NCBI RefSeq assembly: GCF_007859945.1
Contig: NZ_SJPQ01000001.1
Location: 1,240,001 to 1,304,000 of the forward strand
DNA from: Pseudobythopirellula maris
GTDB taxonomy: Bacteria > Planctomycetota > Planctomycetia > Pirellulales > Lacipirellulaceae
DNA length: 64,000 nt
Direction: 5' to 3'
Below are positions 1-64,000 of the stretch, piece by piece. How positions within the stretch are numbered: the first letter of the stretch is position 1; each line of letters begins with the position of its first letter. The position numbers and the translations under genes are program-made. The notes beneath the pieces are model-generated. The model had not been told where the DNA came from. It did no database searches and saw nothing but the letters and a program-made list of their open reading frames with translations.

Positions 1-88
1 CGTCCTCCAGAACCGGGATGGTCGTCGCGCTGGCAGCGCTCGGCAAGGCCGCCACGGCGGCGGCAAGCAGGATCAAGGTGCGTCTCAT
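1..88 (-). CDS. Secreted protein, N-terminal fragment
   Basis: The first 29 codons of a minus-strand gene that runs off the left edge. It starts MRRTLILLAAAVAALPSAAS, a clear Sec signal peptide: two Arg, a hydrophobic Leu/Ala core and an Ala-x-Ala type cleavage region, followed by TTIPVLED. A GGAGAG ribosome binding site lies about 6 nt before the ATG. The function cannot be told from this fragment. An extracellular or PEP-CTERM protein would fit the rest of the window, but that is a guess. Confidence 0.6.
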   Translation of the reverse strand, partial: MRRTLILLAAAVAALPSAASATTIPVLED

Positions 89-569
89 GAGGTCTCTCCA
101 AAAACAGGGCGCCGGGGGCGTGAGGTTGATGCGCGGCGCCGCAATGGCCCCCGGAGTCGGGGCGGCGTCGGATTGAACGCGGGGTCTGGGTAGCCACTTC
201 GTGGGAAGCGATCCCTGAAGCGACGCCGACTTGTCGGCGGCGATGCGACGCGCCTTGATTCACCGCCGAGCGGTATGGGCGTCGCCTGAGTGGCTGGCTG
301 GGAGGCGAGAGAAACGCCTCGTGGCGGGCTGCCTGGGCAGGAGCATGACTTCGGGAGGGCTGAGAGTTGGGTCGCCTGGTGGGCGTGGCTGGCAAAAACG
401 TGCCAAAAAGCCATCCCATGTATTGCGACTGCGTCTCAGTATCTGTAGGTTATCGACCTGCCGCATTTACGCAAGGGGGCATGCCTAAATTAATCGTGAT
501 TCAGCGGCGCCCTGCGATGCCCCTCCATTTACAGGCTCCATCCAACCTCGCTACCCGAGGAACAATCTC
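89..569. other. Intergenic region, no gene seen
   Basis: About 480 bases between two divergent genes. I see no credible coding frame or RNA gene; the short open frames lack family features. It must hold the promoters of both neighbours, and it contains the Fur-box-like palindrome listed separately. Confidence 0.6.
424..438. promoter_or_regulatory. Fur-box-like palindrome upstream of TPR-hemP
   Basis: TGCGACTGCGTCTCA is an inverted repeat of the form TGnGACnnnGTCnCA. With its flanks (ATTGCGACTGCGTCTCAGTA) it resembles the 7-1-7 Fur operators found before hemP genes in proteobacteria. It lies about 130 bases before the TPR start codon. The palindrome is seen directly. Binding by Fur or a relative is inferred from the hemP gene downstream. 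Confidence 0.45.
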
Positions 570-1346
570 ATGAATCCCACGACACAGGACGTCGAAACAC
601 GGGCACAGAGCCTGCTGAAACGAGGCTATTACAGCCAAGCGCGTGAGCTGCTCCGCACGCCGCTTCGGCTCGAACCGAACCGCGGCTCGCTCCGGCTGCT
701 GCGGGCGATGTCGCACCACGCCGAGGGCAACTGGCGGGAAGCGCTTGAAGACGCCGAGACGGCGATGCTGCTCATGCCGCTGCCCGCCGCCGGCACGCTG
801 GTTTTGGGAGACGCCTATGCCCACAGCGGCCGGACGGAGCTGGCGATGGTGGCCTACGAGCACCTGTTAGCCGGTGGGCCCCACCCGGCCGACTTCTATG
901 CCGGCCTTTACGCGGGCTTCCGGCAGTGCGGGCGAGTGGACCGGGCGATGGAAACGTGCCGCGTTGCCTGCGAGGCGGACCCCGACAACCACGAGGCTCG
1001 CTACGGCATGGCCCATTGCATGTCGGAGCTCGGCTACGCGGCGTCGTTCATCGCCGGGGTGCTGAAAACGGTGGTCGAGGCGGCGCCAGATCGCGAGATT
1101 TACCGCCTGTCGCTCGCCTTGCAACTGGTGCGAGCGGCATCGCCCAGCGAGGCGTACGAGCAACTTCAACAGCTGCCCGCCGAGTCGCTCGGGCAGATCG
1201 GCTGCCGCTGCTCGGCCCGCACGCTGCTCGAGCTGTGCGCCTGGGCCCACGACACGCAGCGGACGAGGATTCTTGGCGATGTGCTCCGCTGCCTGCCCAC
1301 GGCTAACAGGCTTTCAAACGACAAGAATGAGGGGGAAAACCCATGA
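570..1346 (+). CDS. TPR-repeat protein, first gene of a hemP operon
   Basis: A 258-residue soluble protein with tetratricopeptide-like helical pairs along most of its length, for example QSLLKRGYYSQARELLRTPL near residue 12, then SHHAEGNWREALEDAETAML and GDAYAHSGRTELAMVAYEHL. There is no signal peptide or membrane segment. TPR proteins usually act as scaffolds for partner proteins. The TGA stop overlaps the ATG of hemP (ATGA), so the two are probably translationally coupled. A GAGGAAC ribosome binding site precedes the start. The partner is unknown; a link to heme or iron handling is inferred only from the overlap and the upstream palindrome. Confidence 0.75.
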   Translation: MNPTTQDVETRAQSLLKRGYYSQARELLRTPLRLEPNRGSLRLLRAMSHHAEGNWREALEDAETAMLLMPLPAAGTLVLGDAYAHSGRTELAMVAYEHLLAGGPHPADFYAGLYAGFRQCGRVDRAMETCRVACEADPDNHEARYGMAHCMSELGYAASFIAGVLKTVVEAAPDREIYRLSLALQLVRAASPSEAYEQLQQLPAESLGQIGCRCSARTLLELCAWAHDTQRTRILGDVLRCLPTANRLSNDKNEGENP

Positions 1347-1510
1347 GTGCGAGCACACCCAACAAGGCAACGCCGGAGCCCCCCGCCGAGCCGCGCCAGA
1401 TCGACTCGACCGAAATCTTGCGAGGCGAAAGAGCGGTGGTGATTGCGCACTCGGGCGAGCAATACCGGCTGTCGGTCACACGCAACGGCAAGCTGATTCT
1501 GCAAAAGTAG
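1343..1510 (+). CDS. hemP: Hemin uptake protein HemP
   Basis: A 55-residue protein. Residues about 25-55 match the HemP family: ILRGERAVVIAHSGEQYRLS followed by VTRNGKLILQK. The family is characterised by an LRG motif, a Glu/Gln-Tyr-Arg-Leu segment and a closing RNGKLIL-K. In proteobacteria hemP genes are small, iron-repressed and often sit beside hemin receptors, and the protein has been implicated in regulating heme uptake. Here no receptor is adjacent: the upstream partner is a TPR gene whose stop overlaps this start, and the next gene is a di-heme peroxidase. The N-terminal 24 residues are Pro-rich and probably disordered. Confidence 0.85.
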   Translation: MSASTPNKATPEPPAEPRQIDSTEILRGERAVVIAHSGEQYRLSVTRNGKLILQK

Positions 1511-1711
1511 CCCCGGCTGCGGTTTGCGGCGCCCCATTTAGGTTATGCGAGCGGGTGGTCACCGCTTAAAATGCTGGGGGGCGTAATCCTTCATTAGCTG
1601 CCAAGTAGCATATAGACTGCAGGATTGAAGCCTCGCTTCCTCCTCTGCCCAGTGACCGGAGCCGCCGATTGCGCTCCTGCCCGTGGTACTCGCCTTGAGA
1701 AACCTGACTCG

Positions 1712-3145
1712 ATGACGCCCCACCCAGCCCGCCTAGTCTCGCGTTGCGCGCGAGCTCTCGCTTTCCGCTCGCAGCGGTTGCTCCTCGCCACCCCCCTGTT
1801 TGCAGGAACCTTGGCCCTGAGCAGCCCCGCCATGGCGGGGCCCGGCGTGCCGGCGTTGCCGTCGATCGACGCTGATTATGTGGGCTACGCGGTCACCGAC
1901 TTGCCCGACCACTTCGCCACCGGCCCGGTGGCGGCGACGAACAACACGCCGCTCGACAACCCGATCACCAACGCCGGCGCCACGCTCGGCCGGGTGCTGT
2001 TCTACGACGCGCGGCTGTCGCACGACAACGGCACGGCGTGCGCTTCGTGCCATCAGCAAGCCACGGCGTTCGACGACCCCAACCAGTTCAGCGAAGGGTT
2101 CGAAGGGGGCCTCACAGGACGCCACTCCACGCCGCTGTCGAACACCGCCTACTACGCCAACGGCCGGGCGTTTTGGGACGAGCGGGCCGCCTCGCTGGAA
2201 GAGCAAGCGCTCATGCCGATCCAAGACCCGGTGGAGATGGGGACCGACCTCAACCAGCTGCGCGGCGAGTTGGCCGCGACCGACTTCTACCCCAAGCTGT
2301 TCCTCGACGCGTTCGGCAGCACCGAGGTCACCGACGAGAAGATCGGCAAAGCGATCGCCCAGTTCGTCCGCTCGATGGTCTCGTACCAGTCGAAGTACGA
2401 CCAAGCGGTCGAGGCGGGCACGTCGGCCGAGCCCGACTTCGAGTCGGTCTTCACCGCCCAAGAGCTGCGTGGCATGGAGATCTTTCATGGCGAGAGCAAG
2501 TGCAGCCAGTGCCACACAACCCACGCTCAAGTGGGCGACCGGGCCAGGAACATCGGCCTGGACGCCGACAACTCGGCCGACGAGGGCGCGGGCGATGGGA
2601 AATTCAAAACAATGTCGTTGCGGAACGTGGCGGTCCGCGAACGCTTCATGCACGACGGCCGGTTCAGCACGCTTGAAGAAGTGATCGAATTCTACAATTC
2701 GGGGGTCCAGGCGAATCCCAATCTCGATAACAAGTTGACTAAGAACGGCGAGCCGCTGCGGCTCAACCTGTCGGAGTCCGACAAGGCGGCGCTCGTCGCG
2801 TTCCTCGGCACGCTCACCGACAACACGTTCCTCACGAGCGAGCTGTTCGCCAACCCATTCGTCGCGCTCGCCGGCGACTACGACGGCGACGGCCTGGTCA
2901 ACACCGACGACTACGACCTGTGGGCCACGCTCTACGGTCAGGGCGACGACCTGCGGGCGGACGGCAACGAAGATGGCATAGTCAACGCCGCCGACTTCAC
3001 GGTGTGGCGCGACAACCTCGGCGCCAGCTGGGAAGACTTCGCGTCGGCCTTCGCCACCGCCGTGCCGGAGCCTGCCACGGCGCTGACCGTCGTGTTTGGC
3101 GCGCTGCTGGCCGCGTCGCCGAGACGGCGCCGTCACGGGCGCTAG
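1712..3145 (+). CDS. Secreted di-heme cytochrome c peroxidase (MauG/CcpA family) with dockerin-like and PEP-CTERM tail
   Basis: From the ATG at 1712 the product has 477 residues: a signal peptide (ends near SSPAMAGPG), then a di-heme peroxidase domain with two heme-attachment motifs, CASCH (110-114) and CSQCH (264-268). Met313 in FMHDGRF is the expected distal ligand of the high-potential heme. After about residue 390 come two Ca-loop dockerin-like segments (GDYDGDGLVNTDDYDLW and NEDGIVNAADFTVW), then VPEPAT from residue 451, a hydrophobic stretch and PRRRRHGR, a typical PEP-CTERM sorting signal. The open frame extends upstream to 1625, but the internal Met gives a better signal peptide. Family members reduce H2O2 or oxidise other substrates. 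The dockerin and PEP-CTERM parts suggest an envelope-anchored, assembled form. Confidence 0.9.
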   Translation: MTPHPARLVSRCARALAFRSQRLLLATPLFAGTLALSSPAMAGPGVPALPSIDADYVGYAVTDLPDHFATGPVAATNNTPLDNPITNAGATLGRVLFYDARLSHDNGTACASCHQQATAFDDPNQFSEGFEGGLTGRHSTPLSNTAYYANGRAFWDERAASLEEQALMPIQDPVEMGTDLNQLRGELAATDFYPKLFLDAFGSTEVTDEKIGKAIAQFVRSMVSYQSKYDQAVEAGTSAEPDFESVFTAQELRGMEIFHGESKCSQCHTTHAQVGDRARNIGLDADNSADEGAGDGKFKTMSLRNVAVRERFMHDGRFSTLEEVIEFYNSGVQANPNLDNKLTKNGEPLRLNLSESDKAALVAFLGTLTDNTFLTSELFANPFVALAGDYDGDGLVNTDDYDLWATLYGQGDDLRADGNEDGIVNAADFTVWRDNLGASWEDFASAFATAVPEPATALTVVFGALLAASPRRRRHGR

Positions 3146-3178
3146 CCAGCCGTTCCTTGAGCGCCAGCCCAAGGGCGT

Positions 3179-3335
3179 TAGAGTGGTTTGCTCATTGGTG
3201 TAGACGCTCGTCTCGCGATCGGCGTCATGGCTTCGTCAGCCTGCATCGACAATGCACCGCATTGCCTGCTTCGGCTTCCTCGCCACGCCGCCAATCGCTT
3301 TCCCGCTCGTCCACACCAATTCGAATACCGCTCTA
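3179..3335 (+). repeat. 157-bp MITE-like element, copy A
   Basis: This segment recurs, inverted and with the same length, at 63237-63393; I count about six mismatches over 157 bp. It begins TAGAGTGGT and ends with the complement (ACCGCTCTA). The arms pair imperfectly over about 28 bp, sharing ATTGGTGTRGACG. The centre holds the hairpin CAATGC-ACC-GCATTG. It encodes no protein. A short element with terminal inverted repeats and TA at both ends fits a non-autonomous (MITE-type) element, possibly of IS630/Tc1 type. It lies 33 bases after the peroxidase gene. Confidence 0.75.
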
Positions 3336-3518
3336 GCCCCCGGAGTCTCGCCGGGCGCCCGCTTCACTCCGGGGGCTTACGCCCTCCGGCTCGCCGTTGG
3401 GGATTAGCCTGCTGTTGCTAGCAGCGGGGTCCGCCGTTGTGCCGAGCTTGGCGAGTCGTTAGTCTCTCGCCGCCTCTTTGCCGGCAAGAACCCCCACTGG
3501 CCTCACCGGGCGCCACGG

Positions 3519-4406
3519 ATGGCACACGTCCCCCAGCAAACCGCTGCGCACTCGGCGTCCCGGCGCCGGGCTGCGTGCTGCGTGCTGTTGGTCTGGGCGA
3601 TGGCCGTCTCGCTGGCGGGCTGCCAGTCGGCCGAGAAGCGTCTGGTCGCCTCGAACCACAGGGACTGGACCCCCGACCTGGCGGTGCTGCCCACCGCTGA
3701 TTTCGAGGGAGACACGGTCGAGGTGCACAACGTGCGTTACTGCAAATACTACTCTCCCACCGAATACGTGGTGGATCACTACGACAAGCGGTTCGATCTG
3801 AGCCGAGTGCAGGCGGTCGATTTCATCTCGATGCCGTTCGGCCCCGTGCCGATGCTCGCCCACACGCTGCTGAGCTTCGAGTTCGCCCCCGCCGAGCCGG
3901 GCGGCGACCCGGAGCATCTCGCCGTGAGCGTCGAGGTGCGTAAGGAGAAGGGCGAGGAGAAGTTCAACCCGCTGCTGGGCCTCGCCCGGCAGTACGAGAT
4001 CACTTACGTCGTGGCCGACGAGCGCGACCTGCTCGACCGCCAAGTCAACGCCTACGACATGCCGACGTACGTCTACCGCACGGTGGCCGAGCCCGCGGAC
4101 GCGAGGGCGCTGCTGGTCGACATGCTCGAGCGCGCAAACGAGCTCAGCGAGAAGCCGGAATTCTATGACTTGCTGACGAACAACTGCACGACGAACCTGG
4201 CCGACCATGTGAACGAACTCAAGCCGAGCCGCATCACCTACGACATCGGCGTGCTGCTGCCGGGGCTCTCGGCGCGCAAGGCGTACGCCGAGCGGCTGCT
4301 GCCGCGTGACAAGCCTTTCGAGGAGCTCGAGGCCGAGGCGCTGATCAACGACCGGGCGCGGCTGGCCGCGGGGAGCGAAGATTTCTCCAAGGCGATCCGG
4401 CGATAA
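3519..4406 (+). CDS. DUF4105-type lipoprotein
   Basis: A 295-residue protein with an Arg-rich N-terminus, a hydrophobic core and a lipobox ending at Cys35 (SLAGC), so probably a lipoprotein. The rest matches the DUF4105 (Lnb N-terminal periplasmic) family: a segment with DYDKRFDLSRVQAVDFISMP-like character, then the hallmark NNCTTN around Cys223 preceded by EFYDLLT. That family has a papain-like or permuted-hydrolase flavour, and the Asn-Cys motif is likely catalytic (family knowledge, not shown here). It stands alone between the 157-bp element and a methyltransferase gene. The substrate is unknown. Confidence 0.75.
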   Translation: MAHVPQQTAAHSASRRRAACCVLLVWAMAVSLAGCQSAEKRLVASNHRDWTPDLAVLPTADFEGDTVEVHNVRYCKYYSPTEYVVDHYDKRFDLSRVQAVDFISMPFGPVPMLAHTLLSFEFAPAEPGGDPEHLAVSVEVRKEKGEEKFNPLLGLARQYEITYVVADERDLLDRQVNAYDMPTYVYRTVAEPADARALLVDMLERANELSEKPEFYDLLTNNCTTNLADHVNELKPSRITYDIGVLLPGLSARKAYAERLLPRDKPFEELEAEALINDRARLAAGSEDFSKAIRR

Positions 4407-4608
4407 GCGGCCATCGGCGTGCGGCTGCTCGGCCGGGCAGTGCTAGCAGGGGCCGGCGCGGCGCCCACGCCATATCGATATTGTCATTGCGGCAAGTCGC
4501 TGGCATACTCCGCCGCGCACACAGAAAGTCACGCCCCCCGGCCGGCTTCTCCCCGGCTCCTGGGCGCTCCCCATCCGACCACACACCCTTCAATTCAGGC
4601 GCAATCCG

Positions 4609-5307
4609 ATGTTAACGAAAACAAAGCACAGGCTCGCGCGTCGGTTGGGATCGATGGCGAGCAGGCTCTCGCCCGTGAGCACGGACCAAGGGTACGAGCT
4701 GTACCAGTACCGCCGCGCCGACGGGGCTTTCGACTACGACCGCTACCGCGAGGTCCAGGTCGCCGCGAACAAGAAGAAGATCAACAACGTTTGGGTGCGC
4801 GAAGAGAACATCGCGTTCCTCGCCGAATACGTGAAGTCGACGCTCGGCGGCGCGTCGTTCGGCTTGTGCCACGGCACGCGGCGCGGCAAGGAGCAGGAGT
4901 GGTTCCGCAAGCACCTCGGCTGCGAGGTGCTCGGCACCGAGATCTCCGACACCGCCACCGAGTTCCCCCACACGATCCAGTGGGACTTCCACGAGGTGAA
5001 GCCCGAGTGGGTCGACTCGACCGACTTTATCTACAGCAACTCGTTCGACCACAGCTACGACCCACGCACGTGTCTGAACGCCTGGATGAGCTGCGTGCGG
5101 CCGGGCGGGGTCTGCCTGATCGAGCACACCTCCGGTCACGAGGAAGCGAACGAGATGGACCCGTTCGGCGCCGAGGTGACCCGCATGCCCTATCTCGTCC
5201 TGAGCTGGGGCGAGGGCCGCTACTGCGTGACCGAGATCCTCAACGCGCCCTCCAAGCCCGAGGGACGGGGGTACATCCAGTACTTGGTGGTCAAGCGGCT
5301 CGGCTGA
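4609..5307 (+). CDS. SAM-dependent methyltransferase-like protein
   Basis: A 232-residue soluble protein. The central part has a class I methyltransferase Rossmann pattern: SFGLCHGTRRGKEQEWF (about residue 85) at the glycine-rich loop, VLGTEISDTA for the acidic end of strand 2, then TDFIYSNSFDHSYDP for the strand 4 region and SCVRPGGVCLIEHTSG for strand 5. This variant, with a GTRRGKEQEWF-like loop, occurs in small enzymes linked to glycan or surface polymer synthesis; the substrate here is not known. Its last 17 bases overlap the end of the convergent pectate-lyase pseudogene. Confidence 0.7.
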   Translation: MLTKTKHRLARRLGSMASRLSPVSTDQGYELYQYRRADGAFDYDRYREVQVAANKKKINNVWVREENIAFLAEYVKSTLGGASFGLCHGTRRGKEQEWFRKHLGCEVLGTEISDTATEFPHTIQWDFHEVKPEWVDSTDFIYSNSFDHSYDPRTCLNAWMSCVRPGGVCLIEHTSGHEEANEMDPFGAEVTRMPYLVLSWGEGRYCVTEILNAPSKPEGRGYIQYLVVKRLG

Positions 5308-6840
5308 CGCCAGTCGTTCGAGACCTGCCGCGGACAGGGGCGAGCGCCGCAATCGCGACGAGCCCCAGCGCGGCCGGTTCGGGAACCGTGTGCGAAGCCC
5401 CCGGCGCCTCGGTGGTTAGGCCGTAATTGGCGACCCACACGTCGAAGTCGCTCTGCGAGAAGACCGCGCCCAGGTTGTCGCGCCAAACGGTGAAGTCGCT
5501 GGCGTCGACCACACCGTCGGCGTTGAAGTCGCCCGGCATGCCGGACTCGAACGCCCCCAGGTCGGGGGCCATGCCGTTGAACGGCGAGCCGACATCGGCG
5601 CCCCGGTCGATGGCCGAGCTCCCCGGCGCCAGGCGCAGGAAGTCGAGCACCGGCAGCGAGCCGTCGGGTCCGCGGGGGCCGTCGACCCCGTCGCGCGAGA
5701 GGCTCAGGAAGTCGCTGGCGTTCAGACCCCGCAGATGCCAGCTGTTGTCCTCATCGTCGATCGGCTCTGAGCCAACGTTGTGCAAGTCGTTGTTGTTGCC
5801 GTACGCGATGTTGTTCCGCAGGTAGTGCTCGGCGGGCCAGTCCGCGGGGTCCACGTCGTTCAGCAGGTCGAACCCGCGTGAGTTGCTGAACGAGGTGTTG
5901 CCCACCCACTCGATCGCGCCGGGGTGGTGATTGGCGTAGAAGCCCTACACGCGGTTGTCGAACGCGAGGTTGCCGATCACCTCGTTGCGGGGCACGCCTT
6001 CGGGGTCGGGAAAATTGTTCTCATTGAGGCCGTAGCCGCCCGCCTTGAACCCGGCGCCGTTGCCGGCCGCCGTGGTCGTGCCGGGGACGTAGCCGTTGGA
6101 CCACGCCCACGAGCTCTCGACCCGCACGTGGCCGTCGGAGTTGATGAAATCGTAGCCGTCGTCGCTGTTGTTCCAGGCACGGTTGCCGATGAAGACGTTG
6201 CCGTCGTCGTTGCTGTGGCTGCCGAAGCCGTCGGCGTTCTCGCCGCCGCGGTCGGGGTCGTAGTTGTTGTGCGAGTCGGAGTTGAGCACAAGATTGCCGC
6301 CGCCGTCCTGGATGAACAGCCCCGGGCCCTCGTTGTGATGCAGGTCGAGCCGCTCGAACACGTTGTGGTCGGCGCCGTTCTCCACCCGGATGCCCCACGA
6401 CTCGTTGACGTTGGTGATCACCTGCTGCACGCCGCGCAGCTCGATGCCGCGGAAGTGGAGCCAGTCGGCCCGCACGCTGAAGCCGCGGATCCGCTCGTAA
6501 GGGGTGTAGTCGAAGAAGTCGAAGACGGGGGTCTCGTCCTGGTAGGCCCAGTAGTTGATCCGCGCGCCTGGCGAGCCGCTCTTGTTGAACAGCACGGCGA
6601 CCGAGGGGCCGTCGCTGGCGACGTATTTTACTCGCCGCCGCGGAGCCAAACCGTGTCACCCGCCGAGGCGGCCTGCTGACCGCGCTCGATCGAGCCAAAC
6701 GGCTGGGCCAGGGTGCCGGGGTTCGAGTCGCTGCCTGTGGGTGAAACGTACCATTCGCCTGCCGAGGCGGCGCCGACGGCGAGGACCGCCAGGCAGGGGA
6801 CCCACGGCAGCCCCAGTAAAAAGAATTGATGAAGCTTCAC
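5291..6840 (-). pseudogene. Pectate lyase-like (PL9-type beta-helix) PEP-CTERM protein, broken by a frameshift and a stop
   Basis: Three fragments join into one secreted protein. Start: a GTG at 6840 with AAAGGA upstream, a signal peptide and GEWYVSPTGSDSNPGTLAQP, a classic PL9 opening. At about 6629-6637 the frame breaks after DTVWLRGGE; one extra base in the TAAAAT run would restore EYKYVASDGPS. The helix continues (IRGFSVRADWLHFRGIEL, HNVFERLDLHHNEGPGLFIQ) to a TAG at 5945-5947 inside NRV-stop-GFYANHHPG, where homologues typically have Lys, so AAG to TAG is likely. The last part carries a dockerin-like segment (DFNADGVVDASDFTVWRDNL) and a VPEPAALGL PEP-CTERM tail. Two independent lesions favour true decay over sequencing error, but errors remain possible. 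Confidence 0.8.
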
Positions 6841-7354
6841 GCCATGTCCTTTATCACTTCGCGGGGGTCCCTGCACCGAGACCCCTAGCCTTGGTTGCAG
6901 CAAGCTCGCGGCGGGCCGGGCCCAGCTCGCCAGCTTCGGGGGGGGGGGCGTCGGCTCTAGAATACGGCTCAAAAAGAATGGGAGGAGGAGTCACGCCGCC
7001 GCGGCCGAAATCAGGATCATGCCGACGCTCTCAGTATAGCCCAGAGCGAGCCAACCGGGGGGTCGGCCGCCATAGGAGCGACTGGGCTCCGACCGCCCGG
7101 GCCCGCCGATCACCCGGCGCCTCGCCAAACGTCTGGGGTGGGCGCTTGACGCCCCAGGGCCCCCAAAACTACGATCCGAGGTTTGTTTTCGCCCTTCGGC
7201 GGCCGCCATGCGTGCCGTGGCTCCCGAGCCCGCCCTGGCGGCCCTAGCGCGAACCTCACCGCACAACACGATTCGGCTCGGCGACACACTTCGCCGGCCG
7301 TCGCATACTCAACCGCCCTCCATCGAAACCCCACCGATCAAGGACACTCCAGGC
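6841..7354. other. Intergenic region between pseudogene and ppdK
   Basis: About 510 bases with the promoters of both divergent neighbours. I see a run of ten G near 6940 and a hairpin CTGGGG...CCCCAG at 7133-7157. The ppdK frame is open upstream to 7208, but that stretch has no family similarity and I treat it as non-coding. Confidence 0.5.
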
Positions 7355-10039
<2,685 letters not shown>

Positions 10040-10068
10040 TCCACAGGATCACCGATCGCGACAAACGA

Positions 10069-10098
10069 GGGGCGGCCCATGGGGCCGCCCCTTTTTTT
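10069..10098 (+). terminator. Rho-independent terminator of ppdK
   Basis: A perfect 10-bp stem, GGGGCGGCCC / GGGCCGCCCC with loop ATG, followed by seven T. It lies 30 bases after the ppdK stop. Confidence 0.95.
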
Positions 10099-10174
10099 GT
10101 GTCTCGTGCCAAGAAGCGGCCGACCAGCTTTGCCGGTCGAGTCAGCTTGCCAGACCGATCTGCGGGCCGACCTG

Positions 10175-10519
10175 TCAGCGGGCCGCCTCGGTGGCGGCGG
10201 TCTCCTCCTTGGCGTCGCCTTGCGGCTCCAAGTGAAAAACCACGCGGAACGCCTGGTAGCCGGCGGCAAGCTTGTCGCCGTAGATCGCCGTGAGCTCCTG
10301 ACGCAGCTCGTCGGCCGTGGCGAAGCCGTCCGGGCGGGCGTCGTGGTCGGTCAGGTCGTCCAAATCGACCCCCTCGACCAGTGTGACCCGTGCGTACCCG
10401 GCGCCCGGGATGTAGCTCCGCTGGCCGGTACGCATCATCCGATGGCTCCAGAGCCGGATGGTCTGCGTTTTTTCTCCGCTGCGGATAGCGTGCAGGAACT
10501 TCTTTTTGAAGAGCAGCAT
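10175..10519 (-). CDS. ASCH-domain protein
   Basis: A 114-residue protein beginning MLLFKKKFLHAIRSGEKTQT followed by IRLWSH. This is the ASCH fold signature: a strand, then a helix with ...SGEKTQTIRLW. The C-terminal part, AGYQAFRVVFHLEP, forms the closing strands. ASCH domains are PUA-like and are thought to bind RNA or modified nucleotides; individual targets are mostly unknown. The last 15 residues (GDAKEETAATEAAR) look disordered. The gene is convergent with ppdK, with the ppdK terminator between them. Confidence 0.8.
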   Translation of the reverse strand: MLLFKKKFLHAIRSGEKTQTIRLWSHRMMRTGQRSYIPGAGYARVTLVEGVDLDDLTDHDARPDGFATADELRQELTAIYGDKLAAGYQAFRVVFHLEPQGDAKEETAATEAAR

Positions 10520-11031
10520 TGCCTGATCCGGGCGTAGGGATGGCGAAGGGCTAGAAAAGCCCCCGCGCTAACGAGCGATCGAGGAAACGAGCATCCTACC
10601 GCCCCCGACTGCGGGACGACGCTGGCAGATGAGGAGCCAGAGTGTCACAAACAGTCACACCCCCCACCTAAGAGGGGTGCGCTCCTGTCTGGGATTGCCT
10701 TGCCCCGTGTCGATGACTCTCCGAAATCTGTCAATTTTTCTCTTTAGCTAGCGAATTCCTTGCGGTCTTTCTCAATGTAGTTAAACTCGGCAAGGTAAGC
10801 CTCGTCTCCCCACTCAGGCACTATGCCTGGGCAATAGCTGGCGGCCGCATGATGGGCCTGTCACACGATGGAGCCAAGCACGCACGGAAGAAGCTTCGGA
10901 GTCAGCCGTATTTGCTTTGATTAGCGTGTCTTTGTTCCGACGTCCCCCGGTCTTCATAGCACAACGAATTCGCACCACCTTGAGTGCTGGGCTAGTGAAC
11001 TAGCCTGCACCTTCCGAAGGAAACGCTAGTG
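10520..11031. other. Intergenic region with a 5'-UTR hairpin
   Basis: About 510 bases of lower GC than the flanks and no credible gene. At 10984-11010, just before the next gene, GTGC-GGCTAGT-GA-ACTAGCC-GCAC forms an 11-bp stem with a small bulge. It could be a leader hairpin or an operator. The AAGGA ribosome binding site follows it. Confidence 0.5.
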
Positions 11032-11673
11032 ATGGGTACCCGAGTAAAATTTGCTTCCTACGCAATCCTTTTTCTCATTCCTGCGCTCTGCCCAATGCAG
11101 CTTCGTGCGGATCAGATCGAGATCGAATTCTCCGGTCTCGACATCCAGTACGACGGCGGCATGATCTCAACGGTCGGCGTGGACGACCCTCTCTCGGTCG
11201 TTTCCTTCTACATCGATGGTTCGCTGGTCGGCAACCAATCGGTCGATCTGTCGGCTGACATCGCGATCCCCAATGTGACGAACATTCCGGTCGCCGGCGG
11301 CTCGGTCGTTAGCGACCCGGGCGGTGTTTTCGATCTCGATTTTGCTGGCGCCGACTTCCTGGACCTCGACCTGGGCGCCGCCACGGTCATCTACCAGCCG
11401 ACCGGGAACTTCAGCTTTGTGTTCGCCGGCTCGACCGCCCAGATCGCCGGCCAAAGCCTCCCCTTCGGCCTGCAAATTGGCGATCCGGTATCGGTCTCGT
11501 TCTCGACCGTCGTTACGCCCGGCTCCCGGACCGACAATGGCCTCTACCTCACGGGTTTCGTGGCGAACGGCGCCGGTGAGGCGATTGGCGGGTTCGTTCC
11601 CGAGCCCTCGAGCGTGCTCCTGGTGATGATCGGCCTGCTGGCCGCATCGCCCGCTGTGCGTCGCCGCGGCTAA
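11032..11673 (+). CDS. PEP-CTERM protein, tandem paralogue 1
   Basis: A 213-residue secreted protein (an in-frame GTG at 11029 is an equally possible start; AAGGA lies upstream). A signal peptide ends near CPMQLRADQ. The body, IEIEFSGLDIQYDGG to VANGAGEAIGG, is an all-beta-looking acidic domain. The C-terminus is FVPEPSSVLLVMIGLLAASP followed by AVRRRG, a PEP-CTERM signal for exosortase-type sorting. It is clearly related to the next gene along its whole length (IEF-GLD-YDG, LDLDLGAATV, FVFAGSxxQ, QxLPxGL, ending PEP). The function is unknown. It ends at a strong terminator. Confidence 0.8.
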   Translation: MGTRVKFASYAILFLIPALCPMQLRADQIEIEFSGLDIQYDGGMISTVGVDDPLSVVSFYIDGSLVGNQSVDLSADIAIPNVTNIPVAGGSVVSDPGGVFDLDFAGADFLDLDLGAATVIYQPTGNFSFVFAGSTAQIAGQSLPFGLQIGDPVSVSFSTVVTPGSRTDNGLYLTGFVANGAGEAIGGFVPEPSSVLLVMIGLLAASPAVRRRG

Positions 11674-11727
11674 GCCGTCCGAAGAAGCCGAGGGAAGCCC
11701 TTACCCCCTCGACCCAAAACACCTAAA

Positions 11728-11767
11728 CCACGTTCGCGTAATCTTCATACGCGAACGTGGTTTTTTT
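11728..11767 (+). terminator. Rho-independent terminator after PEP-CTERM paralogue 1
   Basis: A perfect 13-bp stem, CCACGTTCGCGTA / TACGCGAACGTGG, with a 7-base loop, followed by seven T. Confidence 0.95.
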
Positions 11768-12025
11768 ACTTGCTTCAGAGGGCGTAATCGGGGAGATTAC
11801 TCCTGCTGCATCGAGTGGGGCGGTTTCCGCCCGGCGAATCGATTCAGCGATACGCCCGATGCACCAGCAAATACCAGCCGATACACCGTGTATTCGAGCC
11901 CCAGGGTCGGGCGACATGGACGGGCCCCGATTTTCCTAGCGGGCTGGCTCACGCAGAGCCGAGCACGCTTAATTATCACGACTGTTCGCCCCTAGGGCAG
12001 ACAGACGCCTACGGAGAAGCTAGTG

Positions 12026-12697
12026 ATGCGACACAATCTTACCCGTTTCGCCCCCCGGCGGATTACGGCTGCACTTATGCTGATGGCCGTCTCGATGATG
12101 GCCCCCAGCACACAGGCGGGAGAGCTCAACATCGAGTTCACCGGCCTTGATGTCGTCTACGACGGCTCCGACCTCTTCACCAGTCCCAGCGACGACCCGA
12201 TCGACGTGGTGACGATTTCGCACGATGGCTTTGTCTATCCCGCGATCACCCTGGCCGACAATCCCGGCATTTCTGTCGATGTCTTTGTTCCCCAGGTGCT
12301 CAATCTCGACGCCACGGGCGACACGACGATGAGCGGCGCCGGCGGCTACCTCGACCTCACTCTTGCGGGCAGCGACTCGCTTGAAATCGATCTGAACCTC
12401 GTCTCGGTCTCTTGGGTTGATGTCCAGAACATCGTCCGCTTCGTCTTTGCCGGCTCGGCGGGTCAAGTGGACTCGCAGCAGCTGCCTTACGGCCTCGTGG
12501 CCGACGACGACGTGACGATCGCCTTCTCGGCACGCGTTCGCAACAGCAGCCTCACGACCGCTGGCGGCGAGGTGACCGGCTTCCGCGCTTACGGCACGGG
12601 CCAAGTCACCGGCACCGCCACCGTCATCCCCGAGCCGGTCTCGGCCGTGCTGCTCCTGGGAGCGCTGGCTGCCTTCGCCTCCCGTCGCCGCTCCTAG
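12026..12697 (+). CDS. PEP-CTERM protein, tandem paralogue 2
   Basis: A 223-residue secreted protein (alternative GTG at 12023). The signal peptide is RRITAALMLMAVSMMAPSTQ, then the mature domain starts GELNIEFTGLDVVYDG and runs through FVFAGSAGQVDSQQLPYGL, parallel to the preceding gene. The C-terminus VIPEPVSAVLLLGALAAFAS followed by RRRS is a PEP-CTERM signal. Both copies have the same translation start context, GCTAGTGATG. They probably arose by tandem duplication but have diverged widely. Each has its own terminator, so they are likely separate transcripts. The role is unknown. Confidence 0.8.
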   Translation: MRHNLTRFAPRRITAALMLMAVSMMAPSTQAGELNIEFTGLDVVYDGSDLFTSPSDDPIDVVTISHDGFVYPAITLADNPGISVDVFVPQVLNLDATGDTTMSGAGGYLDLTLAGSDSLEIDLNLVSVSWVDVQNIVRFVFAGSAGQVDSQQLPYGLVADDDVTIAFSARVRNSSLTTAGGEVTGFRAYGTGQVTGTATVIPEPVSAVLLLGALAAFASRRRS

Positions 12698-12753
12698 TCG
12701 AGTCTCGCGGTTGCTCTCCTGCGAGCGATCGCGACACAATACACGAACGACCC

Positions 12754-12786
12754 AAAAGGCCGCTCCCACCGGGGGCGGCCTTTTTT
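12754..12786 (+). terminator. Rho-independent terminator after PEP-CTERM paralogue 2
   Basis: AAAAGGCCGC pairs with GCGGCCTTTT across an 11-base loop and continues into a run of T. The A-run on the left arm could let it work in both directions. Confidence 0.9.
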
Positions 12787-12899
12787 CAGGTTCAGGCCCT
12801 CCGCTCGGCCGAGCTCGGCGTGCGGTTTCGCCTTGAGGAAACGCCCATGCCGATTGCCCATGAGCGTGGCTTTGCCTTACGATAAAGGGCTCGCCACTA

Positions 12900-12930
12900 C
12901 GCGACGGGATGCCGCAGGCGGCCCGTCGCG
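12900..12930. repeat. Palindromic hairpin upstream of ffh
   Basis: CGCGACGGG and CCCGTCGCG form a perfect 9-bp stem around a 13-base loop. It lies 44 bases before the ffh start. It could be a leader structure or a REP-like element; no T-run follows. Confidence 0.5.
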
Positions 12931-12973
12931 CTCCCGGCCCCCTCGATATCGCTAAGACCCCGGTCGTTAGAAC

Positions 12974-14458
12974 ATGTTCGAATCGCTGCAAGATGGCCTC
13001 GGATCCGCTCTCAAGTCGCTCCGCGGCCAGGGCAAGCTCTCCGAAGCCAACATGCGCGACGGCCTGAAGCTGATCGAGCGGTCGCTGCTCGAGGCGGATG
13101 TGAGCTACGAGGTGACGCGCACGTTCATGTCGCGCATCACCGAGCAGGCCGTGGGCGAGGCGGTGCTCAAGTCGCTCAAGCCGAGCGAGCAGGTGGTGGG
13201 CATCGTTTACAAGGAGCTCGTCGACTTGATGGGCCCGGTCGACCACTCCTTGCACCTGAAGGGCAAGGACGAGGTCACCGTGCTGATGATGTGCGGGCTG
13301 CAGGGCTCGGGCAAGACAACGACCTGCGGCAAGCTCGGCCGCATGCTCATAAGCCGCGACCGCAAGCCGCTGCTCGTGGCGGCCGACTTGCAGCGTCCCG
13401 CGGCGATCGACCAGCTGCACGTGCTGGGTGAGCAGATCGGCGCGCCGGTCTTCTCCGACCGCACGACCCAAGACCCGGTGGCGGTTTGCAACAACGCCGT
13501 GAAAGAGGCCAAGAAGCTCGGCGCCGACACGGTGATCCTCGACACGGCGGGCCGGCTGCACATCGACGACGAGCTGATGGGCCAGCTCGGCCGGATCGAC
13601 AAACGCTGCTCGCCCGACCAGGTCTACCTGGTCGTGGACGGCATGACCGGCCAAGACGCGGTCAACAGCGCCAAGGCGTTCAACGACGCGCTCGAGCTCG
13701 ACGGCGTCATCATGACGAAGCTCGACGGCGACACCCGCGGCGGCGCGGCGATCAGCGTCAAGGAAGTCACGGGCGTGCCGCTCAAGTACATGGGCGTCGG
13801 CGAGCACCTGGAGAACCTCGAGGAGTTCCACCCCGACCGCATGGCGGGCCGGATCCTCGGCCAGGGCGACATGCTCTCGCTGTTCGAGAAGGCGCAGCAG
13901 GAGTTCGACCAGGACGAGGCCCAGCGGCTCGAGGACCAGCTGCAGAAGGGCGAGTTCACGCTCGACGACTTCCTCAAGCAGATGCGCCAGATCAAACGCC
14001 TGGGGCCGATCAAGAAGGTCATGGGCATGATCCCCGGCATGGGGGCGATGCTCGAAGGGACCGACGCCCTGGACGGCGCCGAGGACGACCTCAAGCGTTT
14101 GCAGGGCGTCATCCACTCGATGACCCCCGAGGAACGACGCACGCCGAAGATCATCGACGCCAGCCGCCGCCGCCGCATCGCCGCCGGCTCGGGCGTCGAG
14201 CCGCACGTCATCGGCGACCTGGTCAAGCAGTTCGAGCCGATGCAGCAGATGATGACCGCCATGGCGGGCAAGGGGATGGGCGACCGGATGAAGATGGTCC
14301 GCCAGATGCAGGCCGGCATGGCCCAAGACCCCGGCGGCGGCCTGGCCCGCAAGAAGCAGTCGACCGGCAAGCGGCTCACGCCCAAAGAAAAGGCCGCCGC
14401 CCAGAAGGAACGCGCCAAACGGCTCAAGCTGCTCAAGAAGCAGAAGAAAAAGCGTTGA
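12974..14458 (+). CDS. ffh: Signal recognition particle protein Ffh (SRP54)
   Basis: A 494-residue GTPase that binds signal sequences and 4.5S RNA and delivers ribosomes to FtsY at the membrane. The N domain is [20 protein letters not shown]. The G domain has [15 protein letters not shown] near residue 110, DTAGR, and [14 protein letters not shown]. The Met-rich M domain (from about residue 330) has the RNA-binding segment [20 protein letters not shown] and [20 protein letters not shown] basic tail of about 30 residues ([20 protein letters not shown] onward) extends past the usual end, as in many planctomycetes. I did not find the 4.5S RNA gene nearby. Confidence 0.97.
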
Positions 14459-14475
14459 TCCCCTCCCCTATCTCT

Positions 14476-14562
14476 GGCGAGCCGTTAGCGTCAGGGCCCG
14501 TAGCGGCCGGCGTGCCGCGGTGTGCTGCCAGCCGCCCCGAGCGCTGACGCTATCGGCTCGCC
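14476..14562. repeat. Inverted-repeat (REP-like) element between ffh and the SDR gene
   Basis: GGCGAGCCGTTAGCGTCAG at 14476 pairs with CTGACGCTATCGGCTCGCC ending at 14562, a 22-bp arm with about two mismatches, enclosing a GC-rich centre. It may serve as an intergenic REP-type palindrome or a factor-dependent transcription barrier after ffh. Confidence 0.65.
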
Positions 14563-14601
14563 ATTGCTTCGTTGTTGCTTCGTTCCTTTGTGGTCCCTTC
14601 T

Positions 14602-16245
14602 GTGTCTGATAAGTCCGCTACAGCCGAAGAGCTAGCCGCCCTCGCCGACCTGCTCGAACGGGTCGCCGAAGACCGCGGCATGTTGGCCGACATGCCCGAG
14701 GCCGAGCGTCTGCGGCTGCTGAAGGCCGCCAGCCAAGTGGCGATGCCCGACCGCGGCGCGCGGCGCAAGCTGCGCAAGGCGCACCAGCTGAAGAAGCAGG
14801 CCGAGCTCAACGAGCAACGCGAGGCGGATCGCCAGCGGCTCGGCGAGACCGGCATCCGCTCGCAGTTCGAGGGAGGCCTGCCGGCGGCCAACGGTGGCGG
14901 CGTGCCGGCCCTCTCCGGCGCCCAGGCCTACAGCACGCGGCGGCTGAAGAAGCCGGAACCGCCGGCGCCGTTCGAGCCCGGCCCCGCCCCGCAGGCCGAG
15001 GCGGCCGAGGAGCGGCTCGGCCCGCGGCTCGAAGCGCCCCGCACCTGCTACATCTGCAAGGCGTCGTTCGATCGTGTCCACACGTTCTACGATGCCATGT
15101 GCGCGGGCTGCGCCGAGTTCAACTGGGCCAAACGCCACCAGACCGCCGACCTCACCGGCCGCGTGGCCGTGGTCACGGGCGGGCGGGTGAAGATCGGCTA
15201 CCAGGCGGCGCTCAAGCTCCTCAGGGCGGGCGCCCACGTCGTGGTCACGACCCGCTTCCCACGCGACGGCGCGCAGCGGTTCCTCGCCGAGCCCGACGCC
15301 GAGGAGTGGCGCAGCCGGCTCGAGCTGCAAGGCCTCGACCTGCGGCACACGCCGAGTGTCGAAGCGCTGGCCGACCACCTCTGCGCCACGCTGCCACGGC
15401 TCGACTTCCTGCTGAACAACGCCTGCCAAACGGTCCGCCGTCCGCCCGGGTTCTACGCCCACCTGATGGAGGGCGAGCGGCAGCTCGCCGAGGAGCTGCC
15501 TGCCGGCGCCCGGCCGCTGCTCGAGTCGTACGAGGAGCTCCGCAGCCACGCCGACCCACACGCCGCCCCCGACGGCACGCTGGCCCACGCCGGCGCCGCC
15601 GAGCTGGCCAAGCGCAGCGTGGCCGGCATCCTCCAGGCGGCCGAGCTCTCGCAGCTCGAGCTCGCCCCCGGCGACGACGCCGCCCACAGCGAGGCGGGCG
15701 AGGAGCTCTTCCCCACCGGCCGCTACGACGTCGACCGCCAGCAAGTCGACCTGCGGAAGGTGAACAGCTGGCGGCTGCGGCTGGCCGAGGTGCCAACCGT
15801 CGAGCTGCTGGAGGTGCAGCTGGTCAACGCGATCGCGCCGTTCGTGCTCAACGCCCGGCTCAAGCCGCTGATGCAGCGCGTGCCGACGCACGACAAGCAC
15901 ATCGTCAACGTCTCGGCGATGGAAGGGATCTTCTACCGGGCCTACAAGACCGACAAGCACCCCCACACGAACATGGCCAAGGCGGCGCTCAACATGCTCA
16001 CCCGCACGAGCGCCCAAGACTACGCCCGCGACGGCATCCACATGAACAGCGTCGACACGGGCTGGATCACCGACGAGGACCCGGACGAGATCGCCAAGCG
16101 CAAGAAGGCCAACCTCGACTTCCACCCGCCGCTCGACATCGTCGACGCCGCGGCGCGGATCTGCGACCCCTACCTCCACGGCCAGCTCACCGGCGAGCAC
16201 GCCTGGGGCAAGTTCTACAAGGACTACCGAATCGCCAATTGGTAG
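14602..16245 (+). CDS. Atypical short-chain dehydrogenase with N-terminal extension and Cys4 motif
   Basis: About 547 residues from a GTG at 14602; a TTG at 14572 is also open and neither has a good ribosome binding site. The first 145 residues are charged and probably helical or disordered. A CYIC...CAGC pair near residue 149 looks like a small zinc site. Then comes a Rossmann domain: GRVAVVTGGRVKIGYQAALK, LDFLLNNACQ, VNVSAMEGIFYRAY and MNSVDTGWITDEDP. The usual YxxxK is replaced: the Lys of NMAKAALNMLTR aligns with the catalytic Lys, but the Tyr position is Thr. A YKTDK lies earlier in an insertion. Related to NAD(P)-binding SDR proteins; the reaction is unknown. The next gene starts 23 bases on. 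Confidence 0.75.
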   Translation: MSDKSATAEELAALADLLERVAEDRGMLADMPEAERLRLLKAASQVAMPDRGARRKLRKAHQLKKQAELNEQREADRQRLGETGIRSQFEGGLPAANGGGVPALSGAQAYSTRRLKKPEPPAPFEPGPAPQAEAAEERLGPRLEAPRTCYICKASFDRVHTFYDAMCAGCAEFNWAKRHQTADLTGRVAVVTGGRVKIGYQAALKLLRAGAHVVVTTRFPRDGAQRFLAEPDAEEWRSRLELQGLDLRHTPSVEALADHLCATLPRLDFLLNNACQTVRRPPGFYAHLMEGERQLAEELPAGARPLLESYEELRSHADPHAAPDGTLAHAGAAELAKRSVAGILQAAELSQLELAPGDDAAHSEAGEELFPTGRYDVDRQQVDLRKVNSWRLRLAEVPTVELLEVQLVNAIAPFVLNARLKPLMQRVPTHDKHIVNVSAMEGIFYRAYKTDKHPHTNMAKAALNMLTRTSAQDYARDGIHMNSVDTGWITDEDPDEIAKRKKANLDFHPPLDIVDAAARICDPYLHGQLTGEHAWGKFYKDYRIANW

Positions 16246-16268
16246 GCTCCGCCTGCTACAATCTCGCT

Positions 16269-16814
16269 ATGGCGACCATATTACCTTTCAAGGGCGTTTG
16301 GCCCCGGCTGCACGAATCGGTCTTCCTCGCTGATGGCGCGCGGGTGATCGGCGACGTCGAGATCGGCGCCGACTCGAGCGTTTGGTTCAACGCCGTCGTG
16401 CGCGGCGACGTCTGCCCGATCCGCATCGGCCAGCGGACCAACGTGCAGGACAATGTCACGCTGCACGTGACGCACGACACCGGCCCGCTGACGATCGGCG
16501 ACCGTGTGACCATCGGGCACAACGCCGTGCTGCACGCCTGCACCGTGCACGAGGAGGCGCTCATCGGCATGGGCGCCGTGCTGCTCGATCACTGTGTGAT
16601 CGAGAGCCGCGCCCTCGTGGCGGCGGGATCGCTGGTGCGGGGCGGCTTCGTGGCGCCCACGGGCACGCTTGTCGCCGGCGTGCCGGCCCAAGTGAAACGC
16701 CCGCTCACCGAGGACGAGATGCGCAACCTCGAAGAGTCGCCAGACAACTACGCCCGCTACGTCGCCGCCTACCGCCAGGGCGGCTACGACACCAAACCGA
16801 TCGCGGGCGAATGA
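16269..16814 (+). CDS. Gamma-class carbonic anhydrase family protein
   Basis: A 181-residue left-handed beta-helix protein. The hexapeptide repeats are visible (ADGARVIGDVEIGADSSVWF, then NVVRGD-like AVVRGDVCPIRIGQRTNVQD). The three zinc His ligands fit HVTHDTGPL (first) and IGHNAVLHAC (second and third). The acidic loop of the archaeal Cam enzyme is short, as in CamH or YrdA-type members, so carbonic anhydrase activity is plausible but not certain. It follows the SDR gene by 23 bases and is probably co-transcribed. Confidence 0.88.
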   Translation: MATILPFKGVWPRLHESVFLADGARVIGDVEIGADSSVWFNAVVRGDVCPIRIGQRTNVQDNVTLHVTHDTGPLTIGDRVTIGHNAVLHACTVHEEALIGMGAVLLDHCVIESRALVAAGSLVRGGFVAPTGTLVAGVPAQVKRPLTEDEMRNLEESPDNYARYVAAYRQGGYDTKPIAGE

Positions 16815-17023
16815 CTTCTGGGCGAATGCCCATCGAGTTGAACCGCGGGGCCGCAGTCGTTCGCTGGGGGGGTCGGTTGGGGAGAGCCAAGCGAGCGACT
16901 CTCTCGCCGTATGGCGACACCGGGCAGCATGAGCGAGTCACCCGTGGCTCGGCATTGCCTAACCTCGCATCAGAGCGAGCCTAGGCCCGGCCTAAGAAGC
17001 GGCCGAGACCGAACAGAAAATAG

Positions 17024-17108
17024 TACCGCCGACTGGAGTCGAACCAGCACGCCCTTAACGGGCACATGGACCTGAACCATGCGCGTCTGCCAATTCCGCC
17101 ACGGCGGC
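17024..17108 (-). tRNA. tRNA-Leu (CAG)
   Basis: The minus strand reads GCCGCCGTGGCGGAATTGGC..., with a 7-bp acceptor stem (GCCGCCG/CGGCGGT), D-arm, anticodon stem CATGG/CCATG around TTCAGGT (anticodon CAG), a long variable arm (GCCCGTTAAGGGC) as in class II tRNAs, a T-arm with GGTTCGACTCC, and discriminator A. No CCA is encoded, which fits the CCA-adding enzyme in this window. Confidence 0.96.
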
Positions 17109-17207
17109 AACGAGAATCATCTAGCAGAAGCCCCATAAAATGCCACATGCGGCCCGATCACGCAAGGGTCGTTTCCGTGTTCGGCGCCGAAAGATCCGCA
17201 GCCAGTC

Positions 17208-17543
17208 TCAGTACCGCGCTATGCCGGGCTCGATCTCCAGGGCCCAGCGATCGACGCCCCCCGCCATACTCTGAGCCGCCGGGAACCCCTGTCCACGCAA
17301 CCAGACGGCCGCCTGAGCGCTCCGCATGCCGTGGTGGCAGTAGACCACCAAAGGACCCGCGGCCGCGGCGTCGAGTTCGCCACAGCGGCTTGGTATTTCG
17401 GCGAGCGGGATCAGCACGGCCCCGTCGATCGCCACGATCGCGTGCTCGCTCGGCTCCCGACAATCCACCAGCGTGATGGGCTCGCCGGCTTGGAGCAGCG
17501 ATCTGACTTGCTCACAAGAGATTTCAAGCGGTGCTTCTTCCAT
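17208..17543 (-). CDS. Rhodanese-like domain protein
   Basis: A 111-residue single-domain rhodanese. It has the CDC25-like opening ITLVDCREPSEHAIVAIDGA, and the active-site loop VVYCHHGMRS with the catalytic Cys that carries persulfide sulfur. It closes with GFPAAQSMAGGVDRWALEIE. Single-domain rhodaneses transfer sulfur to cyanide or to protein or tRNA acceptors; the partner is unknown. No signal peptide. It lies downstream of the DUF1559 gene, with a strong terminator between, so it has its own promoter. Confidence 0.9.
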   Translation of the reverse strand: MEEAPLEISCEQVRSLLQAGEPITLVDCREPSEHAIVAIDGAVLIPLAEIPSRCGELDAAAAGPLVVYCHHGMRSAQAAVWLRGQGFPAAQSMAGGVDRWALEIEPGIARY

Positions 17544-17566
17544 GGCCCTGGACTCCTTCGGTGTGC

Positions 17567-17602
17567 AAAAAAAGGCCGCGGCAACCAGGGGTTGCCGCGG
17601 CC
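17567..17602 (-). terminator. Rho-independent terminator of the DUF1559 gene
   Basis: On the minus strand GGCCGCGGCAACC pairs with GGTTGCCGCGGCC (13 bp, 3-base loop) and is followed by seven T. It is 37 bases beyond the DUF1559 stop. Confidence 0.95.
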
Positions 17603-17639
17603 GGTCTGTCGTAATGAACAGCCGTCTCCCCTGGGGGGA

Positions 17640-18908
17640 TCAGAGCTGCGAATCGTCAACGGTCTCGCGACCGCTGCGGGTGATGATCGCCATGTAGATG
17701 TCGCCATCAACCGCGTCACGGATCGGCTTGGCGTGGCCGTCGCCGAACCCGTGGAGGATCACGCCGGGGTGCAGGGCGCTCGGTCCCCAACGGACCCGCT
17801 GGGTGGTGTCATGCGGGAACTCGCCGACTTCCATGTAGTACAACTCTTGCGAGGCGGGGTCGGTGCGGTTCGATCCCTTGTTCAAAGCGATGGCGTTCGC
17901 CCCATCCATGGTCCAAACAATCGGCGCCACGTTGCTGCCGTACGGAACGGTCGACTCAGGGGTCTCCTCACGCCCTGGCCACACGGCGACCATGTAAGAC
18001 GAGAGCGAGCTGTACCAAGCCGCAACCTCTTGCTCACGCGACTCGGCGAAGATGACCGTCTTGGCCGAGCCGTCGGTCATCGACGCGAAGTTGAAACCGC
18101 GGTTGTTGACACGGTCGCCAACCAGTCCGGGGAAGGCGAGAACACCGTTGCCACAGTAGGCGCCGTTGTCGCACTCGTCTTCGTCCGACTCATTGCCACT
18201 AGTCGGGCTATTGGTTGTCAGCGAGAGCGAGCCATCACCCGAAGCGCCAAGACCACCGTAGTGCGTCGAAGGAATCGCCTTGTAGTTCGAGATCGCCGGG
18301 TCCCCCCGTAGAGTCGCGGGGGGAAGATCGCCCTGACCGGTGTAGCTGGTGGTCTCGTCTCCATCGTAACTCGGGCAGAGAAGGACCGGCAGCTCAACTT
18401 CCCAGAAGTAAGGGTTGGTCTCGGCGTTCCAATTGGTGTCGCCGTTGTTCGCCGCGAGGGTGTTCCAGGTGTCGTACGGGTCGACCCTGAACTTGTTGGT
18501 TTGACGGTTGATCTTGTCGTAAAGGACATTCTCCTCGAAGTACGGCAGCAGCTTCACGATCCAGCTGTAACCATCGATGTTGTCGTCGCCATCGGTCAGG
18601 TCCGAGCCGGCGCCGGTCGTGTTGTCACGAACCGCGCCATCGTAGACCCTGGCCAACTCCAGTCCCTGACCCGCCTGGGTGTAGTAGGGAGCTGTCGAAA
18701 CGAGAGGGAAGAACAGGTTCGTGTCGTGGTGGTTGTGCATCGACAGGGCAAGCTGCTTGACCTGGCTCAAACACTGGTTGCGACGAGCCGCTTCGCGGGC
18801 CGCCTGCACGGCGGGCAGCAACAGCGCGACAAGGATGCCGATGATCGCGATCACGACCAACAGCTCCACGAGGGTAAAACCTCGTGGCGAACGCATGGGC
18901 GTTCTCAT
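17640..18908 (-). CDS. DUF1559 protein with prepilin-type N-terminus
   Basis: A 422-residue protein starting [20 protein letters not shown] with a GGAGG ribosome binding site 8 bases upstream, which decides this ATG over an open extension to 18983. RGFTLVE is a type IV prepilin/pseudopilin cleavage site, followed by a hydrophobic helix ([20 protein letters not shown]). The rest is the DUF1559 (SBP_bac_10) domain, ending with an H-x-G motif region, [20 protein letters not shown]. The family is hugely expanded in planctomycetes and is thought to form pseudopilin-like surface or periplasmic components; roles are unproven. A perfect 20-bp palindrome lies 57 bases upstream. Confidence 0.92.
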
Positions 18909-19525
18909 GGGGTGCCTCCAAAGGAAAACAGGAAAAAAGGAAATAAAGAAACGAAAAAGAGATAACGGTGGTCGATCGACCACCGGGGTCTCAAAAGTAA
19001 CGGGGCCTTACGTAAAGCTTAGGTTGGCGCCTGCAACCGGTTTCGTTTCCGTAGTGTGAATCTAGGCTGCGGGCTACGACACTCGAATCTCAAGCAGCGG
19101 GAAAACAAGGGACCGTCGGCCGGGTGTCCTCGCTACCAGACTGCCTCTTAGAAGAGCTTGCAAATAGGGATCGCTGGATAAGGCGGCAACGCGAAAATTC
19201 ACGCTAGAACGCCTTCAGCAACTGGTAAAAACCACCCAAAAAGGCGTCACCGCCAGTCGCTATCGGATCGTCACAAGTTGTTCTGTTCCAAGCACTAAGC
19301 TAACGATATGACGAATTAATGTCAATCAGATGACAGCGACCAGCGATGCCTTTTAGGTCATCCTAAGACACGCCTGCAGCTGCGGACTACCGCTGCCTTG
19401 ATTTTCGACAGCGCGGAAATCGATCCTGCGGCAAACCGGCGCCGGCGTCTCGCGTCGTAGGGCTAGGCCTGGTAACGACTTGGGGCGAGAATCACACATA
19501 GCTCTCCCTCCAATGCCTGCATGCT
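18909..19525. other. Intergenic region between DUF1559 and addB
   Basis: About 600 bases, lower in GC (for example CTAACGATATGACGAATTAATG near 19300), with divergent promoters. No gene or RNA recognised. It holds the perfect palindrome at 18966-18985. Confidence 0.5.
18966..18985. promoter_or_regulatory. Perfect 20-bp palindrome, candidate operator
   Basis: CGGTGGTCGATCGACCACCG is its own reverse complement. It lies 57 bases before the DUF1559 start, in the likely promoter or leader. A dimeric repressor site is the simplest reading. Confidence 0.5.
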
Positions 19526-22500
19526 ATGCCACTCGCGCCGTCGCCACAGACCGTTACGCTCGTCCACGGCGCCCCGGCATGCCGCACCAAGTGGCTCTTG
19601 GATCGGTACCGCGATTCGCTAGGCGAGCGCGGCCAGCCAATGGCCGCTTCTCTAGGCTCTTTCGCGGGCGTGTCACCTGCAGACGGCCCGCAGACCATGG
19701 GGGGATCCCCGCCGGCGTGGCTCTGGCTTGGGCCCAACCACCGAGCAACCGAGTCGGTGCGCAGCTGTTTGCTGGAGGGTGAGGGAAGCACCGCATTGCT
19801 CGAACCGGGTGTCCGCACGCCCCGTCGACTCGCCGACGCCCTCGCCAGCCTCACCGACAGCCGACACAAGCCGCTCGGCGCCGCGGAAAGGCAAGCCTTG
19901 GTAACCGATCTGCTCCGGCGTCGCGCGCTGGCCGGCCGGCTTGGGCCGCTTGGCGCCGTGGGCGTGACCCGCGGCACGGTCGACTTGGTCGACCGCGCGA
20001 TCGTCGAGGCCCGCAGCCAATGCCTGAGCGGCAAAGCCGCGTCCGCCTATTTGCGCCGAAGCCACGGCGCCGTCGGCGCAGCGATCGCCGACGTCTACCG
20101 CGACTACACCGGCGAACTCGCCGAGCATCAGCTGCACGACGAAGCGGGCCGCATGGCGCTGGCCACGGAGTTGATCGCCGCCGGTCCGTCGCTGAGCGAA
20201 TCGAACGGCGCCCACTGGCGGCTAGTCGTGGTCGATGGGTTCCTCGACTACTCGCCGCTGGAGCTGCGTTTGCTCCGCGCGATTCGATCGCGGGCGGAGA
20301 CGATGCTCGTCTCGGTCGCCGGCGCCGACCGCCTTGGTCAGTCGGCTTGGGTCGAGCGGCGCCTCACCGACGAGCTCGGCCCGGTCGAGCGAGTCGATCT
20401 CGCGGCGCCCGCCCGGCACCCTGCTGGTCTGCGCAAAGCACGTGCTTGGTTGTTTGACGACCCGCGATCATTGCCTCCGCCAGAAGAGCTCGGGCCCGCA
20501 GCGGCTGAGTCGATCGAGGTCGTCGCCGCGCGCTCGCCGCGCGAGGAATGCCGCGCCATCGCCCGCAGGATCAAGCGGCTGCTGCTCGACGGCGCCGCGC
20601 CGCAGGAGGTGGTGGTCGCCGCGCGTCGCTTGCCGGACGGCGGGCAGCTATTGGCGGAGGCGCTGGCCGACCACGGCGTTCCCTGCTCGGTGGAGCCCCC
20701 TCGGCGGTTGGGCGAAGCCCCGCTGGCGGCGGCGGTGCGAACTCTGCTCAGGCTCCGCACGCGTGACTGGCCTTTCGACACACTCTTGTCCGCCGTGGGC
20801 GAAGCGGGCTTCGTGGCGCTCGGTTCGCTGGGCGCCACGGCGCCGCGAGGACGCACTGCCGCCGAGCGGTTGGTGCGATCCTTGCAGCTCCCCGAGCGCC
20901 GCAAATCTTTGATGACCCAAGCCGCATCGCTAGTCAGCCGCAGCGAAGAAAGCGAAGGGCCCCCGACCGACTTGCAGCGGCAGGCCATCGATGGCCTGCC
21001 CGTGCTGGAGCGGCTCGCCGTGGCGGTCGACGCCTTCGCCGAACGCGCCACTCCGCTCGACTGGTTCGACACCGTACAGGGGGTTTTCGAGTCGCTCGGC
21101 TGGAGCTCGGAAAGCCGAATCGACCAAGCCGCCTGGCGAGCCTTCGAAGACGCGCTCGCTGCGCTAGAGCGGCTGGCGCGTTGGCGTGACGTGGCGGCCA
21201 CTACGGTCTCGTGCGCCGAGTTGCTTGGCTGGCTCGAGGACTGGTCGGAGCGACTCACACTCTCGCTGCCCGCCGAAGAAGAGGGCCGGGTCCGCATCGC
21301 GACGGCGGCCACGGCCGCGACCCTGCCTTGCCGGTGGCTATTTCTCTGCGGTTTGAGCGAAGAATCGTTTGCCGCATCGCGCGGGGCGTCGATGGAAGAG
21401 GACCCCGCCGCCGACGAAGCCAACGCCACGCCGCAAGACGCCGAGACCCAACTCTTTTACGAGCTCGCCAGCCGGCCGAGTGAGTGGCTGGTGCTCTCTT
21501 ACCCCGCACTCGACCACGCCGCCCAGCCGTTGCCCCCTAGCCCGTTCGTCACGGAGTTGGAGCGGTTGTTCCCGGCGGGCGCTTTGCGGCGTGACGACCA
21601 AACGGCCGTCTTCCGAGCGATCCGCCCCGACGAGCCGCCGCTCGGTGAGTCCGATTTCCGGTTGCACGCCGTTCACGACGCGCTGGCTGGCGACGCTTCA
21701 ACACTCGCCTCGGCAGCCTCGCGAGGCGGCGCCCTCGTCGAGGCGCTGGCGATGGTCGCCGAGCGGCAAACGGGCGACACGTTCGGCGCGGCCGAGGGTC
21801 TGTTTGGCGACGAGGCCGCCCGCCTCGCGTTGGCCGAGCGGTATGGCCCTGAGCATCTCTGGAGCCCGAGCCAACTCGAACTCTACGCCACGTGCCCCTA
21901 CAAGTTCTTCGCCCGCCAACTGCTGGGGCTCGAACCGGTCGAGGGATTGCAATTCGACGTCGATTACCGCCGCCGCGGCTCGATCGTCCACGACGCGATG
22001 GCGGCGTTCCACGACCGCCTGGGGCTGATCGAAGACGCCCGCGGCGGGCACAGCCGCGTCGAGGCCGAGCGGTTCCTCGACGCGCTCGTGGGGGCGCTCA
22101 GGGAGAAGCTGGCCGCCACCGGACTCCCGCCGCTCGAGGCGGCGCTCGCCGAGATCGAGACCCGCCAAGCCGAGCGTTGGGCCCAAGGCTACCACGGCCA
22201 GCTCGCCGACTACGAAAAGCACGGCACGACGCTCGACGAGCCGCTGACGCCGCAACGGTTCGAGGCTCGCTTCGGCCCTTCGCGTCGCGGCGGCGAAGGC
22301 GAGGAAGAAGACCCCCATTCGGTCGATGAGCCCTTCGCCTTCGACCTGGGCGACGAGCGTCTGCTGGTGACCGGCCGCATCGACCGCATCGACATCGGCA
22401 TGCTCGACGGCGAGCGCGTCTTCACCGTGATCGACTACAAGACCGGCGCCTCGGTCACGTCGAAGCTCGACGACATGGAGTCGGGCCGGCAGCTGCAATT

Positions 22501-22861
22501 GGTGCTCTACGCCCTGGCGGCCGAGAGCCTTGGTCTCGCCGGCGAGGGCGCCAAGCCGCTGCTGACCGGCTACTGGTCCGTGCAGAAGAAGGGCTTCGTC
22601 GCCCCCAAGGGGCTGTCGGCTCACAACGTCACGGAGGGAGAACACGGCTTCACGCTGGCGCCCAATCAGGTTTGGGAGCGCCTCGTCGAGACGATCCGGC
22701 GCCGCATCAAGGAGATCGTCGTCGGCGTGCGAGGCGGGGTCTTCCCGATGCTCAATCCGGACGAGCATTGCGGCGCGCGCTGCGAGTTCCGCACCGTCTG
22801 CCGTGTCGGCCAGGCCCGCAGCCTCGGCAAATCGCTCACCACCGAGAACGGAGAGGATTGA
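19526..22861 (+). CDS. addB: AddB-like PD-(D/E)XK nuclease / inactive helicase subunit
   Basis: An 1111-residue partner of AddA in double-strand break resection. The N-terminus (TLVHGAPACRTKWLLDRYRD) sits where helicase motif I would be but lacks the GKT/S, as expected for the non-translocating subunit. The C-terminal nuclease domain has YATCPYKFFAR near residue 790, RRGSIVHDAM, then VIDYKTG near 970 with the catalytic Asp and Lys. Three Cys near 1083-1093 (CGARCEFRTVC), with the earlier Cys of ATCPYKF, would hold the [4Fe-4S] cluster typical of AddB. The addA start follows after three bases, so the two genes are an operon. I saw no Chi-binding signature that I could name. Confidence 0.85.
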   Translation: MPLAPSPQTVTLVHGAPACRTKWLLDRYRDSLGERGQPMAASLGSFAGVSPADGPQTMGGSPPAWLWLGPNHRATESVRSCLLEGEGSTALLEPGVRTPRRLADALASLTDSRHKPLGAAERQALVTDLLRRRALAGRLGPLGAVGVTRGTVDLVDRAIVEARSQCLSGKAASAYLRRSHGAVGAAIADVYRDYTGELAEHQLHDEAGRMALATELIAAGPSLSESNGAHWRLVVVDGFLDYSPLELRLLRAIRSRAETMLVSVAGADRLGQSAWVERRLTDELGPVERVDLAAPARHPAGLRKARAWLFDDPRSLPPPEELGPAAAESIEVVAARSPREECRAIARRIKRLLLDGAAPQEVVVAARRLPDGGQLLAEALADHGVPCSVEPPRRLGEAPLAAAVRTLLRLRTRDWPFDTLLSAVGEAGFVALGSLGATAPRGRTAAERLVRSLQLPERRKSLMTQAASLVSRSEESEGPPTDLQRQAIDGLPVLERLAVAVDAFAERATPLDWFDTVQGVFESLGWSSESRIDQAAWRAFEDALAALERLARWRDVAATTVSCAELLGWLEDWSERLTLSLPAEEEGRVRIATAATAATLPCRWLFLCGLSEESFAASRGASMEEDPAADEANATPQDAETQLFYELASRPSEWLVLSYPALDHAAQPLPPSPFVTELERLFPAGALRRDDQTAVFRAIRPDEPPLGESDFRLHAVHDALAGDASTLASAASRGGALVEALAMVAERQTGDTFGAAEGLFGDEAARLALAERYGPEHLWSPSQLELYATCPYKFFARQLLGLEPVEGLQFDVDYRRRGSIVHDAMAAFHDRLGLIEDARGGHSRVEAERFLDALVGALREKLAATGLPPLEAALAEIETRQAERWAQGYHGQLADYEKHGTTLDEPLTPQRFEARFGPSRRGGEGEEEDPHSVDEPFAFDLGDERLLVTGRIDRIDIGMLDGERVFTVIDYKTGASVTSKLDDMESGRQLQLVLYALAAESLGLAGEGAKPLLTGYWSVQKKGFVAPKGLSAHNVTEGEHGFTLAPNQVWERLVETIRRRIKEIVVGVRGGVFPMLNPDEHCGARCEFRTVCRVGQARSLGKSLTTENGED

Positions 22862-22864
22862 GCC

Positions 22865-25800
22865 GTGCCGTCATCGAGCCCTTCAGTCCCTGCGGCCCCG
22901 CCGCTGACCGACGAGCAGCGTCTCGCGCTCGAGACGCGCGCCACCAGCGTGTCGCTCGACGCCGGCGCCGGCTGCGGCAAAACCTTCGTGCTCACCGAAC
23001 GCTACCTCTCACACCTCCGGCCCGAGGCCGCGGGCGAAGAGCCGCTTGCGCTCGAACAGATCGTGGCGATCACGTTCACCGACGCCGCCGCACGCGAGAT
23101 GCGCGACCGCATCCGCCGCAAGTGCTTTGCGCGGCTCCAGGCGGCCGACGACGAAGCCGAGAGCGGCTTCTGGCTGCGGCTGCTCCGCTCGCTCGACGCG
23201 GCGCGGGTCAGCACGATCCACTCGTTCTGCGGCGCCCTCGTGCGAGAGAACGCCGCCGCCTTGGGCCTCGACCCCACGTTCCGCGTGCTCGACCAAGCCG
23301 CGGCCGAGGTGCTGCGCAGCGAGGCGACCGACCGCCGGCTCCGTGAGCTGCTCGTCGCGCGCGACGAGCGGATCTTCGAGACCGCGGAGCACTTTGGCCT
23401 GATGGGCCTGAAGGAGCGGATCGCCCGGATCGGCGACTCGCGCAGCGACCCGGATTACCGCCGCTGGCTCACGGCGTCGCCCGACGAGACGGTCGAAGCC
23501 TGGCGCACTTACTACTACAGCGAAGTGGCCCCGGCCGTGGCGGCCGACTTCGCGGCTTTGCCGGCGATGCGGGCCGCGCGCTCGGCGTTGCTCGCGGCGA
23601 CGCCGAGCAGCGAAGCCGTCGCCGCCCGAGTCGCCGACTTGAGTCTGAGTTTTAACGATCTGGAGAACGCCGCCGACCCCCACGAGGCGCTCGCCCAACT
23701 CAGGCCGAACCTGGTGATGCGGATCAAAGGTCGATCCTTCACGGCGAAGGACTGGCCCGACGAGGGGCTCTACAATCAGTTCAAAGAGGCTTGTGTGACG
23801 CTCCGCAAGGAGATCGACAAGCTCCGCCGGATCGGGCTCGCCGACGAGCTGCGCAACGCCGCGCGGCTCGGCCTCAAAGCCCAGCAGCTCGCCGAGGAAG
23901 CGAGCCGCTCGTACGCCGACGCCAAACGCGAGGCGAACGCCCTCGACTACGACGACCTGCTGGTCGAGGCGCACCGGCTGCTGACCACCGAGGAGCACGC
24001 CGCGGCGCGGCGTGCGGCGGCGCGCGGGGTGGGCATGCTGCTGGTCGACGAGTTCCAAGACACCGACCGGCTGCAAACGGCGATCGTTCGTTCTTTGGTT
24101 TCGGATGGCGATGCGCCCGACGGCGATGGCGAGGGGGGCGTGGCCGGCGGGCGGCTCTTTTTTGTGGGCGACTTCAAGCAGTCGATCTACCGCTTCCGTG
24201 GCGCCGAGCCCACGGTGTTCCGAGACCTCCGCTCGGAGATCGCTCCCGAGGGCCGGCTGCCGCTATCGACCAACTTCCGCAGCCAGCCCGCGGTGATCGA
24301 GTTCGTCAACTCGGCGTTCTCGGGACTGTTCGGCGAGGAGTACACGCCGCTCCGCGCCGCACGACCGCAGGCGACGCCGCGGCCTGCCGTCGAGTTCCTG
24401 TGGACCGACTTCCCCGACGCCCCGGAGGGCAAGACCAAGGCGTCGACCCGTGAACAACGGGGCGCCGAGGCCCGCGCAATCGCTCGCCGACTGCACGAGA
24501 TGCTCCAGGGGGGCGAGTGCGTCGTTGCGGACTCGGACAACAACCCGCGTCCCGCGCGACCGGGCGACATCGCCCTCTTGTTCCGCGCGATGAGCGATGT
24601 GCAACACTACGAGGAAGCGCTCCGCGACGCCGGGATCAACTATTACCTGGTAGGCGGCCATGCCTTCTACTCGCAGCAGGAGGTGTTCGACGTGCTCAAC
24701 CTGCTGCGCACGGTCGACAGCGTGGCCGACGGGGTGAGCCTGGCGGGCGTGCTGCGGAGCCCCTTCTTCGCGCTGCTAGACGAAACGCTCTTCTGGCTCG
24801 CCCAAGCACGCGGCGGTTTGCAGGCGGGGCTCTTCAACCTCCAAACGCGTCAGCGCCTCAGCGAAGCCGAGCGACGCAAGACCGAGCGGGCCGCCGCGTT
24901 GATCGGCGCGCTCCGCACTCGCAAGAGCGAACTCGGCGCCGCCGGAGTGCTGCGGGAGGCATTGAGCCAAACCGGCTACGACGCCGCCCTGCTGGCCGAG
25001 TTCCTCGGCGAGCGCAAGCTCGCCAACCTGCAGAAACTCGTCGACCAGGCCCGCACCAGCGACGCCTCGGGCGCCGGCCTGGGGGGCTACGTTCGGCAAT
25101 TGTCCGAGTTCACCGCTCGCCAACCCAAGGAGGCGTTGGCCGCCACGAGCAGCGGGTCGGCCGACGTGGTGCGGCTGATGACGGTCCACCACGCCAAGGG
25201 GCTCGAGTTCCCGATCGTGGTGCTCCCCGACCTCGAGCGACGCGACCGGCCCGACAGCCCCTCGGCGGCGTTCCACCCGAGGCTCGGGCCGCTGGTGCGT
25301 CCCACCGATCGCGAAGACTCGAGCGGCGCGGTCGGCATCGACCTCTACCGCACGGTCGAATCACGCCAGGCCTCCGCCGAGCAGGACCGCCTGTTCTACG
25401 TCGCCTGCACACGGGCGGCCGACTACCTGATTCTCTCGAGCACGATCGAAGACCCGGGCAAGCTCAAAGGCCCGTGGCTGCGACGGCTCTCGGAGCGGTT
25501 CGACCTCGAGACGGGCGACTTTGTTGGCGAGGGGCCTGCGCCGCACGAGCGGCTCGTCGTGGTGCGTCGCGGCGACGACCGCCCGCTCGAGTCGGCGCCG
25601 ACCAAACGCGTCGACCTCGGCAAGGTGATCGAGAAGGCGCGGCGACTGACGACCCCACGGGCCGCGAAGCCGGTAGCGGGTGTCGAGCCGATCGCGATCG
25701 ACCCGGGCGCGCTAAAGCGGTTTTCGGTCTCCCGGCTCACGGGCCGGCTCCACCGCGCCACGGCCGCCCCGCGAACCGCCGAGGACGACTCGCTCGAAGA

Positions 25801-26446
25801 CCTCCCCCCGGTCGACGCCGCGTCGCTCGAATCGCTCCACGGCGCGAAGGTCGATCCTCTGGGCCTGGGCGTGCTGACCCACGCCGTGATGGAACGCTTG
25901 CCGCTGGACGGCGCCACGCCAGAAACGATCGCCGAGTTGAGCCAAAGCCTGGCGCCGCTTCACCTGCGTCGCGGCGCCGACGCGGCCGCCGCGCTGGCCG
26001 CCGCGCTGGCCGCCGAGATGGTCGGCCGCTTCGTCGCCACCCCACGCTTCGCGGCAATGCGTGCGTCGCAGCGGCTGGAGCGTGAGACCGAGTTCTTGCT
26101 CGACTGGCGTCCGACCGACCCGGCCGGCGCCCCGGCGTTGCTCCAAGGCTACATCGACGCCATGCACCTTGGCGAAGACGGCGCATGGCGCATCGTCGAT
26201 TACAAAACGAACCACACCGACGCCGCAGGGGTCGGTCCCCTGGCCGAGCACTACCGCTTGCAGATGGGCGTGTACGCCTTGGCCGCCGAGCGCGCGCTCG
26301 GGGCGTCGCCCGCCTCGCTCACGCTCAGCTTCCTGCGGCCCGGCGTCGAGGTCGAGTTCGTGTGGGACAAGGAGATGCGAGAAGAAACGACGCGGCGGAT
26401 CGACGAGGCGATCGCCTCCGCGCGTGAGCTTGCCCCCTCCCCTTGA
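22865..26446 (+). CDS. addA: AddA-like UvrD/Rep-family helicase-nuclease
   Basis: A 1193-residue SF1 helicase. Motif I is DAGAGCGKTFVLTERYL near residue 34, motif Ia VAITFTDAAAREMRDRIR, motif II LLVDEFQDTDRLQ near 395, motif III DFKQSIYRFRGAEP, motif V VHHAKGLEFPIVVLPDLE and motif VI FYVACTRAADYLILSS. The C-terminal RecB-like nuclease has LLQGYIDAMHLGEDGAWRIV then DYKTNH near 1112. Together with AddB it would resect double-strand ends for RecA. The start is a GTG with GGAGAGGA upstream, three bases after addB. The last codons and the stop lie inside a C/G-rich intergenic repeat (26432-26526). Confidence 0.92.
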   Translation: MPSSSPSVPAAPPLTDEQRLALETRATSVSLDAGAGCGKTFVLTERYLSHLRPEAAGEEPLALEQIVAITFTDAAAREMRDRIRRKCFARLQAADDEAESGFWLRLLRSLDAARVSTIHSFCGALVRENAAALGLDPTFRVLDQAAAEVLRSEATDRRLRELLVARDERIFETAEHFGLMGLKERIARIGDSRSDPDYRRWLTASPDETVEAWRTYYYSEVAPAVAADFAALPAMRAARSALLAATPSSEAVAARVADLSLSFNDLENAADPHEALAQLRPNLVMRIKGRSFTAKDWPDEGLYNQFKEACVTLRKEIDKLRRIGLADELRNAARLGLKAQQLAEEASRSYADAKREANALDYDDLLVEAHRLLTTEEHAAARRAAARGVGMLLVDEFQDTDRLQTAIVRSLVSDGDAPDGDGEGGVAGGRLFFVGDFKQSIYRFRGAEPTVFRDLRSEIAPEGRLPLSTNFRSQPAVIEFVNSAFSGLFGEEYTPLRAARPQATPRPAVEFLWTDFPDAPEGKTKASTREQRGAEARAIARRLHEMLQGGECVVADSDNNPRPARPGDIALLFRAMSDVQHYEEALRDAGINYYLVGGHAFYSQQEVFDVLNLLRTVDSVADGVSLAGVLRSPFFALLDETLFWLAQARGGLQAGLFNLQTRQRLSEAERRKTERAAALIGALRTRKSELGAAGVLREALSQTGYDAALLAEFLGERKLANLQKLVDQARTSDASGAGLGGYVRQLSEFTARQPKEALAATSSGSADVVRLMTVHHAKGLEFPIVVLPDLERRDRPDSPSAAFHPRLGPLVRPTDREDSSGAVGIDLYRTVESRQASAEQDRLFYVACTRAADYLILSSTIEDPGKLKGPWLRRLSERFDLETGDFVGEGPAPHERLVVVRRGDDRPLESAPTKRVDLGKVIEKARRLTTPRAAKPVAGVEPIAIDPGALKRFSVSRLTGRLHRATAAPRTAEDDSLEDLPPVDAASLESLHGAKVDPLGLGVLTHAVMERLPLDGATPETIAELSQSLAPLHLRRGADAAAALAAALAAEMVGRFVATPRFAAMRASQRLERETEFLLDWRPTDPAGAPALLQGYIDAMHLGEDGAWRIVDYKTNHTDAAGVGPLAEHYRLQMGVYALAAERALGASPASLTLSFLRPGVEVEFVWDKEMREETTRRIDEAIASARELAPSP

Positions 26447-26526
26447 TAGGGAGGGGGTGGGAGAGGGGTGGAGAGCCCGGGTACACGGGGCGTCCCCCTC
26501 CCTAATCCTCCCACCAGGGGGGAGGG
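26432..26526. repeat. C/G-run palindromic repeat overlapping the end of addA
   Basis: CCCCCTCCCCTTGATAGGGA and the following GGGGGTGGGAG form one hairpin; a second one, TCCCCCTCCCTAATCCTCCC then ACCAGGGGGGAGGG, completes the element. A shorter relative lies at 28651-28686. Such repeats are common between genes in GC-rich bacteria and may act as transcription or RNase barriers. Confidence 0.6.
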
Positions 26527-26571
26527 AACATTGCAGCGGCTTCGCCGCAGAACGCATATCACGACAGCAGC

Positions 26572-27813
26572 ATGACCGAAACCAACTCCGCCCAACGCGA
26601 CTTCGCCCTCGAAGTGGTCCGCACGCTGCGCGGCGCCGACCACCAGGCGCTGTGGGCCGGCGGCTGCGTGCGCGACGCGCTCTTGGGCAAACAGCCCAAG
26701 GATTACGACGTCGCCACCGACGCCACGCCCGACCGGGTGCGCGAGGTCTTCGGCCGCCGACGCACGCTGGCGATCGGGGCGTCTTTCGGCGTGATCACGG
26801 TGCTCGGCCCCAAGCCCAAGGCGGGGTCGCCCAAGATCGACCCGATCGAGGTCGCCACGTTCCGCACCGACGGCGGCTACGCCGACGGCCGGCGACCCGA
26901 ATCGGTTTCCTACACCACCGCCGAGCACGACGCCGAGCGGCGCGACTTCACGATCAACGGGCTGTTCTTCGACCCGGTCGAGAGTCGCGTGATCGACTAC
27001 GTCGGCGGCGAGCAAGACCTCAGAGCGGGCGTGGTCCGCGCGATCGGCGAGGCCGATCGCCGCTTCGACGAGGACAAGCTCCGCATGCTGCGGGCCGTGC
27101 GGTTCGCGGCGACGCTCGGCTTCCGCGTCGACCCGGAAACGATGGAGGCCGTCGGCCGCCGCGCGGCGGAACTCACCGCCGTGAGCGCCGAGCGGATCGG
27201 CGCCGAGACGAGGCGGATGCTCGTCGACACGCACCGCAGCGAGGCGCTAAGGCTGCTGAGCGAAACCGGCCTGATGGCGCTGGTCTTGCCGCCGCTCGGC
27301 GGAGCCGACGCCAAGACGCTCGCCGAGCGACGCGCCGTGGCCGAGCGGCTCTCGGCGCCAACGCTCGAGCTCGCCCTGGCGGCTTGCCTCGACCAGGTCG
27401 CCAAGCCGGAGGCGATCGCCGCGACGGCCCGCGCGCTGCGTTTCACGACCAAGGAATCGCAAGCCGCCGCGTGGATTGTTCGCCACGCCCCGCTGGTGGC
27501 GGGGGCCGCCGAGGCGCCGTGGTCGGCCGTGCAGCCATGGCTCGCCACGTCGCACGGCGCCGACGCGGTCGCGCTCGCCGAGGCGACCGCCGGCGCCGCG
27601 ACCGAAGGATCGCTTTATTGCCGTGAGCGGCTCGCCTGGCCGAGCGAGAGACTCGACCCACCGCCGCTGCTGGGGGGCGCCGAGCTGATCGCCCTCGGCA
27701 TGCGTCCCGGGCCGGGCTTCGCCGAGTTGATCGGCCGCGTCCGCGCCGCTCAGCTCGACGGCGAGATCGAAACCGCGGAGCAGGCGGTCGCACTCGTCGA
27801 GGGGCAGCGGTAG
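26572..27813 (+). CDS. CCA tRNA nucleotidyltransferase / poly(A) polymerase family
   Basis: A 413-residue class II nucleotidyltransferase. It has ALWAGGCVRDALLGKQPKDY followed by DVATDA (the catalytic two-Asp motif, about residues 28-52), the arginine-rich GRRRTLAIGASFGVITV, and AERRDFTINGLFFDP. The RNA-binding neck is KLRMLRAVRFAATLGFRVDP. It adds CCA to tRNA 3' ends or, if the poly(A) subgroup, oligo-A to RNA; the class cannot be settled by eye. The two tRNA genes in the window encode no CCA, which supports the CCA role. Confidence 0.9.
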   Translation: MTETNSAQRDFALEVVRTLRGADHQALWAGGCVRDALLGKQPKDYDVATDATPDRVREVFGRRRTLAIGASFGVITVLGPKPKAGSPKIDPIEVATFRTDGGYADGRRPESVSYTTAEHDAERRDFTINGLFFDPVESRVIDYVGGEQDLRAGVVRAIGEADRRFDEDKLRMLRAVRFAATLGFRVDPETMEAVGRRAAELTAVSAERIGAETRRMLVDTHRSEALRLLSETGLMALVLPPLGGADAKTLAERRAVAERLSAPTLELALAACLDQVAKPEAIAATARALRFTTKESQAAAWIVRHAPLVAGAAEAPWSAVQPWLATSHGADAVALAEATAGAATEGSLYCRERLAWPSERLDPPPLLGGAELIALGMRPGPGFAELIGRVRAAQLDGEIETAEQAVALVEGQR

Positions 27814-27875
27814 GCATCGCTAAGCCAAAGGCCTACCATGGTGTTGGTCCCTCTCACCACACGAGTACCCAGTCG

Positions 27876-28427
27876 ATGACCCACGGTTTGCTGGCGGATG
27901 TCGCCTACGATGGCGGCTTTGTGCTGTCGCTCCTCTCCCGCGTGTTCCACACCACATGCGCGGCGACGATCCTCGGCGGGCTCGTCTACCTGCGGTTCGT
28001 GCTGGCCCCCGGCGCCGCCGTGGCGGACGACCCCGAGGCGGCCGTTTACGCCGGCCGGCGTAAGGCGTGGGCCATGTGCGTCGGCGTCTGCTCGATGCTG
28101 CTGATCCTCAGCGGCGTGTACAACCTCGTGGTGATCGTCGGCTCCGAGCCGAAGCCGAGCGGGCTCTACCACCCGCTGTTCGGCGTCAAAGTGATCCTGG
28201 CCGTGGTGGTGATGGCACTCGCCGCCCGAGCCAGCGGCGCGGCGGCGGTCGTCTCGGGCAAGCTGAAGAGCCAGCTCAACGTGGCCCTCGGCTGCACCTT
28301 AGCCGTGTTCGTGCTCGGCGCCACGCTCCGCATCCATCGCGACGCCGAGGTCCGGGACGTCGACGCCCCGGCCGAGATGAGCATCCGCGTTGGCGATGGG
28401 GGCATCGACATCAACGTCGACGAATGA
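27876..28427 (+). CDS. Four-helix membrane protein (CopD-like)
   Basis: A 183-residue inner-membrane protein with four predicted helices: VLSLLSRVFHTTCAATILGG (His in helix 1), AWAMCVGVCSMLLILSGVYN, LFGVKVILAVVVMALAARAS and LNVALGCTLAVFVLGATLRI. The HTT/GG pattern with single His and Cys residues in the membrane resembles the CopD family of copper or heme-related membrane proteins, but I assign it only by pattern. The C-terminus (about 30 residues, ending DINVDE) is acidic. It follows the CCA gene by 62 bases and precedes a tiny coiled-coil gene. Confidence 0.55.
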   Translation: MTHGLLADVAYDGGFVLSLLSRVFHTTCAATILGGLVYLRFVLAPGAAVADDPEAAVYAGRRKAWAMCVGVCSMLLILSGVYNLVVIVGSEPKPSGLYHPLFGVKVILAVVVMALAARASGAAAVVSGKLKSQLNVALGCTLAVFVLGATLRIHRDAEVRDVDAPAEMSIRVGDGGIDINVDE

Positions 28428-28474
28428 GCGCCCTCTCCGATTGACTCCACATCCACCCCCACCCTTAGGCGACC

Positions 28475-28645
28475 ATGGACAAGAAGGCGAAGAAACGGAT
28501 CGAGGTTCTGCGTAAGAAGATCGAGAACACGCAGCAGCGTTTGAACGGCGCAAAAGAGCAGATGGACGACCCGCAAGAGGTCGCCGACCTGGAGAAAACG
28601 ATCGCCGACGCCAAGGCGGAGATCGAGAAACTCAAGGCGAGCTGA
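28475..28645 (+). CDS. 56-residue coiled-coil protein
   Basis: The small protein starts MDKKAKKRIEVLRKKIENTQ and ends IEKLKAS. It is almost entirely charged with hydrophobic residues in heptad spacing (I-x-x-L-x-x-x-I, L-x-x-x-I-x-x-A), so a continuous coiled coil is likely. A DDPQEVADLE hinge separates two helices. No family is recognised. The ATG starts 47 bases after the membrane protein stop, and codon use looks normal, so I think it is real. It could be a small RNA- or membrane-associated helper. Confidence 0.7.
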   Translation: MDKKAKKRIEVLRKKIENTQQRLNGAKEQMDDPQEVADLEKTIADAKAEIEKLKAS

Positions 28646-28650
28646 ACGTT

Positions 28651-28686
28651 CCCCCTCCCCTTGATGGGGAGGGGCTGGGGGAGGGG
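28651..28686. repeat. C/G-run palindromic repeat
   Basis: CCCCCTCCCCTTGATGGGGA then GGGGCTGGGGGAGGGG, a close relative of the element at 26432. It sits between two convergent stops, where it may act as a bidirectional barrier. Confidence 0.6.
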
Positions 28687-28693
28687 ATACAGA

Positions 28694-31600
28694 TTACCCC
28701 GCCTTCTGCGAGAGCCGCACCGGCGCCTCGGCGTCGGACGCCCCACGGTTGACGCTGTAGACCGCCGGCTCGTCGGAGCCGTCGCCGTCCCAGTCGCCGG
28801 AGATCGGCTGGTCGCCCGCCGCGCCGAGTTCGAACACCCGGTCGGTGGCGCTCAGCACGTGGTCGCCATCGGTGTCGATCGTCCAGACGCCCGCACTGAA
28901 CACGCCGACCTCGTCGACGCCGTCGCCGTTCCAGTCGCCCACCACCGGCGTGTCGCCCGCCGCGCCGAACACGAAGTCGGCGTCCTCGGCCGTGAGGCGG
29001 CCGTCGCCGTTCGTGTCGATCGTCCACTGCCCCGCACGGAAGACGCCGATCGTGCGGACGCCGTCGCCGTTCCAATCGCCCGCGATCGGGGCGTCGCCCG
29101 GCGTGCCGTAGTGGAACACGTGGTCGATCAAGTCGGCCCGTGAGCTGCCCTGCTGGGTCCGCTTGAGCACGCGGGCGCCGCTTGTGGCGTCCTCCTCGGT
29201 GGGAGGCACGTTCTTCGGCTTGCCGGCCAGCGGGCCGGGGTGATTCGCCGCGTCGGGCAGGCCCGGCTCACGCTCCACGGCGCGTGGGTCACGGGGCCAC
29301 GCCGGGCCGAAGATGCCGATGTCGGTCTTGCCGTCGCCGTCCCAGTCGCCCGTGACGGGCAGGTCGTCCTGCGAACCGAGCTGGGCCCACAGGTCGCCGT
29401 GGTCCCACTCGCCGTTGCCGTTCAGGTCGAGGTACCAGACGCCATCGACGAACACGCCGAGGTCGGTCACCCCGTCGCCGTCCCAGTCGCCGCTGACCGC
29501 GATGCCGTTCTTGGCGCCGAAGAGGAACGAGCTGGGCGCCGCGTCGTCTTCGGCCAGCAGCAGCCACTCGGCCCGGTCGAGCTCGGCGGTCCGCCAGCTA
29601 TTCGCGTCGATCGCCGTGGAGATCATCGCGACGCTCACCGCCTCGGCGGCGGGTGTGGAACGCGGCGAGCCGGCGTTCACCACGCTCAGGTGCCAGGTCC
29701 AGCCGACCGCGCCCGAGCCGCCGAAGCCCGCCGGCGCCTCCGGCGGCATCACCATCAGCGGCGGCAATTGCGGCCGCGGCGAAGTGACCAGCGGCTGGTC
29801 GACCACCACCACCGGCGGCGTTTCGGGCGTTTCGGGCGGCAGCCAGAACGTGCTGGTCTGCACCTCGCTGAAGTTGTTCTCGACCGACTGCTGCCCCGCG
29901 GTCAGGTTGATCCACAACAGCGCGTCTTCGCCGAACAGCTGGCGGAACTCCTCGATCGCGAACTGCTGATTGAGGTCGGGCGTGTCGGTCTGATACGCCT
30001 TCTCTTCGATCGACGAGCCGACCGGGTGGACAGCGAACCCGAGCAACTGGCCCCCGAGCCCCATGAGCGAGCCGGGCGTGTCGACGCCGTCGATCAGGCC
30101 CTCGGGCTGGAACTCGACCACGCCGTAACGACCGGCGGGCAGGCCATCGAATAAGTAGTAGCCATCGGCGTCGGTCACGGTGGTGACCGGTCCGTCAGGG
30201 TAGGCGCCCGGCAGCAGGTCTTGCCCCATCACCGGATCGCCCGACGTGCCGTTCACCAGCTGCAGCGTGACCCCGGCGAGCGGCGTGTCGTCGCTCGTGC
30301 GAAGGCCTTCGCGCAGCGAGGTGATGTCGCCCAGCGTAGAGCCCGGCTGCAGTTGAATCGGGGCGCCATCGATGAACACGAAGCCGCTGAGCGACGCGGG
30401 CGGCAGCTCGCAGAAGTCGTAGTGGACGAAGTGCTGGTCGGAGCCGACGTGGATGCCCCCCAAGGCGTCGAGCCCAAAGTGGGTGCCGCCCCCCGAGCCC
30501 ACCGACGACTCGCCGTTGAAGTAGCCCGCGGGTTGCAGCTCGTGCACACTGTACTCGCCCGGCGCCAGGCCCTCGAAGCGGTACTCGCCGTTCTCGTCGG
30601 TTGTGGTCGTGGCGATCACGTCGCCGTTCTCGTCGCGCAGCTCGATCGTCACGCCGGCGAGCGGCGGATTCGCTTCATCGTCGTCGCAGTCGCAAGCGCA
30701 TTCGCCGTCGGTGGTGACCTTCACCTTGCCCGCGATCGATCCTGGCAGGAGCTCGCCGAAGTTGTAGTTGATGGCGTCGTCGCCGAAGTTCAGCGCGATC
30801 GAGGCGATCATGTCGTTCGTCACGCTTCCGCCCAACGAGCCGGCCGTGTCCTTGCCGTCGATCCAGTCGGTCGGGTGGACCTCCATCACGCGGTACTCGC
30901 CCGCGTCGAGGTTCGTGAACTGATACAAGCCGACCGAATTCGTCACCGCGCGTTGCCCGGTGTCCGTGCCGTCGCCCCGCAGCAGCTTGACCGTCACGCC
31001 CGCGATCGGCTCCTCGCCGGCGTCTTTGACGCCGTCGTTCGAGCGGTCGTGGTACACGTAGCCCGACAGGTTCGCGCCGACGTGCTCGCAGAAGTCGTAC
31101 CTCACGGCGTGCTCGTCCGAGCCGATGACGACGCCGCTCACCAGGTCGTCGGTCGTGGCGCCGCCGGCCGTGCCGGCGCGCTCTCCGCCGTCGTAGTAGC
31201 CCGCGGGCTGCAGCTCGCGAACGCTGTACTCGCCCGGCCTCAGGCCGGTGAATTCGTACTCGCCGTTGACGTCGGTCGTCGTTGTGGCGACCACCACGCC
31301 CGCGGCGCTCAGCAGCTCGATCGTCACGCCCTCGAGCAAGATCTCCGGGTTGTCGAAGTCGCAGTCCGGCCCGGTCGAGGCGTGCACACGCCCCGCGATC
31401 GAACCGGCCAACAGCTCGCCGAAGTCGTAGTTCACCGCGGCGGCGCCGTACGGGATCGAGACCAGCGTGATCATGTCGTCGACGACGTCGCCGCCCAACG
31501 AGCCGGCAGTGTCTTTGCCGTCGAACCAGCCGGCGGGCTGCGTCTCCATCACGCCGTAGACACCCGCCTCGAGTCCCGTGAACTCGTAGTAGCCGTTGGC

Positions 31601-33820
31601 GTCGGTCGTGGTCGTGGCGCCCGTGGCGGAGCCATCGGCGCCGAGCAGCTTGACCGTGGCGCCGGCGATCGGGTCCTCGCCCGGGTCGCGCACGCCGTCG
31701 TCGTTGGCGTCGTGGTAAACATGGCCCGAGATCGCCACGCCTACGTGCTCACAGAAGTTGTAGCTGACGGCGTCTTGATCGGAACCGAGTTGGATGCCCG
31801 CGATTAGGTCATCGGAGAGTACACCGCCCGCCGTGCCGACTTGCTCGCCGCCGTCGTAGTAGTCAGCCGGCTGCAACTCGCGCACGCTGTACTCGCCCGG
31901 CGCCAAATCGCTGAACAGGTACTCACCCGCGGCGTTGGTCGTCGTGGTGGCGATCACGTCGCCGTTGGAGTCGAGCAGTTGGATTGTCACGCCCTCGAGC
32001 AAGATCTCCGGGTTGTCGAAGTCGCAATCCGGCCCGGTCGAGGCGTGGACCCGCCCCGCGATCGAACCGGGCAGGAGCTCGCCGAAGTTGTAGTTGATGG
32101 CGTCGTCGCCGAAGTTCAGCGCGATCGAGGCGATCATGTCGTTCGTCACGCTTCCGCCCAACGAGCCGGCCGTGTCCTTGCCGTCGATCCAGTCGGTCGG
32201 GTGGACCTCCATCACGCGGTACTCGCCCGCGTCGAGGTTCGTGAACTGATACAAGCCGACCGAATTCGTCACCGCGCGTTGCCCGGTGTCCGTGCCGTCG
32301 CCCCGCAGCAGCTTGACCGTCACGCCCGCGATCGGCTCCTCGCCGGCGTCTTTGACGCCGTCGTTCGAGCGGTCGTGGTACACGTAGCCCGACAGGTTCG
32401 CGCCCACGTGCTCGCAGAAGTCGTACCTCACGGCGTGCTCGTCCGAGCCGATGACGACGCCGCTCACCAGGTCGTCGGTCGTGGCGCCGCCGGCCGTGCC
32501 GGCGCGCTCGCCGCCGTCGTAGTAGCCCGCGGGCTGCAGCTCGCGAACGCTGTACTCGCCCGGCCTCAGGCCGGTGAATTCGTACTCGCCGTTGACGTCG
32601 GTCGTCGTTGTGGCGACCACCACGCCCGCGGCGCTCAGCAGCTCGATCGTCACGCCCTCGAGCAAGATCTCCGGGTTGTCGAATTCGCAGTCCGGCCCGG
32701 TCGAGGCGTGCACACGCCCGGCGATCGACCCGGCCAACAGCTCGCCGAAGTCGTAGTTCACCGCGTGGTCGCCGTAATCGAGCGAGGCGCCGGTGATGAT
32801 GTCGTTGCCGGCCGTTACGCCGTGCGAGCCGGCCGTGTCCTTGCCGTCGAACCAGCCGTCGGGCTGTGTCTCGCGCACGCCCCACACGCCGGCGTCGAGG
32901 TGGATGAACTCGTAGTAGCCGGCCGAATCGGTCGTGGTGTAGACGCCGGTCCCCAGGCCGTTGGAGTCCAAAAGCTCGAGCGTGACGCCGGCGATCGGCT
33001 CCTCGCCCGCGTCGCGCACGCCGTCGTCGTCGCGGTCGTGGTAGACGTGGCCCGAGAGGCTCGGCAACTCGAGCTGCGGGGCGTGGCCGACGGCGCCGGC
33101 CGAGCGGTCGATCTTGTTCTCGACCAGCTCGTAGCGGTCGTCGGGCAGCGTGGAGAGCGACAGCGTGGTCGCCGCCTCGGCGGTGTCGCGGCGGCCGTCG
33201 AAGTCGTCCCAGTACGTGGCGCCGATCTGCAGGTCGACGTAGCCGGCCGACGAGAAATCGCCGACCATGGTGCTCCGCTGGAACTCCGCTCCCTCGGCGA
33301 TCGGGTTGGTGTCGATGTCCGCTCCGTCGACGTAGGAGACCTCGTCCACGTCGATCGAGAAGACGAGTTTCTCGCCGGCTTCGAACCCGCTGAACGTGAA
33401 CACGATGTCCGTGCCGCCGTCGGCCACACCCACCGAGTCGATGGTGAACCCGTCGCTCTCCAAGATGGACAAGCCGACCGCCTCGAACGAGCCGAGGCCG
33501 CCCGGTTCGGTGTCGAAGAAGACGTCGGCCACCGAGAGGCCGTCGCCCGCTTTGTCGCCGCTGATCACCAGCCGGTCGAGCGTGGTCCCGTCGGCGCCGC
33601 CGACGAACGACACCTGCAGGATGTCGCCCTCGCTGTCGTCGCCGGTGGCCTCCTCGAAGTACACGCCCCCGAGCAGCACGTCGGCCGCCATCATGCGGCG
33701 GCTCTCGAGCGGCTCGACGCCGTCGAGCCTCGTGTGGCGCCGCTTCTGGGCGGAGGATTGCGATTGCTGACGCGCGGATTGCGAGCGTTGGCGGCGGACG
33801 ATGCGATTGAAGAGTCCCAC
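28694..33820 (-). CDS. Giant SdrD-B-like repeat surface protein with FG-GAP tail
   Basis: A 1708-residue extracellular protein. Residues 34-50 (GVEPLESRRMMAADVL) are the planctomycete-type N-terminal targeting motif with no ordinary signal peptide. After a domain with no named family come about nine SdrD-B/CnaB-like beta domains; alternating units start SGHVYHDRDDDGVRDAGEEP and GSIAGRVHASTGPDCEFDNP. Two blocks of about 700 bp (30729-31437 and 32055-32763) are nearly identical. The C-terminus has four or five FG-GAP/VCBS-like loops (for example SGDWDGDGVTDLGVF, GDWNGDGVDEVGVF) that can bind Ca. It is probably an adhesin or matrix protein. It lies 118 bases beyond the WD40 gene. Confidence 0.88.
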   Translation of the reverse strand: MGLFNRIVRRQRSQSARQQSQSSAQKRRHTRLDGVEPLESRRMMAADVLLGGVYFEEATGDDSEGDILQVSFVGGADGTTLDRLVISGDKAGDGLSVADVFFDTEPGGLGSFEAVGLSILESDGFTIDSVGVADGGTDIVFTFSGFEAGEKLVFSIDVDEVSYVDGADIDTNPIAEGAEFQRSTMVGDFSSAGYVDLQIGATYWDDFDGRRDTAEAATTLSLSTLPDDRYELVENKIDRSAGAVGHAPQLELPSLSGHVYHDRDDDGVRDAGEEPIAGVTLELLDSNGLGTGVYTTTDSAGYYEFIHLDAGVWGVRETQPDGWFDGKDTAGSHGVTAGNDIITGASLDYGDHAVNYDFGELLAGSIAGRVHASTGPDCEFDNPEILLEGVTIELLSAAGVVVATTTTDVNGEYEFTGLRPGEYSVRELQPAGYYDGGERAGTAGGATTDDLVSGVVIGSDEHAVRYDFCEHVGANLSGYVYHDRSNDGVKDAGEEPIAGVTVKLLRGDGTDTGQRAVTNSVGLYQFTNLDAGEYRVMEVHPTDWIDGKDTAGSLGGSVTNDMIASIALNFGDDAINYNFGELLPGSIAGRVHASTGPDCDFDNPEILLEGVTIQLLDSNGDVIATTTTNAAGEYLFSDLAPGEYSVRELQPADYYDGGEQVGTAGGVLSDDLIAGIQLGSDQDAVSYNFCEHVGVAISGHVYHDANDDGVRDPGEDPIAGATVKLLGADGSATGATTTTDANGYYEFTGLEAGVYGVMETQPAGWFDGKDTAGSLGGDVVDDMITLVSIPYGAAAVNYDFGELLAGSIAGRVHASTGPDCDFDNPEILLEGVTIELLSAAGVVVATTTTDVNGEYEFTGLRPGEYSVRELQPAGYYDGGERAGTAGGATTDDLVSGVVIGSDEHAVRYDFCEHVGANLSGYVYHDRSNDGVKDAGEEPIAGVTVKLLRGDGTDTGQRAVTNSVGLYQFTNLDAGEYRVMEVHPTDWIDGKDTAGSLGGSVTNDMIASIALNFGDDAINYNFGELLPGSIAGKVKVTTDGECACDCDDDEANPPLAGVTIELRDENGDVIATTTTDENGEYRFEGLAPGEYSVHELQPAGYFNGESSVGSGGGTHFGLDALGGIHVGSDQHFVHYDFCELPPASLSGFVFIDGAPIQLQPGSTLGDITSLREGLRTSDDTPLAGVTLQLVNGTSGDPVMGQDLLPGAYPDGPVTTVTDADGYYLFDGLPAGRYGVVEFQPEGLIDGVDTPGSLMGLGGQLLGFAVHPVGSSIEEKAYQTDTPDLNQQFAIEEFRQLFGEDALLWINLTAGQQSVENNFSEVQTSTFWLPPETPETPPVVVVDQPLVTSPRPQLPPLMVMPPEAPAGFGGSGAVGWTWHLSVVNAGSPRSTPAAEAVSVAMISTAIDANSWRTAELDRAEWLLLAEDDAAPSSFLFGAKNGIAVSGDWDGDGVTDLGVFVDGVWYLDLNGNGEWDHGDLWAQLGSQDDLPVTGDWDGDGKTDIGIFGPAWPRDPRAVEREPGLPDAANHPGPLAGKPKNVPPTEEDATSGARVLKRTQQGSSRADLIDHVFHYGTPGDAPIAGDWNGDGVRTIGVFRAGQWTIDTNGDGRLTAEDADFVFGAAGDTPVVGDWNGDGVDEVGVFSAGVWTIDTDGDHVLSATDRVFELGAAGDQPISGDWDGDGSDEPAVYSVNRGASDAEAPVRLSQKAG

Positions 33821-33938
33821 TGGTTTCCTCCCTGAAACCGGGTGCTTGCGAACTTGTCTCGATGTGCTGCTGGGTCGCGTGGGGCGGCTGGCTGGGCCGG
33901 CGCATCACGCGGGGTGTCGCCCTCACGGGCGACGGGCG

Positions 33939-34979
33939 TCAGCGGCCGACGCCCGCGGCGGTCGGGGCCAGCGCCACGTCGTCGCGCTTGAGCGGCCAAA
34001 CGCGCACCGTGGCGTCGAATCCGGCCGTGACCATCTTGGTCCGGTCGGCGTTGATCGTCATGGCGGCCACGGTGCCGGTGTGCCCCTCGAAGCGACGCAT
34101 CGGCGAGCCGGAGTAAACGTCGTATGAGCGGATGGCGTTGTCGCTGCCGCCGATGGCGACCTCTCGGTCGGCCAAGAACGCCACGGCGAAGGCCTTGGCC
34201 GGACGGATGGCGATCTCGCCCGCCGACTCGCCGGAGATCACGTCCCAGAGCCGGCAGAGCGGCCCGTCGCCCGCCGCGGCCACCAGGCGGCCGTCGGGCG
34301 AGAACGCCACGGCCCGCACGCGGCGTCCGCCCGTGTCGAAATCGTGCACCGCCTCACCGCTCGCCAGGTCCCACACACGCAACACCCCCGAGCCGCCGGC
34401 CGCCGCCATGCGGGAGCCGTCTGGCGAGAAGGCGACGCTCCGCGTGTCGCCGCAGGGGCAACCGAAGGTTTCGACCAGTTCCCCCTCGGGTAACCGATAG
34501 AGACGCGCAGCCTGCGTGCGGCCGGCGACGATCAATCGCTGGCCGTCGGGATGAAACGCCGAGCAGGCGAGGCCGCCCGGCGCCAGGTCGGTGGTCGAGA
34601 GCGTGTCGCCCTTGTAGACGCGCAGCCGACGGTCGTCGCTCACCGTGGCGACCCACTCGCCATCGGTCGAGAAACGGACGCCGCGGACCCAGTCGGTGTG
34701 TCCCTCACGCCGGCCGAGAAGCTCGCCCGTCTCGGTGCGCCACTCCCACAGCCGGTGGTCGTCGGCGCCGGCCAAGATCCGGTCGCCATTGGGCGACAAG
34801 GCGACGGCCGTCGCCACGGCCGAGCGCGGCGCCTCCGCGGTGCTGTCCTCCAACTCGAGCCGCAAGGTGCGCTCGGGCCTGAGGGTCTGGACGGCGGACG
34901 CCTGAGCGGCGACGAGTGCTAGCGTGAGGGCCAGCAGCGTGCGGGCCCCTCGCGGGGCGGACGTTTCGATGCGCGGCAT
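33939..34979 (-). CDS. Secreted WD40-repeat protein
   Basis: A 346-residue protein from the ATG at 34979 (an upstream extension to 35051 has no family similarity). The signal peptide is TLLALTLALVAAQASA. The body is a beta-propeller with repeats such as VAFSPDGSRMAAAGGSGVLR followed by VWDL, VAFSPDGRLVAAAGDGPLCR followed by LWDV, and a closing INADRTKMVTAGFDATVRVW. WD40 propellers are protein-interaction platforms. It lies between the giant surface protein and the ABC genes, all on the minus strand, but gaps of 118-156 bases leave the transcript structure open. Confidence 0.88.
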   Translation of the reverse strand: MPRIETSAPRGARTLLALTLALVAAQASAVQTLRPERTLRLELEDSTAEAPRSAVATAVALSPNGDRILAGADDHRLWEWRTETGELLGRREGHTDWVRGVRFSTDGEWVATVSDDRRLRVYKGDTLSTTDLAPGGLACSAFHPDGQRLIVAGRTQAARLYRLPEGELVETFGCPCGDTRSVAFSPDGSRMAAAGGSGVLRVWDLASGEAVHDFDTGGRRVRAVAFSPDGRLVAAAGDGPLCRLWDVISGESAGEIAIRPAKAFAVAFLADREVAIGGSDNAIRSYDVYSGSPMRRFEGHTGTVAAMTINADRTKMVTAGFDATVRVWPLKRDDVALAPTAAGVGR

Positions 34980-35135
34980 GGGACAGTGGCTCGGTCGAGG
35001 TCGACGGAATCGTTCAGATCCCCTATCGACCCGCGCGGAGCGATGACCCAAGAGAAAGGTTGAGGGAGGGTTAACCCCGGCGCCCTGGGCAAGCGGCGTC
35101 GCCGCTGGAGTGAGGCAACCCGCAGAAGAGGCGGC

Positions 35136-37076
35136 TCATTCGGCGTCGCTAGCTGCGTTGACGGCTTCTTCGACGGCGTCGTCAGTCGCGGTCTCCGTGA
35201 CGGCGTCGCTGTCGGCGTTGGCGTTGGCGTTGGCGTCGTCGGCTTGTTCGCTAGCCTCGGTTCCGTTCTGGTCAGAGACGCCGCCCTCGGCGCCGCCGTC
35301 CTGCGAGTCGTAGCTCGCATCGGTCGGAGCGGGCTCGTCGGCGGCGTCGGCGTCGGCTTCGATTTCGCCTTCGGGCTGCTCGTCTACGGCGTCTTGCGTC
35401 TCGGAAGCGTCGTCGCTTGACGCCTCGTCGGTCGATGGCTCGCTCGATCGCACGGGCCCGGCGAACGGGAGGCTGCCGATCTCTGGGTCGAGCGGGGCGC
35501 CGAAGGCGTTCTGGTCGTCTCGCAACCCGAGCCGCTCGCGGCGTTCGACGACCTGCTGGGTGAACTCGCGTTCGTCGTCGTAGTACTCGATCACGTCCCA
35601 GAGCGGGAAGTCTTCGGGGATCCGCTCGTCGAGCTGATCGAGGATCTTTCCGTACTGGTAGATCAAGTCCATGACGTCGTCGCCGGTCGTGTCCATCCCG
35701 TCGTTGAGCTGCGGGTACTCGTCGAACACAGCGCGCCAGCCTTCGAAGGCTTCTTCGTAGAGCTTGCGTGCGGTGATCGGGTCGCCGTTCTCGCGGAACT
35801 CACGCTGGCCCCGGTAGATCTTCTCACGCGCCTGCACGGCGTCGACGGTCTGTTCGAACTCGCAGCGGACCGCCCAATAGTCGAAGTTGCAGGTGTCGTT
35901 GTAGAGCCGTGTGAAAGTGAGCAACTCTTTCGTGTCGACCAGCTCAGCGGCCACGGCGGCCGCCTCGCGGGCCATCTCGGGCCGCTCCTCGCCGATCCGT
36001 GCGGCGATGTCCAAGGGGCTCACACGCAACCGGCGTAGCACGCCGTGGACGAGTGCGTCCTGCGCGGGGCCGCGTTGCCTTCGCGGCGTCTCGACCGCGC
36101 TGCGTTCCTCATCGGTGAGCGACGCCATCAGGTCTTCGGCCAGCAGCTGCTTTATGCCTTCGTGCATGCCGTCGAGTTCGTCTTCCAGCTCCTCGACACG
36201 CTCGGCCAGGTCGTCCTCTTCGTTGAAGTAGAGGATGCGGCCGGTGGAGTGCTCGATCGGCATGTTGCCGAAATCGGTCCACTCTTTGCCCGCCAGCCGC
36301 CAGGCGGCCACGCCGCGCTCGAACAGGCCCTCGGTTTCGATCGCCTCGGCGTAGTTCATCTGCGACTTGGCCGGGCTCGAATAGAAGATCGCCGGGCTCT
36401 TGCGGCCGAGGCTTTGGCCCTTCTCGTCGACCGCCGCGATGGAGTCTTCGTAGTACCCTTTGCCCACGAGCCAGTTGTCACGACGATCGGGCGGACGGTC
36501 GGCGGGGTGGAACTCGTCGTCCGCCTTGTAAAGGCGGCGGTACTGCTCGCGCTCGTCCGAGCGACCGACCTTCTGGCCGTTGACCCAGCCGAGCTCCCAC
36601 AGCAGCTCGGGGTTGTCGCGGTTGTAGCGCGCCCCCTGCTGCAGGAACTGGATGCCGCGACGCACGTAGTAGTAGCGGTCGTGGTAGTCGTCGAACTCGA
36701 CCGACACGTTGTAGCTGAGGTTCCACGACTGGAACTTCCAGAACGTGATGAAGTTCGGCTGCAGCTTGGCCAGCTGCTCGAGCGTGGCGGTGAGGTTGGT
36801 CCAGTCTTCCTTCTTCTTGTACTCGTTGGCCATCTCCCACAGCAGGTTCACCGCGACGCCCCGCAGGCCGAGCGTGGCGAGCTTCATGGTCTCGCTCGCC
36901 GGGTCGATCTCGCCCAGGTTGGACTGCGATAGTTGGTTCTGCGTGCGCAGCTTGGCCAGCACGCCCCCCTCAGAAACCACCGTGGTCGGCGCGCTGAGCA
37001 GCGAGAGCGGGAACAGCAGCACGGCGATCACGACGCCGTACACCAGCTTGCGATAAAAGCTCCCACGTTCGTTCAT
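35136..37076 (-). CDS. Membrane-anchored TPR-like protein of an ABC-2 operon
   Basis: A 646-residue protein. It has one N-terminal membrane helix (LVYGVVIAVLLFPLSLLSAP), then a long helical region (LRGVAVNLLWEMANEYKKKE, YYVRRGIQFLQQGARYNRDN) that looks like TPR repeats. From about residue 540 the tail is strongly acidic and Ala-rich (DASETQDAVDEQPEGEIEAD onward) and probably disordered. I recognise no named family. Its start overlaps the permease stop by four bases (ATGA), so it belongs to the transporter operon, perhaps as a periplasmic accessory. Confidence 0.7.
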   Translation of the reverse strand: MNERGSFYRKLVYGVVIAVLLFPLSLLSAPTTVVSEGGVLAKLRTQNQLSQSNLGEIDPASETMKLATLGLRGVAVNLLWEMANEYKKKEDWTNLTATLEQLAKLQPNFITFWKFQSWNLSYNVSVEFDDYHDRYYYVRRGIQFLQQGARYNRDNPELLWELGWVNGQKVGRSDEREQYRRLYKADDEFHPADRPPDRRDNWLVGKGYYEDSIAAVDEKGQSLGRKSPAIFYSSPAKSQMNYAEAIETEGLFERGVAAWRLAGKEWTDFGNMPIEHSTGRILYFNEEDDLAERVEELEDELDGMHEGIKQLLAEDLMASLTDEERSAVETPRRQRGPAQDALVHGVLRRLRVSPLDIAARIGEERPEMAREAAAVAAELVDTKELLTFTRLYNDTCNFDYWAVRCEFEQTVDAVQAREKIYRGQREFRENGDPITARKLYEEAFEGWRAVFDEYPQLNDGMDTTGDDVMDLIYQYGKILDQLDERIPEDFPLWDVIEYYDDEREFTQQVVERRERLGLRDDQNAFGAPLDPEIGSLPFAGPVRSSEPSTDEASSDDASETQDAVDEQPEGEIEADADAADEPAPTDASYDSQDGGAEGGVSDQNGTEASEQADDANANANADSDAVTETATDDAVEEAVNAASDAE

Positions 37077-38914
37077 TTGGCCACCTCACGGGTGCGGAAG
37101 CAGAAGAGGCCGACGACCGTCGCCCCCGCCAAGTAGGCGAGACAGATCGTCAAGTCACGGAAGAAAAGGTCGGAGGGGATCGAGTACCCGTCGGCGACGT
37201 AATTGATGCGATTCAGGTAGCTGCTGAAATCGGGCAGCACGCTCGAAACGGCGAGCATGAACGTCTGCAGCACGGTGTCGACGCCCTTCATCAGGCTCAC
37301 CGCAAACGATGGGTCGAACGGGATCATCAGGTTCATGTGTGTCACGAGCCGCACGAGCGCCTCGACCGGTCCGCCGCCGTAAGCCGAGCCGCGGGCCACC
37401 TCGAGGAAGAACTCGCGTTGGAAACCGATCAGGATGAACGACACGGTGAAGATCATGGCAATCGGGCCGTTGAGGAACGTGCTGGCGGTCACGGCGATCA
37501 CGATCACCAGCACCATCTGCATCCAGATCGTCAGGAAGCCCTTGACGAAGTTCCAGGTCGGCGAGCCCTCGGGCAGGCGGATGTAGCAGTCGGCCTGGGC
37601 GAAGCCGAAGTATTGGCTGCGGTCGAGGCACTGGACGATCACCTCGATCTCGCCCGATTCTGAGACCAGGTCGTCGATCAAGTCGATCGGGTTCTGCTCG
37701 GTGTCGAACTGGGCGCGAGAGAAGTCGAACCGGTCGAACTGGTCGTCTTTGGACGGGAAGATGCGGATCGAGGTTTTCAGCCCGGTGTCCGGGTTGCGGA
37801 GCTGGATGCTCCCTTGGATGGCGCGCTCGATGTCGCCCTTGTAGGAGCGGTAGACGCGCACCAGCAGTTCGACGGGGAGGTACTGCCCGCCGTCCTCGTA
37901 CTCCACCAGAGTGGAGTCGTCGACGCCCGAGAAGGTCCAGATCGCGGCGGCCGCCGAGGCGCCTTGGATGAAGCTGCGGTAGCCCCACTCGTTGCCGACG
38001 TTGATGCCCTTGTCCTCACGCACGCCGCTGCGGCTGAGGAAGTGGATCTTGCCGCGTAGCGGCACGCGGGCTCGGAGGTATCCCTCGGCGGGCCCGACCT
38101 TCAGCTGGTCGCCGTCGGCCTCGATGAGGTGGGTGTGGTCGTGGGTCGCCTCGGCGTAGCCCTCCCCCTCGGCCGAGAGGCTCGGCAGGGTGTGGCGGTG
38201 ATCGGCGTCGTACGACGTTTCGCCCGACTTGCCAACCGTATTGCCCTGAGCGTCGTACAGGTTCTCGAGGCTCTGCAGGTCGACGTTGTGCGTGTGCGAG
38301 AGCGATCCGAGCACGAACACGTAGCTCGCGGCGCCCATCACGGCGAGCAGCAGCGTGCCGACGCCGATGTAACCCAAGATGCGGCCGAGCACGATGTCGA
38401 TCGAGCGGACCGGCTTGGTCACGACCGTGTAGATGGTTTTTGATTTGAAGTCGGTCGGCAGGCTGAATGCAGCGAGCAGGAGCGAGAGCAGCAGCACCAG
38501 GTAGTTGGTCGCCGTCAGCACGAAGCTGAGGTAAAGCTTGGCCGGCTCCGGCTTGTCGGTCTTCAGGTACCAGCTGGCGAACAGCAGGATCAACGCGAAC
38601 ACCACGAGCGAAACCAGCACGCGGCGGCGGAAGGCCTCCTTCATCGCAAGCGCGGCGAGCGCCGTAACGCGGCGCCACGACAATCGCAGCAAGTCCGACA
38701 CCCCGCCCACCAGGGTTCGGTAGGTCAGTTCGCCCGCTTTCACGGGTCCGTGACGCACGAGCGACACGAGGAACCCGAGAACCAAGGCCAAGACCGCCAG
38801 CACCACGACGATGATGGCGTAGCCCACCAACGCGCCTTGTCCTTCGGCCAGCGACGCGCCGTCGCCCCGCAAGAGCCAGGTCAGGTAAGGCAGGATATCC
38901 TCTTCGACAACCAT
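37073..38914 (-). CDS. ABC-2 type transporter permease
   Basis: A 613-residue membrane protein. Hydrophobic helices cluster at the N-terminus (YAIIVVVLAVLALVLGFLVS; VLVSLVVFALILLFASWYL; YLVLLLSLLLAAFSLPTDFK; YIGVGTLLLAVMGAASYVFV) and near the C-terminus (MVLVIVIAVTASTFLNGPIA; MIFTVSFILIG). A large soluble region (about 215-460) lies between. LPTDFKSKTIYTVVTKPVRS is the ABC-2 coupling region. It pairs with the ATPase upstream and overlaps the next gene. The substrate is unknown; ABC-2 systems mainly export lipids, polysaccharides or proteins. Confidence 0.85.
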   Translation of the reverse strand: MVVEEDILPYLTWLLRGDGASLAEGQGALVGYAIIVVVLAVLALVLGFLVSLVRHGPVKAGELTYRTLVGGVSDLLRLSWRRVTALAALAMKEAFRRRVLVSLVVFALILLFASWYLKTDKPEPAKLYLSFVLTATNYLVLLLSLLLAAFSLPTDFKSKTIYTVVTKPVRSIDIVLGRILGYIGVGTLLLAVMGAASYVFVLGSLSHTHNVDLQSLENLYDAQGNTVGKSGETSYDADHRHTLPSLSAEGEGYAEATHDHTHLIEADGDQLKVGPAEGYLRARVPLRGKIHFLSRSGVREDKGINVGNEWGYRSFIQGASAAAAIWTFSGVDDSTLVEYEDGGQYLPVELLVRVYRSYKGDIERAIQGSIQLRNPDTGLKTSIRIFPSKDDQFDRFDFSRAQFDTEQNPIDLIDDLVSESGEIEVIVQCLDRSQYFGFAQADCYIRLPEGSPTWNFVKGFLTIWMQMVLVIVIAVTASTFLNGPIAMIFTVSFILIGFQREFFLEVARGSAYGGGPVEALVRLVTHMNLMIPFDPSFAVSLMKGVDTVLQTFMLAVSSVLPDFSSYLNRINYVADGYSIPSDLFFRDLTICLAYLAGATVVGLFCFRTREVAK

Positions 38915-38998
38915 CTTGGTTGCGGTCTCCGCTCACTTGAGGGGGGCGCCCCGAGAACACGGGGCGGTCGATCGCTGGGGGACGAAAAATTCGGTGGG

Positions 38999-39901
38999 TT
39001 AGTTCGTCGGCGTGGGGGCGGCCTCGGCCACCACCCGCCGGCCTGGCCGGGCCTCGCTGTCGCTCACGATCGACAGGAACAGGTCCTCGAGCGTCGTCGT
39101 GGGGTTGTCGCACTCGAGCAACTCGCCCTCGTGCCGCGAGATCACGCCCTTGATCTCGTCGCGGCAGGCGTCGCTCAGGCCGCGGGCGCGGATCTGGGTG
39201 ACGTCTTCGACGGTGAGCAGCGAGTCGACCCGGCCCAACTCCTTGAGCTCGCCCTGGTGCAAGATGGCGATGCGGTCGCAAACGTCCTGCACGTCGGCGA
39301 GCAGGTGGCTGCACATCACCACGGTTTTGCCCTGGTCGCGGAGGTCGAGGATCATGTCCTTCATCTCACGCGTGCCGATCGGGTCGAGGCCGCTGGTCGG
39401 CTCGTCGAGCAGGATCAGGTCGGGGTCGTTGATCAGCGCCTGGGCCAAGCCGATGCGACGGGTCATGCCCTTGGAGTACTCGCGCAGCTGCCGCTTGCGG
39501 GCGCCGTCGATCTTCACCAGCTTGATTAGCTTGTCGATCCGCTCCTTGCGGACGTCGGCCGGGATGTCGAACAACCGGCCGTAGAAGTCGAGCGTCTCCT
39601 CGGCGTTGAGGAACTTGTAGAGGTACGACTCCTCGGGCAGGTAGCCGATCCGCTCGTTCTTCGAGACGTCGGTCGCCGGCTTGCCGAAGATGAGCGCCTG
39701 CCCATCGGTCGGGAACAAGAGCCCCAGCAGCAGCTTGATCGTGGTCGTTTTGCCCGAGCCGTTGGGGCCGAGCAGACCGAAGATCTCGCCCTTGTTCACT
39801 TCCAGGTCGAGCGCCTTCAGAGCGCGGACCTTCTGGCGGCCCCAGAAGTCGCGGTAGACCTTCGAAAGGGCCCGGGTTTCGATGACGGCTTCACCTGACA
39901 T
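38999..39901 (-). CDS. ABC transporter ATP-binding protein
   Basis: A 300-residue ATPase: Walker [16 protein letters not shown] at about residues 45-59, ABC signature [15 protein letters not shown], Walker [13 protein letters not shown] and the H-loop [19 protein letters not shown]. The C-terminal 70 residues match the extension of ABC-2 exporters. It is the first gene of the minus-strand group, followed after 84 bases by the permease. Substrate unknown. Confidence 0.95.
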
Positions 39902-40066
39902 CGAGTTCCTCTAGATCGTGGGACGCGTGGATCTCTGAAAAAGGAGACGCCGGCCTGCGGCCGAGCGCCTGTGCGACCCGCTCCGCGGGGCCATGCAGAC
40001 CTGCCAATATAAGCACGGCACGATAAGGCAGCAAGGATCGGCCCTCGCGAGCCTAACCGCCCCGGG

Positions 40067-41365
40067 TCAGTCCGCAAACCGCAGCAAGGCGTAGCGTTTG
40101 CGGCCGCTGCGGAGCACCACGACCGTCTCGCTGGCCAAGTCGCCGCGGCCGATCGACGTGTCGAGGCCCTCTACCCGCCGATTGTTCACATACGCCCCGC
40201 CCTGCTCGACGGTTCGCCGCGCGTCGCCCTTCGACTTGGCCAAGCCAGACGCCACGAGGGCGTCGACGATCGGCAGCCCTTCGCCGCCGAGCCGCTCGGC
40301 GGGCAGCTCGCTGCTCGGCACGTCGGCAAAGATCTGGCCGAGGGCCTTGTCGGTGAGCGACTCGATCGGGGCCCCGAAGAAGATCTCCGTCGCCTGGCGG
40401 GCCGAATCGAGCCCCCCCTCGCCGTGGGCCAGCCGGGTGAGCTCTTCGGCGAGCCGCTTCTGCGTCTCGCGGGCGGCGGGGTTCTCGGCCCGGGCGGCGT
40501 CGAGCGCGTCGCACTCCTCGAGCGAAACGTCGGTCAGCATCCGCACACAGGGGCCGGCGTCCGAATCGTCGACGTTCACCCAGTATTGGTAGAACTGGTA
40601 CGGGCTGGTGCGCTCCGGGTCGAGCCAAACGGCGCCCGACTCGGTCTTGCCCATCTTCGTGCCGTCGCTCTTGGTGAGCAGCGGCCAGGTGTAGCCGTAC
40701 AGCTGGGCGCTGTGCATGCGGCGGCCGAGGTCGAGCCCGGCCGTGATGTTGCCCCACTGGTCGCTGCCGCCCGCTTGCAACTCGCAGCCGTGCTCCTTGT
40801 AGAGTTGGACGAAATCGTACGCCTGCAAGAGCATGTAGCTGAACTCGGTGTAGCTCATGCCACCGGCGTCGTTGCCGTCGTCGCCCTTGCCCAGCCGGGA
40901 CTTCACCGAGTCTTTGCCGAGCATCACGTTGACCGGGAAGTTCTTGCCGATGTCGCGCAGGAACTCCAAGTAGCTCCAGCCGCTGGTCCAGTCGAAGTTG
41001 TTGAGCAGCCGCGCCGTGGGCTCCGCGCCCTCGAAGTCGAGGAACCGCTTCATCTGCTCGCCGATCGACGCGACGTTGCGCTCCAGGTCTTCCTTGGAGA
41101 GCAGGTTGCGTTCGGCGCTCTTGCCGCTCGGATCGCCGATCATGCCGGTCGCGCCCCCCACGACGGCGAGCGACGTGTGCCCCGCCTTTTGGAAACGCCG
41201 CAGCGTGATCAGGCCCATCATGTGGCCCACGTGCAGGCTGTCGGCCGTCGGGTCGAAGCCGGCGTAGACGGTGCGGGGCTTCTCGGCGAGCCACGCGCCG
41301 AGGCCCGCGTCGTCGGTCGTCTGGTGCACCAGCCCACGCTGGCGGAGTTCATCGAAAAACGTCAT
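40067..41365 (-). CDS. tyrS: Tyrosyl-tRNA synthetase
   Basis: A 432-residue class Ic synthetase from the ATG at 41365 (MTFFDELRQRGLVHQTTDDA). It has the HIGH motif as HVGH (45-48), the tyrosine pocket YAGFDPTADSLH, DQWGNITAGLDLGRR, and a class-defining signature KMGKTES in place of KMSKS. The C-terminal S4 domain is SGLAKSKGDARRTVEQGGAY. It charges tRNA-Tyr. An in-frame extension to 41443 lacks similarity to the family. Confidence 0.97.
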   Translation of the reverse strand: MTFFDELRQRGLVHQTTDDAGLGAWLAEKPRTVYAGFDPTADSLHVGHMMGLITLRRFQKAGHTSLAVVGGATGMIGDPSGKSAERNLLSKEDLERNVASIGEQMKRFLDFEGAEPTARLLNNFDWTSGWSYLEFLRDIGKNFPVNVMLGKDSVKSRLGKGDDGNDAGGMSYTEFSYMLLQAYDFVQLYKEHGCELQAGGSDQWGNITAGLDLGRRMHSAQLYGYTWPLLTKSDGTKMGKTESGAVWLDPERTSPYQFYQYWVNVDDSDAGPCVRMLTDVSLEECDALDAARAENPAARETQKRLAEELTRLAHGEGGLDSARQATEIFFGAPIESLTDKALGQIFADVPSSELPAERLGGEGLPIVDALVASGLAKSKGDARRTVEQGGAYVNNRRVEGLDTSIGRGDLASETVVVLRSGRKRYALLRFAD

Positions 41366-41486
41366 GACCAAATGGCGCAAGCAGCGCTGATTGAGATTCG
41401 TGCGAAACGAAGCGATAGCCCCTAGCCTACGAGCTTCGCTCATCGGCTAGTTCAGACCAGATAATAAGAGAGAAACGAGCCGAGCG

Positions 41487-42257
41487 TTAGCGCCACATGT
41501 CGTCGCCCGCAAAGGGGTTGGCGAACCCGCCGGCCGGATCCTTCGGCGGGCGGGCCTTGAGGATCAGCTCCGCCAGCTTCAGATCCATCCGCTTGGTGAT
41601 CTTCAGGTTCATCGGCGACCCCTCGACCAGGGTCACGGGCTCGCCGAGCCGCTCGATCAACTGGGCGTCGTCCGTTTCGCCCTCACCCGCCGCTTCGTGG
41701 GCCCGCTCGAGGAGCTTGCGGCAGAAGACTTGCGGCGTTTGAGCCGCCCACAGGCCGTCACGCGGCACGGTCTCCTCGATCGAGGGCTTGCCGCCGTCAG
41801 CTGGGGCCTTGGCCCGTTTGATCGTGTCGGCGACTCGCGCCGCCAGGATCGCCGCCCCGTCTCTGGACGCAGCAGCGAACACGGCGTCGATCTCCTTGTC
41901 CGCCACGCACGGCCGGGCGGCGTCGTGCACGGCGACATGGGTCGCCCCGTCGGTGAGCTTGGCGAGCCCCGCCCGCACCGAATCGCCGCGATTGGCGCCA
42001 CCGACGCAGACCTCGACGCTCATAAACGCCAAGTTCGGCCCGAAACGACGCTGAAAATCCTCCCGGTCCTCCTCGGCGATCACCACGACCACCTGGCAGA
42101 CGTCGTCGCGTTCCATGAAACGCTCGGCCGAGTGCAGCCACACGGCCCGGTCGCAGAGCGGGGCGAACGGCTTTTTGTAGTTCGCGTCGGCGAACCGCTC
42201 GCTGCGGCCGGCGGCGACCAGGATGACGGCGAATCGTGGCTTCGGGGTATCGCTCAA
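41487..42257 (-). CDS. ispD: 2-C-methyl-D-erythritol 4-phosphate cytidylyltransferase
   Basis: A 256-residue enzyme of the MEP isoprenoid pathway that couples CTP and MEP to give CDP-ME. The nucleotide-binding loop is LVAAGRSERFADANYKKPFA, and the conserved AVHDAARPCV and PVTLVEGSPMNLKITKRMDL match IspD. The C-terminal tail (about 25 residues, PPKDPAGGFANPFAGDDMWR) is extra. The gene is 121 bases from tyrS, probably independent of it. Confidence 0.95.
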   Translation of the reverse strand: MSDTPKPRFAVILVAAGRSERFADANYKKPFAPLCDRAVWLHSAERFMERDDVCQVVVVIAEEDREDFQRRFGPNLAFMSVEVCVGGANRGDSVRAGLAKLTDGATHVAVHDAARPCVADKEIDAVFAAASRDGAAILAARVADTIKRAKAPADGGKPSIEETVPRDGLWAAQTPQVFCRKLLERAHEAAGEGETDDAQLIERLGEPVTLVEGSPMNLKITKRMDLKLAELILKARPPKDPAGGFANPFAGDDMWR

Positions 42258-42381
42258 AACGGGGGCTCCAAGTCATCAAGATGGGCGGACCCTACCCATC
42301 CTAATCGCCGACAGCATTCACAGCATGGGTAGGCGACTGGCGCCCTCGACGTTACGGAAATCCCCGGCTGTCAGGCGCGGG

Positions 42382-42999
42382 CTAGGCGATTTCCGTGACC
42401 GGGGCCAAGGCCAAACGTTCGATCATCATCCGCACCGCCAGCGCCGTAATAGCCGACGGCAGCGAGGGCAGGTCGCGTCCTGCGGCGACGACCTGCGACG
42501 TGTCGAGCGGCACGTGGACAAAGACCGAGCCGTGTTGCATCGGCCGGTCGCGGGTGAAGTGGTGCGACCAGTAGAGAGCGGCGTTGCAGAGGTACTCGCC
42601 GGCGTGGAACGACACCTCGGCCGGCGCGCCGGCGTCGCGGAGCATGCGGGCCCACTCGCCCAGCGGCAGGGCGCTGCGGTACGCCGGAGGGCCGTCGGGC
42701 TCCAACATCGGGGCCTCGTCGGCGGCGACGCCGCGGTCGCGGGCCACGTTCAGGCCGATCGCCTCGAGGGCGATCACCCCTTTACCGGGGGCCTGCCCCA
42801 GGTGGATCGAGGCGTCGAATCCCGCCGCCAAGTCGCTCGCCATCCGCTGGCGAGCCTCGGCAAAGTCGACCGGATAGAGCCGCGTGGTTAGATCCACGCT
42901 TTCGGGCGTTTCACGCGTCAACTCTTGCACAGCCAGCCAGCTGGCGTTTTCACGCCACTGGTCGTACGGGCCGAACGCGGTGAGCAGGATACGAGTCAT
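42382..42999 (-). CDS. pcp: Pyroglutamyl-peptidase I (C15 family)
   Basis: A 205-residue cytoplasmic cysteine peptidase that removes N-terminal pyroglutamate. The start MTRILLTAFGPYDQWRENAS matches the family's first strand (the frame is open 12 codons further up). The catalytic residues are Glu in IALEAIGLN, Cys in AGEYLCNAALYW and His in SVFVHVPLD. The sequence is divergent from characterised Pcp enzymes, so the exact substrate is less certain. Confidence 0.85.
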   Translation of the reverse strand: MTRILLTAFGPYDQWRENASWLAVQELTRETPESVDLTTRLYPVDFAEARQRMASDLAAGFDASIHLGQAPGKGVIALEAIGLNVARDRGVAADEAPMLEPDGPPAYRSALPLGEWARMLRDAGAPAEVSFHAGEYLCNAALYWSHHFTRDRPMQHGSVFVHVPLDTSQVVAAGRDLPSLPSAITALAVRMMIERLALAPVTEIA

Positions 43000-43065
43000 A
43001 CAGCCGATTGGAAGCGATGCGATCTGATACCGCAACTATGGGTTTATCCCCCGCAAGGCCAACGA

Positions 43066-43254
43066 GAGAAACCGCCAAGACGCCAAGGACGCCTATAAAA
43101 GAAAAGATTGGACAGGATTTACAGGATGGAGGGGGAATGAGTGACGACTAAGACACGCTGTCTGTTCACTCCGGCTTTATCCCGTCGACCCTGTAAACCC
43201 TGTCACACACCTTCCTTAGCGTGCCTTGGCGTGCCTGGCGTCTTGGCGGTTCTC
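43066..43254. repeat. Nested inverted-repeat element between pcp and the aldo/keto reductase
   Basis: Outer arms: GAGAAACCGCCAAGACGCCA at 43066 and its near complement ending at 43254 (TGGCGTCTTGGCGGTTCTC). Inner arms: GACAGGATTTACAGG at 43111 and CCTGTAAACCCTGTC ending at 43204. A relative of the inner part lies at 49881-49969. It could act as a terminator for the reductase gene. Confidence 0.7.
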
Positions 43255-43260
43255 CGTCCT

Positions 43261-44244
43261 TCACTCGAACACACGCTTGGCCGCCGCATCGCCACGGTCA
43301 GCGATCGCCTGGTCGATAAGCCGCAGTTGCTCGTCGGTGAGCCGCAGGCGGAGGGCAGCGGCCGTTTCGCGGATCTGCTCGGGGCGTTTCGCTCCGCAAA
43401 GCACGGTGGTGATCCCCGGCCGCTGGGCGGTCCAGGCCACCACGAGTTGGGCGACCGTCATGTCGGCGTGGGCCGCCACTTCTCGGAGTTTATCGAGGAA
43501 CGCCTGGTTCTTAGCCCACTCCTCGCCCTGGTACATCGGGTAGTTGCGCCGTGAGTCGCGCTCGTCGAGCGGGTCGTCGCCCTTGAGCTTGCCGGCGAGC
43601 AAGCCCTTCATCAGCGGCCAGTAGGCCGCCACCGCCACGCCGTGCTCCACGCACCATGGCAGCGTGCGGCGCTCGATGTCGCGCTGCAGCATGTTGTACG
43701 GCAACTGCACGGCGTCGATGGGGCACACGGCGTGGAACGCCTCGATCTGGTCGAGCGCGAGATTCGACACGCCGATCGCCCGCGTCTTGCCTTCCTGCTT
43801 GAGCTCGGCGAGGCCGGCGGCCGTTTCCTCTAGGGGCGTCACGCCGTCGGGGCCGTGCAGGTAGAGCAGCTCAACATGGTCCGTGCCGAGCCGCCGCAGG
43901 CTCTCCTCGCACTGCGCACGCAGGTTGGCCGCGCTCGCGTCGCTGTGGAACGCCTCGCCGTCGTGGCGGACGCCCCCTTTGGTGGCGAGCACGACCTCAT
44001 CGCGACGCCCGACAATCGCCTTGCTGATAATCCGCTCGCTCTCGCCGTTGGCGCCGTAAGCGAACGCCGTGTCGAGGTGATTCACCCCCTGGTCGAGCGC
44101 CTCGCGGACGGTCGCCAGGCTGTCGGCCTCATTCGTGCCAAGTGTCGTCACCCCGGCGATCGGCCAGCAGCCGAGCGCGACGCTCGTGATCTCAAGACCA
44201 CTGCCGCCGAGTGCGCGGAGTTCAATTGGAGGGAGAGCCGACAT
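43261..44244 (-). CDS. Aldo/keto reductase
   Basis: A 327-residue TIM-barrel oxidoreductase that uses NADPH. The catalytic tetrad is visible: Asp and Tyr in LDTAFAYG, Lys in LATKGG and His in LLYLHGPD. It has IGVSNLAL and GAKRPEQI at the cofactor site. The ATG at 44244 starts MSALPPIELRALGGSGLEIT; a GTG at 44295 is also open. Substrate unknown. Confidence 0.92.
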   Translation of the reverse strand: MSALPPIELRALGGSGLEITSVALGCWPIAGVTTLGTNEADSLATVREALDQGVNHLDTAFAYGANGESERIISKAIVGRRDEVVLATKGGVRHDGEAFHSDASAANLRAQCEESLRRLGTDHVELLYLHGPDGVTPLEETAAGLAELKQEGKTRAIGVSNLALDQIEAFHAVCPIDAVQLPYNMLQRDIERRTLPWCVEHGVAVAAYWPLMKGLLAGKLKGDDPLDERDSRRNYPMYQGEEWAKNQAFLDKLREVAAHADMTVAQLVVAWTAQRPGITTVLCGAKRPEQIRETAAALRLRLTDEQLRLIDQAIADRGDAAAKRVFE

Positions 44245-44322
44245 ATCAAATCCGAATACTCTAGTGGGTGCTTGATGTGGGACCTCTGTTGTCACAATAC
44301 TGCCTGCCTATATCGGCTTGCC

Positions 44323-45351
44323 TCACGTCGCGGCGGGCCGACGGGGCGTGTAGCTGCAGCAGCCGACCGGGCAGACATCGTGGCTGGGGCCGAGCTCGCC
44401 CAGCGCCGGCCGTTCGGCGAGGCCTTCGACCCGTTCGGCGATGAGGTCACAGACCATGCGGACGAACTTCGGGTGGATGCCGGCGGTCGGGGCGCGACGC
44501 ATCGCGATGTCGAGCTTCTCGCACAGCTCGCGAGCCTCGGTGTCGAGGTCGAACAACACTTCCATGTGGTCGGAGATGAAACCGATCGGCAAGATCACCA
44601 ACTCTTCGAGGCCTCCGGCCGCGTGCAGCGTTTCGATCCGGTCGCAAACGTCCGGCTCGAGCCACGGCTGCTGGGGCGGCCCGCTGCGGCTCTGGTAGAC
44701 CAGCTCCCAACGCGGGGCGCCTGCCGCCTCGGCCACAAGCCGACAAGCCTCCTGCAGCTGACGCTCGTAACGGCAGCCTTCGGCCATCGCCATCGGGATG
44801 CTGTGAGCCGTGAACATCAGCAGGGCGTTGTCGCGACGCTCGGCAGGGAAAGCCTCCAGTTCACGGCGGGCGTTCTCGGCGTTGACTTCAACAAACGCGG
44901 GGTGATTGAAGAAGACTCGCACTTTGTCGACCTCCGGCGCCGTGGGGCCGACTTCCTCGCGGGCGCGAGCGATGTCTTCGCGGTACTGCCGGCAGCCGGA
45001 GTACGAGCTGAACGCGCTGGTGAAGAATGCGATCGCCCGCTTCACTCCGTCATCGCCCATCTGGCGGAGCGTGTCGGCGAGCAGCGGGTCCCAGTTGCGG
45101 TTGCCCCAGTAAACCGGCAATCGCGGGCCATTGGCGGCGAGCTCTTTCTCGAGCGCGGCGATCAATTGGCGGTTCTGCTCGTTGATTGGGCTCACGCCGC
45201 CGAAGTGCTGGTAGTGCTCGGCCACCTCCAGCATCCGCTCGCGCGGCACGTTCTTGCCGCGCAGCACGTTCTCGAGGAACGGCATCACGTCGCCGGGCCC
45301 CTCGGGCCCGCCGAACGAGACAATCAAAACGGCGTCGTAGTCTTGGCTCAT
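44323..45351 (-). CDS. hemH: Ferrochelatase (coproporphyrin or protoporphyrin type)
   Basis: A 342-residue class II chelatase that inserts Fe2+ into porphyrin. It has the metal His in LMFTAHSIPM, SCREYREDIA-like GCRQYREDIA and the acidic site FISDHMEVLFDLDTEA. The last residues, CPVGCCSYTP, hold three Cys, possibly for a [2Fe-2S] cluster, seen in several chelatases. Gram-positive and many planctomycete enzymes act on coproporphyrin III, so the substrate type is open. Confidence 0.93.
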   Translation of the reverse strand: MSQDYDAVLIVSFGGPEGPGDVMPFLENVLRGKNVPRERMLEVAEHYQHFGGVSPINEQNRQLIAALEKELAANGPRLPVYWGNRNWDPLLADTLRQMGDDGVKRAIAFFTSAFSSYSGCRQYREDIARAREEVGPTAPEVDKVRVFFNHPAFVEVNAENARRELEAFPAERRDNALLMFTAHSIPMAMAEGCRYERQLQEACRLVAEAAGAPRWELVYQSRSGPPQQPWLEPDVCDRIETLHAAGGLEELVILPIGFISDHMEVLFDLDTEARELCEKLDIAMRRAPTAGIHPKFVRMVCDLIAERVEGLAERPALGELGPSHDVCPVGCCSYTPRRPAAT

Positions 45352-45478
45352 ACCTAGAATCTAGGCGTCAGGCGCTCGGTCGACGAGAGGCGCCAACGAC
45401 AGTCTCATTCCGCCTGCTATCTTCGGACTGCTCGTACACCGCGACGCACTCGGTGGGGCAGGCCGATCCCTCGCGCAC

Positions 45479-45508
45479 AAAAAAAGACACGACCGGCGTG
45501 CGGTCGTG
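45479..45508 (-). terminator. Rho-independent terminator after tRNA-Glu
   Basis: On the minus strand CACGACCG pairs with CGGTCGTG and a T-run follows. It lies 43 bases beyond the tRNA. Confidence 0.85.
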
Positions 45509-45550
45509 CCTCATGATTTTTCGCCATCCGGCAAAGCCGGACGAACGAAA

Positions 45551-45623
45551 TGACCCCAAGGGGACTCGAACCCCTGTTGCCGGCGTGAAAAGCCGGAGTC
45601 CTAGGCCACTAGACGATGGGGCC
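45551..45623 (-). tRNA. tRNA-Glu (TTC)
   Basis: The minus strand reads GGCCCCATCGTCTAGTGGCC... with a 7-bp acceptor (GGCCCCA/TGGGGTC), anticodon stem CCGGC/GCCGG around TTTTCAC (anticodon TTC), T-arm GGGGTTCGAGTCCCC and discriminator A. No encoded CCA. Confidence 0.97.
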
Positions 45624-45904
45624 GGAGGGCAGCTTCGCAGCCTAGGGGTGCGAAGCGTGCAAAGAAAAAGTTAGGCGGACAAAGTGCTTGCGTCAAGGCG
45701 AGGGTCGTCGACTGCGGAGAATCGTGTACCACGAGCACAAAATATGGAATGCATGCCGACCGACGAGCGAATCGTCTATAGTCGAACCTATGCCTGCCAG
45801 GAGCCAAAAGTTGACCGCGGCAAAGCGACGAACGGAGCCTCACGAGCCGCGGCGACTTTCCGTCGCCACAGGTTCTCGCTGCGGGCAACCCAGCCTGCTA
45901 AGCG

Positions 45905-46153
45905 TTAGCTCCCGGCGGGGTTTTCTTCGACCGAAGAAGTGGGCGAAGCTGCAGGCGGATCGGTTTCGGCTGGCGTTCCGGCGGGCGCTTGGCTGCGCTG
46001 GATCGCGTCGTAGACCTCACTCCGATGCACAGGCACTTCCTTGGGCGCCTCGATGCCTAGTCGCACCTTGTCACCGCGGATTTCCACCACCACGATGGTG
46101 ATGTCGTCGTTGATAACGATGCTCTCGTTTTTCTTCCGCGAGAGAACCAACAT
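45905..46153 (-). CDS. csrA: Carbon storage regulator CsrA
   Basis: An 82-residue RNA-binding dimer subunit. It starts [20 protein letters not shown] and has [20 protein letters not shown], the consensus with Arg44-type and Leu4-type residues that bind GGA in RNA loops. It represses or activates translation of target mRNAs. A tail of about 28 residues ([20 protein letters not shown] onward) extends past the usual end and is probably disordered. A ribosome binding site, AAGGAAAG, precedes the ATG. Confidence 0.95.
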
Positions 46154-46390
46154 GACCGCTTTCCTTCGCTTTCCATCGCCAAGGGAACATTGGCTTGCGT
46201 CCTCGGTGAGGGTCGCTCGCCTATCGGAACGGTCTTTCAGCGACCGTAGAGCTGCTTTCCAATACCCCTAACTCTACGAGCAAGGGGGCCACAGTCAAGA
46301 AAATCCGGGCTTGCTACCCCCCCTTTTCGGGCGTTCTGGGCAATGTTTGATCACCTGGCAATTACCGCAATTACCGCAACGGAGCAAGCA

Positions 46391-46418
46391 TTTACCACAT
46401 AACTCATTACGGTATAAT
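46391..46418 (+). promoter_or_regulatory. Sigma70-like promoter of the TatD gene
   Basis: TTTACC and TATAAT are separated by 16 bases. The start codon is about 100 bases downstream. Confidence 0.6.
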
Positions 46419-46497
46419 CCTTTAAGACGAATCCACCTGCTTTGATAGACGCTTAATCGAGCTCGTTGCCCGCTGGCTGAAATGCTCCCTTTTTGAG

Positions 46498-46513
46498 CCC
46501 CCTGTATAGGGGG
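46498..46513 (+). promoter_or_regulatory. Hairpin covering the TatD ribosome binding site
   Basis: CCCCCT-GTAT-AGGGGG is a perfect 6-bp stem. Its right arm is the AGGGGG Shine-Dalgarno, 8 bases before the TTG start. It could control translation by hiding the site. Confidence 0.5.
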
Positions 46514-46521
46514 AATGGTCC

Positions 46522-47304
46522 TTGCTCTTCGACACCCACGCGCATCTTGATGGGCCTAAATTCTCGGAGGACCTCGCCGAGACGCTCCTGCACGCTCAAC
46601 AGGCTGGCGTCACCGACGTGGTGGCCATCGGCGTCGACGCAGCCTCGAGCGCCTCATGCGTGCGTTTGGCGGCGGAGCACGTGGGCGTTCACGCCGCGGT
46701 AGGCATTCAGCCGAACGACGTTCGCGACGCCGCGCCGGGCGATTGGGACGAGATCGTCCGCTTGTCGGGCGAGCCGGGCGTGGTCGCCATCGGCGAGACC
46801 GGCCTCGATCGCTACTGGGACCACACGCCGTTTGAGGCGCAGCAGGATTACTTCGATCGCCACCTGCGGCTATCGCAGCAGAAGGACCTCGCCTTCGTGG
46901 TCCACATGCGTGAATGCGAGGCGGAGGTGCTCGCCATGCTGCGCGAGGCCCGTGAACGCGGACCGCTGCGCGGAGTGATGCACTCTTACACCGGCACAGC
47001 CGAGGGCGCCAACGAGGCGGTCGAGCTCGGCCTGCTGGTCAGCTTTGCCGGCATGGTAACGTTCAAGAAATCCGAAGCGCTCCGCGAGGTCGCCCGCACG
47101 GTTCCTTCCGACCGGCTGCTGGTAGAGACCGACAGCCCTTATCTGTCGCCCGAACCGGTCCGCAAGATCAAGCGTAACGAGCCGGCGCACGTGGCCCACA
47201 CCGCTCGCTGCTTGGCCGAAGCGCGGGGCGTGCCCTTCGATGAACTCGCCCGGCAAACCAGCGAGAACGCCAAACGCCTGTTCTTCCAACAAGACGCAAG
47301 CTAA
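46522..47304 (+). CDS. TatD-family metal-dependent DNase/hydrolase
   Basis: A 260-residue TIM-barrel hydrolase. Metal ligands lie in FDTHAHLDG, GETGLDRYWD, FVVHMRECE, HSYTGTAE and VETDSPYLSPEP. TatD enzymes are 3'-5' nucleases linked to DNA repair and RNA quality. The start codon is TTG with AGGGGG upstream; the nearby ATG at 46515 is out of frame. Convergent with the next gene. Confidence 0.93.
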   Translation: MLFDTHAHLDGPKFSEDLAETLLHAQQAGVTDVVAIGVDAASSASCVRLAAEHVGVHAAVGIQPNDVRDAAPGDWDEIVRLSGEPGVVAIGETGLDRYWDHTPFEAQQDYFDRHLRLSQQKDLAFVVHMRECEAEVLAMLREARERGPLRGVMHSYTGTAEGANEAVELGLLVSFAGMVTFKKSEALREVARTVPSDRLLVETDSPYLSPEPVRKIKRNEPAHVAHTARCLAEARGVPFDELARQTSENAKRLFFQQDAS

Positions 47305-47385
47305 CCCGCAGCCTAAGCAGCCCATGGGCCGCAGCCGCCGACGGCAGTCGGCGGTTCAACCCCGAGCGTTGCTTCGCCTCAGAAA

Positions 47386-48078
47386 TCACGGCCCGTACGG
47401 ATGGGCGTAAGGCGCTCGGTAGGTGCTCGGGCCGACCCAGTTGCCGCAGCGGTCGCAGGGGTCTTTGCAACGGGGCGGGTCATTGTGCCACTCGCTCCAG
47501 TAGCTCTCGCCGTCGCAGCCGCCGCAGCCGATCTTGCCAATCAGGCCGCAGGTGACGTGGTTGAGCTCTTCCCCAATACAATCCAGGCCGAACTTCAGCG
47601 AGCCGCCCGCCGCGCATCCGCCGACACAGCAATCTTGGCCGCACTCGCCCGCACAGCCCACCTCGCAACCGCAATCGGGTTCGGCGCAACCGCAGGCCGG
47701 TTCTGCACAGCCGCAACCAGGCTCGCTCGTGTCGCAGCCACAGGGGCCGGTGCAAACGCAGATCTTCGGCCCGCTGCAGTTGCAGTCGGTCCACCGCTTG
47801 AAGGCCCAGGAGCGGCCGTCGACCCCGCAGGTGTCGCCGCACGCGCCGCCGCAAGAATCACCGCAGTCGGCGCTACAGCCGGGCTCGATTGCACAGCCGG
47901 GGTCGGTCGCGCAGCCCGGCTCGGTCACGCAGCCGCAAGCGGCGTGGTGACCGCCGCCATGGATCGCCGCGCAGCCCGGGGCCGCCACAAGGGCTAAGCA
48001 CGCAAGCAGGGCGTAGGTGTTTTGCAAGGCGTTGTGGTTGAGCGTGGTCACTGCCCGTTCCCTCGAAGAGATGGTCAT
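47386..48078 (-). CDS. Cysteine-rich lipoprotein
   Basis: About 230 residues from the ATG at 48078 (open to 48129). A signal peptide with a likely lipobox (LACLALVAAPGC) precedes a mature domain with about 34 Cys, mostly as CGC or PGC units (ACGCVTEPGCATDPGCAIEP, EPGCGCAEPACGCAEP). The C-terminus GNWVGPSTYRAPYAHPYGP is Tyr/Pro-rich. No known family. Metal binding or a disulfide-rich envelope layer are possible. The gene is convergent with tatD, and divergent from the VOC gene. Confidence 0.7.
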   Translation of the reverse strand: MTISSRERAVTTLNHNALQNTYALLACLALVAAPGCAAIHGGGHHAACGCVTEPGCATDPGCAIEPGCSADCGDSCGGACGDTCGVDGRSWAFKRWTDCNCSGPKICVCTGPCGCDTSEPGCGCAEPACGCAEPDCGCEVGCAGECGQDCCVGGCAAGGSLKFGLDCIGEELNHVTCGLIGKIGCGGCDGESYWSEWHNDPPRCKDPCDRCGNWVGPSTYRAPYAHPYGP

Positions 48079-48273
48079 GGGATTGCGTTCGCCCGCCGCG
48101 CGGAGCGTCGCACTCTCATGCCCAGCCATCGGCGCCGTGGGTCCGCACGATTGAGCCGAACCGCTACAATCGTCAAAACATCTTCAGCCGGACGCCGCTT
48201 AAGCAGTCGTGCTAGCAACCGCCCCGATCCCCCCGGCCGCCTCCCCAGCCACACCAACCCCGCCGAACAGAGC

Positions 48274-48720
48274 GTGACAGCGTCGCCCACTCCCCCCGTC
48301 GAAGTCGGCCGGTTCAACCACGCCGCGATCGTGTCGCTCGATGTCGAGCGGAGCGTGGCGTTCTACGCTTCGGTGCTAGGATTCCGCCGCACGGCGCGGC
48401 CGGCGTTCAGCTTCGACGGCGCGTGGCTCTACTGCGACGGCTTGGGCATGATGCTGCACCTGATCCACGACGCCGCGTTCGACCCCACGCCGCCGGCCAC
48501 GAAGCGGCTGAACCACTTGGCGTTTCGTGTCGACGTGGACCACGCGAAGGAACGACTCACGGCGCTCGGCGTCGATTTCCGCGAGAAGCGGCTGCCGACA
48601 CTCGGCTACCGCCAGTTGTTCTTGCTCGACCCTGACGGTCACCAGTTGGAATTGGGCGAGTGGCCCGAGCCGGAAGAACTTGCGCGGCTGCCCTTCCCGA
48701 CGCCGCAGCCGCCCGGCTAA
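48274..48720 (+). CDS. VOC (glyoxalase/dioxygenase fold) protein
   Basis: A 148-residue protein with two beta-alpha-beta-beta-beta modules. Metal-site residues fit His in RFNHAAIVSL, His in LNHLAFRVD and Glu in DGHQLELGEW. VOC proteins include glyoxalase I, extradiol dioxygenases and resistance proteins; the substrate cannot be told. The start is uncertain: GTG at 48274 gives a normal family length, while an open frame reaches 48022 and includes an ATG at 48118. Confidence 0.85.
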   Translation: MTASPTPPVEVGRFNHAAIVSLDVERSVAFYASVLGFRRTARPAFSFDGAWLYCDGLGMMLHLIHDAAFDPTPPATKRLNHLAFRVDVDHAKERLTALGVDFREKRLPTLGYRQLFLLDPDGHQLELGEWPEPEELARLPFPTPQPPG

Positions 48721-48809
48721 CAGCGCGGCGCCAAACTGTTACGATGCTTATTTGGAGGGGAACCGCGCTCCCCTGACCCCCGCCCTCCCCGATCCCCGAC
48801 CCCTCGCTT

Positions 48810-49874
48810 ATGACCCCCGCCGCTAAAGAGTTCTTCCAGCAGATCCTCGAGACCCCCAGCGTGTCGGGCTACGAGCAGCCGGTCCAGGCGTTGGTGCGTG
48901 AGTACGCCGGCGGCTTCGCCGCTTCGGTCCGCACCGACCTGCATGGCAACGTGATCGCCGTGGGCAATCCCGACGCCGAGCTGCGCGTCATGCTCGCCGG
49001 CCACTGCGATCAAATCGGGTTGATCGTTACGAGCATCAGCGAAGAGGGCTATCTCTACTCGAAGCCCGTGGGGGGCTGGGACCCGCAGCAACTGATCGGC
49101 CAGCGGATGACAGTGCACACGGACGACGGCCCGCTGCCGGCCGTGATCGCCCGCAAGGCGATTCACCTCTTAGAGCCCGAGGAGCGCAAGCAGGTCGTCA
49201 AGCAAAAGGAGCTGTGGCTCGACATCGGGGCGAAGGACCAGAAGGAGGCGGCCTCGCTCGTGCGCGTGGGCGACAGCGTCACGCTGCAGCTCGGCTACGA
49301 GGAGATGCGAAACGGCCTGGCCAACTCGCCCGGCATGGACGACAAGACCGGCCTATGGGTTTGCATGGAAGCGCTGCGTCGTTGCCAGGAGCGTGGCGGC
49401 ATGAACGTCGCGCTGCACGCCGTCTCTACGGTGCAGGAAGAGATCGGCCTGCGCGGCGCCACGACCAGCGCCCACGGGGTCGACCCACATGTGGGCATCG
49501 CCGTCGACGTGACGCACGCGACCGACACGCCGACGATCGACCGCAACCAGGAGGGCCTCATCCGTCTGGGCGGCGGCCCGGTCGTCGCCCGCGGGCCGAA
49601 CGTCAACCCGGTCGTGGCCGAGGGGCTGCGCGAGGCGAGTTCGCGTGCCGAGATCGCCGTGCAATGGGCCGCCGTAAACCGAGGCGCCGGCAACGACGCG
49701 AACGCGATGCAGCTGGCCCGCGCCGGCGTGGCGACGGGCATCGTCGCCGTGCCGAACCGCTACATGCACAGCGCGGTGGAGATGGTCTCGCTCGACGACC
49801 TCGACCAGTGCGCGGAGCTGATCGCCGAATTCGTGCTGGCGATCGAAGCGGACGCCGACTTCACGCCGAGGTAG
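48810..49874 (+). CDS. M42 family aminopeptidase
   Basis: A 354-residue zinc aminopeptidase. Metal and catalytic residues lie in MLAGHCDQIGL (His65), SPGMDDKTGLWV, TVQEEIGLRG, VDVTHATDTP and RYMHSAVEMVSL. M42 enzymes form large tetrahedral dodecamers that trim peptides in the cytoplasm. Strong match across the full length. Confidence 0.95.
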   Translation: MTPAAKEFFQQILETPSVSGYEQPVQALVREYAGGFAASVRTDLHGNVIAVGNPDAELRVMLAGHCDQIGLIVTSISEEGYLYSKPVGGWDPQQLIGQRMTVHTDDGPLPAVIARKAIHLLEPEERKQVVKQKELWLDIGAKDQKEAASLVRVGDSVTLQLGYEEMRNGLANSPGMDDKTGLWVCMEALRRCQERGGMNVALHAVSTVQEEIGLRGATTSAHGVDPHVGIAVDVTHATDTPTIDRNQEGLIRLGGGPVVARGPNVNPVVAEGLREASSRAEIAVQWAAVNRGAGNDANAMQLARAGVATGIVAVPNRYMHSAVEMVSLDDLDQCAELIAEFVLAIEADADFTPR

Positions 49875-49880
49875 AAAAAC

Positions 49881-49969
49881 ATAGACGGGATTACAGGATC
49901 ATTTGGGATTCACAGGATGACGCTAAAACGCATCTTGTTCATTCATGCCGATCCTGTGATCCTGTCTAT
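49881..49969. repeat. Palindromic interspersed element
   Basis: ATAGACGGGATTACAGGATC at 49881 pairs with its near complement ending at 49969. The inner part (ATGACGCTAAAACGCATCTT) is related to that of the element at 43111-43204, so the two belong to one family. It follows the M42 gene and may end its transcript. Confidence 0.7.
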
Positions 49970-50016
49970 ACTTTGATTCGCGACTTTGCATATATGGCTG
50001 TCCTGCGGCTAGAATC

Positions 50017-50256
50017 GTGAAAGACCGGCCAAGGTTAAGCGAAGAGCACTACGAGTGGGCCGCCGAAATGACCCGCATTGGCGCCGCCGGCGCCCGCCGC
50101 GCCCAGGAAGAGTCCCGCCGCGCCGGCGTGCCTTGCGTTTACTCCATCAACGGCGTGCTGCACTGGGAGCTGCCGGACGGCAGCCTCACAACGACCGACC
50201 CCGGTGTCTCGCCGCCCGGGGGCGACGACGCTGCGGCCGGCGAACGGCAAGCCTGA
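50017..50256 (+). CDS. Small hypothetical protein
   Basis: A 79-residue protein from a GTG. The middle is a helix (YEWAAEMTRIGAAGARRAQE) followed by VYSINGVLHWELPDGSLTTT, which looks like a small beta hairpin with a conserved-looking ELPDG turn. No family is recognised. It is followed 39 bases later by the phosphatase-cytochrome gene. Confidence 0.55.
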   Translation: MKDRPRLSEEHYEWAAEMTRIGAAGARRAQEESRRAGVPCVYSINGVLHWELPDGSLTTTDPGVSPPGGDDAAAGERQA

Positions 50257-50295
50257 GCGATCGGGGCACTGCACCTTTTCCTACACGACTAGCGC

Positions 50296-51195
50296 ATGAT
50301 GACCCCCCGATGCCTAACGATCGGTCTTGTGTTTCTCCTGAGCGGCGTGGGCGTCCGTGCGGCGGAGTTTGAAACGGTCGCCCCGCTCGCCGACGCGGTG
50401 GAGCACCCGGTCCGGGTTGGCCCACGACTGATCGTCGGCGGCGAGCCGAAAGACGACGCCGCGTTCGCCGCCTTGGCGGCGCAAGGCGTGAAGACCGTGG
50501 TGAGCGTCGACGGCGCCCGGCCCCAGGCCGACCTAGCCGCCAAGCATGGGCTGCGTTACGTGCACGTGCCGATCGGCTACGACGGTTTGCCCGAGTCGGC
50601 GCAGCTGTCGCTCGCACGCGTGGCCAAGGAGATCGACGGGTCCGTGTTCGTCCACTGCCACCACGGCAAGCACCGCGGCCCGGCCGCCGCAGCGATCGTC
50701 GCCCGCTGCCAGGGGCTGGTCGACGTGGAGGGCGCCGAGAGGCTGCTCAACGAGGCGGGCACGAGTCACGACTACGCCGGCCTGTGGCGCGATGTCACGG
50801 CGTTCACGCCGCCGCCCGAGGGCGCCAAGTTGCCGGAGCTCGTCGCCGCGGCCGAGGTCGACTCGCTCGCCGCCGCGATGGCGATGGTCGACCGGGCGTG
50901 GGATCACCTGAAGTTGTGCGAAAAATCGGCCTGGAGTGCGCCGGCCGAGCACCCCGACCTCGTCCCCTCGCGAGAAGCGATTCTGATCCGCGAGGGTCTG
51001 CACGAATCGGTCCGTGCGCTCGAAGGGGGCGACGGGGGCACGGACGAAGCCTTAATCGCCGCGATGCGCGAAGCGGAGATGGTCGCCAAGGAGCTTGAAA
51101 AAAGCCTCGCCAATGGCAACGCCGCAGTTTCAAACCGCTTGTTCGCCACGCTCGCCACGCAGTGCAAAGAATGCCACGCCGGCTACCGCAACTGA
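50296..51195 (+). CDS. Secreted tyrosine-phosphatase-like domain fused to a cytochrome c' type domain
   Basis: A 299-residue exported protein (signal peptide to GVGVRAAEF). Residues about 35-165 are a DSP/BLH-type phosphatase: IVGGEPKDDAAFAALAAQGV KTVVSVDG, then HCHHGKHRG, a C-x5-R active loop with Cys121 and Arg127. From about residue 190 a helical domain ends QCKECHAGYRN; CKECH (290-294) is a heme c site with the C-x-x-C-H-x-x-Y-R pattern of cytochrome c'. The fusion joins a phosphatase-fold enzyme to a heme sensor or electron carrier. The substrate is unknown. A second ATG lies three bases on. Confidence 0.8.
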   Translation: MMTPRCLTIGLVFLLSGVGVRAAEFETVAPLADAVEHPVRVGPRLIVGGEPKDDAAFAALAAQGVKTVVSVDGARPQADLAAKHGLRYVHVPIGYDGLPESAQLSLARVAKEIDGSVFVHCHHGKHRGPAAAAIVARCQGLVDVEGAERLLNEAGTSHDYAGLWRDVTAFTPPPEGAKLPELVAAAEVDSLAAAMAMVDRAWDHLKLCEKSAWSAPAEHPDLVPSREAILIREGLHESVRALEGGDGGTDEALIAAMREAEMVAKELEKSLANGNAAVSNRLFATLATQCKECHAGYRN

Positions 51196-51216
51196 CCGCG
51201 GCACAGGAGCCTCCCG

Positions 51217-51639
51217 ATGAAATCTTTCCGTAAAGAGCTTTGGTTCAACCTGCCGGAGCGGATGGCGTTTGAGAACATCACGCCCCTGGTCGAGCAGTGC
51301 GTCCGTGAGAGCGGTGTTGAGGAAGGGCTTTGCCTGGTGAATGCGATGCACATCACGGCCTCGGTCTTCATCAACGACGACGAGCCGGGTTTGCATCGCG
51401 ACTACAAGAAATGGCTGGAGGAGCTCGCTCCATTTGACCCGTCGCCAGAGCGGTACCACCACAACCGCACCGGCGAGGATAACGCCGACGCCCACCACAA
51501 GCGCCAGATCATGGGCCGCGACGTGACGGTCGCCGTCACCGAGGGGCGGCTCGACTTTGGCCCCTGGGAGCAGATCTTCTACGGCGAATTCGACGGGCGG
51601 CGAAAGAAACGGGCCTTGGTGAAGATCATCGGCGAGTGA
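51217..51639 (+). CDS. YjbQ family (UPF0047) protein
   Basis: A 140-residue protein with the full family pattern: [40 protein letters not shown] and [20 protein letters not shown]. The family has a conserved His/Asp/His cluster and has been linked to thiamine phosphate synthase activity (secondary activity in E. coli YjbQ). It begins 21 bases after the cytochrome fusion gene. Confidence 0.92.
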
Positions 51640-52049
51640 AGCGTCGGCTCGTGCTTGGCGGATTCGGTCTCACGGCGTTAGGCGCGTGGGTTCCCCGCTC
51701 TAGACGACCCCTTCAACGGAAGTTGACTCCAGCGAGCTGGATCTTCTGCGACCAGGTCGACGCTGGAGCGGTGGCTGCCCAACGCGCCGTCGCTCGCTGC
51801 GCGATTTGATGGCACGCGGCTCCGTGCAGCGCGTCGCCTAATACGCTCCCCAACCGCGCGGCGCCGCCCATTCTTACGTGGGACCGCATAGCCAACCCCC
51901 TTGGCATGGGATGTGCTGCTATCGATTCGCGGCGCTGCGCTGGTAGGCTGCTCACGTTCGCACAAAGCCTACCGACGCCGCGGCGTTGACCCGAGAAGAC
52001 TCCCCCGCAGAATTCTTATCGAGGCGGACCCGCCATTTTCGAAATCCAC
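51640..52049. other. Intergenic region upstream of the ATP-grasp cluster
   Basis: About 410 bases. I see no gene. CTCCAGCG...CGCTGGAG (51732-51776) and GGTAGGCT...AGCCTACC (51942-51973) form two hairpins without T-runs. The promoter of the cluster should lie here. Confidence 0.5.
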
Positions 52050-53480
52050 GTGAATAACAAGTCGACGGTCGCCTACGACGAGTATGGGCCTTCGCCGGAC
52101 CAGCCGCGTCACGCCTCGTTGACTCACAGCCTCGGACAGATACCGATCGAGGTGCTCGCCAGCCGCCAAGAGGTGGCCGAGGCCGAGCTCAACGAGCGGG
52201 GGGTCACGTTCGCTGTTTACGGCCACAACGACGGCGCCGAGAAGATTTGGCCGTTCGACATCGTGCCACGCCCGATCAGCGGCGAGGAGTGGCGGCCGGT
52301 CGAGGAGGGCCTCAAGCAGCGCATCCGCGCGCTGAACCTGTTCCTCGACGACGTGTACCACGACAAGCACATCCTCAAAGACGGGGTGATCCCCGAGGAG
52401 TTCGTGCTCGGGGCCGAGACTTACCGCCCCCAGTGCGAGGGCCTCAAGCCGCCCGGCGGGGTGTGGACCCACATCACGGGCACCGACCTGATCCGCGACA
52501 CCGACGGCCAGTTCTACGTGCTGGAGGACAACCTGCGTTGCCCCTCGGGCGTGTCGTATGTGCTCGAGAATCGTGAGTTGATGAAGCGGGTTTTGCCCGA
52601 GGTGTTCCAGGGGACGTCGATCGCGCCGGTGGAGAGCTACCCCGACGCGTTGCTCGACACGCTGCTGCAGACCGCCCCGCCCAAGTGCGACGGCCTGCCG
52701 CGCGCCGTGGTGCTGACGCCCGGCCAGTTCAACTCGGCGTTCTTCGAGCACTCCTATCTCGCCCAGCGGATGGGGGTCGATCTCGTGCAAGCCTCGGACC
52801 TTTACGTCGAGGGGGGCCTCGTCTGGATGCGGACCACCCACGGCCCGCAGCGGGTCGACGTGATATACCGCCGCATCGACGACGACTTCTTGGACCCGGT
52901 GAGCTTTCGCGCCGACTCGATGCTCGGCGTGCCCGGGCTGATGCGAGCTTACCGCGAGGGGGGCGTCACCCTGGCCAACGCCCCCGGCGCGGGCATCGCC
53001 GACGACAAGGGCGTGTACGCCTACGTGCCGAAGATCATCGAGTACTACCTGTCGGAAGAAGCGATTCTGCCGAACGTGCCGACCTACGTCTGCTCCGAGC
53101 CCGACCAGTGCCAGTACGTGCTCGACCACCTCAGCGAGTTGGTCATCAAGCCGGCCAACAACTCGGGCGGCTACGGCATCTACTTTGGCCCGACTTCGTC
53201 TCGTGCCGAATTGGAGGAATGCGCGGCGGCGGTCAAAGCCAATCCGCGGAACTACATCGCCCAGCCTCTCGTGACGCTCTCCACGACGCCGACGATCGTC
53301 CCCGGGGGCCTCGCGCCACGCCACGTCGACCTGCGCCCGTTCGTCTTGTACGGCAAAGACTTCTACGTGATGTCGGGGGGCCTGACGCGGGTCGCGTTGA
53401 AGGAGGGCTCGATGGTGGTGAACTCCTCCCAAGGGGGCGGCAGCAAAGACACCTGGGTGCTCAACGGCGCCAGCCAATAG
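52050..53480 (+). CDS. Circularly permuted ATP-grasp (type 2) amidoligase-like protein
   Basis: A 476-residue protein of the DUF404/DUF407 (CP_ATPgrasp) family. Seen: [60 protein letters not shown] followed by [17 protein letters not shown], and [20 protein letters not shown]. The rearranged order of nucleotide-binding segments is the mark of this family. These proteins are thought to form amide or peptide bonds using ATP, on an unknown acceptor (family knowledge and inference). GTG start. First gene of the five-gene cluster. Confidence 0.9.
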
Positions 53481-53601
53481 CGGCCCACCGGCGCCCGCAC
53501 CGCCTTGGCCTCGCGGCGTGAGCGGCCCCGCGATCCACCCACGATGCCCCCTCAGACTTTCCCCTCCCCGTCGCACCGCTAACGAAACGCCCCGCACCAC
53601 G

Positions 53602-54591
53602 ATGCTATGCCGCGTCGCCGATTCACTGCACTGGATGAGCCGCTACGTTGAGCGGGCCGAGAACATTGCGCGCTTCATCGACGTGAACCAGGTGTTGTCA
53701 CTGGGCGGCGTCGGCGTGCAATGGGACCCGCTGATCTTCGCCAGCGGCGACGAAAAGGCGTATAACAAGAAGTACCCCGATTTCTCGCGCGAGAACGTCT
53801 TGCGGTTCCTGCTGTTCGATCGCGAGTACGCTAACTCGGTGGTCAGCTGCGCGAGCCGCGCGCGTGAGAACGCCCGGGCGATCCAGGGCGAGCTCAGCAT
53901 GGGCGTTTGGCACGCCGTCAACCGGCTTTACCTGCGTGTGCGCGACGGCGCCCGCAACGCCGAGGAGGTGATCGCCAACCCGAACTTCTTCCTGGAGCGC
54001 GTCAAACGCTCGTGCCACCAAGTGATGGGCGTGTCGAACGCCACCCTCAGCCGCGACGAGGCCTGGCAGTTCTGCCACCTCGGCACGCTGGTCGAACGGG
54101 CCGACAAAACCTCGCGGATTTTAGACGTCAAGTACTTCACGCTGCTGCCGAATGTGACCGACGTCGGCGGCGCCCTCGACGTGGTGCAATGGTCCGCGCT
54201 CCTCGAAACGACCGGCGCCACGCACATGTACCGCAAGCGGCACGGCAGGATCGACCCCCGCAAGGTGGTCGCCTTCTTGGTGCTCGACGAGCAGTTCCCG
54301 CGTTCGATCCGCTACTGCGTCGAGCAGGCCGAAGACTGCATGCGCGACATCGCCAGCAGCACGGCGCCGGGCGACGGGCCGCTGGCGCAGATCGGTGAGA
54401 TGAGCGTGCGGCTCAACTCGATCGGCGCGGACGAGATCGTCGACACCGGCCTGCACGAGTTCATCGACGACTTCCAGCGGCGGCTCGACTCGTTCAACGA
54501 GTCGCTGTTCGAAGCCTACTTCCACGTGCCGCCCGTGCTGCCCTACGTGCCCGATGGCGCCCAGAGCCAAACCCAGAGCGGCCCCACGTAA
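53602..54591 (+). CDS. Alpha-E domain protein
   Basis: A 329-residue all-helical protein beginning MLCRVADSLHWMSRYVERAE, the alpha-E signature (...WMSRYxERAE). Further conserved parts are YVVSCASRARENARAIQGEL-like NSVVSCASRARENARAIQGE, LVERADKTSRILDVKYF and FPRSIRYCVEQAEDCMRDIA. Its biochemical role is unknown; it always travels with circularly permuted ATP-grasp and transglutaminase genes. Starting at 53602 fits the family; the open frame begins at 53518. Confidence 0.9.
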   Translation: MLCRVADSLHWMSRYVERAENIARFIDVNQVLSLGGVGVQWDPLIFASGDEKAYNKKYPDFSRENVLRFLLFDREYANSVVSCASRARENARAIQGELSMGVWHAVNRLYLRVRDGARNAEEVIANPNFFLERVKRSCHQVMGVSNATLSRDEAWQFCHLGTLVERADKTSRILDVKYFTLLPNVTDVGGALDVVQWSALLETTGATHMYRKRHGRIDPRKVVAFLVLDEQFPRSIRYCVEQAEDCMRDIASSTAPGDGPLAQIGEMSVRLNSIGADEIVDTGLHEFIDDFQRRLDSFNESLFEAYFHVPPVLPYVPDGAQSQTQSGPT

Positions 54592-54713
54592 ACCGGCCGG
54601 CCACCAAGCCGGCAGCCCCCTCTCGCCGAGACGATCCAAGGACGGACCAAGCGACGCCAGAACGACACCCCACGAATCCCCCCCACCCGCGCGCCTCCTT
54701 CCCGCCGCCTCTC

Positions 54714-57700
54714 ATGTCGATCCTCGTCGCCCTCCACCACGAGACCAAGTACAACTACGAGCGCCGCATCACGCTCGGGCCGCAAACGGTGCGGTTGCGC
54801 CCGGCGCCGCACTGCCGCACGCCGATCAAGTCGTACTCACTCTCGATCGAGCCGGAAGACAAGTTCCTCAATTGGCAGCAGGACCCGCACGGCAACTTCC
54901 TTGCGCGGCTCGTGTTCCACGAGCCGACCGACGTGTTCCGGGTGAGCGTTGATCTCGTGGCCGAGATGAAGACGATCAACCCGTTCGAGTTCTTCGTCGA
55001 GGAGTACGCCGACCACTTCCCGTTCGCCTACGAAGAGGAGCTGGCCGACGACCTGCGGCCGTTCCTGCGCACGCTGCCCGAAACGCCGGCGTTCGAGGAG
55101 TACCTGGCGCACATCAACCGCGACCCGCGCAAGACGATCGACTTCCTGGTCGACCTGAACCGGCAGCTCGAGCAAGACATCAGCTACACGATCCGCCTCG
55201 AGCCGGGCGTGCAGACGCCCGAGGAAACGCTCACCAAACGGAGCGGCTCGTGCCGAGACTCGGCGTGGCTGCTGGTGCAGCTGCTGCGGCGTTTGGGGAT
55301 CGCGGCCAGGTTTGTCTCGGGCTACCTGATCCAACTGGCGCCGGACGAGAAGCCGCTCGACGGCCCGGCCGGTCCGTCGGCCGACTTCACCGACCTGCAC
55401 GCCTGGACCGAGGCGTACCTGCCGGGCGCCGGTTGGGTGGGGCTCGACCCAACCTCGGGCCTGCTGGCTGGCGAGGGGCACCTGCCACTGGCCGCCACGC
55501 CGGCCCCGCAAACCGCCGCCCCGATCAGCGGCTGCGTGGAGGACTGCGAGGTCGAGTTCGGCTTCGAGATGTGTATCAAAAGGGTTCATGAAGACCCACG
55601 CGTCACGAAGCCATACACCGACGAGCAGTGGAAAGCGATCGACCGCCAGGGCGCAGAGGTCGACCGCCGCATGGCGCAGGGCGACGTGCGCATGACCATG
55701 GGGGGCGAGCCGACCTTCGTGTCGATCGACGACATGGAGGGCGAGGAGTGGAACAGCGCCGCGGTGGGCCCCGTCAAGCAGAAGCTCTCGGACCAACTGG
55801 TCCGCCGGCTCAAGAACCGCTACGCCCCGGGCGGACTGCTGCACTTCGGCCAGGGCAAGTGGTACCCGGGCGAGTCGTTGCCCCGCTGGGCGTTCAGCTG
55901 CCTGTGGCGGACCGACGGCGAACCGATCTGGTCGAACCCCGACCTGCTGGCGGACATCTCGACCAAAGGCGAGTCGGCATTGCCCGAGGCCTCGGCTTTG
56001 CTCTCGGGTTTGTGCGAACGGCTCGAGGTCGAAGACTACTGGGTCCGCCCCGCCTACGAAGACCCGCTGCACCTGGTCGCCATCGAGCAGCAAGCGCCGA
56101 TCAACGTGGACGTCAGCGAGTTCGATCTCGAGGCGCCCGAAGAACGCCGCCGGCTGGCCAACGCCATCCAGCGCGGCCTCACCCGTCCGGTGAGCTACGT
56201 GCTGCCGCTCACCAAGGCGTGGTGGCAGGCCAAGCCGCGTTGGACCAGCGGCCCTTGGCCCGTGCGCTCGGAGCGGCTCGTGCTGATCCCGGGCGACTCG
56301 CCAGCCGGCCTGCGGTTGTCGCTCGACAGCTTGCCGAAGGTCGGCAAGAACGACTTGGGGAACGTGTTCCCGGTCGACCCGTTCCTGCCCCGTTTCCGGC
56401 TGCCGGGCCACGAGCACATGCTGGCCGCCGCCCGCCAACGGCGTGAGGAGTTTGCCGCAACGATCACCCAGCAAACGCGTGATCCGGCCGCTCAGCGGTT
56501 CGAGGCGCCGCACGAGCCCGACGACGCCCCGTTCACGCCGCTCGACACGATCCGCACCGCGCTCTGCATCGAGCCGCGCAACGGTCAGCTGCACGTCTTC
56601 ATGCCGCCGACCAATTCGCTGGAGGACTACCTCGAACTCGTGGCCGCGATCGAAGACACGGCCGAGGACCTGCAGACCCCCGTCGTGATCGAGGGCTACC
56701 TGCCGCCGCACGACCACCGTGTGCAGACGATCAAGGTGACGCCCGACCCCGGCGTGATCGAGGTCAACGTCCAGCCGGCCGCCAACTGGGAGGAGCTCAA
56801 GACGGTCGTCGGCGGCGTGTACGAGGACGCCCGGCAAACGCGTCTCGGCACGGAGAAATTCCAGATCGACGGCCGCCACAGCGGCACCGGTGGCGGCAAC
56901 CACTTAGTGATCGGCGGCCCCACGCCGGCCGACAGCCCGTTTGTCCGTCGCCCCGACCTGCTGCGCAGCCTGATCGGGTTCTGGAACAACCACCCGTCTC
57001 TCTCGTACCTGTTCTCGAGCCTCTTCATCGGCCCCACGAGCCAGGCGCCGCGGGTCGACGAGTCGCGCGGCGACGCGATGTACGAGCTCGACCTGGCGTT
57101 CAGCCAAGTGCCCGAGCCCGACGAGAGCGACTCGGTGCCGCCCTGGATGGTCGACCGCCTGTTCCGCCACCTGCTCACCGACACGACCGGCAACACGCAC
57201 CGCGCCGAGATCTGCATCGACAAGATGTTCTCGCCCGACTCGTCGACCGGGCGCCTGGGGCTGGTCGAGCTGCGGGCGTTCGAGATGCCGCCGCACCCGC
57301 GGATGAGCCTCGTGCAACAACTCCTGGTTCGGTCGCTGATCACGATGTTCTGGGAGCGTCCCTACCGCGAGAAACCGATCCGCTGGGGCACGGCGATCCA
57401 CGACCGCTTTATGTTGCCGCACTACTTGCGGAAGGACTTCCGCGCGATCCTCCGCGAGCTCGGCTCGGCGGGCCTGCCGATGGACGAGGCTTGGTTCGAG
57501 CCGCACTTCGAGTTCCGCTGCCCGTTCATCGGCCAGTTCGAGCGTGAGGGGATCGAGGTCGAGCTCCGCACGGCCATCGAGCCTTGGTACGTGCTCGGCG
57601 AAGAGCAAGGCGGCGGCGGCACGACGCGCTTCGTTGACTCTTCGGTCGAACGCCTCCAGGTGAAGGTCGACGGCTTGGTCGGCGATCGCTTTGTGCTGGC

Positions 57701-58067
57701 TTGCAACGGCAACCTCTTGCCGCTCACCCCGACCGACGTCCACGGCCAGTGGGTCTGCGGCGTCCGTTACCGCTCTTGGCTGCCGCCGAGCTGCTTGCAA
57801 CCGATGTTGCCGGTGAACACGCCGCTAACGATCGACCTGGTCGACCAGAACAACGGCCGCTCGTTGGGAGGCGCCCAGTACTTCGTGGACCACCCGGGCG
57901 GGGTGAACTCGAACAGCTACCCGATCAACGCGTTGGAAGCGGAATCCCGCCGCAGCGCGCGGTTCTGGGACATGGGGCACACCGGGGGTTCGATGTGCCC
58001 GAACAGCGTGATTCCCGATCCCGATTTCCCTGTGACCCTCGACCTCAGGCGTTGCAACGCGTGGTGA
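54714..58067 (+). CDS. Transglutaminase-like protein with DUF2126 C-terminal region
   Basis: An 1117-residue protein. Residues 1-270 are a transglutaminase-like peptidase with the triad Cys180 (GSCRDSA), His229 (LHAW) and Asp245 (LDPTS), preceded by the family's N-terminal beta domain (LHHETKYNYERRITLGPQTV). From about residue 300 comes DUF2126: MTMGGEPTFVSIDDMEGEEW, GGLLHFGQGKWYPGESLPRW, ARQTRLGTEKFQIDGRHSGT and ending GGSMCPNSVIPDPDFPVTLD. This long region may bind nucleotide or substrate, but its activity is unknown. Transglutaminase-fold proteins here would cleave or exchange amide bonds. Third gene of the cluster. Confidence 0.92.
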   Translation: MSILVALHHETKYNYERRITLGPQTVRLRPAPHCRTPIKSYSLSIEPEDKFLNWQQDPHGNFLARLVFHEPTDVFRVSVDLVAEMKTINPFEFFVEEYADHFPFAYEEELADDLRPFLRTLPETPAFEEYLAHINRDPRKTIDFLVDLNRQLEQDISYTIRLEPGVQTPEETLTKRSGSCRDSAWLLVQLLRRLGIAARFVSGYLIQLAPDEKPLDGPAGPSADFTDLHAWTEAYLPGAGWVGLDPTSGLLAGEGHLPLAATPAPQTAAPISGCVEDCEVEFGFEMCIKRVHEDPRVTKPYTDEQWKAIDRQGAEVDRRMAQGDVRMTMGGEPTFVSIDDMEGEEWNSAAVGPVKQKLSDQLVRRLKNRYAPGGLLHFGQGKWYPGESLPRWAFSCLWRTDGEPIWSNPDLLADISTKGESALPEASALLSGLCERLEVEDYWVRPAYEDPLHLVAIEQQAPINVDVSEFDLEAPEERRRLANAIQRGLTRPVSYVLPLTKAWWQAKPRWTSGPWPVRSERLVLIPGDSPAGLRLSLDSLPKVGKNDLGNVFPVDPFLPRFRLPGHEHMLAAARQRREEFAATITQQTRDPAAQRFEAPHEPDDAPFTPLDTIRTALCIEPRNGQLHVFMPPTNSLEDYLELVAAIEDTAEDLQTPVVIEGYLPPHDHRVQTIKVTPDPGVIEVNVQPAANWEELKTVVGGVYEDARQTRLGTEKFQIDGRHSGTGGGNHLVIGGPTPADSPFVRRPDLLRSLIGFWNNHPSLSYLFSSLFIGPTSQAPRVDESRGDAMYELDLAFSQVPEPDESDSVPPWMVDRLFRHLLTDTTGNTHRAEICIDKMFSPDSSTGRLGLVELRAFEMPPHPRMSLVQQLLVRSLITMFWERPYREKPIRWGTAIHDRFMLPHYLRKDFRAILRELGSAGLPMDEAWFEPHFEFRCPFIGQFEREGIEVELRTAIEPWYVLGEEQGGGGTTRFVDSSVERLQVKVDGLVGDRFVLACNGNLLPLTPTDVHGQWVCGVRYRSWLPPSCLQPMLPVNTPLTIDLVDQNNGRSLGGAQYFVDHPGGVNSNSYPINALEAESRRSARFWDMGHTGGSMCPNSVIPDPDFPVTLDLRRCNAW

Positions 58068-58143
58068 AAACTGCTCGACTAGGGCCTTCTGAAAGCTCGC
58101 GGGCGACGCCCGCGAGCGATCGGTTTTCGAGTCGCAGGCCAGC

Positions 58144-60711
58144 ATGACGCAGCAGCATAAGCCGATGCCCGAGGGCGTCCAACAGCCGACCCTCTCGCCC
58201 GTCGGCGGGGCGTACAACGAGGCCTTCGGACCCGACGGGAAGCCGCGACCGCATTGGGTCGCGGCGATCGATGCGGTCGGTCGGCTCGGGGCGGAAGACT
58301 TCGCCGAACGGGCCGCCCGCGCCAACCGCATCCTCGGCGACGACGGCGCCACGTTCGACGTGTTCGCCGCGGAGGAGCAGAGCCGCGGGCCGCTCAATCT
58401 CGACCTGCTGCCGCTGCTGGTCAGCGCCGACGAGTGGGCCACCGCCTCGACGGGCCTCACCCAGCGGGCCCGTCTGCTCGAGGCGATCGTCGAAGACGTC
58501 TACGGCCCGCAGCGGCTGCTGAAGGATAACTTGCTGCCCCCCGAGGCGGTGTTCCGCCACACCGGATACTTCCGCCAGTTCCACCAGCTCCGTCCCGCGG
58601 GCGAGGCGCGGCTGCTGAAGTACACGGCCGAGCTCGCCCGTTCGCCCAACGGCGACTGGTGGGTCATGGCCGACCGCACCGACGCCACCGCGGGCTCCGG
58701 TTTTGCGCTCGAAAACAGGCTGGTCACGCTCCGCTGCATCCCGCAGCTGGTGCACCAGCTTGGCGTGCGTAGGCTGGCCGCCTACTTCACCTCGTTGCGC
58801 GAGGCGATCGTGCGACGCGGCTACGCCCGCAGCGACGACCCCCGCGTGGTCCTGCTCACCGCCGGCTCCTCGGCGCCGTTCTACTTCGAGGACGTGTTCC
58901 TCGCCCGTTACCTCGGCTACACGCTGGTCGAGGGGGGCGACCTCACCGTCCACACCGACGGCGTTTACATGAAAACGCTCGACGGCTTGGTGCGGGTCGA
59001 CGTGATCTACTCACGCGGCCGCGAACGCGGGCTCGACCCGCTGGCGATCGGCGGCGCGTGGTCGCACGGCGTGGCGGGGCTGCTCGAGGCGATCCGCAGC
59101 GGCGCCGTCGCGCTGGTCAACACGCCCGGCGCCGGCTTCGTCGAGGCGCCCATCGTGATGGCCTTCCTCCCCAAGATCTGCCGCGCCCTGCTCGGCGAGG
59201 AGCTCAAGCTGCCGTCGATCGCCACCTGGTGGTTCGGGGACCCGGCGGCGATGCGGGCCGCTTACGCCCAGTTCGACAACCTCGTGATCAAACCCGCCTA
59301 CGACCCGAGCGGCGGCGAAGAGATCGTCGTCGGACTGCTGACGCCCGAGGGCAAGCAAGACCTGCGGCGTCGCATCGAGGCCGACCCCGGCTCTTACGTG
59401 GCCCAAGAGCTGGTCGTCCGCAGCGTGGCGCCCGTCGATTCGTTCGCCTCGCAGAAGTACGGGCACGTCGCCATACGCAGCTTCCTATGCCGCGACGGCG
59501 ACGAGCACCGCGTCATGCCGGGCGGGCTGGTGCGTGTGGAGGACACGAGCGGGCCGATGGAGCTGGCCGTCACGGCCGGCGACCGCTGCAAGGACCTGTG
59601 GGTGCTCGCCGCCGAGCACCACGAGCACGTCTCGCTGCTGCCCGCGCCCGACGAGCCCGTGCCGCTCCGCCGCACCGGGGCGCTTTTTCCCAGCCGCGTG
59701 GCGGACAACCTGCTGTGGCTCGGCCGCTCGATCGAGCGGACCGATTACCTCTGCCGTTTGCTCCGCGCGACCAACGACCGGCTCTCGGTCGAGTCGGACG
59801 ACGAGTTCCCCGAAACGGCGTTCCTCACCCGCGCCCTGGTCGACGCCGGACAGCTCGACCCGGGTTTCGCGATCGATGATCTCGCCAAACGGTTGCCGCT
59901 GATCGCCGAAGCGCTGCCCAAGGCCGCGTTGCAGATGAGCGATTCGGGCGGGCTGTTGTCGGCTGTCGCCGAGACACGCCGTCTGGTGATCTCGGTGCGT
60001 GACTGGCTCAGCCACGACACCTGGCGTTACCTGCACGGCACGGCGTCGCACTTCCTCGAGCGTTCGGCCCGCGCGAACGACGACCTGTCCGACTTGCGAC
60101 GCGAGGTCGACTCGCTGCTCGCGGGGCTCGCCGCCTCGGTCGGGCTGATCGAGACCCGCATGACCCACGGCCCGGCGTGGCGGTTCCTCGACCTCGGGCG
60201 TCAGATCGAGGCGGCCCTGACAACAATCGACCTGCTGCGCGCCGCCCACGAGTCGGGCTCGCTCGCCAAACGCTCCACGCTCAAGGCGCTGCTCGAGGTG
60301 GTCGGTAGCGAGATGACCTACCGGGTCCGCTACCTCGATCGGGTCGAACAGCACGCGGTGCTCGACCTGCTGGTGATCGACGACTCGAACCCGCAATCGG
60401 TGCTCTACCAGGTCGCCCTGGTGGCCGAGCAGACCGGCTCACTGCCCGCCGAGGACGAGCAAGGCGCCGGCACGCTGACGCTCCGCAACGAGGTCTCGCA
60501 CCGCGCGGCCGACGCGCTCGCCTTGCTGCACGAGATCACGCTCGATGACCTGAGCGCCACGCCCCCCACCGCCCTGCTCGGCGTGCTCGACCGTGTCGAA
60601 ACCGTGCTGGGCGACATGCTCCACCACCTCACGCGACGCTACCTCTCGCACTCGGGCCCTCCGAGGCTGGTGGAAGAATCGCCGCCGTCCACGCGACCCG
60701 AAACCAAGTAG
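58144..60711 (+). CDS. Circularly permuted ATP-grasp / alpha-E fusion protein
   Basis: An 855-residue protein that joins the two preceding activities. The N-terminal ~490 residues are CP_ATPgrasp (ARANRILGDDGATFDVFAAE, VMADRTDATAGSGFALENRL, NLVIKPAYDPSGGEEIVVGL, YGHVAIRSFLCRDGDEHRVM). The C-terminal ~330 residues are alpha-E (RVADNLLWLGRSIERTDYLC, RWRFLDLGRQIEAAL-like AWRFLDLGRQIEAALTTIDL). The fused pair parallels genes 1 and 2 of this cluster, which supports their physical interaction. It follows the DUF2126 gene by 76 bases. Confidence 0.92.
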   Translation: MTQQHKPMPEGVQQPTLSPVGGAYNEAFGPDGKPRPHWVAAIDAVGRLGAEDFAERAARANRILGDDGATFDVFAAEEQSRGPLNLDLLPLLVSADEWATASTGLTQRARLLEAIVEDVYGPQRLLKDNLLPPEAVFRHTGYFRQFHQLRPAGEARLLKYTAELARSPNGDWWVMADRTDATAGSGFALENRLVTLRCIPQLVHQLGVRRLAAYFTSLREAIVRRGYARSDDPRVVLLTAGSSAPFYFEDVFLARYLGYTLVEGGDLTVHTDGVYMKTLDGLVRVDVIYSRGRERGLDPLAIGGAWSHGVAGLLEAIRSGAVALVNTPGAGFVEAPIVMAFLPKICRALLGEELKLPSIATWWFGDPAAMRAAYAQFDNLVIKPAYDPSGGEEIVVGLLTPEGKQDLRRRIEADPGSYVAQELVVRSVAPVDSFASQKYGHVAIRSFLCRDGDEHRVMPGGLVRVEDTSGPMELAVTAGDRCKDLWVLAAEHHEHVSLLPAPDEPVPLRRTGALFPSRVADNLLWLGRSIERTDYLCRLLRATNDRLSVESDDEFPETAFLTRALVDAGQLDPGFAIDDLAKRLPLIAEALPKAALQMSDSGGLLSAVAETRRLVISVRDWLSHDTWRYLHGTASHFLERSARANDDLSDLRREVDSLLAGLAASVGLIETRMTHGPAWRFLDLGRQIEAALTTIDLLRAAHESGSLAKRSTLKALLEVVGSEMTYRVRYLDRVEQHAVLDLLVIDDSNPQSVLYQVALVAEQTGSLPAEDEQGAGTLTLRNEVSHRAADALALLHEITLDDLSATPPTALLGVLDRVETVLGDMLHHLTRRYLSHSGPPRLVEESPPSTRPETK

Positions 60712-60747
60712 CCCCCTGCCCTGTCACCTGCGCGCAAGCCCAAGTCG

Positions 60748-61665
60748 ATGCGATACCGTGTCACTCACATCACGCGCTACCTCTGCACCGACCGGGTCTC
60801 GGTCGGGCACAACGAGGCGTGGGTCAAGCCCGTCGAGGACCGCGACCAAAAGCTCCTCGCCTACCGGCTCGAGATCGACCCGGCGCCCTCGAGTCTCGCC
60901 TCGCGGTCCGACTTTTTCGGCAACGAGGTGGCGATGTTCTCGTTCTTCCAGGGGTACGAAAGCCTGGAGGTCCGATCGGTAAGCGAGATCGATCGCCAGA
61001 CGCCCGCCGCGCCGGCGCCCGACGCCACGCCCCCCTGGGAAAGTGTGTGCGACACGACTCAGTTGGGCGACTCCGACCAGCGGCTGCGCGTGATCCAATT
61101 CGCCTACCCTTCGCCCCGCACCCCTTCGGACGAGGCGATCGGCGGCTACACCCGCGAGTCGTTCGCCGCGGGCAGGCCGGTGCTCGCCGCCGCCTGGGAG
61201 CTGATGTCCCGCGTGCACGCCGACTTCGAGTACGACCCAAACGCCACGCATGTCGGAACCCCCGTCGAGGAGGCCTTCGCGCTGAAGCGCGGCGTCTGCC
61301 AAGACTTCGCTCACGTGATGCTCGCCGGCTTGCGATCGATCGGGCTGCCCGCGCGCTACGTGAGCGGCTACCTCCGCACCAAGCCACCCGAGGGCAAACC
61401 TCGTCTGGTCGGGGCCGACGCCTCGCACGCCTGGGTCGACGTTTGGTGCGGCGCCGAGCACGGCTGGGTCGCTCTCGACCCGACGAACGACGTGCTCGTT
61501 GGCGTCGACCACCTCGTGGCCGCCCGCGGCCGCGACTACAGCGACGTCCCGCCGCTGCGCGGCGTGTTCCTCGGTGGGGTCCACCCGCAGATGGAGGTGA
61601 GTGTCGACACGGCGCCGCTCGACGAGCAAGGGGAGGAGTCGTCTCCCGCCGAGGCGACAAGATGA
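60748..61665 (+). CDS. Transglutaminase-like protein
   Basis: A 305-residue protein: an N-terminal beta domain (MRYRVTHITRYLCTDRVSVG), then the peptidase domain with Cys184 (RGVCQDFAH), His227 (SHAWVDV) and Asp244 (LDPTND). No signal peptide, so it acts in the cytoplasm with the ATP-grasp partners. It is 36 bases after the fusion gene. It probably hydrolyses or exchanges amide bonds made by the ligases. Confidence 0.93.
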   Translation: MRYRVTHITRYLCTDRVSVGHNEAWVKPVEDRDQKLLAYRLEIDPAPSSLASRSDFFGNEVAMFSFFQGYESLEVRSVSEIDRQTPAAPAPDATPPWESVCDTTQLGDSDQRLRVIQFAYPSPRTPSDEAIGGYTRESFAAGRPVLAAAWELMSRVHADFEYDPNATHVGTPVEEAFALKRGVCQDFAHVMLAGLRSIGLPARYVSGYLRTKPPEGKPRLVGADASHAWVDVWCGAEHGWVALDPTNDVLVGVDHLVAARGRDYSDVPPLRGVFLGGVHPQMEVSVDTAPLDEQGEESSPAEATR

Positions 61666-61745
61666 CGCGTCCCGAGGAGGCCGTCGAAAGGTTATAGTCG
61701 CGTTCCCCCCCAGGCGCCCCGCCCGCAACTTCCCACCCGCTCCTC

Positions 61746-63164
61746 ATGAACAACGACACCCGGCGCGAAGCGCGCGAGCTTCTTGGACTGTTTCGGTTTT
61801 CGCAGGCGAAGACTTTGGGACTGATCATCCTGAGTCTCCTGGCGGCCTCGGCGGCGGCTTTGTTGCCCGAGCACGCCGGCCTCGAGCCGGCACCACGTTG
61901 GGCGTTGTTCATCCTCGTCTTCTGCGCGGGGATGTGGGTCACCGAGGCGATCCCCGCGTTCGCCACGAGCCTGCTGGCGATCGGCCTATTGATCGCCATC
62001 CTCGGCCGCCCCGGCGGGGTGTTTGCCGAGGGGACGCACGACTGGGAGATGTTCATTCAGCCGTGGGGGAGCCCGCTGATCTGGCTCTTCTTCGGCGGTT
62101 TCTGCCTGGCGAGCAGCGCCGAGCTGACGGGCCTCGACCGGCGGCTCGCCTCGGTCGGCTTGGGGTACTTCGGCAACCGGCCCGCCACGGTCCTGTGTGG
62201 GTTGATGGCGGTCACCGCCGTGCTCTCGATGTTCATGTCGAACACCGCCACCGCCACGCTCGTGATGGCGATGCTCACCCCCGTGATCGCGGCCCGGCCG
62301 CCGAACGATCTCATCAGCCGCTCGCTGGTGATGGGCGTGGCGTTCGGCGCCAACCTCGGCGGCATGGGCACGATCATCGGCACGCCGCCGAACGCCATCG
62401 CGGCCGGCCTGCTGAAGGGCGAGGTCAACTTCGCCCAGTGGATGGTGCTCGCCGTGCCGCCGGCGCTATTGCTGCTTGCCCTGGCGTGGGGCTACCTGGT
62501 GCTCGTTTACCTGCGCGGCGAGGCGTTCCGCCACCAGACCGAGCTGTCGTTCGCCATGGCGCCGCGGGCCGATGTGGCCGTCACGAAGCAGCGGATTGTG
62601 ATCGCCACGTTCGTCGCCACGATCCTGATGTGGGTCACCGGCCCGCTGCACGGCGTGCCGACCACCGTCACTTCGTTCATCCCGATCTGCGTGCTCACCG
62701 CCACCGGCGTGCTCGGCGCGAACGACATCCGGCGTATCCCGTGGGACATCCTGCTGCTGATCGCCGGCGGACTGGCGCTCGGCGTGGCGATGGACCGCAC
62801 CGGCTTGGCCGCCTGGGCCGTGGAGCGGATGCCGATCGAGGGGCTCGCCCCGGCGGCGATCGCCGTGGGCTTCGGCTACGCGGCGCTCGTGATGTCGAAC
62901 CTGATGAGCAACACGGCCACGGCGAACCTGGTGCTGCCGATCACCGTGGCGATCTTCTCCGCCAGCGACACGCGGCTCTGCGTGCCGGTGGCGTTGTGCG
63001 CTTCGGCGGCGATGTGCCTGCCGATCTCAACGCCCCCCAACGCGATCGTCTACGGCTCCGGCCAACTCTCGACCAAAGAGCTGATCGCCGGCGGCGCCCT
63101 GGTGGGGGTCGTGGCGCCGCTGGTCACGGTCGGCTGGGTGCGGCTGGCGCTGGGGTGGATTTGA
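61746..63164 (+). CDS. SLC13/DASS family anion transporter
   Basis: A 472-residue inner-membrane protein with 11 or more helices. Two inverted repeats each carry the family signatures SNTATA (with FMSNTATATLVMAMLTPVIA; LMSNTATANLVLPITVAIF) and TPPNAI (IIGTPPNAIAAG; PISTPPNAIVYG) that form the Na+ and anion sites. The substrate (sulfate, phosphate or dicarboxylate) cannot be told. It starts 80 bases after the last cluster gene; co-transcription is possible. Confidence 0.93.
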   Translation: MNNDTRREARELLGLFRFSQAKTLGLIILSLLAASAAALLPEHAGLEPAPRWALFILVFCAGMWVTEAIPAFATSLLAIGLLIAILGRPGGVFAEGTHDWEMFIQPWGSPLIWLFFGGFCLASSAELTGLDRRLASVGLGYFGNRPATVLCGLMAVTAVLSMFMSNTATATLVMAMLTPVIAARPPNDLISRSLVMGVAFGANLGGMGTIIGTPPNAIAAGLLKGEVNFAQWMVLAVPPALLLLALAWGYLVLVYLRGEAFRHQTELSFAMAPRADVAVTKQRIVIATFVATILMWVTGPLHGVPTTVTSFIPICVLTATGVLGANDIRRIPWDILLLIAGGLALGVAMDRTGLAAWAVERMPIEGLAPAAIAVGFGYAALVMSNLMSNTATANLVLPITVAIFSASDTRLCVPVALCASAAMCLPISTPPNAIVYGSGQLSTKELIAGGALVGVVAPLVTVGWVRLALGWI

Positions 63165-63664
63165 ATTGGAATCGTTGGGTGGCGGTGAGATAAAGCCCTG
63201 CGTCATCGGCCACGATCGTCGGGGCAGCGAGCTGCTTAGAGCGGTTTTCGAATTGGTGTGGACGAGGGGGGAAGCGATTGTCGGCGTGGCGAGGAAGCCG
63301 AAGCAGGCAATGCGGTGCATTGTCGATGCAGGCTGACGAAGCCATGACGCCGATCGCGAGCCGAGCGTCTACACCAATGAGCAAACCGCTCTAGCCGACG
63401 ACGTGTGCATTGTCTTGGCAAGCACAGCCGAACGACTCGATGACCGGCAGCGCCGATCGAGTCTTCGATGGTGATCGAAGGCCCTCTCACCCTAAACCCC
63501 ATACCTCGACTGCAGTCGAGAAGTTCAGACCCGCTCGCTAAGGGCCAGCCGCCCCGCAACCGCGACGATTTGACGCCCGGTTTGGGCGTCCGCAGTGGGG
63601 CAAATTTTGGTAGGCTGCGCAGCGACGGGGCGCGTCGCCCCGGAGTTGGAAAAGGAGCCCCAAA
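63165..63664. other. Intergenic region before pckA
   Basis: 500 bases with element copy B and, in the pckA leader, two hairpins: GACGCCC-GGTTT-GGGCGTC (63572-63590) and GGGGCG-CGT-CGCCCC (63628-63642). No gene seen. Confidence 0.6.
63237..63393 (-). repeat. 157-bp MITE-like element, copy B
   Basis: The reverse complement of copy A (3179-3335), the same length, with about six differences. The ends are TAGAGCGGT and ACCGCTCTA. It lies between the SLC13 gene and pckA. Confidence 0.75.
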
Positions 63665-64000
63665 ATGTCCGCCGTCACCACCCAAAAACCTGTTCCCCCA
63701 GCCGCGAGCAAGAAGATCCAGCCCGCCAACGCCTTCGATCTCTCGGCATACGGCATCACCAAGCCGCTGGTGCTACGCAACGCCTCGGTCGCCGAGCTGT
63801 ACGAGCACGGCATCCAGCGCGATCACTCTCAGATCGCCTCGTCGGGCGCCCTGGTGGCGTACTCCGGCGAGAAGACCGGCCGCAGCCCCAAGGACAAGCG
63901 TGTGGTGCGTGAGCCGGGGAGCGAGCAGGACGTTTGGTGGGGCGATGTGAACATCCCGCTCTCGCCCGAGTCGTTCGACAAGAACCGCTCCATGGCGATC
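63665..64000 (+). CDS. pckA: Phosphoenolpyruvate carboxykinase (ATP), N-terminal part
   Basis: The first 112 codons of a gene running off the right edge. NAFDLSAYGITKPLVLRNAS and YSGEKTGRSPKDKRVVREPG are characteristic of the ATP-dependent enzyme, which converts oxaloacetate to PEP with ATP. A GGAG ribosome binding site precedes the ATG. The active site lies beyond the window. Confidence 0.93.
   Translation, partial: MSAVTTQKPVPPAASKKIQPANAFDLSAYGITKPLVLRNASVAELYEHGIQRDHSQIASSGALVAYSGEKTGRSPKDKRVVREPGSEQDVWWGDVNIPLSPESFDKNRSMAI

Follow-up and report, generated by a model that had tools for sequence, protein, structure and literature searches.

Oxidation of the catalytic thiol, normally via diffusible oxidants, is a known switch of cysteine phosphatases, and the known class II cytochromes c of the c-556 type are small free-standing carriers. 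Several described systems of these two kinds come close to the protein considered here. On the phosphatase side, these are (i) TpbA of Pseudomonas aeruginosa, for which, to our knowledge, no heme domain is known, (ii) the DUF442/BLH domains and (iii) Siw14 and its relatives, the PFA-DSPs, which are eukaryotic inositol-pyrophosphate phosphatases. On the heme side, they include cytochrome b562, which binds its heme non-covalently, and the NaxLS cytochrome of Kuenenia, itself a planctomycete. An excerpt of the TpbA crystal paper supports Asp105 as the general acid, the D105A change costing 53% of efficiency (PMC4409338). Cytochrome b562 is described as low-spin with the axial ligands His102 and Met7 in an extract of PMC7864044, and part of the text of PMC11897245 gives NaxLS as a binder of nitric oxide.

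The locus lies in a stretch of 64,000 nucleotides from Pseudobythopirellula maris (hereafter the window; the genome comprises 5.07 Mb in six contigs) and joins a protein tyrosine phosphatase (PTP) half to a class II cytochrome half in a single chain. Specifically, the gene occupies positions 50296..51195 of the + strand, on which all features given below are also found, starts with ATG and encodes 299 amino acids followed by a stop codon; full-length homologues exist. Residues 1-22 (MMTPRCLTIGLVFLLSGVGVRA; 50296..50361) form a probable signal peptide, as the N-terminus MMTPRCLTIGLVFLLSGVGVRA|AEF resembles a cleavable one by eye (not by program), and residues 1-20 have a mean pLDDT of 49 in the predicted structure. 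The secreted protein with a signal peptide that had been proposed in the initial annotation is, on this reading by eye of the N-terminal sequence, likely. By a crude rule applied to the N-termini of 81 loci, 23 have a lipobox-like signal, 54 some other hydrophobic stretch and 4 neither, and export of the family protein is likely as far as its sequence indicates. A PTP/DUSP cysteine phosphatase fold follows (residues 25-175; 50368..50820; assigned from the model, Foldseek and VIA), with Asp96 (50581..50583) as candidate general acid and the catalytic loop HCHHGKHR at residues 120-127 (50653..50676), which contains Cys121 and Arg127. The four-helix class II cytochrome c domain (residues 188-299; 50857..51192; assigned from the model, PF01322 and VIA) carries Met195 (50878..50880), the predicted distal axial heme ligand, and the heme-attachment motif CKECHAGYR at residues 290-298 (51163..51189), with His294 as the putative proximal ligand; the chain ends in CKECHAGYRN. 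Both the C-x5-R loop (CHHGKHR) and the C-terminal motif (C290, H294, R298) are present where the initial annotation had placed them.

When the window protein is searched alone against Pfam, PF22785 (PTP family) matches residues 56-130 at E 1.2e-5 and PF01322 (Cytochrom_C_2) matches residues 255-298 at E 0.0048, both below the gathering cut-off (18.3 bits versus 26.5 in the case of PF01322), and its three best Pfam PTP matches, which together cover residues 44-141, are all sub-threshold; no Pfam family reaches its gathering cut-off with this protein. The gathering score of PF01322 is exceeded by the members L076 (28.9), G023 (28.8) and G012 (27.9). In a family alignment of the window protein and 24 relatives, PF22785 and PF01322 each match 23 of the 25 sequences at E<=0.1, and with this alignment both domain assignments become firm at the level of sequence profiles. 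A scan of the window protein with Pfam and NCBIfam gave half-domain matches only and no model covering the chain; therefore, such genes likely carry partial names in databases.

The AlphaFold2 model (81 sequences; mean pLDDT 92.8, pTM 0.87) shows a PTP fold followed by four helices (190-210, 224-244, 251-272 and 276-297). The two-domain architecture of the initial annotation is thus borne out, by Pfam matches to both halves and by both folds in a confident model, and the check it had named, a four-helix heme domain in a structure prediction, was run and the domain was found. With the whole model, Foldseek places TpbA (4r0s) first at E 6.1e-6, the next protein being the DUF442 structure 3gxh at 1.1e-5, and VIA gives DUSP23 (2img, Z 16.7), 3gxh (Z 16.5) and TpbA (4r0s, Z 16.3) as tied. 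In the PDB, the family profile matches TpbA at 1.1e-8, and its matches to chains of cytochrome c' and to cytochrome b562 begin at 1.7e-4 and 0.0013, respectively. Because the PTP half fills the VIA list of the whole model, the heme half was folded (pLDDT 92.4) and searched separately; that a given family is missing from such lists carries no weight. Foldseek then returns nothing at E<=0.001 for the heme half, with cytochromes c' at the head of its list, and VIA ranks the Kusta0087/0088 cytochrome 6r6o first (Z 14.1, rmsd 2.2, 103 aligned residues), with many forms of cytochrome b562 near Z 13. VIA values of Z 13-14 are, for a helical bundle, near the level that the tool itself calls common, and so the case for a heme domain rests jointly on the fold, the motif and the conserved ligand.

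Conservation of the two sites was assessed across the family. From 170 hits, 166 with fewer than 60 gap columns out of 263 were kept and reduced to 143 members at less than 90% identity, a filter which favours members with both halves; the set omits the loci L163-L185. Cys121, Gly124 and Arg127 are found in all 143 non-redundant members, His126 in 142 and His120 in 141, and Met195 is likewise invariant (143/143), although it was absent from every search pattern. CxxCH and Arg298 are present in 142 of the 143, the exception (L197) being a gap where the sequence runs off its contig, and CxxCH is mostly followed by x-x-[YFH]-R. At least 80 loci were gathered with the patterns CHHGxHR[GS]P and Y[VI]H[IL]P[IHF]GY[DS], which bias their loop residues. 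In the 73 non-redundant members from the unbiased whole-genome protein/profile search, Cys121, Arg127 and Met195 are again without exception (73/73), and H122 is kept in 64 of these 73, H123 in 69 and Asp96 in 54. A chance occurrence of the motifs is rejected by their joint conservation in the 143 non-redundant members. Asp96, which aligns with TpbA Asp105 in two alignments, is Asp in 117 of the 143 members and Ser, Asn, Gly, Gln, Arg, Lys or another residue in the other 26; in these, another acid may serve, or the activity may be a different one, so that some of them may not be ordinary phosphatases. Among the loci left out, L163-L182 (L168 in the window's own genome) represent a recurrent planctomycete family of about 300-360 amino acids with a class II heme motif at the C-terminus and a long N-terminal half in which neither CxxCH nor a PTP loop was seen by eye; given the latter, this family was set aside as different from the PTP-cytochrome.

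The invariant methionine bears directly on the type of heme. In the VIA alignments with cytochrome b562, residues 8..117 of the heme-half model are paired with residues 1..106 of the b562 chain, whereby Met195 (Met14 of the model) corresponds to b562 Met7 and His294 (His113 of the model) to b562 His102, a correspondence which assumes no gaps near the ends, as VIA states only where the aligned ranges begin and finish. The sequence-profile match to b562 is three residues off (profile position 164 lies at b562 residue 7, Met195 being position 161), and the Met7 correspondence thus rests on the structural ranges. In the alignment with 6r6o the ranges put the position of Met195 on residue 32, to which the names of the deposited C32 mutants refer; Cys32 is the heme ligand of that protein. 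An invariant Met195 at the position of b562 Met7 makes a low-spin His/Met heme likelier than a cytochrome c'; as judged from the model, a six-coordinate, low-spin state resembling that of c-556 and b562 is probable, and not the open gas-binding site of a cytochrome c'. The label of cytochrome c' type in the initial annotation is corrected in one respect: the class II four-helix domain stands, but cytochrome c' proper has no distal Met ligand, and here an invariant methionine sits at the ligand position.

The PTP-cytochrome family is present in 135 of 392 Planctomycetota genomes, at 136 places, at E<=2e-36, and 227 of the 392 have any family match at E<=0.001; the weaker matches that were inspected (L186-L193) are, for the most part, PTPs lacking a heme motif. 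Of the 136 places, 131 extend at least as far as position 259 of the 263 in the model, and the remaining five either run into contig ends (L194, L195, L197) or are complete on inspection (L196, L145). In the 59 genomes nearest to the window, a figure that counts its own, a match of any kind occurs in 29 and a full-length member in 25; a misassembled or frameshifted fusion private to the window's genome is accordingly rejected. Named carriers include Blastopirellula marina DSM 3645, Lacipirellula limnantheis and Rhodopirellula rubra. Scattered members occur under other phylum labels (Bacteroidales, Hydrogenedentota, Sumerlaeota, Lentisphaeria), nearly all in MAGs and with labels as deposited, and the gene was confirmed in each of 10 genomes so labelled. 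For one such carrier, G455 (Verrucomicrobia SCGC, locus L081), 145 genomes of its phylum gave a single match at E<=1e-20, namely G455 itself. The window's genome additionally encodes a second, short PTP-like protein (L021; G000:C1:1009129-1009524) with the loop HCKSGKRAG and without a heme motif.

The two halves also occur as neighbours. In two loci (L186 and L187) the PTP gene lacks the heme tail, and the next frame on its strand encodes a class II cytochrome that has both CxxCH and the Met of helix 1 (E 6.5e-5 and 6.8e-7 with the profile, from a small set); all four proteins show, by eye, a lipoprotein-type (lipobox-like) signal. In L186 the PTP gene spans 611-1267 and the cytochrome runs from 1351, its ATG lying 83 bases past the PTP stop, while in L187 the apparent GTG start of the cytochrome overlaps the PTP stop codon; this stop codon is the TGA that lies inside the match in G189. 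As the halves are kept as adjacent genes in two genomes, the partnership survives unfused, and it is the pairing of PTP and cytochrome itself that seems to be under selection. Moreover, the pairwise identities of the two halves correlate (r 0.49, with none of 1000 permutations as high), a co-divergence which shows, for the sequences compared, joint inheritance and says nothing on function. One heme-less relative (L188), which lies near a contig end, shares the loop and shows no cytochrome.

Other domains join the pair in various members, where fusions were counted only with Pfam domain support. An alkaline phosphatase domain (PF00245) is part of the chain in L076 and L102, and in L054, L063, L097 and L108 it is encoded by the gene directly upstream on the same strand. 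At 6 of at least 80 loci (fusions in 2), this link amounts to an observation and not a tested enrichment. Fused ahead of the PTP-cytochrome are a glutathione peroxidase (L155, L157), a nucleoside transporter (L146) and a Na/Ca exchanger (L149, whose phosphatase loop diverges to TCETGRDR), and further fusions involve a 3-keto-disaccharide hydrolase with GDSL (L032) and NPCBM (L033), NPCBM genes also lying just upstream in L086 and L050. In the very long frames of GC-rich loci (L143, L144, L147, L148 and others), most of the upstream part was taken, by eye, to be reading frame without support. A hand-picked set was scanned from 47 co-directional close neighbours, some of which are family genes. 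Glycos_transf_3 is the scanned representative of a nearby gene common to seven loci, and inositol monophosphatase that of a nearby gene common to five others. ApbE (L075) and a FAD-dependent protein (L044) are single cases, the neighbour in L040 matched nothing in Pfam, and transposase, transglutaminase-like, Cohesin, FAA hydrolase and DeoR and AraC regulator neighbours have, by eye, no obvious tie to phosphate or redox chemistry. Taken without an enrichment test, the fusions and neighbours hint at the handling of phosphoesters in the envelope. No constant operon was found, the commonest neighbour cluster occurring in 10 of at least 80 loci (the family gene was caught in 69), and tblastn at 1e-4 with the M42 peptidase and YjbQ that neighbour the gene in the window matched nothing within the limited flank of 132 other loci.

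Four further features of the window are recorded in their own right. Just upstream of the PTP-cytochrome gene, at 50017-50256 (+), lies a small ORF of 79 amino acids with a GTG start, which we take to resemble a short conserved planctomycete protein. The frame at 47386-48129 (-) encodes 35 cysteines in 247 residues, with repeats such as GCAEPDCGC, and is possibly exported by eye. By eye as well, 45905-46153 (-) resembles a CsrA-type RNA-binding regulator, and a row of three genes at 52050-58067 (+) resembles a cluster of circularly permuted ATP-grasp, alpha-E and transglutaminase.

Computation gives directly the two predicted folds, their motifs, the joint conservation of these, the split pairs and the match in ligand position. 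The reading that is favoured on these grounds, held tentatively and at somewhat under an even chance, is that of an exported, redox-controlled TpbA-like phosphatase with a His/Met class II cytochrome, the two being coupled via Cys121. The exported protein would fold outside the cytoplasm, where the cytochrome c assembly machinery would add heme at CKECH; the window's genome has one match over cut-off to PF01578 (cytochrome c assembly). Cys121 would then attack a phosphate ester, with the phosphate gripped by Arg127 and the loop backbone and the leaving group protonated, in most members, by Asp96. Phosphoester hydrolysis and heme attachment are both what knowledge of the respective families would lead one to expect. 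A single covalent heme with the ligands His294 and Met195, six-coordinate and low-spin, would be suited to pass or hold an electron and not to bind a gas, and the redox state would be sensed or set by the heme half, which would place the phosphatase under the control of redox conditions in the cell envelope. Coupling could proceed, in either direction, via electron exchange with the oxidation-prone thiolate of Cys121 or via a conformational effect on it that depends on the heme state. Both the redox control and its direction are what we infer. As substrate role, the scavenging of phosphoesters in the envelope is a best guess from context. Against the phosphatase model stand the loss of Asp96 in 26 of 143 members, the heme-less L188 with the same loop, and the lack of a conserved operon that gives a substrate or signal. 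Tuning of the enzyme by heme, as raised in the initial annotation, is plausible, the invariant Met195 at the ligand position weakening 'ligand state' as the signal and leaving redox state.

Three other explanations start from the same architecture. The PTP fold could carry an oxidoreductase or sulfur transferase, in which the loop holds a sulfur species or oxyanion such as persulfide, thiosulfate or arsenate, with the cytochrome moving the electrons; a chain in which both a cysteine and a heme motif are invariant would suit such an electron-coupled thiol enzyme. BLH_phosphatase matches 16 of the 25 aligned members at E<=0.1, the window protein has a weak match to NF040641 (NCBIfam, sulfur transferase/dioxygenase Blh; E 3.1e-4, 19.7 of 625 bits) and one to PF04273 (DUF442/BLH) at E 0.12, and 3gxh ranks beside TpbA in the structure searches; in addition, Asp96 is missing in the 26 members and two members are fused to glutathione peroxidase. 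However, the phosphatase profiles outscore BLH in the set of 25 (best E 3.1e-7 for PTP-NADK and 4.8e-7 for PTP-SAK versus 4.3e-4), TpbA is the best match by both Foldseek and sequence profile, and Asp96 is kept in 117 of 143, so that sulfur or oxyanion chemistry is considered unlikely.

A gas sensor, in which a five-coordinate heme of the cytochrome c' type binds NO or CO and thereby regulates the phosphatase, would accord with the PF01322 matches and with the cytochrome c' structures that lead the Foldseek list of the heme half (none of them at E<=0.001), but Met195, invariant and at the position of b562 Met7, would fill the distal site, and the 6r6o alignment places the same position on residue 32, that of the deposited C32 mutants; this explanation is very unlikely. 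Regulation might also be absent altogether, with a scavenging envelope phosphatase and an electron carrier merely sharing an anchor and an export signal. The diversity of the fusions (alkaline phosphatase, NPCBM, sugar hydrolase with GDSL, nucleoside transporter, Na/Ca exchanger) suggests envelope modules strung together, and the failure to find a constant operon agrees with this, yet none of the other fusions seen comes near the constancy of the pairing of PTP and cytochrome, the genes of which, where split, are still adjacent; such a mere tethering is, on balance, quite unlikely.

Should the redox-controlled phosphatase be the true account, a phosphatase with a built-in electron carrier would amount to hard-wired switching by thiol oxidation, in an architecture that is common in Planctomycetota in both fused and split forms. 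A wider proposal, possible and still somewhat unlikely, is that of phylum-wide heme-wired cysteine enzymes, in which electrons would pass between a respiratory or extracellular redox pool and the PTP catalytic cysteine via the His/Met heme, either switching phosphoester hydrolysis or driving redox chemistry on an oxyanion or sulfur species bound to the cysteine.

Compared with the known systems, the PTP-cytochrome is a TpbA-like front with a c-556-like rear, a combination that was not found described in the openly licensed literature, which given that scope is weak evidence. TpbA (PA3885; structures 4r0s and 2m3v) shares the PTP/DUSP fold, the HCxHGxxR loop (HCKHGNNR in TpbA versus HCHHGKHR here) and the aligned Asp, at about 23-26% identity over the domain, but the 218-residue TpbA chain is matched over the PTP half only. 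The DUF442/BLH domains (PF04273, 3gxh, NF040641) have the same fold (VIA Z 16.5), although their profile match is weaker than that of the phosphatases and the 156-residue chain of 3gxh covers the PTP half alone. Siw14 and the PFA-DSPs (6byf and the 7mod series) match in fold at a VIA Z of about 14-15, again in the PTP half only, and their loops likewise end in GKHR. On the heme side, NaxLS (Kusta0087/Kusta0088; 6r6m, 6r6n and 6r6o) is the best VIA match of the heme half, whereas it is a free heterodimer and has, going by the names of the mutants, Cys and not Met at the aligned position. Cytochrome b562 serves as the structural yardstick, the helix-1 Met lying at its Met7 position. Finally, the four-helix bundle and the C-terminal CxxCH are those of the class II cytochromes c of the c-556 type, and in the PTP-cytochrome this domain is the tail of an enzyme.
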